Positions 1 through 48,704 of a DNA stretch of 48,704 bases are shown here, one piece after another. Source of the DNA: Candidatus Mailhella merdavium (GTDB taxonomy: Bacteria > Desulfobacterota > Desulfovibrionia > Desulfovibrionales > Desulfovibrionaceae). Under the pieces are notes generated by a model. It was not told the origin of the DNA, did no database searches, and saw only the letters and a list, made by a program, of their open reading frames with translations. The translations under genes were made by a program, and so were the position numbers. Numbering within the stretch: position 1 is the stretch's first letter; the number at the start of each line of letters is the position of its first letter. The DNA is taken from positions 1 through 48,704 of the forward strand of contig DWXS01000090.1 of NCBI GenBank assembly GCA_019119045.1. The letters are read 5' to 3'.

Positions 1-155
1 TGACAGCATTGCCCTGAAAAGAAGTCTCATTTAATACATAAAATATAGAACAAAGAGCCGGCCTGTGTCCCATATGGAGAAAATTGCACTGAATTCGGCG
101 TTATATTAACAGGTTATCGTTTTCCACGTTAGGAATTGATCTTTCGACGCCTCTT
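1..155. other. Region upstream of modB, no gene seen
   Basis: No coding region is supported here. The stretch is AT-rich and probably carries the modB promoter: a TATATT hexamer lies at 102-107, and GTTATCGTTT at 113-122 resembles a segment upstream of modA. An in-frame stop (TGA, 90-92) bounds the modB frame, and no ATG or GTG occurs in that frame between it and position 156. Confidence 0.4.
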
Positions 156-794
156 TTGTTGTCTCTGCGCGTTGCAGGACTGGCTACCTTTTTTTCTTTT
201 GTTTTTGGCGTTGGTTTAGCCTGGGTCATGAGCCGTCGAGGCGGCGCAATGCGGGCGGCAATGGATGCTGTCTGTACTCTTCCTATGGTATTGCCTCCTA
301 CCGTTCTCGGATATTATTTGATTCTGTTGGTGGGCAGGAGAGGGCTGATCGGCCCATGGCTCATGGATTGCGGCATCAATCTCATGTTTTCGTGGAAAGG
401 AGCCGTAGCGGCTGCTACAGTTGTGGTTTTCCCTCTTGTTTACAAATCTGCCCGCGCTGCTCTGGACGGGGTTGATCACTCGCTTGAGGATGCCGCCCGC
501 ACACTCGGAGCTTCCGAATGCAGGGTTTTTTTTCGCGTATCCCTTCCGCTTGCCTGGCGGGGCTTGTTTGCGGGCACAATGCTGGCTTTTGCCAGAGGAA
601 TGGGAGAGTTCGGCGCGACCCTTATGATTGCCGGAAACATTCCCGGTAAAACACAGACCTTAGCTCTTGCAATCTATGATGCTTTTCAGGCAGGCGATGA
701 CAGGCGGGCAACGGAACTCGTCATTGTAACGTCGCTGTTGTGTATGAGCGTGCTTGCGATAGCGGAACTTCTGGTGGGCAGGAGACGTTCATGA
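156..794 (+). CDS. modB: Molybdate/tungstate ABC transporter permease ModB
   Basis: Inner-membrane permease of a molybdate-type ABC importer, expected to pair with ModC and receive substrate from ModA. The 212-residue product has several hydrophobic segments. It also has the permease EAA loop near residues 109-145 (EDAARTLGAS, then GMGEFGATLMIAG), typical of ModB, which normally runs about 220-230 residues. The start is uncertain. TTG at 156 is the first usual start codon after the in-frame stop at 90-92, but the frame stays open upstream and encodes a plausible ModB-like N-terminus (ending LSTPL before LLSLRVAG). A rare start such as ATT, or a sequence error, is therefore possible. It overlaps modC by ATGA, which suggests translational coupling. 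Molybdate versus tungstate preference cannot be read from the sequence. Confidence 0.9.
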   Translation: MLSLRVAGLATFFSFVFGVGLAWVMSRRGGAMRAAMDAVCTLPMVLPPTVLGYYLILLVGRRGLIGPWLMDCGINLMFSWKGAVAAATVVVFPLVYKSARAALDGVDHSLEDAARTLGASECRVFFRVSLPLAWRGLFAGTMLAFARGMGEFGATLMIAGNIPGKTQTLALAIYDAFQAGDDRRATELVIVTSLLCMSVLAIAELLVGRRRS

Positions 795-1582
795 TAGATA
801 TGAATATCAGAAAACGGCTTGGTACGGCGAGTGACGCATTTCATCTCGAGCTTCAACTGTCTTTGCCCGATGACTGTCGCTTTGCGGTTTTATTTGGGCC
901 TTCGGGGTCAGGAAAGACGTTGACGCTGCGTTCGATTGCCGGTCTGCTCACCCCGGATGAGGGATCTATCAAGCTGATGGGGCATGTGTTGTTTGACTCG
1001 TCAAGGAAAATTAATGTGCCTGCGCGTCAACGACGTATCGGATATATGTTTCAGGATTTTGCCTTATTTCCTCATCTGGATGTAGCCTCGAATGTGGCCT
1101 TTGGTCTGGAAAAATGCTCATTTTTCGGGAGAACTCAAATCCGACGGAAAGTGATGGAGCATCTTGAATTTCTCGGAATCGGCAACCTGGCTTCTCATAT
1201 GCCGAATACGCTTTCCGGCGGACAAAAACAGCGGGTAGCCTTGGCCCGGGCTCTGGCTGCGGAGCCTCAGCTTCTGCTCCTTGATGAACCTTTCAGCGCA
1301 CTGGATCCCTTGCTGCGGGGAAGGGTTCGACAGGAGCTTCGAGCCATATTGGAGAAATCTGGAGTGCCGGCTCTGGTGATAACGCACGATCCGGCAGACG
1401 TAGAAGTCTTTGCGGATCAACTGGCTCTTTATGAACACGGGCGCATAAGCAGAGTCATGCCTTTCAGAGGAACATTCGGAACACGTTCCGCGTCCTCCGC
1501 ACTGGAAAAACTGCTGGACACAGCCGATTACTCATATGAAAATGTATGTTCAGAAAGATGTCCGGAGCAGGCGGTTGCCTGA
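791..1582 (+). CDS. modC: Molybdate-type ABC transporter ATPase ModC (short, no TOBE domain)
   Basis: Cytoplasmic ATPase that powers ModB. Over 263 residues it shows Walker A GPSGSGKT (36-43), the Q-loop MFQDF (about 86-90), the ABC signature LSGGQKQR (about 141-148), Walker B LLLLDEP (about 161-167) and the switch histidine in ITHD. The ATG at 791 was chosen because an AGGAG lies 6-7 bases upstream and the start overlaps the modB stop. E. coli-type ModC is about 350 residues and ends in a molybdate-binding TOBE/Mop domain. This protein ends soon after the nucleotide-binding domain and lacks it, while two such domains sit in the neighbouring regulator. Its stop codon lies inside a 9-bp hairpin shared with the convergent regulator gene. 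Confidence 0.93.
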   Translation: MIDMNIRKRLGTASDAFHLELQLSLPDDCRFAVLFGPSGSGKTLTLRSIAGLLTPDEGSIKLMGHVLFDSSRKINVPARQRRIGYMFQDFALFPHLDVASNVAFGLEKCSFFGRTQIRRKVMEHLEFLGIGNLASHMPNTLSGGQKQRVALARALAAEPQLLLLDEPFSALDPLLRGRVRQELRAILEKSGVPALVITHDPADVEVFADQLALYEHGRISRVMPFRGTFGTRSASSALEKLLDTADYSYENVCSERCPEQAVA

Positions 1583-1595
1583 TGTGTCAGGCAAC
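1574..1595. terminator. 9-bp hairpin across convergent modC and tunR stop codons
   Basis: GTTGCCTGA (1574-1582) and TCAGGCAAC (1587-1595) are perfect inverted repeats around the 4-nt loop TGTG. Each arm encodes the last two residues and stop (Val-Ala-TGA) of one of the two convergent genes. No T-run follows on either strand, so intrinsic termination is uncertain. It could instead block 3' exonucleases or mark the ends of both mRNAs. Confidence 0.5.
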
Positions 1596-2642
1596 GGAAA
1601 GAACAACTGAAAAAGCTTTAAACAGTACTGTAACCGGCGTATGAACGGCAAGATCCAGCTCATCCGCACTGATGGTTGTGACCAGAGCGCAAACCTGACT
1701 GCCTTCTTGAAGTTCGACGACAACTTCACAAAGAACGTCCGAACGTATCAGAGATGATACTTTCCCGGAAAATTTGTTGCGGGCACTGCTTTTCACCTTT
1801 TTTTCGTCGCGTGAAATAAGCACAAGCGGAGCCTTGACTGTGGCAATCACAGTCTTACCGACAGCAATCTGAAGATTTTCCAGACTTTCCTGTGTAATGA
1901 CTGCAACAACATTAAGTCCGCTGAAACTTTTTAATTCTACTTCTGCCATGAAGCCGCTTTGCTGAATATTGCGTACTATCCCGGGAAAAACGTTTCGTGC
2001 GCTGGTTTTGAGCTTGGCTTCCTTGCGTAGATAGTGGCTGGTAATGGCTTTGATATCAGCTTCATCATAATCCAGAAGCTCGCCGGTACTCTCCAGACTT
2101 GGCTGGCCGAGAAAATTCTGTACGGCAGGGAGAGGCATTCCTCCTTCTATCAGCTCTACTGCTCTGGCCTGTCGTATGGCTTTAGGGGAGGCCAGGGCGG
2201 GGGAGAGGCCACATTCTCTCGCGCGGGCATAGAAATTGCGGCGAACAAAACCGGGATCCAGTCCGCAAAGGGTTCCGCGCAGAGAGGAAAGCTGAGCCTG
2301 GCTGAAAAAACGCCGAAGAACGGGGATTAAGGCATGTGGCAAGGGAATGGAACGTGCATGCTGGCCGCGTACATGCACAAGCCCGCCGGAGAGATCAATA
2401 TCGGTTTCATCGTTAAGCGCGAGAGCTTCCCCCAGACGGAGCGCGGCATGGCGCAGTAAAATGAAAAGCAGCCAGAGTCTGAGTCTTGATACCTTATGTT
2501 CAGGGCGACCGGCTCTTTCCGCTCTGGTTCTGAATGCCTGTTCCAGGCGGTCAAGTTCAGGAGCGGAAAGATGTTCGATTCCCGGCAGGGATGCCAGAGA
2601 AGCAACATAATGTGAATTGTTTTGGGGGCTTGTTTCGCTCAT
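1587..2642 (-). CDS. tunR: TunR-like tungstate/molybdate-responsive regulator (integrase-like DNA-binding domain + 2 TOBE)
   Basis: Predicted transcription factor sensing molybdate or tungstate. Residues about 50-210 resemble the catalytic domain of tyrosine recombinases (LRHAALRLGEALAL; FLGQPSLESTGELLDY). The catalytic set looks degraded: the usual HxxR box reads KAIR, the second-box histidine is Gln (GQ), and the tyrosine is displaced. DNA binding without recombination is therefore expected. Two tandem Mop/TOBE repeats follow, at about 212-276 and 285-349, each beginning SARN-hydrophobic-G. This architecture matches the TunR family described in Desulfovibrio sulfate reducers. The start ATG at 2642 (351 residues) was chosen because the longer upstream frame (to 2792) reads as unlikely protein and overlaps the divergent promoter region; the ribosome-binding site is weak. 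It is divergent from modA and convergent with modC. Confidence 0.8.
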   Translation of the reverse strand: MSETSPQNNSHYVASLASLPGIEHLSAPELDRLEQAFRTRAERAGRPEHKVSRLRLWLLFILLRHAALRLGEALALNDETDIDLSGGLVHVRGQHARSIPLPHALIPVLRRFFSQAQLSSLRGTLCGLDPGFVRRNFYARARECGLSPALASPKAIRQARAVELIEGGMPLPAVQNFLGQPSLESTGELLDYDEADIKAITSHYLRKEAKLKTSARNVFPGIVRNIQQSGFMAEVELKSFSGLNVVAVITQESLENLQIAVGKTVIATVKAPLVLISRDEKKVKSSARNKFSGKVSSLIRSDVLCEVVVELQEGSQVCALVTTISADELDLAVHTPVTVLFKAFSVVLSVA

Positions 2643-2684
2643 GACATTCTGTTGATGGGAGGAAGATGGCAGCTTGCGTGTGAT

Positions 2685-2695
2685 ATTATATATAC
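2685..2695 (-). promoter_or_regulatory. Candidate -10 region for the tunR-like gene
   Basis: On the reverse strand the segment reads TATATATAAT, preceded by TGG in the reverse direction. This could be an extended -10 (TGG-TATATA) or a TATAAT hexamer at 2690-2685. No convincing -35 sits 16-18 bases upstream. It lies about 43 bases before the chosen ATG at 2642. Confidence 0.3.
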
Positions 2696-2750
2696 CATTA
2701 ATTACAGGCAGGGGAAAGGCGTCACGGATGAATAAAAAGTGGTGACTGTG

Positions 2751-2786
2751 TTGCGGAGGACTTTTTCTCGAATATAGTTGTCGTAT
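2751..2786 (+). promoter_or_regulatory. Candidate modA promoter with overlapping motif
   Basis: TTGCGG (2751-2756) and TATAGT (2773-2778) are spaced by 16 bases. The second hexamer is a good -10; the first is a weak -35. GTTGTCGTAT (2777-2786) overlaps the end of the -10 and resembles GTTATCGTTT upstream of modB (8 of 10 bases), so it is a candidate operator for the neighbouring regulator. Inferred only. Confidence 0.35.
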
Positions 2787-2821
2787 GTTCACTTAATCAG
2801 GAAATATCACGGGAGAAGAAC

Positions 2822-3571
2822 ATGAACAAAAAGGTGCTGGTTTTATGTGGGCTTTTTCTGACATGTTGGTCATCGTGGGCTGTGGCTGAGGAATTGACCG
2901 TTTCCGCCGCCGCGAGTCTGACCAATGCCTTCACCGAATTAAAAGGGAACTTTGAGAAAACGCATCCCGGAGTCACCGTATCTACCAATTTTGCGGCTTC
3001 GAACCCTTTGCTTCAGCAAATAAGAGAAGGGGCCCCGGCCGATATTTTTGCTTCTGCCGATCAGGAGACCATGGATAAGGCGCAGGAAGAAAAACTGATA
3101 GATCCCGCAACGCGTAAGGATTTTGCCAATAATTCTCTGGTGATGATTGTACCTGCCGACAGCAGTATGAACATCAGTTCCGTAAAAGATTTGCAGAAGG
3201 CTGAACGCATTGCCGTCGGAAATCCAGAGTCGGTTCCTGCGGGGAGATATACGCGGGACTCCTTGACGAATGCAGGATTGTGGGAAACGCTTCAACCCAG
3301 GTATATCTTTGGGCAAAGCGTGCGGCAGGTGCTGGATTATGTCTCGCGGGGTGAAGTGGACGCCGGTTTCGTCTATGGGACAGATGCCAGACAGGCCGGT
3401 GAAAAAGTTCGCGTGGTCATGAAAATGGAAGGCCATCAGCCGGTATTGTATCCCATTGCCGTTGTGTCGGCTTCTCCTCATGCAAAACTTGCACAGGAGT
3501 TTGTTGACTTTGTGCTTAGCCCGGCAGGACGTACGGTTCTGGAAAAATATGGGTTTGATAAACCTGAATAG
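2822..3571 (+). CDS. modA: Molybdate/tungstate-binding periplasmic protein ModA
   Basis: Periplasmic oxyanion-binding component of the ABC importer. The 249-residue product has an N-terminal signal peptide with probable cleavage after AVA at residue 22. Mature-protein motifs are typical of ModA: SAAASLTNAFTEL near the N-terminus, ADIFASAD, GNPESVPAGRY and GFVYGTDA. The ATG at 2822 is preceded by GGGAGAAGAAC. The gene is separated from modBC by the reverse-strand regulator, so it must have its own promoter, and two hairpins follow the stop. Whether molybdate, tungstate or both bind cannot be decided here; TunR-type regulation in this group would favour a link to tungstate. Confidence 0.93.
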   Translation: MNKKVLVLCGLFLTCWSSWAVAEELTVSAAASLTNAFTELKGNFEKTHPGVTVSTNFAASNPLLQQIREGAPADIFASADQETMDKAQEEKLIDPATRKDFANNSLVMIVPADSSMNISSVKDLQKAERIAVGNPESVPAGRYTRDSLTNAGLWETLQPRYIFGQSVRQVLDYVSRGEVDAGFVYGTDARQAGEKVRVVMKMEGHQPVLYPIAVVSASPHAKLAQEFVDFVLSPAGRTVLEKYGFDKPE

Positions 3572-3578
3572 CGCGGAA

Positions 3579-3610
3579 TTGATACGGCACTGTATGCAGT
3601 GTGGTATCAA
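3579..3610 (+). terminator. Imperfect hairpin just after modA
   Basis: TTGATACGGCACTG (3579-3592) pairs with CAGTGTGGTATCAA (3597-3610), with two mismatches and a 4-base loop. It starts 8 bases after the modA stop and is not followed by a T-run. It may stabilise the 3' end or act together with the stronger hairpin downstream. Confidence 0.4.
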
Positions 3611-3620
3611 CTAGTTGATT

Positions 3621-3670
3621 CATAAGAAAAACGCGTGGACATGTTTGCATATCCACGCGTTTTTCTTATG
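3621..3670. terminator. Strong bidirectional terminator, 19-bp perfect arms
   Basis: The arm CATAAGAAAAACGCGTGGA (3621-3639) is exactly complementary to 3652-3670, with a 12-base loop. The stem has a GC core and A/T-rich outer parts, giving a T-rich tract on both strands. It fits a bidirectional intrinsic terminator between modA (forward) and the convergent small HTH gene (reverse). Confidence 0.8.
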
Positions 3671-3767
3671 AAGTGAACGGATAAATGACAAAACTTGTCA
3701 GACACTACATGGGGAACGCTGTTCCCATATTTACCATATTCGAGATTGTCCCCCTAGGGATTCTGTG

Positions 3768-3941
3768 CTATGCGGTGGGCTCGTAATAGCAACGTTTGGG
3801 CGAGTGTACTTTTCCTGCTTTTTTCAGTGCGTCGATGGCCTTGGATACTTCTTTGCTGTCTACTCCGAGTTCCTTGGCTATGTCGCCGGGACGAACAGGC
3901 TTCCCTGCTTTTTTCATTGCATCAAGAACTTTTTCTTCCAT
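3768..3941 (-). CDS. 57-residue winged-helix/HTH protein
   Basis: A small gene read directly from the reverse strand: ATG at 3941, TAG at 3770-3768, 57 residues. GAGGAG lies six bases before the ATG. The product starts MEEKVLDAMKKAGKPVRPGD and continues with an HTH-like segment (IAKELGVDSKEVSKAIDALKK) that resembles the recognition part of winged-helix MarR/ArsR-type regulators. It ends in a basic, aromatic tail. No effector domain or metal-binding cluster is visible. It lies 66 bases downstream of fhs on the same strand, with an 11-bp inverted repeat between them. A role as a small DNA-binding protein is inference; targets are unknown. Codon use and the clear ribosome-binding site support a real gene. 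Confidence 0.75.
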   Translation of the reverse strand: MEEKVLDAMKKAGKPVRPGDIAKELGVDSKEVSKAIDALKKAGKVHSPKRCYYEPTA

Positions 3942-3954
3942 AACATGCTCCTCA

Positions 3955-3990
3955 ATAATCAGGAATGAAATGCAAATAGTTCCTGATTAT
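3955..3990. repeat. 11-bp inverted repeat between fhs and the small HTH gene
   Basis: ATAATCAGGAA (3955-3965) and TTCCTGATTAT (3980-3990) are perfect inverted repeats with a 14-base spacer. The repeat lies immediately before the ribosome-binding site of the 57-residue HTH gene and just after the fhs stop. It could be an operator (autoregulation by the HTH protein), an mRNA hairpin limiting read-through from fhs, or both. On the reverse strand no T-run follows it. Confidence 0.55.
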
Positions 3991-4007
3991 ATTTTAGTCA
4001 AGTTCAA

Positions 4008-5774
4008 TCAGAAGATACCTGTTACCTGCCCTGTGTGTACATTGACATCAATATTTCGATAAGCGGGGCTTGAACCGGTACCGGGCATGAGGGAAATTGT
4101 TCCCGTGACAGGCACGACGAGTCCTGCTCCCCCGAACAGAAGTATATCCCGTATTTTCAGTCTCCAGCCTGTTGGAACACCTTTTTGAGAGGGATTGTCC
4201 GACAGGGAAAGATGGGTTTTTGCCATGCAGACCCCGAGCGAAGAAACATCGTCTCTACTTTGCAGCTGGGCAAGCTTTGTACGGGATTCAGCGGTATAAT
4301 CGACGCCATCGGCACCATAGACTTCTTTTGCGATGAGTTCGATGCGCTTTTCAAGCGGCTGGCTCCAGTCGTACAAGGGGCGGAAGTCCGTTTTTTCCCG
4401 GCAGGCTTCGATGACTGCGTCTGCAAGCTCCACTGCGCCATCTCCGCCGTGTTCCCAGTGGGAAGACAGGGCAACCCGTGCGCCTGCGGCTTCACAGATT
4501 TTCCGGACGGCGGCGATTTCGTCTTTACTGTCTCCGGTGAAGGCATTGAGGCAGACGACAGGGGAAACTCCGGATTTTTTGACCGTCTCAATATGATGGA
4601 GCAGGTTGCAGCATCCCTTTTCGACAAAGCCCACATTTTCTGTTCTGTATTCTTCTGGAAGGGGGCGTCCCGGGACGGGGGCCGGCGCTCCGCCATGGCT
4701 TTTCAATGCTCGTATGGTTGCTACAATCACTGCGGCATCCGGCGTTAGTCCGCTGTAATGACACTTGAGGTTCCAGAATTTTTCATAGCCGATATCCGCA
4801 CCAAAGCCTGATTCTGTCACAAGATATTCAGAGAGTTTCAGGCCTATGAGATCGGCGATGACGGAGCTTTGCCCCAGTGCGATATTGGCAAAGGGACCTG
4901 CGTGAACAAGAACGGGCTGGCCTTCCAGCGTCTGGATCAGGTTGGGCTTCAGCGCTTCAAGCATCCATGCCGTCATGGCGCCGTCCACGCGCAGATCTGC
5001 CGTGGTGACAGGCTTGCCCTCCCGGTTGTAGGCAACCACGATACGTCCCATCCGTTCTCTGAAATCGGCCAGATTTTTGGCAACGGCAAGTATGGCCATG
5101 ACTTCCGATGAAACGGAAATATCGAAGTGGGACTGCATCATATATCCGTCGCTGCGTCCGCCCATGCCCATGATGATATGTCGCAGGGACTGACAGCAGA
5201 AATCCATAACCCACCCCATCTGTATGCGGGTAGGATCAATATTCAGTCTGGGCTGGCCGGAAAGACGCACGAGCGTTTCGTCATCATAATTGCGTTCATG
5301 CTGCATACGGGCGGAGAGAGCCACCATGGCCAGATTGTGGGCATTCGTCACCGCGTTGATGTCTCCTGTGAATCCCAGAGAATACTGAGTAAGAGGAATA
5401 CACTGGGAACGTCCCCCGCCCGCCGCGGAACCCTTTGTTCCCATGGTGGGCCCTCCAGAGGGTTGACGAATTGCGGCAACGGCTTTTTTTCCGCGCTTTC
5501 CCAAGCCCTGTACGAGGCCGATCGTCGTTGTCGATTTGCCCTCCCCGAGGGGAGTAGGAGTAATGGCTGTCACATCGACGTACTTTCCGTCCGGTTTGTG
5601 CGCCAGACGACGCATAACGGCGTCGGCATCGATTTTGCCCATGGAGTGTCCGTAAGGTAACAGCTCTTTGTCCTCAAGGCCGAGCCGGCGTCCGATTTCA
5701 TAGATATCGGGCATATTTTTTTCTGCATCCAGTGCGATTTCCCAGTCGGCAAATTTTTTGGGATCAAGAGTCAT
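4008..5774 (-). CDS. fhs: Formate-tetrahydrofolate ligase
   Basis: Cytosolic one-carbon enzyme that makes 10-formyl-tetrahydrofolate from formate, THF and ATP. The 588-residue product is close to the family norm of about 555-590. It has the nucleotide-binding signature TPTPLGEGKSTTTIGL (about 73-88), the RQPSGGPTMGTKGSAAGGG segment (about 103-121) and the conserved C-terminal GTISLMPGTG. A GGAGG-like site precedes the ATG at 5774. It is monocistronic or cotranscribed with the tiny downstream HTH gene. It can feed purine synthesis (purM is elsewhere in the window) and serine/glycine interconversion with glyA, or run in reverse to make ATP from formyl-THF. Confidence 0.96.
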   Translation of the reverse strand: MTLDPKKFADWEIALDAEKNMPDIYEIGRRLGLEDKELLPYGHSMGKIDADAVMRRLAHKPDGKYVDVTAITPTPLGEGKSTTTIGLVQGLGKRGKKAVAAIRQPSGGPTMGTKGSAAGGGRSQCIPLTQYSLGFTGDINAVTNAHNLAMVALSARMQHERNYDDETLVRLSGQPRLNIDPTRIQMGWVMDFCCQSLRHIIMGMGGRSDGYMMQSHFDISVSSEVMAILAVAKNLADFRERMGRIVVAYNREGKPVTTADLRVDGAMTAWMLEALKPNLIQTLEGQPVLVHAGPFANIALGQSSVIADLIGLKLSEYLVTESGFGADIGYEKFWNLKCHYSGLTPDAAVIVATIRALKSHGGAPAPVPGRPLPEEYRTENVGFVEKGCCNLLHHIETVKKSGVSPVVCLNAFTGDSKDEIAAVRKICEAAGARVALSSHWEHGGDGAVELADAVIEACREKTDFRPLYDWSQPLEKRIELIAKEVYGADGVDYTAESRTKLAQLQSRDDVSSLGVCMAKTHLSLSDNPSQKGVPTGWRLKIRDILLFGGAGLVVPVTGTISLMPGTGSSPAYRNIDVNVHTGQVTGIF

Positions 5775-6005
5775 GCTCCATGTACCTCCATCGGATTCCA
5801 GCAGACAAATGTCCGCATGATTGATAGGAAACTGGAAATTCGGCGTTGTTCGCCCTGTTCATGAGGAGAAGTTGACCATACCTGATAATGAAGACATTGG
5901 CTATGTGTACAAATGCGGTTTTTCTGTAAAAATGACATGCGGAAAGCTTGCATTTCGTATTAAGTCGCGTACAAACAGCCCATATTTTCCTGTTTGGGGG
6001 CGCTC

Positions 6006-6743
6006 ATGTCTTTTCGCCGGGCTTTTTTTCATGGTGTTTTTATTCTTGGAATTGGATTCTTTTTCATATGTCCGCCGGATACAGCCGTGGGGGAGGATAT
6101 TGAAATCCGTACGCTGGAACGTCAGGATCAACAGGTAAATATCAAAGCTTCGTGGCCGGTTACGGGGATTTCAAGAATTGACGAGGAATCAGAAAGCTTT
6201 GTTCGCGGCGTTGTAGATGAATTTGAAAAAAATGCAAAGGAACTCGGCGCATTATTGCCGCAGGATGATGAAGGGGACGGAATTCCCTGTGAGCTGATGG
6301 TCTCCTATGAACTTACACGCCCCTCCCGGATAGTGCAGTCCATACTTTGGACCGTGTGGAGCTATACCGGCGGAGCCCATGGTCAGCTTAACCTTGTTTC
6401 CAGCAACTATGATGTGGAAACAGGATATCCTGTTCTGCTGGAAGATTTATTCCTTGATCCCGAGCGGGCGATACTGGAGTTCACCAGAATATCCAGACAA
6501 CGTCTCGGCGCGGAGTCTGGTGGAGAGGAAGAGTCTATACCGGACGATATGCTTCAGGCCGGTACGGAGCCGGTTGAGAGCAATTTTCAGACCTTTGTTC
6601 TTTTGCCGGACGGCCTGCGTATTCACTTTCCGCCGTATCAGGTTGCTCCCTGGGCAATGGGGCCGCAAAGTGTGGATATCCGTATTGATGAACTGGAGAT
6701 GGCAAAGCCGAATATGAAATTTTGGAGTGCTGACACGGAATAA
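6006..6743 (+). CDS. Exported DUF3298/DUF4163-type protein
   Basis: A 245-residue secreted or membrane-tethered protein. Residues about 1-30 form a hydrophobic signal segment (FFHGVFILGIGFFFI). The body has the DUF4163/DUF3298 pattern seen in PdaC- and RsiV-like proteins: a central YTGGAHGQLNL followed by a NYD-x5-G-x6-EDLF element, and a C-terminal PDGLRIHFPPYQVAPWAMG strand region ending in an acidic DELEM segment. The ATG at 6006 was preferred over an in-frame TTG twelve bases upstream because TGGGGGC precedes it. The family occurs in envelope and lysozyme-sensing proteins, but no catalytic residues are evident and the function here is unknown. It is followed after 64 bases by the agmatinase-like gene. 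Confidence 0.75.
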   Translation: MSFRRAFFHGVFILGIGFFFICPPDTAVGEDIEIRTLERQDQQVNIKASWPVTGISRIDEESESFVRGVVDEFEKNAKELGALLPQDDEGDGIPCELMVSYELTRPSRIVQSILWTVWSYTGGAHGQLNLVSSNYDVETGYPVLLEDLFLDPERAILEFTRISRQRLGAESGGEEESIPDDMLQAGTEPVESNFQTFVLLPDGLRIHFPPYQVAPWAMGPQSVDIRIDELEMAKPNMKFWSADTE

Positions 6744-6807
6744 CAATATCGACGTGTCATATATATGAAAAATAGATGGAGTATCGCACTAAATTTTCGG
6801 AGTAACC

Positions 6808-7677
6808 ATGACAAGAGAATATGTCCGTCGTTTTCTTTCGTCCGAAGTTCCGTCCAGATCGGCAGAACAATGCTTATATCATGTCATTCCCGTTCCTTAT
6901 GAAGCCAGCGTCAGCTATGGAGAAGGAACGGCAAACGGCCCGGAAGCCATTCTGAACGCCTCTGATCAGCTCGAACTCATCCTGTCGGACGGACGCGCGC
7001 CCGGAGAACGAGGAATATTCACGCATGTTCCGGTCGAATGCGACGGAGAACCTGAAACGGTTATGGAGCGCATTCAGGCTGCTACGGCCCGTGTTCTTGA
7101 TATGGGAGGTCTTCCCGTACTTCTCGGCGGAGAGCATTCTTTGACATACGGCGCATTGAAGGCGTTGAAAGAGCGTTTCGGCAGGTTTGGAGTGATTCAG
7201 TTCGACGCGCACGCCGATCTGCGTGACAGTTACGAGGGCAGCAGATGGAGCCATGCCTGTGTGATGCGGCGTGCTGTTGACGACCTTGCTCTGCCGCTTG
7301 TTCAGTTCGGCAACCGCATTTTCTGCCGGGAAGAATTGCAGGCGCGTCGTCAGTTTGGGGTTTCTTCCTGGGACGCCCCCTTCCTTATGCAGAATGGTCT
7401 TCCCGAACAGCCTGTTCCTGCTGATTTTCCGGAAAATGTGTTTATCACGTTTGATGTGGACGGTCTTGATCCCTCTGTTATTGAAGAGACGGGGACTCCC
7501 GTTCCGGGGGGGCTTGGGTGGTATCAGGCGCTTAAGCTTGCGGAAAAAGCAGTCGAAGGGCGCAGACTTCTGGGCTTCGATGTTGTTGAATTGGCACCGC
7601 GATCAGGAAAAATTGCATCAGATTTTGCTGCAGCTCTTCTTGTTTATTCCTTGATGGGCCTTGCTTTAAAAGATTAG
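6808..7677 (+). CDS. speB: Agmatinase / ureohydrolase family enzyme
   Basis: Cytosolic binuclear-manganese hydrolase of the arginase/agmatinase family, most likely splitting agmatine to putrescine and urea. The 289 residues include all the metal-binding motifs: GGEHS (H110), DAHAD (D133, H135, D137) and FDVDGLDPS (D216, D218). The usual APGTGTP stretch is replaced by EETGTPVPGG, a variation found among bacterial family members, so guanidinobutyrase or another substrate is possible. CGGAG precedes the ATG. No arginine decarboxylase is in the window to confirm a polyamine pathway. A short weak hairpin with a T-run follows the stop. Confidence 0.88.
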   Translation: MTREYVRRFLSSEVPSRSAEQCLYHVIPVPYEASVSYGEGTANGPEAILNASDQLELILSDGRAPGERGIFTHVPVECDGEPETVMERIQAATARVLDMGGLPVLLGGEHSLTYGALKALKERFGRFGVIQFDAHADLRDSYEGSRWSHACVMRRAVDDLALPLVQFGNRIFCREELQARRQFGVSSWDAPFLMQNGLPEQPVPADFPENVFITFDVDGLDPSVIEETGTPVPGGLGWYQALKLAEKAVEGRRLLGFDVVELAPRSGKIASDFAAALLVYSLMGLALKD

Positions 7678-7679
7678 CA

Positions 7680-7701
7680 GGCCTTGAGGATGCCTTTTTG
7701 G
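7680..7701 (+). terminator. Weak terminator after speB
   Basis: AGGC and GCCT pair around CTTGAGGAT shortly after the speB stop and are followed by TTTTTGG. The stem is only about 4 bp, so this is a weak candidate. Confidence 0.3.
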
Positions 7702-7727
7702 TTGTCAGCTCAATCAGTCTTTTTGTG

Positions 7728-7756
7728 TTGACGCTGGAAGCAGCACACGCTAGCAT
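7728..7756 (+). promoter_or_regulatory. Candidate sigma70-type promoter for acs
   Basis: TTGACG (7728-7733) and TAGCAT (7751-7756) are separated by exactly 17 bases in the 297-base gap between speB and acs. The -10 is mediocre. The remaining leader of about 210 bases before the acs ATG contains no gene that I can support. Confidence 0.35.
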
Positions 7757-7974
7757 TCCTTATAGTTTCCAATCTGGCAGGTTCATTATTCTGTTGCTGT
7801 GAGCGGCAACTGCTGTTTTGAACAGGAGCTTCCGGTAACTTTACATCTGCCGGGCGAGACATGAATGCCTGTTTTCCAGACATGGTGCGGTAGATTTCAG
7901 GTCTCTACATTCTTGTTCATGTCCCGGATGGTCTGTGACGTTTTCTTTACCCCTTTAGTCGACAAGGATTACCC

Positions 7975-9972
7975 ATGTCTCAGGATCGCATTAAGAGCCT
8001 CCTCCATGAGGAGCGAAGCTATCTTCCTCCCCGCCACGGCAAGGACGTGGCCAGAATCCGCAGCCGCCGCGAATACGACGCACTGTGTGAGCTGGCCCGG
8101 ACTGATAACGACAGTTTCTGGGCGGAGAGAGCTCGTGCGCTGTTGCACTGGTTTAAGCCCTGGGACAAAGTACAGGACACGGATTTCTATGAGCCGCGTG
8201 TACGATGGTTCATCGGGGGGCGGTTGAACGCCGCGTATAACTGTGTCGACAGGCATATTATTTCAGATCGTCGTAATAAGGCTGCATTAATCTGGCAGGG
8301 CGAACGGGAAATGGAAGTTCGCGCCTATACCTATCAGATGCTGTATACCGACGTATGTCGGGTTGCTGCCGCCCTTAATGCGCTTAATATAAAAAAGGGG
8401 GATCGTGTTGCTCTATATCTGCCCATGATTCCCGAGCTGGTGGTTGCCATGCTGGCATGCGCCCGCATAGGCGCCATACATACCAATATTTTTACGGGAT
8501 ATGCGGACGGAGGTGTGCAGAGCCGTATTCATGACTCCGGCGCCAGACTGGTTATCACTGCCGATGCCGTTATGCGCGGAGGAGAACCCAAGCCGCTAAA
8601 AAGCAATCTCGATCGCATATTGAACCATTGCCCCAGCGTGGAGAAGGTTCTCGTCGTCAACCGGGCGAATACGGAAGTCAATATGCTGAAGGGGCGCGAT
8701 ATCTGGTGGCAGGATCTGCTGGATGACTTTACGTTGGACGCAGATTTTCCCTGTGTTTCCATGGACTCCGAAGATCCCCTGTTCATTCTGCATACTTCTG
8801 GAAGTACCGGACGTCCTACCGGGGTGATTCACTCGACAGGGGGATATCTGACGTACGCAGCTCATACGGCTCAGTGGGTTTTTGATCTCAAGGATACGGA
8901 TGTCTATTGGTGTACTGCCGACTGCGGGTGGATTACCGGGCACAGTTATCTGGTGTACGGCCCGCTCTCCCTCGGGGCGACGACTATCATGTTTGAAGGA
9001 ACGCCCACCTGGCCACGTCCCGATCGCTACTGGCGTATTGTGGAAAAATTCAGGGTCAATATCCTGTATACGGCCCCTACGGTTATCCGCAGTCTTATGC
9101 GTCAGGGGGTGGAGTGGACGAATCACTATGATCTGTCTTCCCTGCGTATCCTCGGTTCTGTAGGTGAGCCTCTGAATCCGGAAGCATGGATGTGGTATCA
9201 TACCTATATAGGTAAGGGCGAACTGCCTATTGTCGATACATGGTGGCAGACGGAAAGCGGCGGTATTATGCTTTCCCCCCTGCCGTACGCCACCCATATC
9301 AAGCCCGGCTCCGTCACCAAACCTCTTCCGGGGATAGAACCGGCAATCATATCCGGAGACGGTTCCGAAGACTGCGCCCAGGAGGGCGGTCATCTTGTTA
9401 TCCGAAAGCCGTGGCCCGGTCTGATGATCGGTGTGTTTCAGAATCCGGAAAAATTCAAAAGTTACTTTAACAGATTCCCCGGCAATTATCTTACCGGCGA
9501 CGGTGCCCGGATCGATGAAGACGGGAACTACTGGATCCTCGGCCGCATGGATGACGCCATCAATGTGTCGGGCCACAGGCTCAGCACGTCGGAAATTGAA
9601 TCCGTTCTCATTGCGCATCCCGCAGTAGGGGAGGCCGCTGTAGTACCCATGCCTCACGAGATCAAGGGCGAAGCAATTTATGCCTATGTTGCTGTGAAAA
9701 AGGAAGTGGAGTGGTCGGAAGCCCTGCGTAAGGAGCTTCGCAGCTGGGTACGCAGTCAGATTGGCGCTCTGGCCAGTCCGGAGCAAATACAGTTCGTTGC
9801 GGAACTCCCCAAGACTCTTTCTGGAAAAACCGTTCGCCGTTTGTTGCGTAAAATTGCATCGGGAGATTCTTTGGACAGCCTGGGAGATACAACAACGCTT
9901 GCTCATCCTGAAGTGTTGGAAGATATCTATAACAACTATTTGAAACTTAAGGTCGGTCAACCTGAAAAATAG
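7975..9972 (+). CDS. acs: Acetyl-CoA synthetase (AMP-forming)
   Basis: Cytosolic enzyme converting acetate, ATP and CoA to acetyl-CoA through acetyl-AMP. The 665-residue length is typical for Acs. Signatures in order are the P-loop-like ILHTSGSTGRPTG (about 269-281), DTWWQTESGG in the adenylation core, the hinge region ILGRMDDAINVSGHR, and C-terminal TLSGKTVRR with K618, the lysine that Pat-type acetyltransferases modify in this family. AAGGA lies before the ATG at 7975. It appears monocistronic, with a candidate promoter upstream and a strong hairpin terminator downstream. In a sulfate reducer it would allow acetate assimilation or recovery of excreted acetate. Confidence 0.96.
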   Translation: MSQDRIKSLLHEERSYLPPRHGKDVARIRSRREYDALCELARTDNDSFWAERARALLHWFKPWDKVQDTDFYEPRVRWFIGGRLNAAYNCVDRHIISDRRNKAALIWQGEREMEVRAYTYQMLYTDVCRVAAALNALNIKKGDRVALYLPMIPELVVAMLACARIGAIHTNIFTGYADGGVQSRIHDSGARLVITADAVMRGGEPKPLKSNLDRILNHCPSVEKVLVVNRANTEVNMLKGRDIWWQDLLDDFTLDADFPCVSMDSEDPLFILHTSGSTGRPTGVIHSTGGYLTYAAHTAQWVFDLKDTDVYWCTADCGWITGHSYLVYGPLSLGATTIMFEGTPTWPRPDRYWRIVEKFRVNILYTAPTVIRSLMRQGVEWTNHYDLSSLRILGSVGEPLNPEAWMWYHTYIGKGELPIVDTWWQTESGGIMLSPLPYATHIKPGSVTKPLPGIEPAIISGDGSEDCAQEGGHLVIRKPWPGLMIGVFQNPEKFKSYFNRFPGNYLTGDGARIDEDGNYWILGRMDDAINVSGHRLSTSEIESVLIAHPAVGEAAVVPMPHEIKGEAIYAYVAVKKEVEWSEALRKELRSWVRSQIGALASPEQIQFVAELPKTLSGKTVRRLLRKIASGDSLDSLGDTTTLAHPEVLEDIYNNYLKLKVGQPEK

Positions 9973-10047
9973 TATTTTGGGAGAGTACCAGGTAGATATC
10001 TCTGCTTTTGGGTGAAGTAGAGGTAAAAACTGAATCATAGTTGTAAT

Positions 10048-10086
10048 AAATCCGGCAGAGAGTAAATAACTTTCTGCCGGATTTTG
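10048..10086 (+). terminator. Intrinsic terminator after acs
   Basis: AAATCCGGCAGA (10048-10059) pairs perfectly with TCTGCCGGATTT (10073-10084) over a 13-base loop and is followed by a T-rich stretch. It starts about 75 bases after the acs stop. Confidence 0.8.
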
Positions 10087-10300
10087 ATATTTTGTATAGG
10101 TGTTAATTATCAATGCTGATAAGGGATATAGTAGTTTATAGTGCTTTATTTTAAATAAAAAATAGATGTACAGATTTTGTTTTTTTCAATTTTTTTCTTC
10201 GAAAAAAATCGATATATATTGTCGATTTTCAATTTATACATTTAGAATAAACAGTTACCTGATTCGTTCAATAATTTTTCTGTTTCTTTGCGCGATACTT
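10087..10300. other. AT-rich gene-free region between acs and nitroreductase
   Basis: No gene is supported in this strikingly AT-rich stretch. It contains TTATCA-ATGC-TGATAA (10107-10122), a 6-bp-arm palindrome resembling an operator. It also contains AAAATCGA (10205-10212) with its complement TCGATTTT (10222-10229). On the reverse strand the second pair is followed by more T residues, so it can serve as the terminator for the nitroreductase gene. Confidence 0.5.
10205..10229 (-). terminator. Candidate AT-rich terminator of the nitroreductase gene
   Basis: An 8-bp perfect inverted repeat with a 9-base loop, followed on the reverse strand by a run of T residues. It lies about 70 bases past the nitroreductase stop. 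The stem has few G:C pairs, so its strength is uncertain. Confidence 0.45.
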
Positions 10301-10810
10301 TCACCAGTGATTATGATGAACTTTTGATTCATCAAAACGATCTTCGCGCGTGAATGGTTGCAAAGCGTATCCCAAAATCAGGAGAGCAAAGGGGCGTATA
10401 TTGCTCGGGAGTCCCAGTAAGTTACTGAAGGCAATTTCTCTGTCCTGGTTTGGGTGAATACCGCACCACAGACTTCCCAATCCGAGAGCGCGGGCGGCCA
10501 GCATCATTGTCTGCGTTGCTGCAGCCGCATCTTGGGGCCAGAATCCGGGGGCCCGTCCAGCTTCTGTATCTCCGCATACAACGATGGCAACGGCGGCATC
10601 GGAGACAGACTTTGCATACGGATGAATCTGAGGGATAGTATCCAGTATATTGCGATCATCTATCACAACAAAACGCCAGCTCTGTGAGTTTGTCGCAGTA
10701 GGGGAGACCATGCCTGCCCGTAAAATTTTTTCTATATCTGCGGAAGGAACAGGTTCTGGAGAAAATTTTCGTATACTGCGTCTGGTATGGATAATATCGA
10801 AAAAGTCCAT
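10301..10810 (-). CDS. Nitroreductase-family flavoprotein
   Basis: Small FMN-dependent NAD(P)H oxidoreductase of the nitroreductase superfamily. The 169-residue product starts with the family signature RRSIRKFSPEPV (10-21). ATNSQSWRFVVI follows, contributing to the FMN pocket, and the C-terminal half holds ARALGLGSLWCGI and LILGYALQ. The physiological substrate is unknown; family members reduce nitro-compounds, quinones or flavins, and some dehalogenate or modify cofactors. It ends in a His-rich tail (VHHNHW). It stands alone, with AT-rich DNA downstream and a 289-base gap upstream. Confidence 0.88.
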   Translation of the reverse strand: MDFFDIIHTRRSIRKFSPEPVPSADIEKILRAGMVSPTATNSQSWRFVVIDDRNILDTIPQIHPYAKSVSDAAVAIVVCGDTEAGRAPGFWPQDAAAATQTMMLAARALGLGSLWCGIHPNQDREIAFSNLLGLPSNIRPFALLILGYALQPFTREDRFDESKVHHNHW

Positions 10811-11024
10811 GTTGACCTCGCTAGAGTGGTATAATTTGTCTGAAGGACATCCGTAACAGGGATTTTCAGCGTTTGCGGCAGTCCTGTAAAGAAGCTTGTG
10901 CGCATGTCAGACTGCGCTTTTTCTGTCTGAATTTCCGGAGATGCTGGAGCGTTTTTTACGAGTATTATTTCCTGTCTTCATTCTGTTACGGGTGATGTTC
11001 GTGAGCGTTGCACACGAAAAATTT
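10811..11024. other. Gap between nitroreductase start and ppsA terminator
   Basis: No gene is supported. It must hold the nitroreductase promoter on the reverse strand, but I see no convincing -35/-10 pair; TTACGG and TATACC with a 17-base spacer, read on the reverse strand, is the best weak candidate. Confidence 0.3.
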
Positions 11025-11061
11025 GGCCAAAGCCGGCGAAAAGTATTCGCCGGCTTTGGCC
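11025..11061 (-). terminator. Terminator after ppsA
   Basis: GGCCAAAGCCGGCGAA (11025-11040) and TTCGCCGGCTTTGGCC (11046-11061) form a perfect 16-bp GC-rich stem with a 5-base loop. On the reverse strand it is followed by AAATTTTT. It lies about 38 bases downstream of the ppsA stop. Confidence 0.85.
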
Positions 11062-11099
11062 TTAAAGTAGAATGAATCAATGATTATGCTTATTGGAAG

Positions 11100-14000
11100 C
11101 TAGTGGGTCGCCCGCCAGCTTTCAAGCGCCTCGGCATGTTCTTCGAAACTGTTGAATCCTGCCTGATGCAGCGCATCACATACCGTTTCATCCCATGGCC
11201 AGGCGGCATAAATCGCAGGCTTGTGGAACAGAGAGCGGAAGTTTTGCATTTCTTTGCGGCATTCGGCTTCCTTGGGGGTTCCCATGCTTTTCCGCAGATT
11301 TTCATGCAGGCGTTTGGATTCGCCTTCATACCACTCGTGAACTTCCGGGCCTGTTTTGTATTTTTTGAGTATATGCCCGAATCCATGTTCTTCCATCAAA
11401 GCGCGCAAATGGGCGAAATGCTGGTCGGACAGCCATTGTCCCAGTTTGGAAGCGGGGATGTTTTCCTTTTCCACAGCGGCAATTTCGAGCTTTGTCTTGT
11501 AATATGTGTCAGGGACGACTGACGCAGAAGAAATACCCGCAATGGCAACGAGACCACGCAGAATGGGACTGTTTGACACCCCCTGTCCGCAGAATCCGAC
11601 TTTTTTGCCATATTTCAAACCGGTGAAAATGGTCGTGAGCAGCGCCCATACCACAGCGGGATCTTCCTCATCATAGATATGGGAGAGGCTTGCATTATCA
11701 CGGTCCGTCGCCAGCACCATCTGGGTCATATCGTTGGAGCCGATGGAAAAGCCGTCAAACTCTTCCAGGAAATGGCGAGCCAGAATGGCATTGGACGGAA
11801 TTTCGGACATCTGAATAATCTTCAGGCCGTCCTGTCCGCTTTTCAGATTATGGACGCTTTCAAGATACCGACGCATGGAGCGCGCTTCTTCCAGAGTACG
11901 GACAAAAGGCAGCATGATTTGGAGATTGCTCCCGCCGTACACCCCGCGGGCCAGTTTGAACGCTTCAATTTCCCAATCATGGATTTGGCGGGAAACGCCG
12001 CGATATCCCAGCATCGGGTTATCTTCATGCTGTTCAAACAGGTTACCGCCCAGAAGGTTGCGATATTCGTTGGATTTGAAGTCGGTGGTACGGTAGGTAA
12101 TGGGTTTGCCGTAGAATGCCATGGCAAAGAGCGCAAGCCCCTGAGCCAGCGTTTGAATATAATGTTCCTTGCCGGAGTGATAACCGCGCGCCCGGATGAT
12201 TTCTTCGATTTTTTGCGGAACAGCACGAAGCTCATCCATTTCTTTGATCAGGCCACATTTCAGGCCTACTTCACGTCTCAGTTCGGCAATATGCTGGAAG
12301 GCATTGCGTACGATTTCATCTTCGGAGACCTTGTCGCACAGCGCGTCGACTTCTTTTGTGATGGCGTCGCGTCTGGCCTGGATTTCCTCCGGTGTTCCAT
12401 TAAGCAAGGCAAGTTCTTCTTCATATCCGAAGATGATTCGGACGTGTTCAGCCAGCTTGACGGATGTCTTCAGGATATCCTGATAGCGCACAGCATTTTC
12501 GACATATTCGTCCAGCTTGTGATCCAGCTCGCGGAGTTTGCGCTGCTGGGCAAGAACCTCTTCCGTATTATGAGGTTCGGAAGCGGCTGTTTTTTCTATT
12601 TCTGCCGCCAGTCCGGTAACATGACTGACATATTCACGCAGTTTGAGATCAAGGACGACAAGGCCGGACGCCAACTGTTCCTGTACCGTTTTGGTCAGGG
12701 CGTTATCCATTTCGGCCAGTTTGTCTTCCATAATGCCCTGCAGTGTCCCCGCGTCAAAGGCTTCCAGGGCCTGAGGATGAACACCGACGTTGCCGAGCAT
12801 GAATTCCGCCCGCAGCAGGCCGACTTCAAAGTCGGCCACATTCCGCAGCCGGGACAGGAACAAGGCCTGATTTACGTCGGCCAGAACAAGGCCTACATGG
12901 GTCTTCGTGGCAGGGAGAGCCGCAAGATTCATCTCTCCGCCGACATCATGCAGGGGGAGAAGGCCACGGTAGACGCGGCCTCTGGTTCCGTCGACGGTCA
13001 CTTCCTGGCCGTCGAGAGCCCGCAGGGTTTCAAGGCGTTGAATGCCGATAACCGCGGCAATTCCCAGCTCACGGGAAGTGATGGCGGCGTGGCTGGTGTC
13101 CCCTCCCACGTCGGCCATGATGGCTGCGGCTACACGCATGCCGGGAACCATATCCGGGTCGGTACGTTCGGCCGCCAGAATATCGCCTTTGGCTACCTTG
13201 TTCAGTTCAAGGGCAGAGCGGAGAAAACGAACAGTTCCCTGTCCAGCTCCACGGGAAGCTCCGTTGCCTTCGAGCAGAACTTCCGCCTGAGCCGCGGCTT
13301 TTTGATCCACTTCAAGCCGCCGCATGAAGATGGTATCCGGATGCAGCTCGAATTCTTCATTCCAGCGTGTTTCCGGCCTGGCCTGAACGAACCACAGCTG
13401 CCCCTTGGCATCGAAGCAGAACTCTGTGTCCATGATCATGCCGCCGTAGGCCTTGCTGATGGTGCGGACGGAGCGGGCAATGTCTTCTGCCTGAGCGATG
13501 GAGAGGGCCCACTTGTAAACTTCTTTTTCTGGAACACTTACGCGCTTGGTTCCGCCCTTGGCGTCATAGACTATTTTTTTGTCCTTGCAGCCAAGATTTC
13601 TGATGACGACTTCGGCGCCGTCGTCACGCTGAAATACATAATATTTGTCCGGCGTAACCATACCGCCGACGATGGATTCTCCCAGGCCGTAACTGGCGTC
13701 GATGCTTACAAGATCCTTGCGGCTTGTTCCACGGCAACCTGACGCCGTATCCGCACTGAAGGCCGTTCCGGCGATGACCGGATTGATCATGCGCATGATA
13801 CAGACGGAAAGAGACGTGTGTTCTATCGCCCATTCCTGTTTCGCCTGCAGGGCAAGAGATTCGTCCCCTGTTGCTTCAGCTCTGGTTATGCCGTCACGGA
13901 TAGCTTCCCTTCTGTAGGTCATGGAGCGCAGGTTGTATGCCGATGCGCAATCCCAGTGGTAGGCTTGAACAACATTATCTTCGCCGACCATATTGAGATA

Positions 14001-14660
14001 GGTATCCTGAAGTCCGGCGAAGGCTTTTTTCCGGGAGTCTTCTCCTGCGGCGGAGGAGCGTACCGCAACCGGAACATCCTTTTCCCCCGCTTCCGCACAG
14101 ATATCGAGATAGGCTTGACGCACCGCGTCATGAACATCCGAAGGCAGGGGGACGGACAGAATGGCTGCCTGTACCAGAACGGAGCGTTTGCGTAGCTGGT
14201 CGATGCCTTCCTGAGAGGTGGCAAAGCCTTCCACCACGTTATTGACGAAGGTTCTCAGGCGGATACGGGTTGCATCCTTCTGTTCCTCCGTTGCGCTGCG
14301 GATTTCCTTACCGAGATTGCGAACCAGTTTTTGCAGAAACTCGGAATCCTGATTGATTTCGGGATCATTCCAGTCAATCCGGGCATATTCCCGTTCAACA
14401 AGGGAACGTACAAGGGCTGCATTGACGGAGGTTTCATCCAGCAGCTTGTGGAAGCATATGGATGAAATGGCGCGGAACTGCGGAGTGCTGACACCGGGAA
14501 TTTCGTGGATATGGGCAGTATTGAAGTTTTTGCCGCCGACAATGGTTTCGGCAATATCACCTATGGTCATGATGTCGGCGCCGGTCAAGACAAGCTTTTT
14601 CTGCAGCTCTTCGCTTGATGCCGTTGCTCCCATATTTTTCGTGCTGCCGGTTTTACCCAT
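11100..14660 (-). CDS. ppsA: Large phosphoenolpyruvate synthase-type enzyme (1186 residues)
   Basis: Predicted pyruvate, water dikinase making PEP from pyruvate and ATP. Architecture: an N-terminal extension of about 100 residues, an ATP-grasp PPDK domain (about 105-455, with VAVRSSAAGEDS), and a swivelling phosphohistidine domain containing GGDTSHAAITSRELG with catalytic H524. A C-terminal PEP-binding barrel follows, with DFKSNEYRNLLGG, SIGSNDMTQ and GFCGQGVSNSP, which includes the active-site cysteine. E. coli PpsA is about 790 residues. The excess here is the N-terminal part, a helical insertion of roughly 190 residues (about 632-825) inside the barrel domain, and a tail of about 125 residues. 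The ATG at 14660 has GGAGG seven bases upstream. It follows pyc on the same strand after 164 bases, which points to pyruvate/PEP/oxaloacetate balancing. Confidence 0.9.
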   Translation of the reverse strand: MGKTGSTKNMGATASSEELQKKLVLTGADIMTIGDIAETIVGGKNFNTAHIHEIPGVSTPQFRAISSICFHKLLDETSVNAALVRSLVEREYARIDWNDPEINQDSEFLQKLVRNLGKEIRSATEEQKDATRIRLRTFVNNVVEGFATSQEGIDQLRKRSVLVQAAILSVPLPSDVHDAVRQAYLDICAEAGEKDVPVAVRSSAAGEDSRKKAFAGLQDTYLNMVGEDNVVQAYHWDCASAYNLRSMTYRREAIRDGITRAEATGDESLALQAKQEWAIEHTSLSVCIMRMINPVIAGTAFSADTASGCRGTSRKDLVSIDASYGLGESIVGGMVTPDKYYVFQRDDGAEVVIRNLGCKDKKIVYDAKGGTKRVSVPEKEVYKWALSIAQAEDIARSVRTISKAYGGMIMDTEFCFDAKGQLWFVQARPETRWNEEFELHPDTIFMRRLEVDQKAAAQAEVLLEGNGASRGAGQGTVRFLRSALELNKVAKGDILAAERTDPDMVPGMRVAAAIMADVGGDTSHAAITSRELGIAAVIGIQRLETLRALDGQEVTVDGTRGRVYRGLLPLHDVGGEMNLAALPATKTHVGLVLADVNQALFLSRLRNVADFEVGLLRAEFMLGNVGVHPQALEAFDAGTLQGIMEDKLAEMDNALTKTVQEQLASGLVVLDLKLREYVSHVTGLAAEIEKTAASEPHNTEEVLAQQRKLRELDHKLDEYVENAVRYQDILKTSVKLAEHVRIIFGYEEELALLNGTPEEIQARRDAITKEVDALCDKVSEDEIVRNAFQHIAELRREVGLKCGLIKEMDELRAVPQKIEEIIRARGYHSGKEHYIQTLAQGLALFAMAFYGKPITYRTTDFKSNEYRNLLGGNLFEQHEDNPMLGYRGVSRQIHDWEIEAFKLARGVYGGSNLQIMLPFVRTLEEARSMRRYLESVHNLKSGQDGLKIIQMSEIPSNAILARHFLEEFDGFSIGSNDMTQMVLATDRDNASLSHIYDEEDPAVVWALLTTIFTGLKYGKKVGFCGQGVSNSPILRGLVAIAGISSASVVPDTYYKTKLEIAAVEKENIPASKLGQWLSDQHFAHLRALMEEHGFGHILKKYKTGPEVHEWYEGESKRLHENLRKSMGTPKEAECRKEMQNFRSLFHKPAIYAAWPWDETVCDALHQAGFNSFEEHAEALESWRATH

Positions 14661-14824
14661 CGTGTTCCTCCAGATATGGAAATTTGCCATGAAAGTTCTG
14701 GTTAGAATGAAGCCGAATAGTCTCGACCTATTCTGCTGCAATACATTCGGTCGGACTTCGGTGGATTGTAACCCCTCTGTAGAGCGGACGTCATTGTTAT
14801 GACGGGTGTCTGTGCCAACTCATG

Positions 14825-17800
14825 TTATTCATTCACCTTGTGACCACACCATGGACAATACAGGACGGATGAAGAGGGCAGGGGCTTTGCGCAGGCCGGA
14901 TTCACACAGAAGTTCGGCGCACGTCCCAGTTCGACAATAAGTTCGCCTTCACGAACCGGAACCATTTTTCTCGTTGTCTTGTAATCTGCTGTTTTGAACA
15001 CATTTTTGACGATTCCGTCAACTGTGGCCAGGACCGCCTTTTCCTGTTTCATGATGGAAATATTAAAGAGTTCCTGACCGGCTTTGACCAGATCTCCGGG
15101 CTTGACGTACACGACCCACAAATCGCCGTTCGAGGGAGCGGCAACGTGAAGCGGGTTACCCGGTTCCGCCATGGGGATGGACTGCGATGCTCCTCCGGTA
15201 GCGTTTGCCACCTTTATTTCGTGGGAAAGCAGTTCCGAGTCATAACGATAGCGTACCATAATCGTACCCTGTTCGGAAACCGGGCTGATACTGAATATGG
15301 TCATTTCGTGCGGTTTTCCGTCGGAATCGGTGAACTGCATTTCCTGGCCGGGGCGGAGACCTTCAAACCATACATGGAGCGGAAGATTATTGGGATCTCC
15401 GAATTGCGCCACAAATTGCATGGTCTTGACGGCATCGCCGGGATGATTGAGGTACAAGACCTTTTCCTCATCATTAAGAGGACGCTTGATGATATCTGCG
15501 CAGGTTTCCACCTCTGTCTTGAGATCGAGGGGCGCAAGGTGATCAAGCGGGCAATCTTCAGTTCTTTCTTCTATTGCCGTTTTCCAGCGTTCCCCGAAAG
15601 CGCTCTGATAGACCCAGTCTTCAGGAAAACCGAGAGGAAGTCTGCCGAATTTGCCGAGCAGAAGATTTCTGAAGGCATCGTTACAGTCCTGATACAGGCA
15701 CAGACGTTTTTCTCTGAATTCAGGAGTCATACGCTCTTCAGGCGTTGAAATCTGCTGCTCCAGAGTATCCAGCAGTTGCCGGACGGCTTCTTCGCCGCCT
15801 CTTTTCCATGCGCCGGTGACGGCAAGGAACGCGGTGTTCCACGTTATCTGAGATCCGGGGGTCACATCGTGGTAGCGCACAATCTGCCGTATTCCGGAGA
15901 GGAAACGAAGCATATAGGGGAGAAGGTGGATATAGCCCTGCTTCATGGCCCCTTCCTGCGATGAGGAAGTGGCTCCGCCGGGCATTCCGTGCCTCACGAC
16001 GTCATGGTCTATGCCGAGGAAATAGGGCGAACAGTAGCGATCGTAGAACGGCATGATCTGTTTGACCACAAAGTTTGCCTGACGCAACATTTCCTTGTTG
16101 ACCATTGTCTCCAGACCAAGCTCTTCTTCGAGATAGGCAATGGTGGAAAGAGCGTCTCCCTGTCCGTACGACCGGACAGAGGCACCAAGCTGCACGTCGA
16201 GAATATGCGCTCCTGCCTGGGCGGCTGCTCCGACACTGGGAACGAACAATCCGTCCGTGTAGTGGCGGTGATAGTGCAGAACCAGTTCCGGCCAGCGACG
16301 ACGCAAAGCTCCGACCAGCTCCTTCATGAAGCGCGGGGGGCAGAGACCTGCCATATCCTTAAGCCCAAGGATGATGTTGCGTGCGGCCTCGTTTTGACCT
16401 GCTCCCATGATGGAAGCCACCATATCGAGCGTTGCTTCCGTGACGCCGAGATAATGCTCGACGGTGAAGCCCTTTGCCCATGACAGAGAAAGGGCCGGCT
16501 CGAAGACGACGTCGCGCCGCGACATGACGACTTCCGCTATCGGGCGCATGTTTCGTATGTCATTAAGAAAATCAAAGCAGCGGACAACCTGATAATGGTC
16601 GCAGATCATTTCTCCCGTTATCTGCATCAGGTTTTTGGGCTGGGGCGTATAGCCCAGTACGTTGGTGGAACGTACCAGAATTTGCTTCAGCGTTTTGGGC
16701 GCAAAACGATTCCATGCAGCAGCTTCACTGAAGGGATAGGTCATGTTGGCCATCATGGCCACATGGAAGTGCGCGCCGCCGCCGTTTTCCAGAGAAAAGA
16801 AGTTGCAGCTGTCAAGATAGGGGCCGACAAGCTGATCTTCCGCAAGGCGAAAACGGTTGCCGTTATTGGATTGGGTACCGTCTCTCGTCGTTGTATCCGT
16901 CAGGTGAACCTTGCCGGAATCCCGCAGGAAGGAAAGCAGCGCAGCACGATCTTCACGCGGATAGGGGGAAGGATCTTTTCTGGGGGCCGAAGGAATGGAA
17001 GGTAATACCGGCTTGAATTCAGGCAGACGCGGCGTGTCTGCCGTGCGGTATTCCCCGAGCTGGACATAGGGATTATAGCCTCTGGCGGAAATTTCCGCCA
17101 CAAGACGGGTCAGGCGTTCACCTTCATGGGGCATATCCTGAAAGTCCATGAGTTCCGGCGTATCGGCAACGAAGCTGGTATCGAATGCCGCGTCGCAGAA
17201 GGCCTTGTTGTTCAGAATATGACGATAGAAGGGAATGGTCGTTTTCAGACCGCCGATGCTGTATTCGTCCAGTGCGCGTTCCATGATGCCGCGCACCTTG
17301 TCCCACCCGGAGCCGTATGCGATGAGCAGGGCCCCGGCCGAGTCGTAGTTTGAGGGAAATTCATAACCGGCGGAGAGGTTTGAGTCCAGACGAATGCCGG
17401 GCCCGCCAGGCGAGACGTAGCGTCTGATTCGTCCGGCATTGGGTGAAAAGTTTTTCTGAGGATCTTCGCAGTTGATCCGTACCTGCATTGCCGTGCAGGA
17501 AGGACGGGTATTTTCATGGGTCAGTGCGAGCGGAACGCCGAACGCCACAGCGATCTGCTGTTCCACGAGATCTATGCCGTAACGGCATTCCGTGATGCCG
17601 TGTTCCACCTGGAGGCGCGTATTGACCTCGATCATGTACGGCGTGCCGTCTTGGGTAATCAGAAATTCTACGGTCGCCAGAGACTGATAGCCGACGGCTT
17701 TGACCAGCTGGCAGGCATATTCCTTGAGGCGGGCCCGCAATTCTTCGGTCAGGCCAACCCAGGGAGAAGGCGTGATTTCTATCAGCTTCTGATGGTTGCG

Positions 17801-18529
17801 TTGAATGGAACAGTCGCGTTCGTCAAAGGCAAAAACATTTCCATAGGCATCCGCGATGACCTGAATCTCTATATGCCGGACATGCTCGAGATATTTTTCC
17901 ACAAACAGACGCGGATTTCCGAAAGATGCCTGTGCCATGGTCGAGGCCTTGAGGAAGGCGTCTTCCAGTTCTTCCTCGTTCCGGATGACGAAGATACCCC
18001 GTCCTCCTCCTCCGCCTTCGGCTTTCAGCATGGCAGGAAGGCCCATTTCCCGGATGATGGCGCGGGCTTCGGCTATGTCGACGGCTCCTTCAGATCCCGG
18101 GACTACAGGCACCCCCAGATTCATGGCCAGTTGACGGGCCTGAACCTTATTGCCGAGAAGGTTCATGGATTCGGCTGTGGAACCGATGAAGATGATCCCC
18201 GCTTCTGCACATTTGCGAGGAAAACTTTCATCTTCGGAGGCAAATCCCCAGCCGGGATGAATGGCGACGATGCCGCGTTTTTTTGCCTTGCTGATAATCA
18301 GATCGAGATCCAGATAGGCATTGGGATCTGCTCCCAGCAGCATGAGTTCCTGAGCCGAGGAAGCGGCAGGGGACGTTTTGTCGACATCGGTAGCCGTCAT
18401 AACGGCTACAGCATGAAAACGTTCGCGGATTGAGCGGCAGATGCGCCGTGCCGGAATACCGCGGTTCGCAACGAGTATGGGCTTATTTTTGAGAAATGCC
18501 CCCAGCTCTTCCATCGTTTGAAATGCCAT
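14825..18529 (-). CDS. pyc: Pyruvate carboxylase with C-terminal zinc-ribbon tail
   Basis: Biotin enzyme that carboxylates pyruvate to oxaloacetate. The 1234 residues contain a biotin carboxylase domain (1 to about 460, with EGGGGGRGIFV and EVNTRLQVEHGITE), a carboxyltransferase domain (about 530-830, DTTTRDGTQS), a linker domain, and a carrier domain with IMKQEKAVLA, where K1161 is the biotinylation site (MKQ instead of the usual MKM). The last about 28 residues hold C1208-x4-C1213 and C1225-x2-C1228, a zinc-ribbon-like knuckle not part of standard pyruvate carboxylase. GAGG precedes the ATG at 18529. The gene starts two bases after the biotin ligase stop, and its ribosome-binding site overlaps the ligase's last codons, so translation is probably coupled. 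Confidence 0.94.
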   Translation of the reverse strand: MAFQTMEELGAFLKNKPILVANRGIPARRICRSIRERFHAVAVMTATDVDKTSPAASSAQELMLLGADPNAYLDLDLIISKAKKRGIVAIHPGWGFASEDESFPRKCAEAGIIFIGSTAESMNLLGNKVQARQLAMNLGVPVVPGSEGAVDIAEARAIIREMGLPAMLKAEGGGGGRGIFVIRNEEELEDAFLKASTMAQASFGNPRLFVEKYLEHVRHIEIQVIADAYGNVFAFDERDCSIQRNHQKLIEITPSPWVGLTEELRARLKEYACQLVKAVGYQSLATVEFLITQDGTPYMIEVNTRLQVEHGITECRYGIDLVEQQIAVAFGVPLALTHENTRPSCTAMQVRINCEDPQKNFSPNAGRIRRYVSPGGPGIRLDSNLSAGYEFPSNYDSAGALLIAYGSGWDKVRGIMERALDEYSIGGLKTTIPFYRHILNNKAFCDAAFDTSFVADTPELMDFQDMPHEGERLTRLVAEISARGYNPYVQLGEYRTADTPRLPEFKPVLPSIPSAPRKDPSPYPREDRAALLSFLRDSGKVHLTDTTTRDGTQSNNGNRFRLAEDQLVGPYLDSCNFFSLENGGGAHFHVAMMANMTYPFSEAAAWNRFAPKTLKQILVRSTNVLGYTPQPKNLMQITGEMICDHYQVVRCFDFLNDIRNMRPIAEVVMSRRDVVFEPALSLSWAKGFTVEHYLGVTEATLDMVASIMGAGQNEAARNIILGLKDMAGLCPPRFMKELVGALRRRWPELVLHYHRHYTDGLFVPSVGAAAQAGAHILDVQLGASVRSYGQGDALSTIAYLEEELGLETMVNKEMLRQANFVVKQIMPFYDRYCSPYFLGIDHDVVRHGMPGGATSSSQEGAMKQGYIHLLPYMLRFLSGIRQIVRYHDVTPGSQITWNTAFLAVTGAWKRGGEEAVRQLLDTLEQQISTPEERMTPEFREKRLCLYQDCNDAFRNLLLGKFGRLPLGFPEDWVYQSAFGERWKTAIEERTEDCPLDHLAPLDLKTEVETCADIIKRPLNDEEKVLYLNHPGDAVKTMQFVAQFGDPNNLPLHVWFEGLRPGQEMQFTDSDGKPHEMTIFSISPVSEQGTIMVRYRYDSELLSHEIKVANATGGASQSIPMAEPGNPLHVAAPSNGDLWVVYVKPGDLVKAGQELFNISIMKQEKAVLATVDGIVKNVFKTADYKTTRKMVPVREGELIVELGRAPNFCVNPACAKPLPSSSVLYCPWCGHKVNE

Positions 18530-18531
18530 TT

Positions 18532-19533
18532 TTACCTCTTTGTGCCAGCTCCGCGCATGGGCACGAGCGAGCCGCCAATGAAAATTTTCCGGCCTTGATT
18601 CGTTATGAGGCACAGAGCGCCGTCTCTGTTGATCCCTTCAAGCAGTCCATCAACCAGATGTGGAATTTCCTCTCCTTCTGCGGACTGCGCATCGACAAGT
18701 CGTACCGGCTCCTGCCGGAAGGCAAGACGGGCGCTTGCCATGTCAAACCACCAGTCTTCATTGTCGGAAGCGGTTCCGGCTGAAGATATTTTTTGCTTGT
18801 AGCAGAAAAAAATATGCTCCACAAGCAAGGCCCATAATGTGAAAACCTGACCAAGGCTCTTGTCGGAAGGCGTCTGCAGGGGATGAAGAGGTGGAAAGCG
18901 CAGTGTTCCCGCAGGAACGGCGTGAGATTCTCGCAGACGGGACGCTTCAGGAGCAGAGGCTACATTGATGCCTATTCCGGCCAGAAGGGTTCCGTTCCTC
19001 TCTTCCAGCAGGATACCGCCGATTTTTTCGGATGAGCGGATGCCAGTCCCGGTTGATATCTGAATAATATCGTTGGGCCACTTCAGAAAAACTTCGGCCC
19101 CGGCCTTTTCAAGGCCGCTTACAAGCAAAACGCCCACGGCAAGAGCGGCAGCATCGGAGGAAAAGACTCCTTCCATGGGCAAGCGTACGGCGGCGTACAT
19201 GTTGCCCTGCGGAGATATCCAGTTTCTTCGCAACTGTCCTCTTCCTCTGCTTTGGGTGAGCGTTATGACGCTTCCCCACTCCGGCAACGCTCCTGCCTCT
19301 GCCAGAGCGTGAGCGAGGTCAAGGCTTGAAGTCGTATCTCCGGCCAAGTACAATGGGGACGGAAGATTCGGAAATGGAGCTTCCAGCCATGCTGAATCTT
19401 CGGAGCTTTTTTCGAAACAGGTGGGGGGACCAAGTGGAGAAACTGCAAGTTGCGCGGGAGAAAACGGCGCGGAGATTTCTCTGCCGTCAAGCTCTTTCCA
19501 CCCGCGGTGCAATAGTCTGAGAACGGAGTTCAC
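18532..19533 (-). CDS. birA: Biotin-protein ligase (BirA, no HTH domain)
   Basis: Enzyme that activates biotin to biotinyl-AMP and attaches it to carrier lysines; the obvious target is the pyruvate carboxylase encoded next. In 333 residues it carries the biotinyl-AMP loop SRGRGQLRRNW (95-105) and KWPNDI (151-156), then GGILLEERNG and GIGINV. There is no recognisable N-terminal HTH, so it is the non-regulatory class, but about 60 extra residues of no clear family precede the catalytic domain. The start chosen is GTG at 19533 with AAGGA nine bases upstream; longer frames would run deeper into the divergent neighbour. That start lies 3 bp from the divergent ATG at 19537, so each gene's ribosome-binding site lies inside the other gene. 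Confidence 0.9.
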   Translation of the reverse strand: MNSVLRLLHRGWKELDGREISAPFSPAQLAVSPLGPPTCFEKSSEDSAWLEAPFPNLPSPLYLAGDTTSSLDLAHALAEAGALPEWGSVITLTQSRGRGQLRRNWISPQGNMYAAVRLPMEGVFSSDAAALAVGVLLVSGLEKAGAEVFLKWPNDIIQISTGTGIRSSEKIGGILLEERNGTLLAGIGINVASAPEASRLRESHAVPAGTLRFPPLHPLQTPSDKSLGQVFTLWALLVEHIFFCYKQKISSAGTASDNEDWWFDMASARLAFRQEPVRLVDAQSAEGEEIPHLVDGLLEGINRDGALCLITNQGRKIFIGGSLVPMRGAGTKR

Positions 19534-19536
19534 GGA

Positions 19537-20709
19537 ATGATATCCTTGTTTCTTGCAGGCGGTGCCGTACGTGACATGCTCCTCGGAAGAGCCGTTCGGG
19601 ATATGGATTTTGCATTTTGCGGTTCGGAAGAGGAGTTTGTACAATGCTTTCCCAAAGCCCGCAAGACGAATGAGCATCCCCCGACATGGGTTTCAAACGG
19701 TATGGAATTTTGTCCTCTGGAAGGAGGGAATCCTGATCGGGATCTTCTGCGACGGGATTTGACAATCAATGCCATGCTTATGGATGAGGATGGGCGTTTG
19801 CTTAGCCATCCGCAGGCATTGACCGATTTGCAAAACGGTCTTTTGCGCCCTGCCTCGTCACGGGCTTTTTTTGCAGACCCCGCACGAGTATATCGTCTGG
19901 CCCGTCTGGCGGCGGAGTTGCCGGATTTTTCGCCGACAGAGGAGGCTCTGGAACAGATGAGGGAAGTAGCAGGCCAGGGAATGCTTGACGCTCTTCCTCC
20001 GGAAAGAGTTGGGGGGGAGTTGCTGAAAGCTCTTGCCGCGCCTCTGCCGTCACGTTTTCTCTACACGCTGGAAAAAGGAAATTGCCTTCAACCCTGGTTT
20101 GCCGAGCTTGCGGGCAGTTCCGACATTCCCGCAGGCCCCGCTCCGTGGCACGATAATTCGGTTCTGGAGCATACCTGTGACGTTATGGATTCCATTGCCG
20201 GGCAGACATTACTGCCTTCGGAACGTAAGAAGATCGCCGTGTGGATGGGGCTTTGCCACGATCTTGGAAAAACTGATACTGATCGAAATCTGCTGCCGCA
20301 CCATTACGGACATGAAAGCCGTGGAGAGAGAGCTGCATACGCTTTGGGTATGCGCCTGAAACTACCCCGACTCTTCATCCGGGCAGGAGCGTTGGCTGCC
20401 CACCTGCATATGAAGGCCGGGATGCTGGAAAAACTTCGTCCCGCAACGCTACGCGATATTGTATGGGAAGCATACTCCAAGGGTTTTCATAAGGAATTCT
20501 GGGCTCTTGCAGGTGCAGACAGCGGCAAGGCTCTACAGGACAAGGCCGATTCGGCTCTGAAAAGTATCTTGAGCGTTCGACTTCCTCCTGAAAAAAAGGG
20601 GCTGGGAGAGGCCTCCGGAATGTATTTGCGGGAACTGCAATGCCAGCGTCTCGCCCGGGATCGAGAAAAAACACTATCGAGGAATAAGGCAATGAGGGCT
20701 GTTTTATAA
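19537..20709 (+). CDS. tRNA nucleotidyltransferase / poly(A) polymerase-family protein with HD domain
   Basis: Class II nucleotidyltransferase, most likely acting in tRNA CCA addition or repair (cca-type), possibly only A-adding. The 390 residues begin with the family signature FLAGGAVRDMLLGR (5-18), followed by the metal-binding DxD (D22 and D24), the RRDLTINAM motif, and an HD phosphohydrolase-like domain (CHDLGK near 240-246). The start is fixed by how close the signature is to the N-terminus; GGAG at 19525-19528 serves as its ribosome-binding site. The C-terminus is rich in basic residues. Whether it adds C, A or both cannot be decided from motifs read by eye. A clear terminator follows. 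Confidence 0.87.
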   Translation: MISLFLAGGAVRDMLLGRAVRDMDFAFCGSEEEFVQCFPKARKTNEHPPTWVSNGMEFCPLEGGNPDRDLLRRDLTINAMLMDEDGRLLSHPQALTDLQNGLLRPASSRAFFADPARVYRLARLAAELPDFSPTEEALEQMREVAGQGMLDALPPERVGGELLKALAAPLPSRFLYTLEKGNCLQPWFAELAGSSDIPAGPAPWHDNSVLEHTCDVMDSIAGQTLLPSERKKIAVWMGLCHDLGKTDTDRNLLPHHYGHESRGERAAYALGMRLKLPRLFIRAGALAAHLHMKAGMLEKLRPATLRDIVWEAYSKGFHKEFWALAGADSGKALQDKADSALKSILSVRLPPEKKGLGEASGMYLRELQCQRLARDREKTLSRNKAMRAVL

Positions 20710-20740
20710 GATATAACAACGTTAAGGCTTATAAACGTAA

Positions 20741-20773
20741 AAAGAGGGATGTTTTGGAAAAACATCCCTCTTT
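20741..20773. terminator. Bidirectional terminator between convergent genes
   Basis: AAAGAGGGATGTTT (20741-20754) pairs with AAACATCCCTCTTT (20760-20773) in a perfect 14-bp stem with a 5-base loop. The A/T ends give T-runs on either strand. It lies between the forward nucleotidyltransferase gene and the reverse SPOR gene. Confidence 0.8.
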
Positions 20774-20833
20774 CAAATTATCAACTATTCAGAATAAGCA
20801 CAGACGTCTTGCGAATCTTACAGCATCCGATTG

Positions 20834-21775
20834 CTATTCTACAGGTGTTTTTGAAACAAGAATAGAATCACGCACGCCGAAGGAGGGGAATGTTTCGCGC
20901 AGTTTGTTCATTTTCACTTCAGTTCCGCGGAAAAGAACAAGAACAAAATGCCATGTTCCCTTTTGGGCTTTTTCTTTTTGGAGGCGTGTGCGCATTCCTG
21001 CACCTTCCAGACGTGCGCGCAGTGCGTCAGCCTGTTCTTCATTTTTGAACGCTGCAACTCTGATCACAAAGTCATATAAGTTGCTGTCGTCGGCAAGAAT
21101 GGAAGTTTCTTTCTTGCTTTGTGCTTCCCCATTGCCCGTTGCACTAGTCTGTACATTCTGTGGCTGTTCTTCCGTCGACTCATCCGTTTTCAGATTCGTC
21201 ATGAAGCGAAGAGCTTCCTGCGGCAGAATTTCCTGAGACGGACTGTTTTCTGCAACTTCCTCCGGTAAAATCTGCTCGAGTTCTGCCTGCTGCGGGGGAG
21301 GAACTGTTCCCTTACCCACAATCAGGCCGAACAAAAAGAAAAAACTCAGCGTTACCAGTTCAAAGACGACAAACATGAGTATAAGGGAAGGAGTCAAATT
21401 CAGAGGCCACCCTTTTGAGGCGTCCCGAAGCTCTCCCTGTTTGCGTTCGCCTTGTCGTGCATCCCGGGAATGGAACCGATTGGAAGCTCTGGGAGTTTCC
21501 ATGGTCATCCGGAGTCGTTCCCGTACTGTCGGTTCCGCATTATCGCCGGAGGAAGGAGCTGATGCGGAAGCGGAGGAATTCTCCTGAAGGGAGGGACTTT
21601 CGTTTTGTTTTTCTTCCGGGGGGGTCTTTGTTTCCTCTGTGTCGTCGTGTCGGGAGAGCAACAGTGCGCGGGCTTCACTCTCAACGGAGCTTGTTGCGCG
21701 CACATTGCCTCTGCCGCGATCATGTTCGCGGTTCTTGGGGGTTGAAGATGAGTTACGGTAGACTGCGTTGGCCAT
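20834..21775 (-). CDS. SPOR-domain membrane protein
   Basis: Predicted bitopic inner-membrane protein whose periplasmic SPOR domain binds denuded glycan strands at the division site. In 313 residues there is a long polar, low-complexity cytoplasmic part (1-128) rich in Ser, Glu and Arg. One transmembrane helix follows (about 129-154), then a Glu/Pro/Gln-rich linker and a C-terminal SPOR domain (about 232-308, LYDFVIRVAAFKNEEQADAL through FGVRDSILVSK). It starts one base after the argS stop, in the same operon as argS. The pairing with argS is a position seen, not a function explained. Gene names such as dedD or ftsN are not justified by sequence. Confidence 0.85.
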   Translation of the reverse strand: MANAVYRNSSSTPKNREHDRGRGNVRATSSVESEARALLLSRHDDTEETKTPPEEKQNESPSLQENSSASASAPSSGDNAEPTVRERLRMTMETPRASNRFHSRDARQGERKQGELRDASKGWPLNLTPSLILMFVVFELVTLSFFFLFGLIVGKGTVPPPQQAELEQILPEEVAENSPSQEILPQEALRFMTNLKTDESTEEQPQNVQTSATGNGEAQSKKETSILADDSNLYDFVIRVAAFKNEEQADALRARLEGAGMRTRLQKEKAQKGTWHFVLVLFRGTEVKMNKLRETFPSFGVRDSILVSKTPVE

Positions 21776-21776
21776 A

Positions 21777-23435
21777 TTACATACTGTCCGGTGCGCTCAC
21801 ACCCAGCAATTCGAGGCCGTTTGCCAGAACCTGACGTACGGCACGCAGGAGGGCAAGCCTTGCCTGAACAAGCTCTCCGTCTTCTCCGGCCAGCACCGGC
21901 GTATTGGCGTAGTAGCTGTGCAGACGGCCTGCGAGATCCATCAGGTAGAAGCTTATGCCGTGTGCTGCGCGCGCAAGAGCCCCTTCTTCAACGGCATCGC
22001 GGAAGCGTTCCATGGTCCGCAGCAGCATAATATCTTCGGCACGATCAAGCTTAGTCAGCAGAGATGCATCAGACTGCGCGGGCAGGATCAGACCTTTATC
22101 TTCTGCCCGACGGAGCAGGGCGGAGATTCTGGCATGGGCATACTGGACATAGTAGACGGGGTTATCCAGGCTGCGTTTTTTGACCAGTTCCAGATCAAAA
22201 TCCAGAGGGCTGTCGCTTTTTCGTGAAAGGAACATGAAGCGCGCAGCGTCAACGCCGACTTCATCCAGCACTTCGGCCAGCGTCACAAATTCCCCTGATC
22301 TTGTGGACATGGCAACCTGTTCGCCTCCGCGCAGCAGATTGACAAGCTGGATCAGCGTAACGCTGAAATCCTTGTCGGGGTCATGTCCCATTGCGCTGAT
22401 TGCCGCCTTCATACGCGCGACATATCCGTGATGATCCGCACCCAGAACGTCTATCAGTTCTTCATATCCGCGCTGAAATTTGTTGGCATGATAGGCTATA
22501 TCCGAGGAAAAGTAGGTCAGCAGTCCGTCGCTTTTACGCAGAACGCGATCCTTGTCGTCGCCGAACTGCATGGTGGCAAACCAGAGTGCCCCATCCTTCT
22601 CGTATGCCAGACCCCGTTTTTTGAGATCATTGAGCGTTTCTTCCACCTTACCGGCATCGACCAGACTTTTTTCCGAAAACCAGTTCTGATGCGATACCCG
22701 GAACGTGCGCAAATCCTGCTTGATGCCGTCCATGATGGAATTCATGGCATATTCATAGCAGGCTTCCTTCGCCTCATCTTCCGGCATATCGGGCAGAGAG
22801 GGATTTTTCTCCAGCATTTCCCTTGCAATATCCCGAATATAGTCGCCATGATAGTAGTCTTCAGGCCATTCTACAGGGAGTCCGCAAAGTTCCCTCATTC
22901 GGAGAAATACGGAGACGCCGAGCAAACGCATTTGCCGTCCGGCATCGTTCGTATAGTATTCGGTGGTCACGTCATAGCCGGCAAAGCGCAACAGACGAGC
23001 CATGGAATCGCCAACAGCGGCTCCGCGACCGTGCCCTATGTGCAACGGGCCTGTCGGATTGGCGGAGACGAACTCAAGCAGAATTTTACGGCCTTTCCCG
23101 GTATCGGAAGAACCGAATTTCTTGCCCTCGGATTCGACCTGTCCTATTCCCTCCTGCCAGAATGCCGGAGAAAACGTGATGTTGAGAAAGCCCGGGCCGG
23201 CTATTTCAACGGCGATCTCTCCGTTCATGCGGGAAAGGAGTTCGGACGCGATTTTGTCTGCCAGTTGACGGGGCGGCATACCGGCCTGCCGCGTCAGAAC
23301 CAGAGCGAGATTGGAGGCCACATCTCCATGCTTTTCGTCCTTGGGATGTTCCAGAACGGCTTTTTCGGGCCAGTCCCAGCCGAAGTCTGTGACAATGGCG
23401 CGCAGATTGGCCTGCAAAAGAAGAATATCGCGCAT
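21777..23435 (-). CDS. argS: Arginyl-tRNA synthetase
   Basis: Class I synthetase charging tRNA-Arg. The 552-residue product has the HIGH motif within ANPTGPLHIGHGRGAAVGD (HIGH 132-135), an N-terminal Add1-type domain, LGADHHGYVARMKAA, a degenerate KMSKS-position sequence MSTRSG as is usual for ArgRS, and the C-terminal anticodon-binding region ending in GVSAPDSM. The ATG at 23435 was chosen because GGAAGGAG precedes it and the longer frame upstream reads through a hairpin. The downstream SPOR gene begins immediately after the stop. Confidence 0.96.
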   Translation of the reverse strand: MRDILLLQANLRAIVTDFGWDWPEKAVLEHPKDEKHGDVASNLALVLTRQAGMPPRQLADKIASELLSRMNGEIAVEIAGPGFLNITFSPAFWQEGIGQVESEGKKFGSSDTGKGRKILLEFVSANPTGPLHIGHGRGAAVGDSMARLLRFAGYDVTTEYYTNDAGRQMRLLGVSVFLRMRELCGLPVEWPEDYYHGDYIRDIAREMLEKNPSLPDMPEDEAKEACYEYAMNSIMDGIKQDLRTFRVSHQNWFSEKSLVDAGKVEETLNDLKKRGLAYEKDGALWFATMQFGDDKDRVLRKSDGLLTYFSSDIAYHANKFQRGYEELIDVLGADHHGYVARMKAAISAMGHDPDKDFSVTLIQLVNLLRGGEQVAMSTRSGEFVTLAEVLDEVGVDAARFMFLSRKSDSPLDFDLELVKKRSLDNPVYYVQYAHARISALLRRAEDKGLILPAQSDASLLTKLDRAEDIMLLRTMERFRDAVEEGALARAAHGISFYLMDLAGRLHSYYANTPVLAGEDGELVQARLALLRAVRQVLANGLELLGVSAPDSM

Positions 23436-23496
23436 ATCGGAAGGCTCCTTCCTCGAGCATGTCAGTGTTAGTGTAATGAAGAATTGAAAAACAACC

Positions 23497-23534
23497 CCGG
23501 GCAGGATGAGAAACGGTTTCCTCATCCGTCCCGG
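23497..23534 (-). terminator. Hairpin terminator after fabD
   Basis: CCGGGCAGGATGAG and CTCATCCGTCCCGG pair with a small internal mismatch. The stem can extend with GAAAC/GTTTC toward the loop. On the reverse strand it is followed by TTGTTTTT, and it starts about 8 bases after the fabD stop. argS may therefore need its own promoter or depend on read-through. Confidence 0.6.
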
Positions 23535-23541
23535 AGTATGT

Positions 23542-24510
23542 TCATTCAGCAGTCTGCGACTGAATAAAGGTATCGGCTGCTTCCTTATTGGGAATATGTT
23601 CCGTGGTATAGGAACCGTCGGGTACATTCGCGGCAACAAGAATGGGGCGTACCATGCGGGTCAGCACGCCTTTGGGGCCGAATTCTATCCAGCGACGGAC
23701 ACCGTCCTTCCATTGATTGGAAATAATATCAATCCAATATACGGAAGAGGTCATCTGCCGGCGCATGGCGGCATGGAGTTGCTCCGCTCCGCTCAGGGCC
23801 TCGCCGCTGACGTTGCAGTACACGGGAAACGCTGCATCGTGCCAGTCCATTTTATCAAGCAGACGGGAAAATTCTGTGGAAGCTTCCGCCATGAGAGGCG
23901 TGTGGAATGCGCCGCTGACGGCGAGAGGAATGGCTTTTCCCTTATTTCCCTTAAGCTGTTCCAGAAGTTCTTCCACGGCTTCTTTATGACCGCTGACAGC
24001 AAACTGACCGGGGGTATTGCGGTTAGCGACGCGAACAAGTTTACCTGTCTTTTCCGATGCAATTCGCGCGGCTTCTTCCACTTCCTCCAGCGTGAGGCGG
24101 AGAATGGCGTACATGGTTCCGACGTGATCCGGATCTGCATCGGCCATCAGGCGGCCGCGCAGGGATACAAGCTCCAGCACCTTGTCCACGTCAAGCACTT
24201 TTGCCGCAGCCAGCGCGCTGAACTCGCCCAGACTGTGCCCGGCGGCACAGAAGGGCGTGATGTGACTGTGCAGGTAAAGCCAGAGAGCGAGATTGACCAC
24301 GGTAATGGCAGGCTGAAGACTTCTTGTTTCCGCCATGAGTATATCGTCGTCACTTTCCCAGTAAATGGCTCTCAGATCCAGACCGCTGAGCTGTTCGGCC
24401 TTTTTCCACAGTTCCATGGCTTCGGGAAAGTTTTCCGCAAGATTGCGTCCCATGCCGTTGGCCTGGGCGCCCTGACCGGGAAAAAGCAGGGCGGTGGGGA
24501 CTGTATTCAT
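23542..24510 (-). CDS. fabD: Malonyl-CoA:ACP transacylase
   Basis: Loads malonyl groups onto acyl carrier protein for fatty-acid synthesis. The 322-residue product has LLFPGQGAQ near the N-terminus, the active-site GHSLGEF (S93) and SGAFHTPLM carrying the catalytic histidine. The ATG at 24510 was chosen over an upstream in-frame TTG because AGGTGAT precedes it. fabD is separated by about 8 kb and in orientation from the fabH-fabG-acpP-fabF cluster later in this window. In many bacteria it sits inside that cluster, so its location here is a rearranged arrangement. Confidence 0.94.
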   Translation of the reverse strand: MNTVPTALLFPGQGAQANGMGRNLAENFPEAMELWKKAEQLSGLDLRAIYWESDDDILMAETRSLQPAITVVNLALWLYLHSHITPFCAAGHSLGEFSALAAAKVLDVDKVLELVSLRGRLMADADPDHVGTMYAILRLTLEEVEEAARIASEKTGKLVRVANRNTPGQFAVSGHKEAVEELLEQLKGNKGKAIPLAVSGAFHTPLMAEASTEFSRLLDKMDWHDAAFPVYCNVSGEALSGAEQLHAAMRRQMTSSVYWIDIISNQWKDGVRRWIEFGPKGVLTRMVRPILVAANVPDGSYTTEHIPNKEAADTFIQSQTAE

Positions 24511-24600
24511 AGGTATCACCTGATCGTCTTTCAATAAGTCCGTGAATAGGGAGCAGTCCTCATATCCTCCGTTTTATCGGGGAGGACTCGCCGTTTTATA

Positions 24601-25584
24601 TTAATCGTACTGAACCGCGCTGAACTGCATGAGACGAGTCCAGTTATGGTGCGATTCTATATAACGAAACGTTCCGGTTTTTGCTCTGATGGCGAGAGAA
24701 TGGGTAATAGCCCCGTTCCCGGTATACTGCACCCCGCGCAGGAAGTCTCCTCCGGAAATTCCGGTGGCGGCAAAAAATGCGTCGTCGGCGCGGATAATGC
24801 TTTCTACCGAAAGTATCTCGCGGATATCGACGCCGGCCCGCTCTATATTTTCTTTTTCCACATAGGACTGAGGATCCAGGCGACACAGCATCTGGCCGCC
24901 GACGCCCTTGATGGCGCAGGCCGCGATGACCCCTTCGGGAGTCCCCCCCGTGCCCATCATGACATCGACATCAGAGCGGGGGTCGGCAACCATCAGCGCC
25001 CCGGCGACGTCTCCGTCCGTATGAAGCTGAATCCTGGCCCCTGCGGCGCGTATTTCTTCGATAAGCTTCGCATGGCGCGGTTTATCCAGAACAAAGACAA
25101 CCAGATCGTTGATATCTTTGCCCAGAGCTTTTGCTACATGAGAGAGGTTGTCCTTTACGGGAGCGTCAATATCGATGACATCCCGTGCCTCGCGTCCGAC
25201 AACTATTTTCTGCATATAGAAGCTCGGGCCGGGGTTATACATGCAGCCCTTGCTGCATACGCCCACCACGGAAATGGCGTTGGGGCGACCGTTGGCCAGA
25301 AGTCTGGTTCCCTCCACAGGATCTACGGCAACATCGACTGCCGGGCCGTCTCCGTCGCCGACCTTTTCTCCGTTATACAGCATGGGCGCCTTGTCTTTTT
25401 CACCTTCTCCAATGATGACGATACCGTCCAGCCCAAGGCTGTTGAAGGAGAGCCGCATGGCATCGACAGCAGCACCGTCTCCCGCTTCCTTATCGCCTTT
25501 CCCCAGCCAGCGGGCTGCCGAAAGGGCTGCCGATTCTGTGACGCGAACCAGATCAAAGGCAAGATTTTTTTCCGGTGCTTGCAT
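24601..25584 (-). CDS. glpX: Fructose-1,6-bisphosphatase class II
   Basis: Metal-dependent gluconeogenic phosphatase of the GlpX family. The 327 residues include GEGEKDKAPMLYNGE (59-73) and DPVEGTRLLANG (88-99), the two metal/substrate-binding motifs, plus MMGTGGTPEGV further on. Family length is about 320-340. It acts in the same direction of carbon flow as PEP synthase and pyruvate carboxylase nearby, though it is not in their operon. A candidate promoter (25700-25728) and a leader hairpin (25650-25670) precede it. Confidence 0.95.
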   Translation of the reverse strand: MQAPEKNLAFDLVRVTESAALSAARWLGKGDKEAGDGAAVDAMRLSFNSLGLDGIVIIGEGEKDKAPMLYNGEKVGDGDGPAVDVAVDPVEGTRLLANGRPNAISVVGVCSKGCMYNPGPSFYMQKIVVGREARDVIDIDAPVKDNLSHVAKALGKDINDLVVFVLDKPRHAKLIEEIRAAGARIQLHTDGDVAGALMVADPRSDVDVMMGTGGTPEGVIAACAIKGVGGQMLCRLDPQSYVEKENIERAGVDIREILSVESIIRADDAFFAATGISGGDFLRGVQYTGNGAITHSLAIRAKTGTFRYIESHHNWTRLMQFSAVQYD

Positions 25585-25649
25585 GGCGACGCTCCAATTG
25601 ATGTCCGGATTTTTATGAATTCCGGGATATGTTGTGGGGAGAAAAACTC

Positions 25650-25670
25650 CATGACCTCACGGCGGTCATG
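25650..25670 (-). terminator. Hairpin with T-run in the glpX leader / smr tail
   Basis: CATGACC (25650-25656) and GGTCATG (25664-25670) pair perfectly over a 7-base loop. On the reverse strand GAGTTTTTCT follows. It is either the terminator of the smr gene, 125 bases past its stop, or, since a candidate promoter lies between smr and the hairpin, a leader element of glpX. Confidence 0.4.
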
Positions 25671-25699
25671 CCTCGGTTTCTATCAAAGTTGCGTCCGTC

Positions 25700-25728
25700 A
25701 CTATAGCCAAGCAATCATGGCTCTTCAA
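25700..25728 (-). promoter_or_regulatory. Candidate glpX promoter
   Basis: On the reverse strand, TTGAAG (25728-25723) and TATAGT (25705-25700) are spaced by exactly 17 bases, about 115 bases before the glpX ATG. It is a reasonable sigma70-type match (4 of 6 and 5 of 6). Confidence 0.45.
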
Positions 25729-25794
25729 GTGAAAAGCAACGGCTTTTTACCGGCAAGGACGAGACCGGGGACGAACTGGCCCTGATCCTGCCGC

Positions 25795-26871
25795 CTAAAT
25801 AAAGAGATCGGGATCCGCAGGAAGCGCGTCCCAATAGACTTTTCCTGAGTTTTTTCTGTATTTTCGGAGTAATACATATAATGCTCCTGTTCCGCCGTCT
25901 TCCCTGCGGGCAGTGCAGAAAGCCAGGACTATTCTTCGGAATGGCTCCTGTGTGAGCCAGTGGCGCATTTTGGCCCGGAGTACCGGGTTTCCGTCGGGGG
26001 AATTGAGTCCCCTGCCTGTTACGACGAGAGCTGTTCGTACACCTTTATAATATGCGTTGCGGAAAAATCCGACCAGATTGTGAAAGGCCTGTTCGCTGTT
26101 GAGGCCGTGAAGATCTATATGGGCCTCGGGACTGAGCTGCCCTGCCTGTAACTTTCCTACTGTCAGCAGATCAAGACCGACAACATGACCTTCCATAAAT
26201 TCATCAGTACCGCTCAGAGCAAATTCCACTTTTCCTTCCACAATATCCTGAAGCGGATTGGAAGGAGCGACATAGGGAGTTTCCGGCGACGCCGGATCGG
26301 GTGTCACCGCTCTGCCCTTGCCTTCGAGCGGGGTGATTCCCTTCATTGCGCTGAGAAAATCGCGTGTATCCTCTTCGTCATCTGATTGATGTCCGGAAGC
26401 GGTGAACACTGCTTGCGGAGGCTCTTTTTTTTCCGGCCGCGTTTTTTCTGTGTCGGCGGCGGAGCTTGAAGATGCAGAAAGAGTTTTCCTTTTCTGCCAG
26501 GTGTCGGCCATGTCGGCAAAGGGAAAGGATGCCTCGTCTGACGTTTCCGTCGGAAGAGCTTCGACAGAGCTGCTTTTCTTCTCTGTACCTGATATGCCGG
26601 GGGAGGAACTGGCTACGGTCTTCGTATCCTGATGCGGACGGCTGCCGGACGCGGCTTTGTGCTTTGACGAGGGCGAAGATTTCCGTCCTGCTTCGGAGGG
26701 GAGTTTTTCAACGCGACTCATGGCTGTCAGAAAAAGTTCCATATCTTCGTCCGCGGAGGTCTTCTTTTCTTTCCGTTCCTCACCAAGAGAGGCTCTGACG
26801 GCTTTTTTTCTGGCATCAGGATAGTTTGATGCTTTAAGGGAGGAAAAAGGATTATCGGAGTGTTTGCTCAT
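25795..26871 (-). CDS. Smr-domain protein (DUF27-type)
   Basis: Probable nucleic-acid-acting protein. The C-terminal Smr domain (about 251-340 of 358) has IDLHGLNSEQA, VVTGRGLNSPDG and DGGTGALYVLLRK, the DLHG and TGRG signatures seen in MutS2 C-termini and stand-alone Smr nucleases. The N-terminal half is low-complexity, rich in Ser, Lys and Glu, and lacks any MutS-like ATPase, so this is a stand-alone Smr. The ATG at 26871 was chosen because the preceding 18 codons overlap the end of cobO; the ribosome-binding site is poor, so coupling to cobO translation is likely. Ribosome rescue or mRNA cleavage at stalled ribosomes is a possible role from family knowledge only. Confidence 0.84.
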   Translation of the reverse strand: MSKHSDNPFSSLKASNYPDARKKAVRASLGEERKEKKTSADEDMELFLTAMSRVEKLPSEAGRKSSPSSKHKAASGSRPHQDTKTVASSSPGISGTEKKSSSVEALPTETSDEASFPFADMADTWQKRKTLSASSSSAADTEKTRPEKKEPPQAVFTASGHQSDDEEDTRDFLSAMKGITPLEGKGRAVTPDPASPETPYVAPSNPLQDIVEGKVEFALSGTDEFMEGHVVGLDLLTVGKLQAGQLSPEAHIDLHGLNSEQAFHNLVGFFRNAYYKGVRTALVVTGRGLNSPDGNPVLRAKMRHWLTQEPFRRIVLAFCTARREDGGTGALYVLLRKYRKNSGKVYWDALPADPDLFI

Positions 26872-26887
26872 GATTCGGAATCCCGAG

Positions 26888-27391
26888 TTAAAAATCGAGG
26901 CCTGGAACGGCTTTTTTTCCTTCATGCCATGGGTGCTTTACTTCTTTCATTTCTGTGATCAGATCTACGTCCTGTGTAAGATGAGGAGGAAAGCCGCGCC
27001 CCGAAAGAATGAAATGGGTATTACTTTTTTTTGATAATTCAAGTAATGCTTTAAGTTCTTCTTCTAAAACAAGCCCTTTCCCGAGAGCATAAAGAATTTC
27101 GTCAGCGACCAGAACGTCTACCTTCCCCATTTTGTCCCGGGTCCAGGCAAGCGCAAGACCGGCCGCTTCCCGATGTTCCGGGCGTTCTTCTTCCTTTCGG
27201 AAAAACCCTTTTCCTGCCGCTTTGAAATTGTCTCCAAGCAGCTCTTTAAGAAATATTTGTTCCCCAGCCTCGCCATCCTGCTTCATGAACTGGATAAAGG
27301 CAGCCTTCAGTCCTCTTCCCTTAGCGCGCATGATCTGGCCGAGGCAGGCAGAAGTTTTGCCTTTACCATCGCCGGTATATACATAAATCAC
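26888..27391 (-). CDS. cobO: Cob(I)alamin adenosyltransferase (CobO/BtuR type)
   Basis: Transfers the adenosyl group of ATP to cob(I)alamin or corrinoids to make adenosylcobalamin. The 167-residue product has the P-loop TGDGKGKTSACLG (6-18), DVLVADEILYAL and the C-terminal SGRGFPP, all characteristic of the CobA/CobO/BtuR class. It starts at GTG 27391 and overlaps the amrS stop by GTGA, so the two are translationally coupled. It is the second cobalamin-related gene in the window along with the TudS-CbiK fusion, but the two are not in one operon. Confidence 0.94.
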   Translation of the reverse strand: MIYVYTGDGKGKTSACLGQIMRAKGRGLKAAFIQFMKQDGEAGEQIFLKELLGDNFKAAGKGFFRKEEERPEHREAAGLALAWTRDKMGKVDVLVADEILYALGKGLVLEEELKALLELSKKSNTHFILSGRGFPPHLTQDVDLITEMKEVKHPWHEGKKAVPGLDF

Positions 27392-28500
27392 CTTGGTTCT
27401 CCCTGTGGTTCACGGGCTGTCGTTGTCTGCCATACCCCGGAAAGAGTGGCGCCGCAATGTGGACAAATGCCGTTAACATCCGGGGAAAGAATCTGATATG
27501 CCCTGCGACGTATGACGATTTCTCCGCAGACGGGGCAGCGCGTGTTTGTTTCCCGAAAAGGCGTGTTGCCCGTATATACATAACGGAGTCCGCATTTTTC
27601 GCCAGTTTCTCTGATTTTTTCCAGACATTCCGGGGAAGTCGGAGCTATGTCCAGCAGGGCGCGACGCGGAAAAAAGGCAGAGATATGCCACGGGGTGTCT
27701 GCGCCAAGATGTTTATGGATAAATCGTGCAATCCGCGCAGTTTCTTCGGGGGAATCATTAATGCCCGGTATGACCAGCGTTGTAATTTCCAGCCACCATC
27801 CGAGACGGCGCATAAGAATGAGGTTGTCAAGAACTCCGTGTAAGGCTGCGCCGCAGTACCTGCGATAGCTGTCATCGGAAAATGCCTTCAGATCTATGTT
27901 TGCGGCGTCAATCAGCGGCGCGAGGATTTCAAGGCATTTCGGACTCTGATATCCGTTGCTGACCAGCACCCGACCAAGCCCGGAGTGTCCGGCCTGCTCG
28001 GCACACGCGCACATGAGTTCGAAGAATATGGTCGGTTCGGTATAGGTGAAGGCGATGCTGGAACAATGTTCTTCTTTTGCGGCTCGGACGAGTTCTGTCG
28101 CTGTTATTGCCGGGCCTTTTCTGCAGAAAGCGTCTCGTTGTTCCAGATCGTCAGGAGCAGAATCATTTGCAGGAAGGCTGCGGCGTGTAAATAAAGCGGG
28201 GCGTGAAATATCGGCATTTTGACACCATGCGCAATCGAAATTGCAGCCCGGCGTTCCCAGTGAGAGCGTTCTGCTCCCGGGGAGGTAATGAAACAGCGGT
28301 TTTTTTTCTATGGGATCAACATGAACGGCAGCGGCATGCGTTTCGACAAGCGTGAATATTTCAGCTTGTCCGTTTATCCGCCGGCATCCGCGCACGCCGC
28401 AGAGACCCCACTCCCCGGGCAAGAGACGGCAGAAATGTCTGCATACCAGGCACTGGGCCCGTCCGTTCTTTCTTTCCCGCCAGAGGGATGCCCGCTTCAT
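27388..28500 (-). CDS. amrS: AmrS-type radical SAM enzyme (AmmeMemoRadiSam system)
   Basis: Radical S-adenosylmethionine protein related to pyruvate formate-lyase activase. The 370 residues carry an N-terminal Cys-rich segment (C17, C20, C24, C34) and the cluster motif CNFDCAWC (C86, C90, C93) with GTPGCNFDC context. The C-terminal region has two CxxC pairs (CPVCG and CPHCG), consistent with a small zinc-binding tail. The family is usually found beside Memo and AMMECR1 genes, with which it forms the AmmeMemoRadiSam trio; neither is in this window. It overlaps the upstream exported-protein gene by ATGA and cobO by GTGA. Substrate unknown. Confidence 0.87.
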   Translation of the reverse strand: MKRASLWRERKNGRAQCLVCRHFCRLLPGEWGLCGVRGCRRINGQAEIFTLVETHAAAVHVDPIEKKPLFHYLPGSRTLSLGTPGCNFDCAWCQNADISRPALFTRRSLPANDSAPDDLEQRDAFCRKGPAITATELVRAAKEEHCSSIAFTYTEPTIFFELMCACAEQAGHSGLGRVLVSNGYQSPKCLEILAPLIDAANIDLKAFSDDSYRRYCGAALHGVLDNLILMRRLGWWLEITTLVIPGINDSPEETARIARFIHKHLGADTPWHISAFFPRRALLDIAPTSPECLEKIRETGEKCGLRYVYTGNTPFRETNTRCPVCGEIVIRRRAYQILSPDVNGICPHCGATLSGVWQTTTAREPQGEPR

Positions 28501-28826
28501 TGATTGCTTCCATTCTGTAAGGACAGGGGAACAGGGTAGTTGCCGGAGTAGGGAAGTTTTATTTCTGGTGCGACGATGAGGGGAACATTCCCCGGCATAG
28601 TTGAAGAACTCTGGCTTTCATCCGGAGGGGTCGTTACGCCGGATACCCATTCGTTCCGTTCCGTATCATAGTATTGATAGATTCCGGACGACGAGGTTCC
28701 CATGACGATATCGGAATCCTGCGAAGGAGTTTTGCTCTCTTCTGCGGCTGAGGCTATGCCGGGAACAAGCAGGGCGACAAGAAGCAGATCCTGAAAGAAT
28801 GTGCAGGAAGAAAGTTTTTTTCGCAT
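28497..28826 (-). CDS. Small exported protein of unknown function
   Basis: A 109-residue protein with an N-terminal signal peptide: KK at 3-4, hydrophobic core about 14-25, probable cleavage after ASA at about 27. The mature part is short, polar and Pro/Ser-rich, with YQYYDTERNEWVSGV in the middle and a repetitive Pro-rich C-terminus. No family is recognised. Cys8 sits before the hydrophobic core, so it is not a lipobox. GGAGG lies upstream of the ATG at 28826. It is the first gene of the operon that continues with amrS, cobO and smr, and its stop overlaps the amrS start. A periplasmic location is inferred. Confidence 0.7.
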   Translation of the reverse strand: MRKKLSSCTFFQDLLLVALLVPGIASAAEESKTPSQDSDIVMGTSSSGIYQYYDTERNEWVSGVTTPPDESQSSSTMPGNVPLIVAPEIKLPYSGNYPVPLSLQNGSNQ

Positions 28827-28907
28827 TGGAGTCCTCCGTCCAGCTATTGGCAAAAGGTCGGGAAGCGTCTATTAATACATGAACCATAAATCAAGGAGTC
28901 AAGCTTC

Positions 28908-29966
28908 ATGAGTTCGTCCCGTTCTCAAGCATACACCGACGCCGGGGTCAATATCAATGCCGGTAATGAGCTGGTTTCCCGAATAAAATCGCTGGTGGCT
29001 TCCACCCGCATTCCTGGAGTTGTCTCAGATATCGGCGGCTTCGGCGGCTTGTTCCGGCCTGAGCTTGAAGGAATGAAAAGCCCTGTTCTTGTATCATCCA
29101 CTGATGGTGTGGGGACGAAACTGAAGCTCGCGTCCCTGTTTGACAAACATGATACCGTAGGTATCGATCTTGTGGCGATGAGCGTCAACGATATTCTGGT
29201 TCAAGGGGCGAAACCCTTATTTTTTCTTGATTATTTCGCAACCGGCGAATTGAATGTCGAACAGGCGGAATCCATAATCGGCGGTGTGGCTGAAGGCTGT
29301 CGACGCGGAGAATGCGCCCTGCTTGGCGGAGAAACAGCCGAAATGCCAGGTATGTACGCTTCCGGTGATTACGATTTGGCCGGTTTTTGCGTGGGAATTG
29401 CCGATATGGCTGATATTGTGGACGGATCGAAGGTTGCCGTTGGCGATGTCGTGATAGGTCTGGCCTCTTCGGGCGTTCATTCCAACGGATATACCCTGGT
29501 TCGCAAATTGTTTGAAGCAAGCGGCGCCACTGCAGACGACATATTCCCTGGAACAGATCGGAGCTTCCGGGACGTTTTGCTCGAGCCCACCATTATTTAT
29601 ACAAAAATTCTGGGAAAGCTGCTTCAGGGAATTAAGGCGAAGGGCATGGTTCATGTTACGGGCGGCGGATTTTATGACAATATTCCCCGTGTGCTTCCTG
29701 AAAAGGTGTCTGCAAAAATCACTTTTGGTTCGTGGGATATTCCTCCGGTATTCGAATGGCTGAAGGAACAGGGAAAGCTGAGCTGGCCGGAAATGATGCA
29801 GATATTTAATACAGGCATCGGATATATTATAATCGTAGACAGCGGCGATGCGGAAGAGGTATTGAAAAGAGCCCATGTGTTGAACAGCCGTGCCTGGAAA
29901 ATCGGGGAAATTGTTTCCCGTGAAGACCCGGCTTCGGAGCAGGTGGACGTTGTTTTTGAGGAATAA
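28908..29966 (+). CDS. purM: Phosphoribosylformylglycinamidine cyclo-ligase (AIR synthase)
   Basis: Fifth step of purine synthesis, making aminoimidazole ribotide from FGAM with ATP. The 352-residue product matches PurM: TDGVGTKLKLA near 63-73, GIDLVAMSVNDILVQGA, LLGGETAEMPGMY, and a C-terminal TGIGYIIIV region. AAGGAG precedes the ATG. No other purine gene is nearby. The downstream gap (29967-30111) contains long-range complementary segments. Confidence 0.96.
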   Translation: MSSSRSQAYTDAGVNINAGNELVSRIKSLVASTRIPGVVSDIGGFGGLFRPELEGMKSPVLVSSTDGVGTKLKLASLFDKHDTVGIDLVAMSVNDILVQGAKPLFFLDYFATGELNVEQAESIIGGVAEGCRRGECALLGGETAEMPGMYASGDYDLAGFCVGIADMADIVDGSKVAVGDVVIGLASSGVHSNGYTLVRKLFEASGATADDIFPGTDRSFRDVLLEPTIIYTKILGKLLQGIKAKGMVHVTGGGFYDNIPRVLPEKVSAKITFGSWDIPPVFEWLKEQGKLSWPEMMQIFNTGIGYIIIVDSGDAEEVLKRAHVLNSRAWKIGEIVSREDPASEQVDVVFEE

Positions 29967-29999
29967 GGCTGATCTGGAGCGCTGCTAATACGGCAAAAT

Positions 30000-30079
30000 G
30001 ACAGCCCCGTCTGCTTGTCGCATTCCTCATTATATTCGTATCTGAGGACAATGGGGCATGCCGGGAGCATGGGGCTGTC
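30000..30079 (+). terminator. Long-range hairpin between purM and the tudS-cbiK gene
   Basis: GACAGCCCC (30000-30008) pairs perfectly with GGGGCTGTC (30071-30079). Inside the loop, CCTCA and TGAGG can form a second stem. No T-run follows. It may be a folded terminator or leader. I find no cobalamin-riboswitch consensus. Confidence 0.35.
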
Positions 30080-30111
30080 CGTTGTCCTTGATTTGTCAGA
30101 GCGGTTGAATT

Positions 30112-31380
30112 GTGAAAGCACCTTTTTTGGTCAGCGCATGTCTGGCTGGCGAAGCCTGCCGTTATGATGGCGCAAGCAGACCCCATCCTGTTATCCGGGA
30201 ACTCGTCAGCCAGGGGGCTGCGATTCCTGTCTGCCCGGAATATCTCGGCTGCCTCGGCATCCCTCGTCCTGCCTGTGAAATCAGGGAGGATTGCGTTGTC
30301 GATGCAGAAGGAAAAGATCATACGCTGGGCTTTCGGGCGGGAGCGCAGCTTGCTTTGAATTTTGCCCAGGCACACGGCTGTCATGAGGCCATATTGAAAG
30401 CTCGTTCTCCGTCGTGCGGCTGCGGTTCCGTCTATGACGGTTCCTTTCGTCATGTTTTGCGTGAGGGCGACGGACTGTTCGCCGCATTGCTCAAGGAAAA
30501 AGGTGTCCGCATCTGGACTGAAGAAAATGCGCCTCTGGAAAAAATCAGAGCGGAAGCCGGTCATGCCGGATATGCGGAACAGAGGAGCAGGGCTGAACAC
30601 AAACGGGGTATTCTGCTTGTGGCGTACGGAGCCGGAAATCCGCAAAGCGCGGCAACACTCAGGCAGGTACAGCTTGTGGCGCAGAACCGTTTTCATCTGC
30701 CAGCACGATGGGCCTTTACTTCGGAAAGTCTGCGCGAACGCATTGCCGAAGCCCGCATGAAGTCGGATTCCGTCCTTAAGGCCTTGCGTCGTATGGCCTT
30801 TGAACGTTATGACGAAATTGCCGTGCAGTCGCTCCATCTGATTCCCGGGATGGAGTACGATGGCGTTCTGGAGGATGTCGAGCTGGCGCGCCGCGAACTC
30901 GGTTGTGATATCCGGGTAGGCCTGCCGTTGCTTTTTTCTCCCGCAGATGGAGAAAAGGCGGCGATTGCCCTTGTCAATCACGTCAACACATTCCGTACGG
31001 GACGGGAGCCTGTTGTCTGCATGGGGCACGGCAGCAGCAGACACGGGGCAACGGCCTTATACAGCATGCTTGCGGATCATGTGCGCAGATTTGACGATTC
31101 TGTCCATGTAGCCTGTATGAAGGGAGTTCTTCCTCTGGACGATACTCTGGCTCTTCTCAAGCCCGTCCGGGAGGCAAAAGAACTCTGGCTGATGCCTTTG
31201 CTTTCCGTGAGCGGCAGACACGCCAGGCATGATATGGCAGGCGGACATGGGCAGTCATGGCGGAGCAGAATTGAAGAGGCCGGTTTTCATTGTCGTACCG
31301 ATGTGCGGGGGCTTGCTGACGCGGCTTCGTTCGTAGAACTGTGGATGGAACGACTGGCCGATGTGTTGCGTTCTTTTTGA
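30112..31380 (+). CDS. TudS (DUF523) - CbiK fusion: desulfidase-like domain plus sirohydrochlorin cobaltochelatase
   Basis: A single 422-residue polypeptide with two clear families. Residues 1 to about 140 are DUF523/TudS, a [4Fe-4S] thiouracil-desulfidase family: SACLAGEACRYDG (C10), PVCPE (C41) and ARSPSCG (C102) supply the three expected cluster cysteines. Residues about 165-420 align with class II chelatase CbiK: AVQSLHLIPGMEYDG, VVCMGHGSSRHG and LMPLLSVSGRHARHDMAGG. By comparison with remembered Salmonella CbiK, catalytic E248, H306 and H370 are all retained. CbiK inserts cobalt into sirohydrochlorin for the anaerobic B12 pathway. GTG at 30112 is the start. No frameshift signal separates the halves; the linker is about 25 residues. 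How the two activities relate is unknown. Confidence 0.85.
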   Translation: MKAPFLVSACLAGEACRYDGASRPHPVIRELVSQGAAIPVCPEYLGCLGIPRPACEIREDCVVDAEGKDHTLGFRAGAQLALNFAQAHGCHEAILKARSPSCGCGSVYDGSFRHVLREGDGLFAALLKEKGVRIWTEENAPLEKIRAEAGHAGYAEQRSRAEHKRGILLVAYGAGNPQSAATLRQVQLVAQNRFHLPARWAFTSESLRERIAEARMKSDSVLKALRRMAFERYDEIAVQSLHLIPGMEYDGVLEDVELARRELGCDIRVGLPLLFSPADGEKAAIALVNHVNTFRTGREPVVCMGHGSSRHGATALYSMLADHVRRFDDSVHVACMKGVLPLDDTLALLKPVREAKELWLMPLLSVSGRHARHDMAGGHGQSWRSRIEEAGFHCRTDVRGLADAASFVELWMERLADVLRSF

Positions 31381-31393
31381 TGCGGCCGCATCA
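31378..31393. repeat. 16-bp perfect palindrome at the end of the tudS-cbiK gene
   Basis: TGATGCGGCCGCATCA is a perfect 16-bp palindrome with no loop, beginning at the stop codon and entering the 45-base gap before the aminotransferase gene. It may be a dimer-binding site or chance. A 7-bp-arm RNA hairpin is also possible. Confidence 0.35.
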
Positions 31394-31425
31394 TAAGGTA
31401 TATCGAGACTGAAGGAGTTTTGTTC

Positions 31426-32616
31426 ATGAATCTTGTTTCGGCGCAAATGGCAAAGAGTCTTGCGGGCGGTTCGATGATCCGTCGCATGTTCGAGGCTGGC
31501 AATGAACTTAAAAAGAAATTTGGAGAAGATGCCGTCTGCGATTTCAGTCTCGGAAATCCCGATCTTGCCCCTCCCGTACAGGTATCGGAGGAGTTTCGCT
31601 CTCTGGCCGTCAAATCGCGTGAGCCGGCCAGCCTCGGGTACATGTCCAATGCCGGATTCCCCTGGGCTCTGGATAAGCTGGCGGCATGGCTCGGAGAACA
31701 GCAGAAAGTTGAACTGACCAGAAATGAAGTCATGTTGAGCTGTGGTGCGGCCGGGGCTCTTAATGCCTTTTTCCATACTGTGCTGGAGCCGGGGGATGAG
31801 GTTCTCGCCATTGCTCCGTATTTTGTGGAGTATGGATTTTATGTTGCCAACCATGGCGGAGTGTTGAAAACAGTTCCCTGCCGAAAAGATGATTTCGGTC
31901 CGGACATGGATGCCGTAGCGGCCGCAATTACCCCCAAAACACGTGCTTTGATTGTCAATTCGCCGAATAACCCGTCCGGAGCGATTTACAGTATCGAGGA
32001 TATGCGCAAGCTCGCGGCAATTCTGGAAGAGGGGGGGCAGAAGCACGGTCGTCCCATTTATCTTATTTCTGATGAGCCGTATCGCTTTCTGGCTTATGAT
32101 GGCTGTGAAGTGCCGGCAGTCCTTCCTCTTTCTCCTTATGCCGTTGTGGTGAGTTCGTTTTCCAAAAATTACGGACTGGCAGGAGAGCGCGTGGGCTATG
32201 TGGCTATTTCGCCGCGTCTGGAAGGACGGGAAACGCTCATGGCCGGACTTATTCTCTCCAATCGCACGCTGGGCTATGTGAATCCGCCTGTGGTCGGTCA
32301 GTATCTGATGGCCGCCGCCCTTGGAACTTCCACCGACGAAGCTCTTGCCATTTATACAAAGCGGCGGAATATGCTGGCGGATATCCTGACGGAAGCCGGA
32401 TATGAATTCACGATGCCCAAAGGTACGTTCTACTTTTTTCCGAAAGCTCCGGGTGGGGGCGATCTGGCCTTTGTAGAACGTCTGAAAGAACAGCTTGTGC
32501 TTGCCGTGCCGGGATCCGGCTTTGGCGGGCCGGGATATTTCCGTCTTTCCTTTGCCGTACCTGATGCGGTAATACTCCGTTCTCGAGAAGGCTTCATCAA
32601 AGCTCTCAAGAGTTAA
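31426..32616 (+). CDS. Class I/II PLP-dependent aminotransferase
   Basis: Fold-type I aminotransferase of the aspartate/alanine aminotransferase group. The 396 residues show FSLGNPDLAPP near 40-50, PNNPSGAIYS with the aspartate/alanine-type pattern, ISDEPYRFLAYDG, and SSFSKNYGLAGERVGY holding the Schiff-base lysine. A strong AAGGAG precedes ATG 31426; a TTG two codons upstream is less likely. The substrate cannot be assigned by eye. It is the last gene before the promoter of the yceD-rpmF operon, so it probably ends the purM-side transcription unit. Confidence 0.89.
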   Translation: MNLVSAQMAKSLAGGSMIRRMFEAGNELKKKFGEDAVCDFSLGNPDLAPPVQVSEEFRSLAVKSREPASLGYMSNAGFPWALDKLAAWLGEQQKVELTRNEVMLSCGAAGALNAFFHTVLEPGDEVLAIAPYFVEYGFYVANHGGVLKTVPCRKDDFGPDMDAVAAAITPKTRALIVNSPNNPSGAIYSIEDMRKLAAILEEGGQKHGRPIYLISDEPYRFLAYDGCEVPAVLPLSPYAVVVSSFSKNYGLAGERVGYVAISPRLEGRETLMAGLILSNRTLGYVNPPVVGQYLMAAALGTSTDEALAIYTKRRNMLADILTEAGYEFTMPKGTFYFFPKAPGGGDLAFVERLKEQLVLAVPGSGFGGPGYFRLSFAVPDAVILRSREGFIKALKS

Positions 32617-32646
32617 CCTTAATTTATGGATGATCAAGTAATTTTC

Positions 32647-32675
32647 TTGACATCATGAAAATGTATCTATAGATT
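32647..32675 (+). promoter_or_regulatory. Sigma70-type promoter for the yceD-rpmF-plsX-fab operon
   Basis: TTGACA (32647-32652) and TAGATT (32670-32675) are separated by exactly 17 bases, about 55 bases before the yceD start. The perfect -35 and ideal spacing make it the best promoter in the window, and it heads a very long co-directional gene run. Confidence 0.65.
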
Positions 32676-32730
32676 TTCTCGTTCTTTAAGTTTTCTTCAG
32701 TCAAAAGGCCGAAGATAACGAGGAGTCGGC

Positions 32731-33294
32731 ATGGCGGAACTGCATGTGGCATTGAACGAGATTCCCTCCGACGGGATGTCTCTGGTTGTCGACGACCAGA
32801 CTCTCTGGAGCGACCCTATGCGCGAATTCGGAATGAAATTCCGCATAGTCCGCCCGCTGCGGGCAGAAGTCTTTTTGCTTCCGCAGGCAGGGGGCTGTCT
32901 GGTGAGAGGGCATCTTTCCGGAGAACTTGTTGTGCCTTGTGACCGTTGTGCAGAAGATGCCGGCGTCGTCATAGACTGCTCGTTCGACGAGTTCGAGTCT
33001 CCTGTTGATGAACAGGAGGACAACAGTGGCGACGCGGAGAGCGAGAGCTTTGTTTTTCCTGAATCCGACGCCATTTTTTTTGAACATGGCGTTGCGGTTC
33101 TGGATTTGGGGAAACTGCTGTGGGAAGAACTGTCCCTTGTCATGCCGATCAAGCCTTTGTGCAGGCCTGACTGCAAGGGGGTCTGTTCTTCCTGCGGTGC
33201 GAACCTGAACAATGGCCCTTGCGCTTGCGGCGGACAGGAAGGCGATCCCCGTCTTGCTCCGCTAAAATATCTCAAGATAAAAACCAAGGGTTAA
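32731..33294 (+). CDS. yceD: YceD/DUF177 protein
   Basis: A 187-residue protein of the YceD (DUF177) family, which in other bacteria supports 23S rRNA accumulation and is almost always encoded next to rpmF. Conserved points are VPCDRCAE in the middle and the C-terminal CRPDCKGVCSSCGANLN, a Cys-rich motif typical of the family's bacterial and plastid members, then KYLKIK at the end. AGGAG precedes the ATG at 32731. Leads the operon with rpmF only 22 bases downstream. Confidence 0.88.
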   Translation: MAELHVALNEIPSDGMSLVVDDQTLWSDPMREFGMKFRIVRPLRAEVFLLPQAGGCLVRGHLSGELVVPCDRCAEDAGVVIDCSFDEFESPVDEQEDNSGDAESESFVFPESDAIFFEHGVAVLDLGKLLWEELSLVMPIKPLCRPDCKGVCSSCGANLNNGPCACGGQEGDPRLAPLKYLKIKTKG

Positions 33295-33316
33295 GCCCTG
33301 CTTCAAGGAGACTGAC

Positions 33317-33499
33317 ATGGCTGTTCAGCAAAACAAGAAATCCCGTTCCAGAAAGGGAATGCGTCGTTCTCATGATCGCGTAACCAAGCCCACCGTGATT
33401 TATTGCTCCTGTGGCGCTCCCACCACGCCGCACACTGTTTGCCCCTCCTGCGGTCAGTACAGAGGCCGTCAGATAGAAGCCGCCGCCGACGAGCAGTAG
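33317..33499 (+). CDS. rpmF: 50S ribosomal protein L32
   Basis: A 60-residue ribosomal protein with the standard N-terminus MAVQQNKKSRSRKGMRRSHD. The zinc knuckle reads YCSCGAPTTPHTVCPSCG: the first half is CxC instead of the usual CxxC, and the second half is CxxC. The gene sits between yceD and plsX, the classic conserved order. AAGGAG precedes the start. The next gene starts two bases after its stop. Confidence 0.96.
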   Translation: MAVQQNKKSRSRKGMRRSHDRVTKPTVIYCSCGAPTTPHTVCPSCGQYRGRQIEAAADEQ

Positions 33500-33501
33500 G
33501 G

Positions 33502-34548
33502 ATGATGAACAGGTCTGTCATCGCCATTGATGCCATGGGAGGAGACTTCGGTCCCTCCGTCGTGGTTCCCGGCGCTTTACAGGCAGCCCGCGAATGTGGA
33601 GCCAAAGTACTTCTTGTTGGTGTGGAAAGCGCGGTTCGGGATGCCCTGGCCGCGCTTCCCGCTACGGAGCGGGACGAAGAATTGTTTGAAATCGTTCCTG
33701 CTTCGCAAGTGGTGGAAATGAGGGAAAAGCCTTCGGAGATTCTTCGCACCAAGAAAGATTCATCCATTCAGGTTGCATGCCGTCTGGTTAAGCAGGGAAA
33801 AGCAGACGCTATCGTCAGCGCCGGTCATTCCGGAGCGGCGGTTGCCTGCGGCATGTTTATTCTCGGGCGTATCCCCGGGGTGGAGCGTCCCGCTCTGGCC
33901 ACCATACTGCCTACAGAGAAAAAGCCGGTGCTGCTGCTTGATGTTGGGGCGAATGTTGAATGTCGACCTCATCATATTTTCCAGTTTGCGCTGATGGGGG
34001 CAACCTTCGCTCAGGATATTCTCGGTTATGAGAATCCCCGTGTCGGTATTCTGAGCATCGGCGAGGAGGAAGGAAAGGGCAATTCCCTGGTAAAAAGCAG
34101 TTATGAACTGCTTAAATTGACTCAGGACATCAATTTTCTCGGAAACGTCGAGGGACGAGATCTCTTTACAGGGAATGTTGACGTTGTTGTTTGCGACGGT
34201 TTTGTAGGAAATGTCGCACTGAAGTTGAGCGAGGGGCTAGGTTCTTCCCTGACGCATGTCCTGAAGCGTGAACTGCTCAATTCCGGTCTGCTCCCGAAAA
34301 TCGGTACGTTTCTTGCGAAAAAGGCTTTCAAAAGATTTGCGAAAGTCGTTGATTATGCGGAATATGGCGGTGCCCCTCTGCTGGGATTGCAGGGGGTGGC
34401 CATTGTCTGTCATGGCGCCTCTAATGTGAAGGCCCTGACAAGTGCAACCGCCATGGCGCACGCTTATGTGACAAAGGGCACTCATGAGCGACTGGTTAAA
34501 GCCATCAGCGCCAACGAAGAATTGACCCGTTATGCCCGTTCCGTGTGA
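33502..34548 (+). CDS. plsX: Phosphate acyltransferase PlsX
   Basis: Peripheral membrane enzyme that converts acyl-ACP to acyl-phosphate for phospholipid synthesis. The 348-residue product shows IAIDAMGGDFGP at the N-terminus, SAGHSGAAVACG and DVGANVECRPHH, all typical. ATG 33502 (tandem ATG at 33505) was chosen because the upstream extension is translated rpmF sequence in another frame. It is followed after 6 bases by fabH, the usual partner. Confidence 0.95.
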   Translation: MMNRSVIAIDAMGGDFGPSVVVPGALQAARECGAKVLLVGVESAVRDALAALPATERDEELFEIVPASQVVEMREKPSEILRTKKDSSIQVACRLVKQGKADAIVSAGHSGAAVACGMFILGRIPGVERPALATILPTEKKPVLLLDVGANVECRPHHIFQFALMGATFAQDILGYENPRVGILSIGEEEGKGNSLVKSSYELLKLTQDINFLGNVEGRDLFTGNVDVVVCDGFVGNVALKLSEGLGSSLTHVLKRELLNSGLLPKIGTFLAKKAFKRFAKVVDYAEYGGAPLLGLQGVAIVCHGASNVKALTSATAMAHAYVTKGTHERLVKAISANEELTRYARSV

Positions 34549-34554
34549 GCTTGT

Positions 34555-35562
34555 ATGGCGAACTCCTGTCATATCTGCGGCTTGGGAAGTTATGTTCCCG
34601 ATAAAATTCTGACCAATCACGACCTCGAAAAACTGGTGGATACGTCGGACGAATGGATTCTGTCCCGAACCGGTATCCGGCAGCGTCATATTCTTGAAAG
34701 TGGGGCCAATGCGTCAGACGCGGCCATGGAGGCCGCCCATGCTGCTCTTGCAGACGCGGGGGTTTCACCTGAAGAGTTGACGCATATTTTTGTAGCTACC
34801 TGCTCCCCTGATTATTTTTGTCCCAGTACGGCATGCCTTGTTGCCGGAAGGCTCGGTCTTTCCGCCAAAGGCGACGGGCAGGGGGCGCATGTGATGTGCA
34901 TGGATTTCAACGCCGCATGTTCCGGATTTTTATATGGCCTTGAACTTGCGCGCTCCGTGCTGGCTCTGCGGCCCGACGGCGTTGTCCTGCTTATCGGTGC
35001 AGAAGCGTTGAGTCGACGTATTGACTTTTCCGACCGCAGTACCTGCATTTTGTTCGGCGATGGGGCGGGGGCCGTCGTTTTACGCGGCTCATCCGCTGGA
35101 AGTCTGTGGGGGGTTCAGGACTGCTCCTGCTGCTCTGACGGCTCGCTTCACAACCTCATTGTGATGGGCGGCGGCTCCGCCATGGAAGTGAAGAAGGGAG
35201 ATATGCTCCCGGACGACTTTTTTCTGACAATGCAGGGAAGGGAAGTCTTTCGACATGCCGTGCGGAGTATGGCTGCGGAAAGTCGGGCCATGCTCGAACG
35301 TCACGGGATGACTGTCGACGATATCGATCTATTCATTGCTCATCAGGCAAATCTGCGTATTATCGAAGCTGTCGGAAGCAGGCTCGGCATTGATGAGAGT
35401 AAAGTTTTCGTCAATGTTCAGGATTATGCAAATACTTCGGCGGCAACGCTTCCTCTGGCTCTTGATGATGCTCGTACCCAGGGGCGTCTGAAGCCTGGTA
35501 TGAAGGTCTTGTTGTCGACATTCGGGGGCGGTATCACCTGGGGAGCCGCATTGCTGGCATGA
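34555..35562 (+). CDS. fabH: 3-oxoacyl-ACP synthase III
   Basis: Condenses acetyl-CoA with malonyl-ACP to begin fatty-acid synthesis. The 335-residue product has the catalytic triad: C122 in NAACSGF, H263 in IAHQAN and N293 in YANTSAA. Start TSDEWILSRTGIRQRH is characteristic. It is close to plsX (6 bases). An extra Cys-rich segment, CSCCSDGSLHN near 190-200, is not part of a known site. Confidence 0.95.
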   Translation: MANSCHICGLGSYVPDKILTNHDLEKLVDTSDEWILSRTGIRQRHILESGANASDAAMEAAHAALADAGVSPEELTHIFVATCSPDYFCPSTACLVAGRLGLSAKGDGQGAHVMCMDFNAACSGFLYGLELARSVLALRPDGVVLLIGAEALSRRIDFSDRSTCILFGDGAGAVVLRGSSAGSLWGVQDCSCCSDGSLHNLIVMGGGSAMEVKKGDMLPDDFFLTMQGREVFRHAVRSMAAESRAMLERHGMTVDDIDLFIAHQANLRIIEAVGSRLGIDESKVFVNVQDYANTSAATLPLALDDARTQGRLKPGMKVLLSTFGGGITWGAALLA

Positions 35563-35626
35563 ATACGCACTCTGCCATTGATATTTGTTTTTTTCAGCCG
35601 TAATATTTTTCCGTGAGGCAGACAAT

Positions 35627-36370
35627 ATGAGTGAGCTTCTTTCCACGGCCTTGGTTACCGGCGGCTCTCGTGGTATTGGTCGTGCTGTGGCCCGTACTCT
35701 TGCGGATGCAGGTTATCAGGTATTCCTGACCTATATCAGTAAACCTGAAGAGGCGGAGCAGACAGTACGGGATATCACGGAAGCCGGCGGTCTTGCCCGC
35801 GCCTTCAAATTGGATGTCGGCGATTCCGACTCTGTTGCCGCGCTTTTTCGCGATGAGATCCGGGATAAGGTGGATCTTGCTGTACTTGTCAATAATGCAG
35901 GTATCACGAAAGATGGGCTCATGCTCAGAATGAAGGACGATGATTTTGACAAAGTTCTTGCAATCAACCTGAGAGGAGCTTTTCTTTGTCTGCGGGAAGC
36001 CGCCAAAATCATGACCAGGCAGCGCCATGGAAGAATTATCAATATTTCCTCTGTAGTCGGACAAATGGGAAATGCCGGCCAAATCAATTACAGCGCTGCA
36101 AAGGCGGGATTGATCGGCATGACCAAGTCGGCTGCGAAGGAACTTGCGCCGCGTTCTGTTACTGTTAATGCTGTTGCTCCGGGCTTCATTGAGACGGATA
36201 TGACAGCTGCGCTTTCCGAAGAAGCCCGGGACGCCTATGCCAAAGCAATTCCGCTGGGGCGTCTGGGATCGGCACAGGACGTTGCGGATGCCGTGGCCTT
36301 TTTGGCCTCGGACAAAGCGTCGTATATTACCGGACAGGTACTGGCCGTTAACGGCGGCCTTTACTGCTAA
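35627..36370 (+). CDS. fabG: 3-oxoacyl-ACP reductase
   Basis: NADPH-dependent short-chain reductase of the fatty-acid elongation cycle. The 247-residue protein has the [10 protein letters not shown] nucleotide-binding motif near 11-20, the NNAG motif, the ISS serine, and YSAAKAG with the catalytic Tyr and Lys. ATG 35627 was chosen on GTGAGG upstream; an earlier in-frame start reads into the intergenic region. It lies between fabH and acpP. Confidence 0.95.
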
Positions 36371-36399
36371 CCTCTCTAACACTGGCCTTTGGAGGAATC

Positions 36400-36633
36400 A
36401 TGTCTGTTGAAGAAAAAATCAAACAGATCATCAAGGATCAGCTTGGCGTATCCGAAGAAGAAGTAAAGCCGGAAGCTTCTTTTGTGGAAGATCTCGGTGC
36501 CGACTCTCTTGACCTTACGGAACTTATCATGGCTATGGAAGAAGAGTTCGGTGTTGAAATTGCCGATGAGGATGCCCAGAAGATTCTCAAGGTCAAAGAC
36601 GCCATCAGCTATATCGAAAGCAAGCAAAAGTAA
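36400..36633 (+). CDS. acpP: Acyl carrier protein
   Basis: A 77-residue acidic carrier of growing acyl chains. The phosphopantetheine attachment serine is S36 in [17 protein letters not shown] lies upstream of the ATG. It is followed by a 159-base gap with a short hairpin before fabF, the longest gap inside this operon. Confidence 0.97.
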
Positions 36634-36634
36634 G

Positions 36635-36656
36635 ACGGGGCACGGCTGTACCCCGT
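36635..36656 (+). terminator. Short GC hairpin after acpP
   Basis: ACGGGG (36635-36640) pairs with CCCCGT (36651-36656) over a 10-base loop, directly after the acpP stop, and is followed only by TTCG. It might shape acpP mRNA ends or partly reduce fabF expression relative to acpP. Confidence 0.35.
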
Positions 36657-36792
36657 TTCGCGGGCGACCTGCATCCCGAGAAGAATCTGCTTCCGCAGCT
36701 TCTCCTGTATGGTCGTCCGTTTTTTTATGGCGGCACGCCCTGTTCCAGGGCGAGCCTCCGTCCTTACCGTCCATTGCGAGCAAGGAGCAGAT

Positions 36793-38040
36793 ATGGAACG
36801 CAGACGTGTCGTCATCACGGGCATTTCCGCCATTACCCCTTTGGGTCTTGATGTTGCAAGCAGCTGGGATGCTCTGTTGGCAGGCAAGTCCGGTATTGAC
36901 CGAATCACACTTTTTGATTCTACCGGATATGACACCCAGATTGCCGGCGAGGTAAAAAATTTTCATCCGGAGGACGTCATCCCTGCCAAGGTTTGCAGGC
37001 GGATGGATCGTTTCGTCCAGTTTGCTGTCTGCGGTGCAGAGCAGCTGATGAAGGATTCAGGATACCGTGTGGATGAAAACAATGCCGAACAAACCGGAGT
37101 TATTCTCGGTGTCGGACTTGGCGGTCTGCATACCATTGAAGTCTTTCATTCAAAACTCATGGAAGCCGGCCCTTCGAGAATTTCTCCCTTTTTCATTCCC
37201 ATGCTGATTTCGAACATGGCTCCGGGGCAGGTAGCGATAAACACCGGCGCAAAAGGGCCGAATATGGTCTTGACCAGCGCATGTGCTTCTTCGTTGCATG
37301 CCATAGGTCATGCCTATTCCGAAATTCTTCTCGGCCGCTGTGATGCGGTGATTACCGGCGGGATGGAGGCAACCATTACCCCGATGGGTATTTCCGGCTT
37401 TACGTCCATGAAGGCCCTGTGTACCCAGTATGACGATACTCCACAGAAAGCCTCCCGTCCCTTTGATCTCACCAGAGCAGGCTTTGTCATGGGAGAAGGC
37501 GCAGCCATGTTGCTGCTCGAGAGCCTTGATTCCGCTAAGGCCCGAGGCGCAAAAATCTATGCTGAAATCGTCGGCTTCGGGGCCTCTGATGACGCCTATC
37601 ATATGGTTGCGCCTCTGGAATCCGGAGCCGGAGCGGCATCGGCAATGCGTAGAGCTTTGAAGGATGCCGGTGTTTCTCCGGAAAAAATCAATCATATCAG
37701 TGCGCATGGCACATCCACTCATGCCAATGACGCGGGAGAAACCCGTGCGATCAAGACCGTATTTGGCGACCATGCCTACGATATAGCCATTTGCGCGAGC
37801 AAGTCTCAGATCGGACATATGCTCGGTGCGGCCGGAGGGGCTGCAAGCGTGTTTACCGTTCTTGCGCTGCAAAGCGGTATTGTGCCGGGAACCATCAATC
37901 TGGAAACTCCCGATCCCGAGTGCGATCTCAATTATATGAGTTCCGGTCCTCAAAAGCTCGATCCGGAATACGCTATGGTCAATGCGTTCGGTTTCGGCGG
38001 CACAAACGCAAGCGTTGTGTATAAACGCTTTGAAGATTGA
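36793..38040 (+). CDS. fabF: 3-oxoacyl-ACP synthase II
   Basis: Elongating ketoacyl synthase. The 415-residue product starts MERRRVVITGISAITPLG and has the catalytic C164 in TSACASSLH, and histidines in SAHGTSTHAND and KSQIGHMLGAAGG. AAGGAG precedes ATG 36793; longer in-frame starts were discarded as upstream spacer. It is followed after 27 bases by glyA. Confidence 0.95.
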   Translation: MERRRVVITGISAITPLGLDVASSWDALLAGKSGIDRITLFDSTGYDTQIAGEVKNFHPEDVIPAKVCRRMDRFVQFAVCGAEQLMKDSGYRVDENNAEQTGVILGVGLGGLHTIEVFHSKLMEAGPSRISPFFIPMLISNMAPGQVAINTGAKGPNMVLTSACASSLHAIGHAYSEILLGRCDAVITGGMEATITPMGISGFTSMKALCTQYDDTPQKASRPFDLTRAGFVMGEGAAMLLLESLDSAKARGAKIYAEIVGFGASDDAYHMVAPLESGAGAASAMRRALKDAGVSPEKINHISAHGTSTHANDAGETRAIKTVFGDHAYDIAICASKSQIGHMLGAAGGAASVFTVLALQSGIVPGTINLETPDPECDLNYMSSGPQKLDPEYAMVNAFGFGGTNASVVYKRFED

Positions 38041-38067
38041 GACTTACCTTACAGAGGATTGTGCGTC

Positions 38068-39318
38068 ATGCAGGAATTGATTCTTCAGGATCCGGAAATT
38101 GCCGAGGCAATTTTTAATGAAAGCCGTCGGCAGATGGGAAAGCTTGAGCTTATTGCTTCAGAAAACTTTGTGTCCTCTGCGGTTCGCGAAGCCCAGGGAA
38201 GCGTACTGACCCACAAATATGCCGAAGGCTATCCGGGAAAGCGTTACTATGGCGGCTGCGAATATGTCGACGTAGCGGAAAATTTGGCGCGGGACAGAGC
38301 AAAGCGTCTTTTTTCCTGTGATTATGTCAATGTTCAGCCTCATGCGGGAAGTCAGGCCAACATGGCCGCATACTTTGCTTTTCTTAAACCCGGCGATACC
38401 GTTTTGGGGATGGATCTTTCGCATGGCGGTCATCTGACGCACGGTAGTCCCGTAAATTTTTCCGGCCGTCTTTTTAATATCATTTCTTACGGCGTGGATC
38501 GGGAAAGCGGATTAATTGATTATGAGGCCGTATCCCGGCTGGCGCGGGAGCATAAGCCCGCGATGATTGTCGCAGGAGCGAGTGCCTATCCGAGGATTAT
38601 AGATTTTGCCCGTTTTCGTCAGATAGCGGACGAAGTTGGGGCCAGATTGATGGTGGATATGGCGCACATCGCTGGTCTGGTGGCAACGGATCTGCACCCT
38701 TCGCCTATTCCCCATGCCCACGTTACCACTACGACGACGCACAAGACCTTGCGCGGCCCCCGCGGCGGCATGATTCTTGCCCGGAGCGCAGATGTCGAAG
38801 ACGTGGAAAAGCGTTTTAACAGTCAGATCTTTCCCGGTATCCAGGGCGGGCCGCTTATGCACGTCATCGCGGCAAAGGCCGTGGCCTTTGGCGAAGCTCT
38901 CAAGCCGAAATTCAAGGTCTATCAGCAGCAAGTGCTTCGCAATGCTGAATGTCTTGCGTCATGCCTTAAAGGCGCAGGTTACGATCTGGTGTCCGGCGGG
39001 ACAGACAATCATTTGATGCTGCTGGATCTCACCCGCAAGGAAATTACGGGCAAAGATGCAGAACATGCGCTTGACCTTGCAGGAATCACGGTTAATAAAA
39101 ATACGGTTCCCTTTGAAACCCGTTCCCCCTTTGTTACTTCCGGCGTCAGAATCGGTACGCCCGCGCTCACGACACGGGGTATGAAGGAGGCCGAAATGGA
39201 AAAAGTCGCCGAGTGGATTATTGATGTGCTTGCGCACTATCAAGATGAAAGGTATTTACATGCCATTTGCAGGGATGTGAAACAGTTTGCCGAGCAGTTC
39301 CCGCTCTTTGCGTGGTAG
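38068..39318 (+). CDS. glyA: Serine hydroxymethyltransferase
   Basis: PLP enzyme interconverting serine and glycine with transfer of a one-carbon unit to tetrahydrofolate. The 416-residue product has [12 protein letters not shown] near the N-terminus, GGHLTHG, and the PLP lysine K226 in [20 protein letters not shown] lies before ATG 38068. It supplies methylene-THF, linking to fhs (formyl-THF) and to the dCMP deaminase product route to dTMP encoded next. Confidence 0.96.
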
Positions 39319-39377
39319 GCGCTGCTTTCGGCCGGAAGGGATGTTTTGACAGGGGAGATCCTCCAAGGGGGATGCGT

Positions 39378-39920
39378 ATGGTGACTCGACAGCGTTTATC
39401 ATGGCCGCAATACTTTATGCGCATAGCGCATCTGGTTGCGGAGCGCTCGACCTGCCTGCGCCGGAAGGTTGGGGCTGTGGTCGTGAAGGATAAAAGAATA
39501 CTTGCTACCGGGTATAACGGAGCCCCCGCTGGAATTCCCCATTGTCTGGAAACCGGATGTCTGCGTCAGCAACTGGGCATTCCTTCCGGCCAGCGACATG
39601 AGATCTGTCGTGGACTTCATGCAGAGCAAAATGTCATCATACAGGCCGCCGTATATGGGATATCGCTGGCCGGGGCGGAACTGTACTGTACGACGAGGCC
39701 ATGTCTCATCTGTACAAAAATGTTGATAAACTGTGGCATACACAGTATCTGGCATGCGGAGAGCTACCCGGACGAAATGGCGGATGCCATGCTTAAAGAG
39801 GCCGGCGTTCAGGTGGGCACGCTTCCCCTGGAGCGTGATGAACATATTGATATTTCCGATGAGGTCTCCCCGGCGGGGGGCATATCGGACTTCATGGGTA
39901 TTTCTGGAGAAAAGTTATGA
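39378..39920 (+). CDS. dCMP deaminase (ComE-like zinc deaminase)
   Basis: Zinc cytidine-type deaminase, most likely converting dCMP to dUMP for thymidylate synthesis. The 180-residue product has the active-site HAEQN (H81, E83) and PCLICTK (C109, C112). It also has the extra Cys/His segment HCLETGC and ICRGLH between the first two motifs, as in dCMP deaminases. AAGGGGG is placed better for ATG 39378 than for ATG 39372. It overlaps ribD by ATGA. Cofactor and allostery cannot be read from sequence. Confidence 0.88.
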
Positions 39921-41071
39921 GCGAGTCACGTTTTGCGCCTTTTATGAAAGAAGCTCTTGCGTGCGCGGAACGGGGACGCTGGCATACTGCCCCCAATCCC
40001 ACTGTGGGAGCGGTACTGGTGCGGGACGGACGTATTGTCGCCCGCGGATGGCATGCGGCATATGGTGAAGCCCATGCAGAAATAGCCTGTCTCGCTGATG
40101 CGGCCCGCAATGGAGTGGACCCCTCGGAATGCTCCCTGGTCGTGACGCTCGAACCGTGTAATCACTACGGGAAGACTCCTCCCTGTGTGGAAGCTGTGCT
40201 GGCGGCTGGTATCAGGCATGTTGTTGTCGGTATGCGGGACATCAATCCTGAAGCCCGCGGCGGTATCGAGACCCTTCTTGCCGCAGGAGTGAGCGTGGAA
40301 ACCGGGGTGCTTGAAGATGACTGCCGTCTGAGTATGCTGGATTTCATCACCTGGCAGACAACAGATCGTCCGTATGTCATTTTGAAAATGGCTTCCACTC
40401 TGGATGGGCATATCGCTTCCCGCACGGGAAAACCGGAGTCCATAAGCAATGCTGTCTCGCATGAGACAGTCATGCGTCTCCGGGAGGGAGTCGGAATTGC
40501 CGGCGGTGCGGTACTTGTAGGGTCAAATACGCTTTTTACCGACAATCCTCTACTCACGGCCAGAACGGAAAGTGCGGACAGACAACCGCGGGCTGTTATC
40601 CCGACGCGGCGACTTCCTTCTCCCGAAGCAAATCTCAATATTCTGCAGCAGCGTCCGGAGGACTGTATCTTTTTTTCGACTGCGGCTCAGGCTGCTTCTC
40701 CCAGCGCACAGGCCCTTCGGGAAAAGGGCGTGCATGTATACGGGCTGGAGCCGGATGAGCGCGGACACGGTCTTGATCTTCTCCAGATGTTGCAACTTCT
40801 GCGAGAGCAGGAGAGCTGTCCCTATGTACTCTGCGAAGGAGGCTCTCGTCTGGCCACCAATCTTTTGGAAAACGGCCTTGTGGACGATTTTCGACTTCAT
40901 CTTGCCCCGCGTGTTCTGGGGGATGAGGATGCTCCTTCTCTGTTTTGCGGTCGCGTATGCGGCAGTATGGAAGAAACACTGAATCTTCGCCTGGTCTCCA
41001 TGCAGAAGATGGGGGGAGATTGCCATCTCCGCTATGTCTGTGGGATGGAGGCCGCATGTTTACCGGATTAG
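39917..41071 (+). CDS. ribD: Riboflavin biosynthesis deaminase-reductase RibD
   Basis: Bifunctional enzyme of the riboflavin pathway. The N-terminal deaminase domain has HAEIACL (H53, E55) and [11 protein letters not shown] (C81, C90). The C-terminal NADPH-dependent reductase domain (about 150-384) has [12 protein letters not shown] and [12 protein letters not shown]. 384 residues is the usual length. It overlaps the upstream deaminase and the downstream ribE by 16 bases. Confidence 0.95.
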
Positions 41072-41727
41072 TCCAGGGGCTGGGAATTGTAACGTCCGCA
41101 ATGGTATCTGGAGGACAACTCAGCCTTCTGGTGTCTCCTCAATTTGTCTGGGAAAGACCCCTTAAAGGGGAATCCGTCGCCGTCAACGGAGCATGTCTCA
41201 GTGTGGAGGGGTGGGAAGGAACCTCTTTTCGTGCCTATGCTTCGGAAGAAACATTGTCCTGTACCATGCTGGGCACTCTTTCCAGAGGAGACAGAGTAAA
41301 CCTGGAAAGAGCTCTTGCTCTTGGGGATCGCCTGGGTGGACATCTCGTCAGCGGGCATGTCGATACGCTTGCGCGTCTTGAGAGTGTAGCCGAACGCGGC
41401 CGTTCCCGTTGCTGTCGTTTTTCATTTTCCGATGAATGGAGTCGGCAGGTTATTCCAAAAGGTTCGATCACTCTCGGAGGCATCAGTCTCACAGTGAACA
41501 ACTGCGGTTCCGGATGGCTGGAAGTCAATATCATTCCGGAGACCTGGAACTCAACGGCAGCGCAGTACTGGCGTACCGGGCAGATGATGAATATGGAAAC
41601 GGATATACTTGGCAAGTATGTGGGGCAGATGTTGACCTATTTCCTGCCGGGAAATCATGATGTACAAGAAGGGCAGAGAGGGACAAGCCGTTTGAGCGTG
41701 GAGTTTTTACGGGAGAACGGTTTCTAG
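41056..41727 (+). CDS. ribE: Riboflavin synthase alpha subunit
   Basis: Dismutates two 6,7-dimethyl-8-ribityllumazine molecules to riboflavin. The 223-residue protein starts [12 protein letters not shown], the family hallmark, and contains the two tandem lumazine-binding repeats (VNGACLSVEG and the second with SITLGGISLTVN). GGAGG precedes ATG 41056, inside the end of ribD. It is followed by ribBA after 36 bases. Confidence 0.95.
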   Translation: MFTGLVQGLGIVTSAMVSGGQLSLLVSPQFVWERPLKGESVAVNGACLSVEGWEGTSFRAYASEETLSCTMLGTLSRGDRVNLERALALGDRLGGHLVSGHVDTLARLESVAERGRSRCCRFSFSDEWSRQVIPKGSITLGGISLTVNNCGSGWLEVNIIPETWNSTAAQYWRTGQMMNMETDILGKYVGQMLTYFLPGNHDVQEGQRGTSRLSVEFLRENGF

Positions 41728-41763
41728 CCGTCGGCTCAAGTTGTCGCCTGATGAGGATAAGTT

Positions 41764-42984
41764 ATGCCTATTTGCAGTACGGAAACAGCAATTAAAGATC
41801 TTCGCGAAGGCAAGATGATAATTCTTGTCGATGATGAAGATCGTGAGAATGAAGGGGATCTGACCATAGCGGCGGAATTCGTCACGCCGGAAGCCATTAA
41901 TTTCATGGCTACCTATGGACGCGGTCTTATTTGTCTGCCCATGTCGCCCGAAATGGCGGATAAGCTGAATCTTCCCCTGATGACGAAGCGCAACGGATCG
42001 AGATTCGGCACAAACTTTACGGTTTCCATCGAAGCGCGGGAAGGCGTAACAACCGGAATTTCCGCTGCTGACCGGGCCAGGACTATCCAGACCGCCGTGG
42101 CGGACAATGCCAGGGCGGAAGATCTGGTGACGCCGGGCCATATATTTCCTCTCCGCGCCCATCCCGGCGGCGTACTGATGCGCGCCGGTCAGACAGAGGG
42201 AAGCGTTGATCTTGCCAAACTCGCAGGTATCAAGCCCGCTGCGGTCATCTGTGAAATCATGCGTGATGACGGCGAAATGGCCCGTATGCCCGATCTTGAA
42301 ATTTTTGCGGAGAAACACGGCCTGCATATCGCCACGATCAAAGATATCATCAAGTACAGGATGGATCGCGGTCAGGTTGCCGTTCGTCGTATAGCTGAAG
42401 CCAAGATGCCGACCAAATACGGAGAATTTCGTATTTACGCCTATGAAAATTCTCTGGATAATCTGACTCATGTGGCTTTGGTAAAAGGGAATGTTGCCGA
42501 CGGCGAGCCCGTTCTGACAAGAGTACACAGCGAATGTCTGACGGGAGATGCCTTCGGTTCTCTGCGTTGTGACTGCGGAGATCAGCTGGCCGCTGCCATG
42601 CGGCAGGTTGAAAAAGAAGGGCGGGGCCTGATTCTCTACATGCGTCAGGAAGGACGCGGCATCGGCCTTGCGAATAAAATCAGAGCATACGCGCTGCAAG
42701 ATCAGGGATTGGATACTGTTGAAGCCAATATCCGCCTGGGCTTTGCCCCGGATTTACGCGATTATGGCGTCGGCGCGCAAATTCTTGTGGATCTGGGGGC
42801 TCACCGCTTGCGTTTGCTGACAAACAACCCCAAAAAGATTATCGGCCTTGAAGGCTATGGAATTGAGATTGTTGAACGTGTTCCCATAGAACTTGAGGCA
42901 GGGGATTACAATGAAGAATATCTCCTGACCAAAAAAGAAAAAATGGGGCACTTGCTCTGCTGCATGCATCATCACAAAGGCTGA
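41764..42984 (+). CDS. ribBA: Bifunctional 3,4-dihydroxy-2-butanone-4-phosphate synthase / GTP cyclohydrolase II
   Basis: Both entry reactions of riboflavin synthesis. The N-terminal synthase half (about 1-200) has [12 protein letters not shown]. The C-terminal cyclohydrolase half (about 205-400) has [19 protein letters not shown] with zinc ligands C258, C269 and C271, followed by [10 protein letters not shown]. The 406-residue length fits a functional fusion. GATGAGGAT lies upstream. Confidence 0.96.
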
Positions 42985-43001
42985 GATATCGGAGGTTTTT
43001 T

Positions 43002-43472
43002 ATGGAACAGATTCGCTGCATAGAAGGGATGATGGATGCGAAGGGCGTTCGCATCGCCATTGTTGCCACACGTTTTAATGATTTTGTTGTGGATCGTCTG
43101 GTTTCCGGGGCTATTGACTATCTGACCCGTCACGGCGCAGAGCGGGAAAATCTGACCTTGGTTCGCGTTCCCGGGGCGTTTGAACTGCCGGTAGTTTGCC
43201 AGAAGCTGGCTTCTTCCGGTAAATATGACGGATTGCTGGCCTTGGGAGCCGTTATCCGCGGTGCGACGCCTCATTTTGATTTTGTTTCCGCAGAATCCAC
43301 CAAGGGCATTGCCCATGTTTCTCTCCAGTACGGTATTCCTGTCGGATTCGGTCTGTTGACGACGGATAATCTTGAGCAGGCCATTGAACGTGCTGGAAGT
43401 AAAGGAGGGAATAAAGGCGTGGAGGCTGCCTCTGCTCTTCTGGAAACTATTCGCGTTATGGAGCAGCTTTAA
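43002..43472 (+). CDS. ribH: 6,7-dimethyl-8-ribityllumazine synthase
   Basis: Forms the lumazine precursor of riboflavin; family members assemble into icosahedral or decameric shells. The 156-residue product has [35 protein letters not shown] and [13 protein letters not shown] precedes ATG 43002. Its stop overlaps the nusB start by TAATG. Confidence 0.96.
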
Positions 43473-43924
43473 TGGGCGTTCGCAACGTGCCCCGCAGAGT
43501 TTCGCGAAATCTTGCCTTTCAGGTTTTGTACGGGCAGGAATTCCTGCATGCGACAAGTCTGGAGGAACTCAGCCGCGCCTTCAGGGAAGCTCCGAGACAG
43601 GCCGGCCAGGAAGAGGCCGAAGACGGCGGTTTTGCCTGGGAACTCGTGGAAGGCGTATGGAGCAAGAGAAGCGAACTGGATGAGCAGATTCGACGCTATG
43701 CACGAAACTGGCGTCTGGAGCGAGTCGGTCGAGTGGAGCTTACGCTTTTGCGTCTGGCGTTGTACGAGATGCTTTTCCGGCCCGATGTTCCGCACAAAGT
43801 CGCTATAAACGAGGCCCTGGAACTTAACCGGCAATATGGGGAAGAAAAGGCTCAGTCCTTCATTAACGGTGTGCTGGATGCTGCCGTTAAGGGGCTGGAA
43901 AACGGCCCTCTTTCCCGAAGCTAG
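43472..43924 (+). CDS. nusB: Transcription antitermination factor NusB
   Basis: Binds boxA RNA with NusE in rRNA antitermination. The 150-residue product has the all-helical NusB pattern: RRVSRNLAFQVLYGQEF at the N-terminus, VELTLLRLALYEMLF, and the C-terminal INEALELNRQYGEEKAQSFINGVLD. Placement directly after ribH is a common order. The start is the TAATG overlap with ribH. Confidence 0.95.
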   Translation: MGVRNVPRRVSRNLAFQVLYGQEFLHATSLEELSRAFREAPRQAGQEEAEDGGFAWELVEGVWSKRSELDEQIRRYARNWRLERVGRVELTLLRLALYEMLFRPDVPHKVAINEALELNRQYGEEKAQSFINGVLDAAVKGLENGPLSRS

Positions 43925-43971
43925 TTCACCAACAACCTGATTTTAAAGTTTTGCCTGAAGGATAGAAACAT

Positions 43972-46479
43972 ATGGCTCTTTCCTCCCGATATGACCCGCA
44001 GTCTATAGAAGAAAAGTGGCAGAAGCTTTGGACCGAACGTCGGTCCTTTTCCTGCGATCCGGATTCTTCAAGGCCCAAGTATTATGTTCTGGAGATGTTT
44101 CCCTATCCTTCCGGCAATATTCACATGGGGCATGTCCGGAATTATTCCATCGGGGATGTTGTCGCCCGATTCCGCCGGATGCAGGGATATAATGTTCTTC
44201 ACCCCATGGGCTGGGATGCTTTTGGTCTGCCTGCAGAAAACGCGGCAATCAAACATAATATCCATCCCGCCAAGTGGACCTATGCCAACATCGACAACAT
44301 GCGGGCACAACTGAAAAGGTTGGGCTATTCCTATGACTGGCGGCGCGAACTGGCGACATGCCATCCCAAATATTACAAGTGGGAGCAGCAGTTTTTCCTC
44401 CGCTGGCTGGAAAAGGGTCTTGTTTATCGTAAAAAAGCCCCGCAGAACTGGTGTCCTCAGTGTCATACCGTGCTGGCCAACGAACAGGTTGAGGAAGGGC
44501 GTTGCTGGCGTTGCGATACCCCGGTGGAACAGAAGGAACTGACACAGTGGTTTTTCCGTATTACCGCATATGCGGAAGAATTGCTTGATGATTTGAAAAA
44601 ACTTGAAGGCGGATGGCCGGATCGCGTGCTTTCCATGCAGCGTAACTGGATCGGAAAGTCGACAGGGGCTGAAATCGTTTTCCCGCTCGACGGAAGAGAT
44701 GGGGAAATCAAGGTGTTTTCAACTCGCCCCGACACTGTGTTCGGCGTAACGTTCATGACGCTGGCTCCGGAACATCCTCTTGTGGATTCTCTTATTAAAG
44801 GAAGAGAAAACGAAAAGGAAATTCGAGCTTTTATCGAAAAAACGCGCAACATGGACAGGCTGGATCGTCAGTCGGAAGCACTCGAAAAAGACGGGGTCTT
44901 CACGGGGGCATATTGTCTCAATCCCTTTACGGGGCGTCGCATTCCCATCTGGCTGGGAAATTTTGTCCTCGCCGATTATGGTACCGGGGCCGTGATGGCT
45001 GTTCCCGCACATGATCAGCGGGATTTTGATTTCGCCCGTAAATTCGGCCTTGATATGATCGTGGTCATTCAGGGGGAAGGGGAAAAGCTCGATCCCGCCA
45101 CAATGAAAGAAGCCTGGACCGCCCCCGGGGTAATGGTAAACTCCGGAGAGTTTGACGGCACTCCAAACGAAGAGGGAAAAGGCCTGATCATTGACGCTCT
45201 GAAAAAAATGGGCAAGGGCGGGAAAACCGTCAACTGGCGCCTCCGTGACTGGAACATTTCCCGTCAGAGATTCTGGGGCGCGCCTATTCCTGTTGTTTAT
45301 TGCGAAGAATGCGGTATGGTTCCCGTACCGGAAAAAGATCTTCCTGTACTTCTGCCTCTGGACGCCCAGCCCCTGCCCGACGGACGCTCTCCCCTGCCTC
45401 ATCTGGATTCTTTTGTGAATACGACCTGTCCGCGCTGTGGAAAGCCTGCGAAACGCGAGACGGATACGATGGATACCTTTGTTGAATCGTCGTGGTACTT
45501 TGCCCGTTTCACGGATGCCCGCAATGAGGATCAGGCTTTTAACAAAGAGGCGCTTTCCTACTGGCTGCCTGTCGATCAGTATATAGGAGGCGTCGAACAT
45601 GCCATTCTGCATTTGCTGTATTCCCGCTTTTTCACCAAGGTTTTGCGGGATTTCGATTTCTATCCTTCCGATTTATCAGAGCCTTTCCGTAATCTGCTGA
45701 CGCAGGGAATGGTTCTCAAAGACGGATCGAAGATGTCGAAATCCAAGGGTAATGTGGTCGATCCTACCGAGATGATTAATAAATATGGAGCGGATACGGT
45801 CAGATTGTTCTGCCTGTTTGCCGCTCCGCCCGAACGTGATTTTGACTGGAGCGATACGGGCATTGAAGGCTCGTCGCGCTTTCTTAATCGGGTATGGCGT
45901 CTTTTCGGAGAACTGCGGCCCTATCTGTCTGCCGTAAAAGCCTGTGCCTCTTCCGATTCCTGTGCCGATAACCATGCCGCGAGAGAGCTTCGTCTGCGCG
46001 AACATGCAACCGTGAAAAAAGTGGGAGAAGATATCGGCAATCGGTATCAGTTCAATACCGCTATTGCTTCAATCATGGAGCTGGTGAACGAGCTGTATCT
46101 TTCCAAGGATGAGCTGATTTCCACAGCGGAAGGCAAAGAGGCTCTTTCTTCAGCCATGGCCACAGTATTGACGCTGCTTTATCCCTTTACCCCGCATTTG
46201 TGTGAAGAACTGTGGGAAGATCTGGGGCATCAGTCCTCTCTGTCGGATGAAAGCTGGCCGCAGTGGCAGGAAAGCGCGCTTAAGCGCGATATGGTGACGG
46301 TTGTTATTCAGGTCAACGGCAAGTTGCGCGGCAAAATAGAGGTGCCGGCGGACGCATCACGGGAGGATGTGGAAAAGCTTGCTCTGGCGGATGAAGCCGT
46401 GCTGCGTCATACGGAAGGTTTGACTGTCCGGAAGGTGGTGGTCGTCCCCGGAAAGCTCGTCAATGTGGTGGCAAACTGA
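43972..46479 (+). CDS. leuS: Leucyl-tRNA synthetase
   Basis: Class I synthetase. The 835-residue product has [18 protein letters not shown] (HMGH variant of HIGH) near 42, an editing domain with the conserved [12 protein letters not shown], and [12 protein letters not shown] (KMSKS). The C-terminal [11 protein letters not shown] is typical. AAGGAT precedes ATG 43972. It overlaps lptE by TGATG. Confidence 0.97.
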
Positions 46480-47006
46480 TGAAGATCAGGGATTATTGCG
46501 CGAGGGCTGCATGTCGCTTCCTGTTTGTGTCTTTCATGCTGCTTTTCTCCGCCTGCGGATATCAGTGGCAGGGAAGCGACAGTTCCTCGACGGCCAGCGT
46601 ACTGGGAAACGGATTCAGTACGGTGAAAATAACCAATGTTGAGCAGTCCTCGCTGTATCCCTGGATTCCCTATTATCTGCGCTCACTGATGAGGGACGAG
46701 ATAACTCTTCGCCACCTTGCAGAATGGCAGGATAACGGCGAAGCCGATTACACTATGGAAATCCGCATGCCGTCATTTTCCGTAGGCTCCTATGTCAGTA
46801 ATACGCAGGACATTACTCTGCTTAATGCTGCCACAGTGTCGCTTGAGGTGATTCTTCATGAAGGAGGAAGCAACGCTGTCGTCTGGCAGTCGGGGCTTGT
46901 TGTGTATTCCGATTATTTTGAAAATCAGCGTGAGCATACCGCCATTCGGGAGTTGCTGAGAGAAGTTGTGCGCCGGGCAGTGGATCGGATGCAGCTTAAA
47001 TTTTAA
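46479..47006 (+). CDS. lptE: LPS assembly lipoprotein LptE-like
   Basis: Predicted outer-membrane lipoprotein that with LptD inserts LPS. The 175-residue protein has a lipobox LFSAC with lipidated C26, then GYQWQGS as seen in LptE, and IREL-LREVVRRAVDRM at the C-terminus. Sequence conservation is low in this family; assignment rests on lipobox, size, and its place directly between leuS and holA, where lptE lies in many Gram-negative bacteria. Confidence 0.8.
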   Translation: MKIRDYCARAACRFLFVSFMLLFSACGYQWQGSDSSSTASVLGNGFSTVKITNVEQSSLYPWIPYYLRSLMRDEITLRHLAEWQDNGEADYTMEIRMPSFSVGSYVSNTQDITLLNAATVSLEVILHEGGSNAVVWQSGLVVYSDYFENQREHTAIRELLREVVRRAVDRMQLKF

Positions 47007-47122
47007 TTCGTCCTGTCTGGCTGTCCGGGAAGATGGAATCATGTCTTGAAGCGTTCCATCTCTGGAAACAATATACCGGAATTTCCGGGGTAGACAGGGT
47101 CAGGATCACATGGTTGTCATGT

Positions 47123-48103
47123 ATGGACAAGCCAGGTTTTTATTTTTGTATCTGCCCGGACAGCTTGCTGGCGCGCGAGCATGTTCATGACATGCTCGCT
47201 TCCTGCGGGTACAATGACTGCCCTGTGACGGTTTTCTGGGCAGATGAGGGGTTAGGAGAAAAATTCTGGGATGTATTGACGCTTCAAGGGCTGGGAAGTT
47301 CCAGGCAGACACTGTTTATCCGCAACGCGCAGATACTTTCTGCCGAAGTGTGGAAAAAACTTTCCGGAGCCTTGGGAATCCCCAGACCTGGGATTATGCC
47401 GGTCTTTTTTTTTGAGGGAGCATGGGAGAAAGGGCAGCCCAAACTTCCTGCATACCTGACCAGGTTAAAGTGTTTTGAGTTTGCGGGCAAGAAGAGATGG
47501 ATATGGCGTTCTCCTTCTCTTGATTCACGCGGAATTCGGAATTTCTTACAGGAAAGAGCGAAATTCAGAAATCTGACGCTGGAACCCAACACGCTGGAGA
47601 TTCTTGAAGAAATTCTTCCTCCCGATGCCGCAGCCATTTCAGCCGTCGTAGAGCAGCTTGCCCTGCTGGTTGATGACGGCGTCGTCAGGCCGGAGCATAC
47701 GAAAGAAATCGCTTCATACGTTCCTGATATGGTATTATTCGATCTGATTCGTCATATTCAGGATGGGCGGCTGGATAAAGCTCTGGAGCTTGTTTTGCGG
47801 GAGGGGGACAACAGCGACGGTGTGCTGTTCCCTCTTCTGACGCTGATGACCAGGGAAGCCAGAATTCTCTGGCAACTTCTGGCGGGTGAAAATGTCTATG
47901 TACCGCAACATATCGTCGGTCTGAAACGTCGCCTGGCGGCCAATCTGGGTTTCAGAGGCATTGCGAAGATATTTGCTGCTCTCAGCAAGGCCGAATGGAA
48001 TGTCAAAAGCGGTCAACTCCAGCCCGGGCAGGCGCTTGAAGAACTTATTGCGGAGCTGGTTCGGCTGTTTACATTTCCCCGAAAGCATACAAGGACAGAT
48101 TGA
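47123..48103 (+). CDS. holA: DNA polymerase III delta subunit-like protein
   Basis: Clamp-loader delta subunit that opens the beta clamp. The 326-residue product from ATG 47123 begins PGFYFCICPDS and has the family's RNAQILSAEVWKKLSGAL and a helical C-terminus with SKAEWNVKSGQ. An in-frame ATG at 47033 would add 30 residues of unlike composition, and neither start has a good ribosome-binding site, so the N-terminus is uncertain. The downstream gene begins two bases after the stop. Assigned by context after lptE and by weak family features. Confidence 0.82.
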   Translation: MDKPGFYFCICPDSLLAREHVHDMLASCGYNDCPVTVFWADEGLGEKFWDVLTLQGLGSSRQTLFIRNAQILSAEVWKKLSGALGIPRPGIMPVFFFEGAWEKGQPKLPAYLTRLKCFEFAGKKRWIWRSPSLDSRGIRNFLQERAKFRNLTLEPNTLEILEEILPPDAAAISAVVEQLALLVDDGVVRPEHTKEIASYVPDMVLFDLIRHIQDGRLDKALELVLREGDNSDGVLFPLLTLMTREARILWQLLAGENVYVPQHIVGLKRRLAANLGFRGIAKIFAALSKAEWNVKSGQLQPGQALEELIAELVRLFTFPRKHTRTD

Positions 48104-48105
48104 AC

Positions 48106-48704
48106 GTGACAACGCCGAAGAATCAGGCAGAGGGGCACCGCGCGCGTCTTCGTGCCAGAATCATGAAGGACCCCCGCGGAGCTTATACATATGAGCTGCT
48201 TGAGAGTTTGCTGGGATATGTTCATCTGCGCTCCGACACGAAAGGGCTTGCCAAGACATTACTGGATAAATATGGCGGAATACGAGGGCTCCTCGGGTCT
48301 CATCCGGCGGAACTTCACGATATTCCCGGATGTGGCCCGGCAACGGAAACTTTTTTGACGCTGCTGCGGGAAATCATTGCCCGATATTTTACTGAAGCGG
48401 TAAAATCCAGAAAAAGTGTGACATTAAGTGATATTGCTCAGCTTGGTATGGCCATGCTGGCAGGGCTTCCCCATGAGGAAGTTTGGGTTGCGCTTCTGGA
48501 CAATGGCAATAGACTGCTTACTTTTGAAAGAGTCAATAAAGGTTCCGTCGGCCATGTTTTATTAACCGCTCGCGATGCCGTGGAGATTACCCTGAAGTAT
48601 AAGGCAACCGGGCTGGTTGTATTACATAATCATCCCGGAGGGGCGCTTAAACCGTCTACGCTTGATACGGAGAGTACCCTCATGTTGTGCCAGGCTTTGG
48701 AGGC
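48106..48704 (+). CDS. radC: RadC-family JAB/MPN protein (partial, runs off window)
   Basis: An incomplete gene; at least 199 codons are present and the 3' end is beyond the window. From GTG 48106 (AAGGA 11 bases upstream) the product has the RadC N-terminal helical part with a HhH-like LHDIPGCGPA (near 70-80), and then the JAB motif HNHPGGALKPSTLD with the metal-binding H-x-H-P-x7-S-x2-D. RadC is a widespread family whose cellular role is unsettled; older DNA-repair claims are doubtful. It starts two bases after holA, the end of the operon seen here. Confidence 0.88.
   Translation, partial: MTTPKNQAEGHRARLRARIMKDPRGAYTYELLESLLGYVHLRSDTKGLAKTLLDKYGGIRGLLGSHPAELHDIPGCGPATETFLTLLREIIARYFTEAVKSRKSVTLSDIAQLGMAMLAGLPHEEVWVALLDNGNRLLTFERVNKGSVGHVLLTARDAVEITLKYKATGLVVLHNHPGGALKPSTLDTESTLMLCQALE

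Follow-up and report, generated by a model that had tools for sequence, protein, structure and literature searches.

Enzymes of the TudS (DUF523) family prefer 4-thio-UMP as substrate (PMC10611767), and the TudS 4-thio-UMP desulfidases that have been studied (PDB 6z92-6z96; P. putida PP_5158) are stand-alone proteins. TudS architectures divide into 58.9% stand-alone and 40.1% TudS-DUF1722 (PMC11417400), which leaves about 1% for all others. The TudS-DUF1722 protein RudS is a tRNA 4-thiouridine desulfidase (PMC11417400). The CbiK chelatases of Salmonella (PDB 1qgo) and D. vulgaris (CbiKP, PDB 2xvx) are likewise single-domain proteins. The Salmonella enzyme obtains its cobalt straight from the cytosol and needs no accessory proteins (PMC10206600), and it can also insert iron, with a preference for cobalt (PMC4063343).

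The 48,704-nucleotide stretch of Candidatus Mailhella merdavium DNA analysed here (the window) encodes a single polypeptide in which a TudS domain is followed by CbiK. The TudS half retains the full domain and fold of the 4-thio-UMP desulfidases and shares with them the three cluster cysteines, a glutamate, two serines, R17 and Y18, but a chelatase lies C-terminal to it. As in RudS, TudS is joined to a second domain; in contrast to RudS, there is no DUF1722, and TudS is instead joined to a metal chelatase whose own active site is complete. The CbiK half is 36% identical to CbiKP over 258 residues and 28% identical to Salmonella CbiK over 253 residues, with the full fold and the glutamate and two histidines of both, whereas the preceding TudS domain and the loss of the usual separate CbiK start set it apart from these single-domain enzymes. 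A TudS-CbiK fusion is unreported in the open literature searched, a scope outside which most subscription journals and bioRxiv fall, and the available portion of PMC4921024 contains no TudS or CbiK case. Apparently this is an unreported combination of two well-known domains, so far seen in one small clade within Mailhella and its kin, which are gut bacteria.

The frame at 30112-31380 on the plus strand is open for 422 codons from its GTG and is a real fusion of a complete TudS/DUF523 domain and a complete CbiK domain (Table 1), with a product of about 46 kDa as estimated from its length. In Pfam, PF04463 (2-thiouracil desulfurase) matches residues 6-138 over profile positions 2-140 of 141 (E 1.7e-40; 138.8 bits against a curated cut-off of 34.7), and PF06180 (CbiK) matches residues 166-419 over positions 2-261 of 262 (E 4.6e-41; 141.3 bits against 26.2), which places each half in its family. 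DUF1722 is absent among the three families that match in Pfam at E up to 1, so that the protein falls outside RudS. The predicted structure of the two-domain protein is a confident model (mean pLDDT 90.8, pTM 0.86), each half of which matches its own solved relatives. The pLDDT falls to 60 at linker residues 151-160, and the pTM value suggests that the TudS and CbiK domains would adopt a defined arrangement.

Table 1 Features of the TudS-CbiK locus in the window.
Feature	Position	Strand	Remarks
Corrinoid adenosyltransferase BtuR/CobO	26888..27391	-	PF02572 E 9.1e-45; B12 gene 2.7 kb upstream
purM (AIR synthase)	28908..29966	+	Pfam AIRS/AIRS_C; conserved upstream neighbour (synteny)
TudS-CbiK fusion gene	30112..31380	+	422 aa, GTG start, TGA stop
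TudS/DUF523 domain	30127..30525	+	residues 6-138; cluster cysteines C10, C41, C102
Linker	30526..30600	+	residues 139-163; no ATG/GTG/TTG; poorly conserved
CbiK domain	30601..31377	+	residues 164-422; E248, H306, H370
PLP-dependent aminotransferase, PRK06836 type	31426..32616	+	NF005305 521.7 bits, cut-off 376; conserved downstream neighbour

The active sites of both halves appear intact in alignment. E248, H306 and H370 fall on E94, H154 and H216 of D. vulgaris CbiKP and on E89, H145 and H207 of Salmonella CbiK, which we take to be the key residues of the latter enzyme, and their presence also assigns this half to CbiK. H145 and H207 are named in PMC4063343. On the TudS side, C10, C41 and C102 align with C10, C43 and C104 of TudS_A, and E43, S99, S101, R17, Y18, P100 and Y108 correspond to the catalytic and docking residues listed for TudS_A in PMC10611767; the three cluster cysteines together with the proposed catalytic E43, S99 and S101 assign this half to TudS. 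The preliminary description of the window had named the same three cysteines and the same three chelatase residues, all of them correctly by alignment, and its claim of one polypeptide with both domains complete is borne out by the open frame and the near-full-length Pfam matches.

The fusion recurs in relatives. Candidatus Mailhella excrementigallinarum (genome G017, locus L046) encodes an uninterrupted TudS-CbiK fusion that is 76% identical to the window protein and keeps the GTG-AAA start. A protein search found at least five fused clusters among the matches listed (P0001-P0005, with 28, 4, 69, 3 and 21 member sequences), of which P0001 belongs with the window protein (99%) and P0003 resembles the fusion in L046. 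Because this search scored the 7997 candidates sharing most words and listed the best 120 of 125 hits, with a length filter that favours multi-domain proteins, it may have overlooked rare fusions from distant phyla. The five fused rows (the window, L046, P0002, P0004 and P0005, with P0001 and P0003 omitted as near-copies) form one branch with support 99/99 in a tree of 30 CbiK domains, which is rooted at its midpoint and carries a program warning of long branches. For the window compared with L046, the pN/pS ratios are 0.25 for TudS, 0.19 for CbiK and 0.60 for the linker, values that are rough because dS is near 1.4, and the linkers are 33% identical over 21 codons.

An assembly or frameshift artefact was considered, as the window genome is a fragmented draft of 91 contigs. 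The uninterrupted fusion in the independent G017 genome and in the five protein clusters, together with the single clade formed by the fused proteins tested, makes such an origin so improbable that it is rejected. The preliminary description had seen no sign of a frameshift, and rightly so. It had also held that an assembly join, or homologues that always occur as separate genes, would speak against its reading; G017 is fused too, as are P0001-P0005. The domain-architecture search it proposed thus places fused DUF523 and CbiK in at least five clusters, those tested belonging to one clade, and agrees with its view that CbiK is normally free-standing in that CbiK is mostly unjoined to TudS elsewhere.

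The order purM-tudS-cbiK-aminotransferase is kept in the genus Mailhella, and 16 of the 19 genus genomes were found to contain the locus; the three in which it was not found (G004, G008, G012) are all less than 90% complete. Two of the 19 have TudS fused to CbiK (G000, which is the window's genome, and G017), eight have a fusion of CbiK with the aminotransferase (G006, G007, G009, G010, G013, G014, G016, G018), and six have three separate genes (G001, G002, G003, G005, G011, G015). Twelve of the 14 unfused tudS and cbiK pairs share a four-base ATGA overlap, with the ATG directly before the CbiK domain, and eight of these 12 genomes also have CbiK fused to the aminotransferase. In the other two pairs (G001, G003) the tudS TAG stop lies ten bases before the cbiK ATG. 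Genes that overlap by ATGA are read in different frames, so that merging them required not only the loss of the tudS stop but also a shift of frame. Judging from the relatives, separate tudS and cbiK genes with an ATGA overlap are the likely ancestral state and the fusion likely replaced this overlap, which would make it a lineage-restricted merger of two translationally coupled neighbouring genes. Four looser relatives (L055, L060, L062, L067) have tudS and cbiK adjoining with no ATGA overlap. In the window as a whole, ATGA sites occur between open frames of at least 80 codons in eight cases, a crude count over frames unfiltered for real genes.

A separate CbiK start inside the window fusion was considered and rejected. 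ATG, GTG and TTG are all absent downstream of TudS as far as residue 169, and the first GTG after TudS is codon 170, inside the CbiK domain; the rarer starts CTG, ATC and ATT are present in the junction. The L046 fusion has a TTG at codon 144, the start of the linker, so that a separate CbiK start is possible there.

How far the adjacency of tudS and cbiK extends was assessed in 59 genomes: the 19 from the genus, another 16 from the family and another 24 from the order. Matches to both halves occur in 31 of the 40 genomes outside the genus, many of them on different contigs and some of the weak TudS matches possibly being RudS, and adjoining matches on the same strand occur in none of the 40. 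Outside the genus the two matches come closest in G034, where they lie on opposite strands with 1.5 kb between them, and the aminotransferase and purM are not found beside tudS in the non-genus genomes. Among the 80 of 84 named loci kept for neighbourhood comparison, tudS lies in the flank at 18, namely 13 genus genomes and five near kin (L055, L058, L060, L062, L067); the other named loci have no tudS in their flanks, which extend to 6 kb at most and in many cases less. As the adjacency is confined to the genus and its near kin, the cluster was likely assembled there. BtuR is beside the locus in L046 and L123 as well; of the 18 named loci where tudS adjoins cbiK, the remaining 16 showed no BtuR in their flanks, some of which are short. 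Desulfovibrio cbiK has tlyA-mutL or a sigma-54 regulator as neighbours in the few loci with nameable neighbours: three of nine open frames from five Desulfovibrio loci matched NCBIfam (sigma-54 regulator, TlyA and MutL) and six matched nothing, the frames having been picked by length, so that some may not be genes.

Each domain also has other fusion partners. The CbiK-aminotransferase fusion of sister Mailhella resembles that of the window in the kind of locus, in the CbiK involved and in being a merger of adjacent genes; it differs in that the other side of CbiK is joined, with tudS separate and overlapping by ATGA. The eight frames (L047-L050, L052, L054, L012 of G007 and L013 of G018) run for 727-865 codons through CbiK and the downstream PRK06836-type aminotransferase, with an internal aminotransferase start possible. 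CbiK and aminotransferase domains are paired in at least ten protein clusters (P0020, P0022-24, P0026-29, P0031, P0033). Among the best 120 of 125 hits, TudS domains are joined to at least 14 other kinds of partner domain, including PF03853 (25 rows) and PF00293 (10 rows) among the matches listed, many TudS-fusion rows being single sequences. Further partners in P0064-P0117 are presumably HAD, PfkB, PP-loop, shikimate dehydrogenase, Cu-oxidase_4 and NUDIX, names that we assign in part from the accessions, and three TudS fusions (P0065, P0081, P0105) were confirmed with Pfam. An aminotransferase match is present in 56 of the 59 genomes searched, the window's genome included. A cobalamin-type CobD assignment for the downstream aminotransferase was tried and found unsupported: among the 25 of 51 NCBIfam models listed, the one above its cut-off is PRK06836, which is a general aminotransferase name.

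No TudS other than the fusion was found in the window genome. The one other CbiK there (L002, G000:C90:24385-25137) has, as judged by eye, a hydrophobic N-terminal leader like a signal peptide, which would suit a periplasmic CbiK such as D. vulgaris CbiKP. This pairing suggests that the fusion probably serves the cell as its cytosolic cobaltochelatase and as its sole TudS desulfidase, a prediction made from sequence. With NF047852, the NCBIfam sirohydrochlorin cobaltochelatase equivalog, the CbiK half reaches 109.9 bits where the cut-off is 400, a level also missed by the leader-bearing paralogue (189.8) and by the Desulfovibrio CbiK in L082 (153.4), and the metal could therefore be cobalt or iron. 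CbiD, CbiF, CbiH, CbiET and a uroporphyrinogen-III methyltransferase-HemD protein are encoded in the genome, and BtuR in the window; CbiL is not among the five PF00590 matches of this 88% complete draft, so that the B12 pathway is only partly shown. A divergent ThiI-domain protein (L133, G000:C64:45608-46027), with no NCBIfam match at E 1e-20, is a possible 4-thiouridine synthase and the only candidate source of 4-thiouridine found. We know of no metabolite common to the desulfidase and cobaltochelatase pathways.

The fusion is seen next to its likely unfused ancestral state, with the ATGA overlap, and next to another fusion of this chelatase. The locus can therefore serve as a natural test, on a small scale, of whether fused genes are functionally linked or are only translationally coupled neighbours that have merged. 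Probably the neighbouring genes merged into a two-in-one predicted enzyme whose halves would work separately. The TudS half would use a [4Fe-4S] cluster to remove sulfur from 4-thio-UMP, and the CbiK half, as the only CbiK found with no signal-like leader, would insert cobalt into sirohydrochlorin in the anaerobic B12 pathway. The gain from fusion, if any, would be fixed 1:1 production, continuing the translational coupling that the ATGA overlap would provide, and no channelling between the two sites would be expected. The preliminary description had instead proposed a link between sulfur or Fe-S chemistry and cobalt loading. If the halves did interact, Fe-S sulfur chemistry would be connected with the metal loading of B12, but the restriction of the adjacency to Mailhella and near kin, with no case in the 40 genomes outside the genus, and the joining of CbiK to an aminotransferase in 8 of the 19 genus genomes and of TudS to at least 14 other partner kinds, speak against such a link; a chemical link of desulfuration to cobalt insertion is doubtful. 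For the same reasons it is unlikely that TudS and CbiK are partners whose older complex the fusion fixes, with the [4Fe-4S] domain assisting the chelatase, for instance by keeping sulfide off the cobalt site or by acting on a sulfur-bearing tetrapyrrole. The ATGA overlap in 12 of the 14 unfused genus genomes, the pTM of the two-domain model and the sulfate reducers among the Desulfovibrionaceae (PMC9174804) are consistent with a partnership, which keeps some probability because short-distance gene pairs are enriched in complex subunits (30.4% versus 6.8% in E. coli and 45.2% versus 5.6% in H. volcanii; PMC10666635). These points are opposed by the lack of tudS beside cbiK on one strand outside the genus, by the few named Desulfovibrio loci with cbiK next to tlyA-mutL or a sigma-54 regulator, by the aminotransferase fusions of the same CbiK in eight genomes, by the many unrelated domains fused to TudS among the matches listed, and by the Salmonella enzyme, which needs no accessory protein (PMC10206600). 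Slightly less likely is a true functional unit of TudS and CbiK in Mailhella itself, present as ATGA-coupled subunits in most species and as a single covalent protein in the fused clade, in which the Fe-S desulfidase domain would control or protect cobalt loading of the tetrapyrrole in a sulfide-rich cell.

The separate working of two active halves is challenged from two further directions. The CbiK half might mainly insert iron to make siroheme for sulfite reductase rather than serve B12; iron insertion is within the capacity of Salmonella CbiK, which can rescue a cysG mutant (PMC4063343, PMC10206600), and the shortfall against NF047852 and the lack of CbiL among the PF00590 matches point the same way. 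This is nevertheless improbable in view of the several early-cobalt B12 genes of the genome, BtuR nearby and the preference of Salmonella CbiK for cobalt (PMC4063343). Slightly more improbable is a neutral read-through in which a decaying domain became attached to a functional one, leaving a single activity. Fusions on either side of CbiK do look permissive, but both halves retain every residue checked, the pN/pS ratios of the two domains are low (0.25 and 0.19), and the genome was found to hold no other TudS and no other CbiK free of a signal-like leader.

Rfam gave no match at gathering score over 25000-37000. A consensus scan of 29900-31500 found no promoter on the plus strand and five terminator-like sites (1.4 in shuffles), four of them inside the fusion gene. 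The window CbiK and the downstream aminotransferase lie in a common frame (31378-31425) separated by a single in-frame stop (TGA, 31378-31380), read-through of which would give a three-domain protein. A 590-codon open frame in L082 (5026-6798) has CbiK at its end as its only match, and the approximately 325 residues before CbiK match no family; perhaps it is a mere extended open frame. A second purM paralogue (47-49% identity, E <1e-60) is present in all eight genomes with the CbiK-aminotransferase fusion and in no others of the 59 searched.
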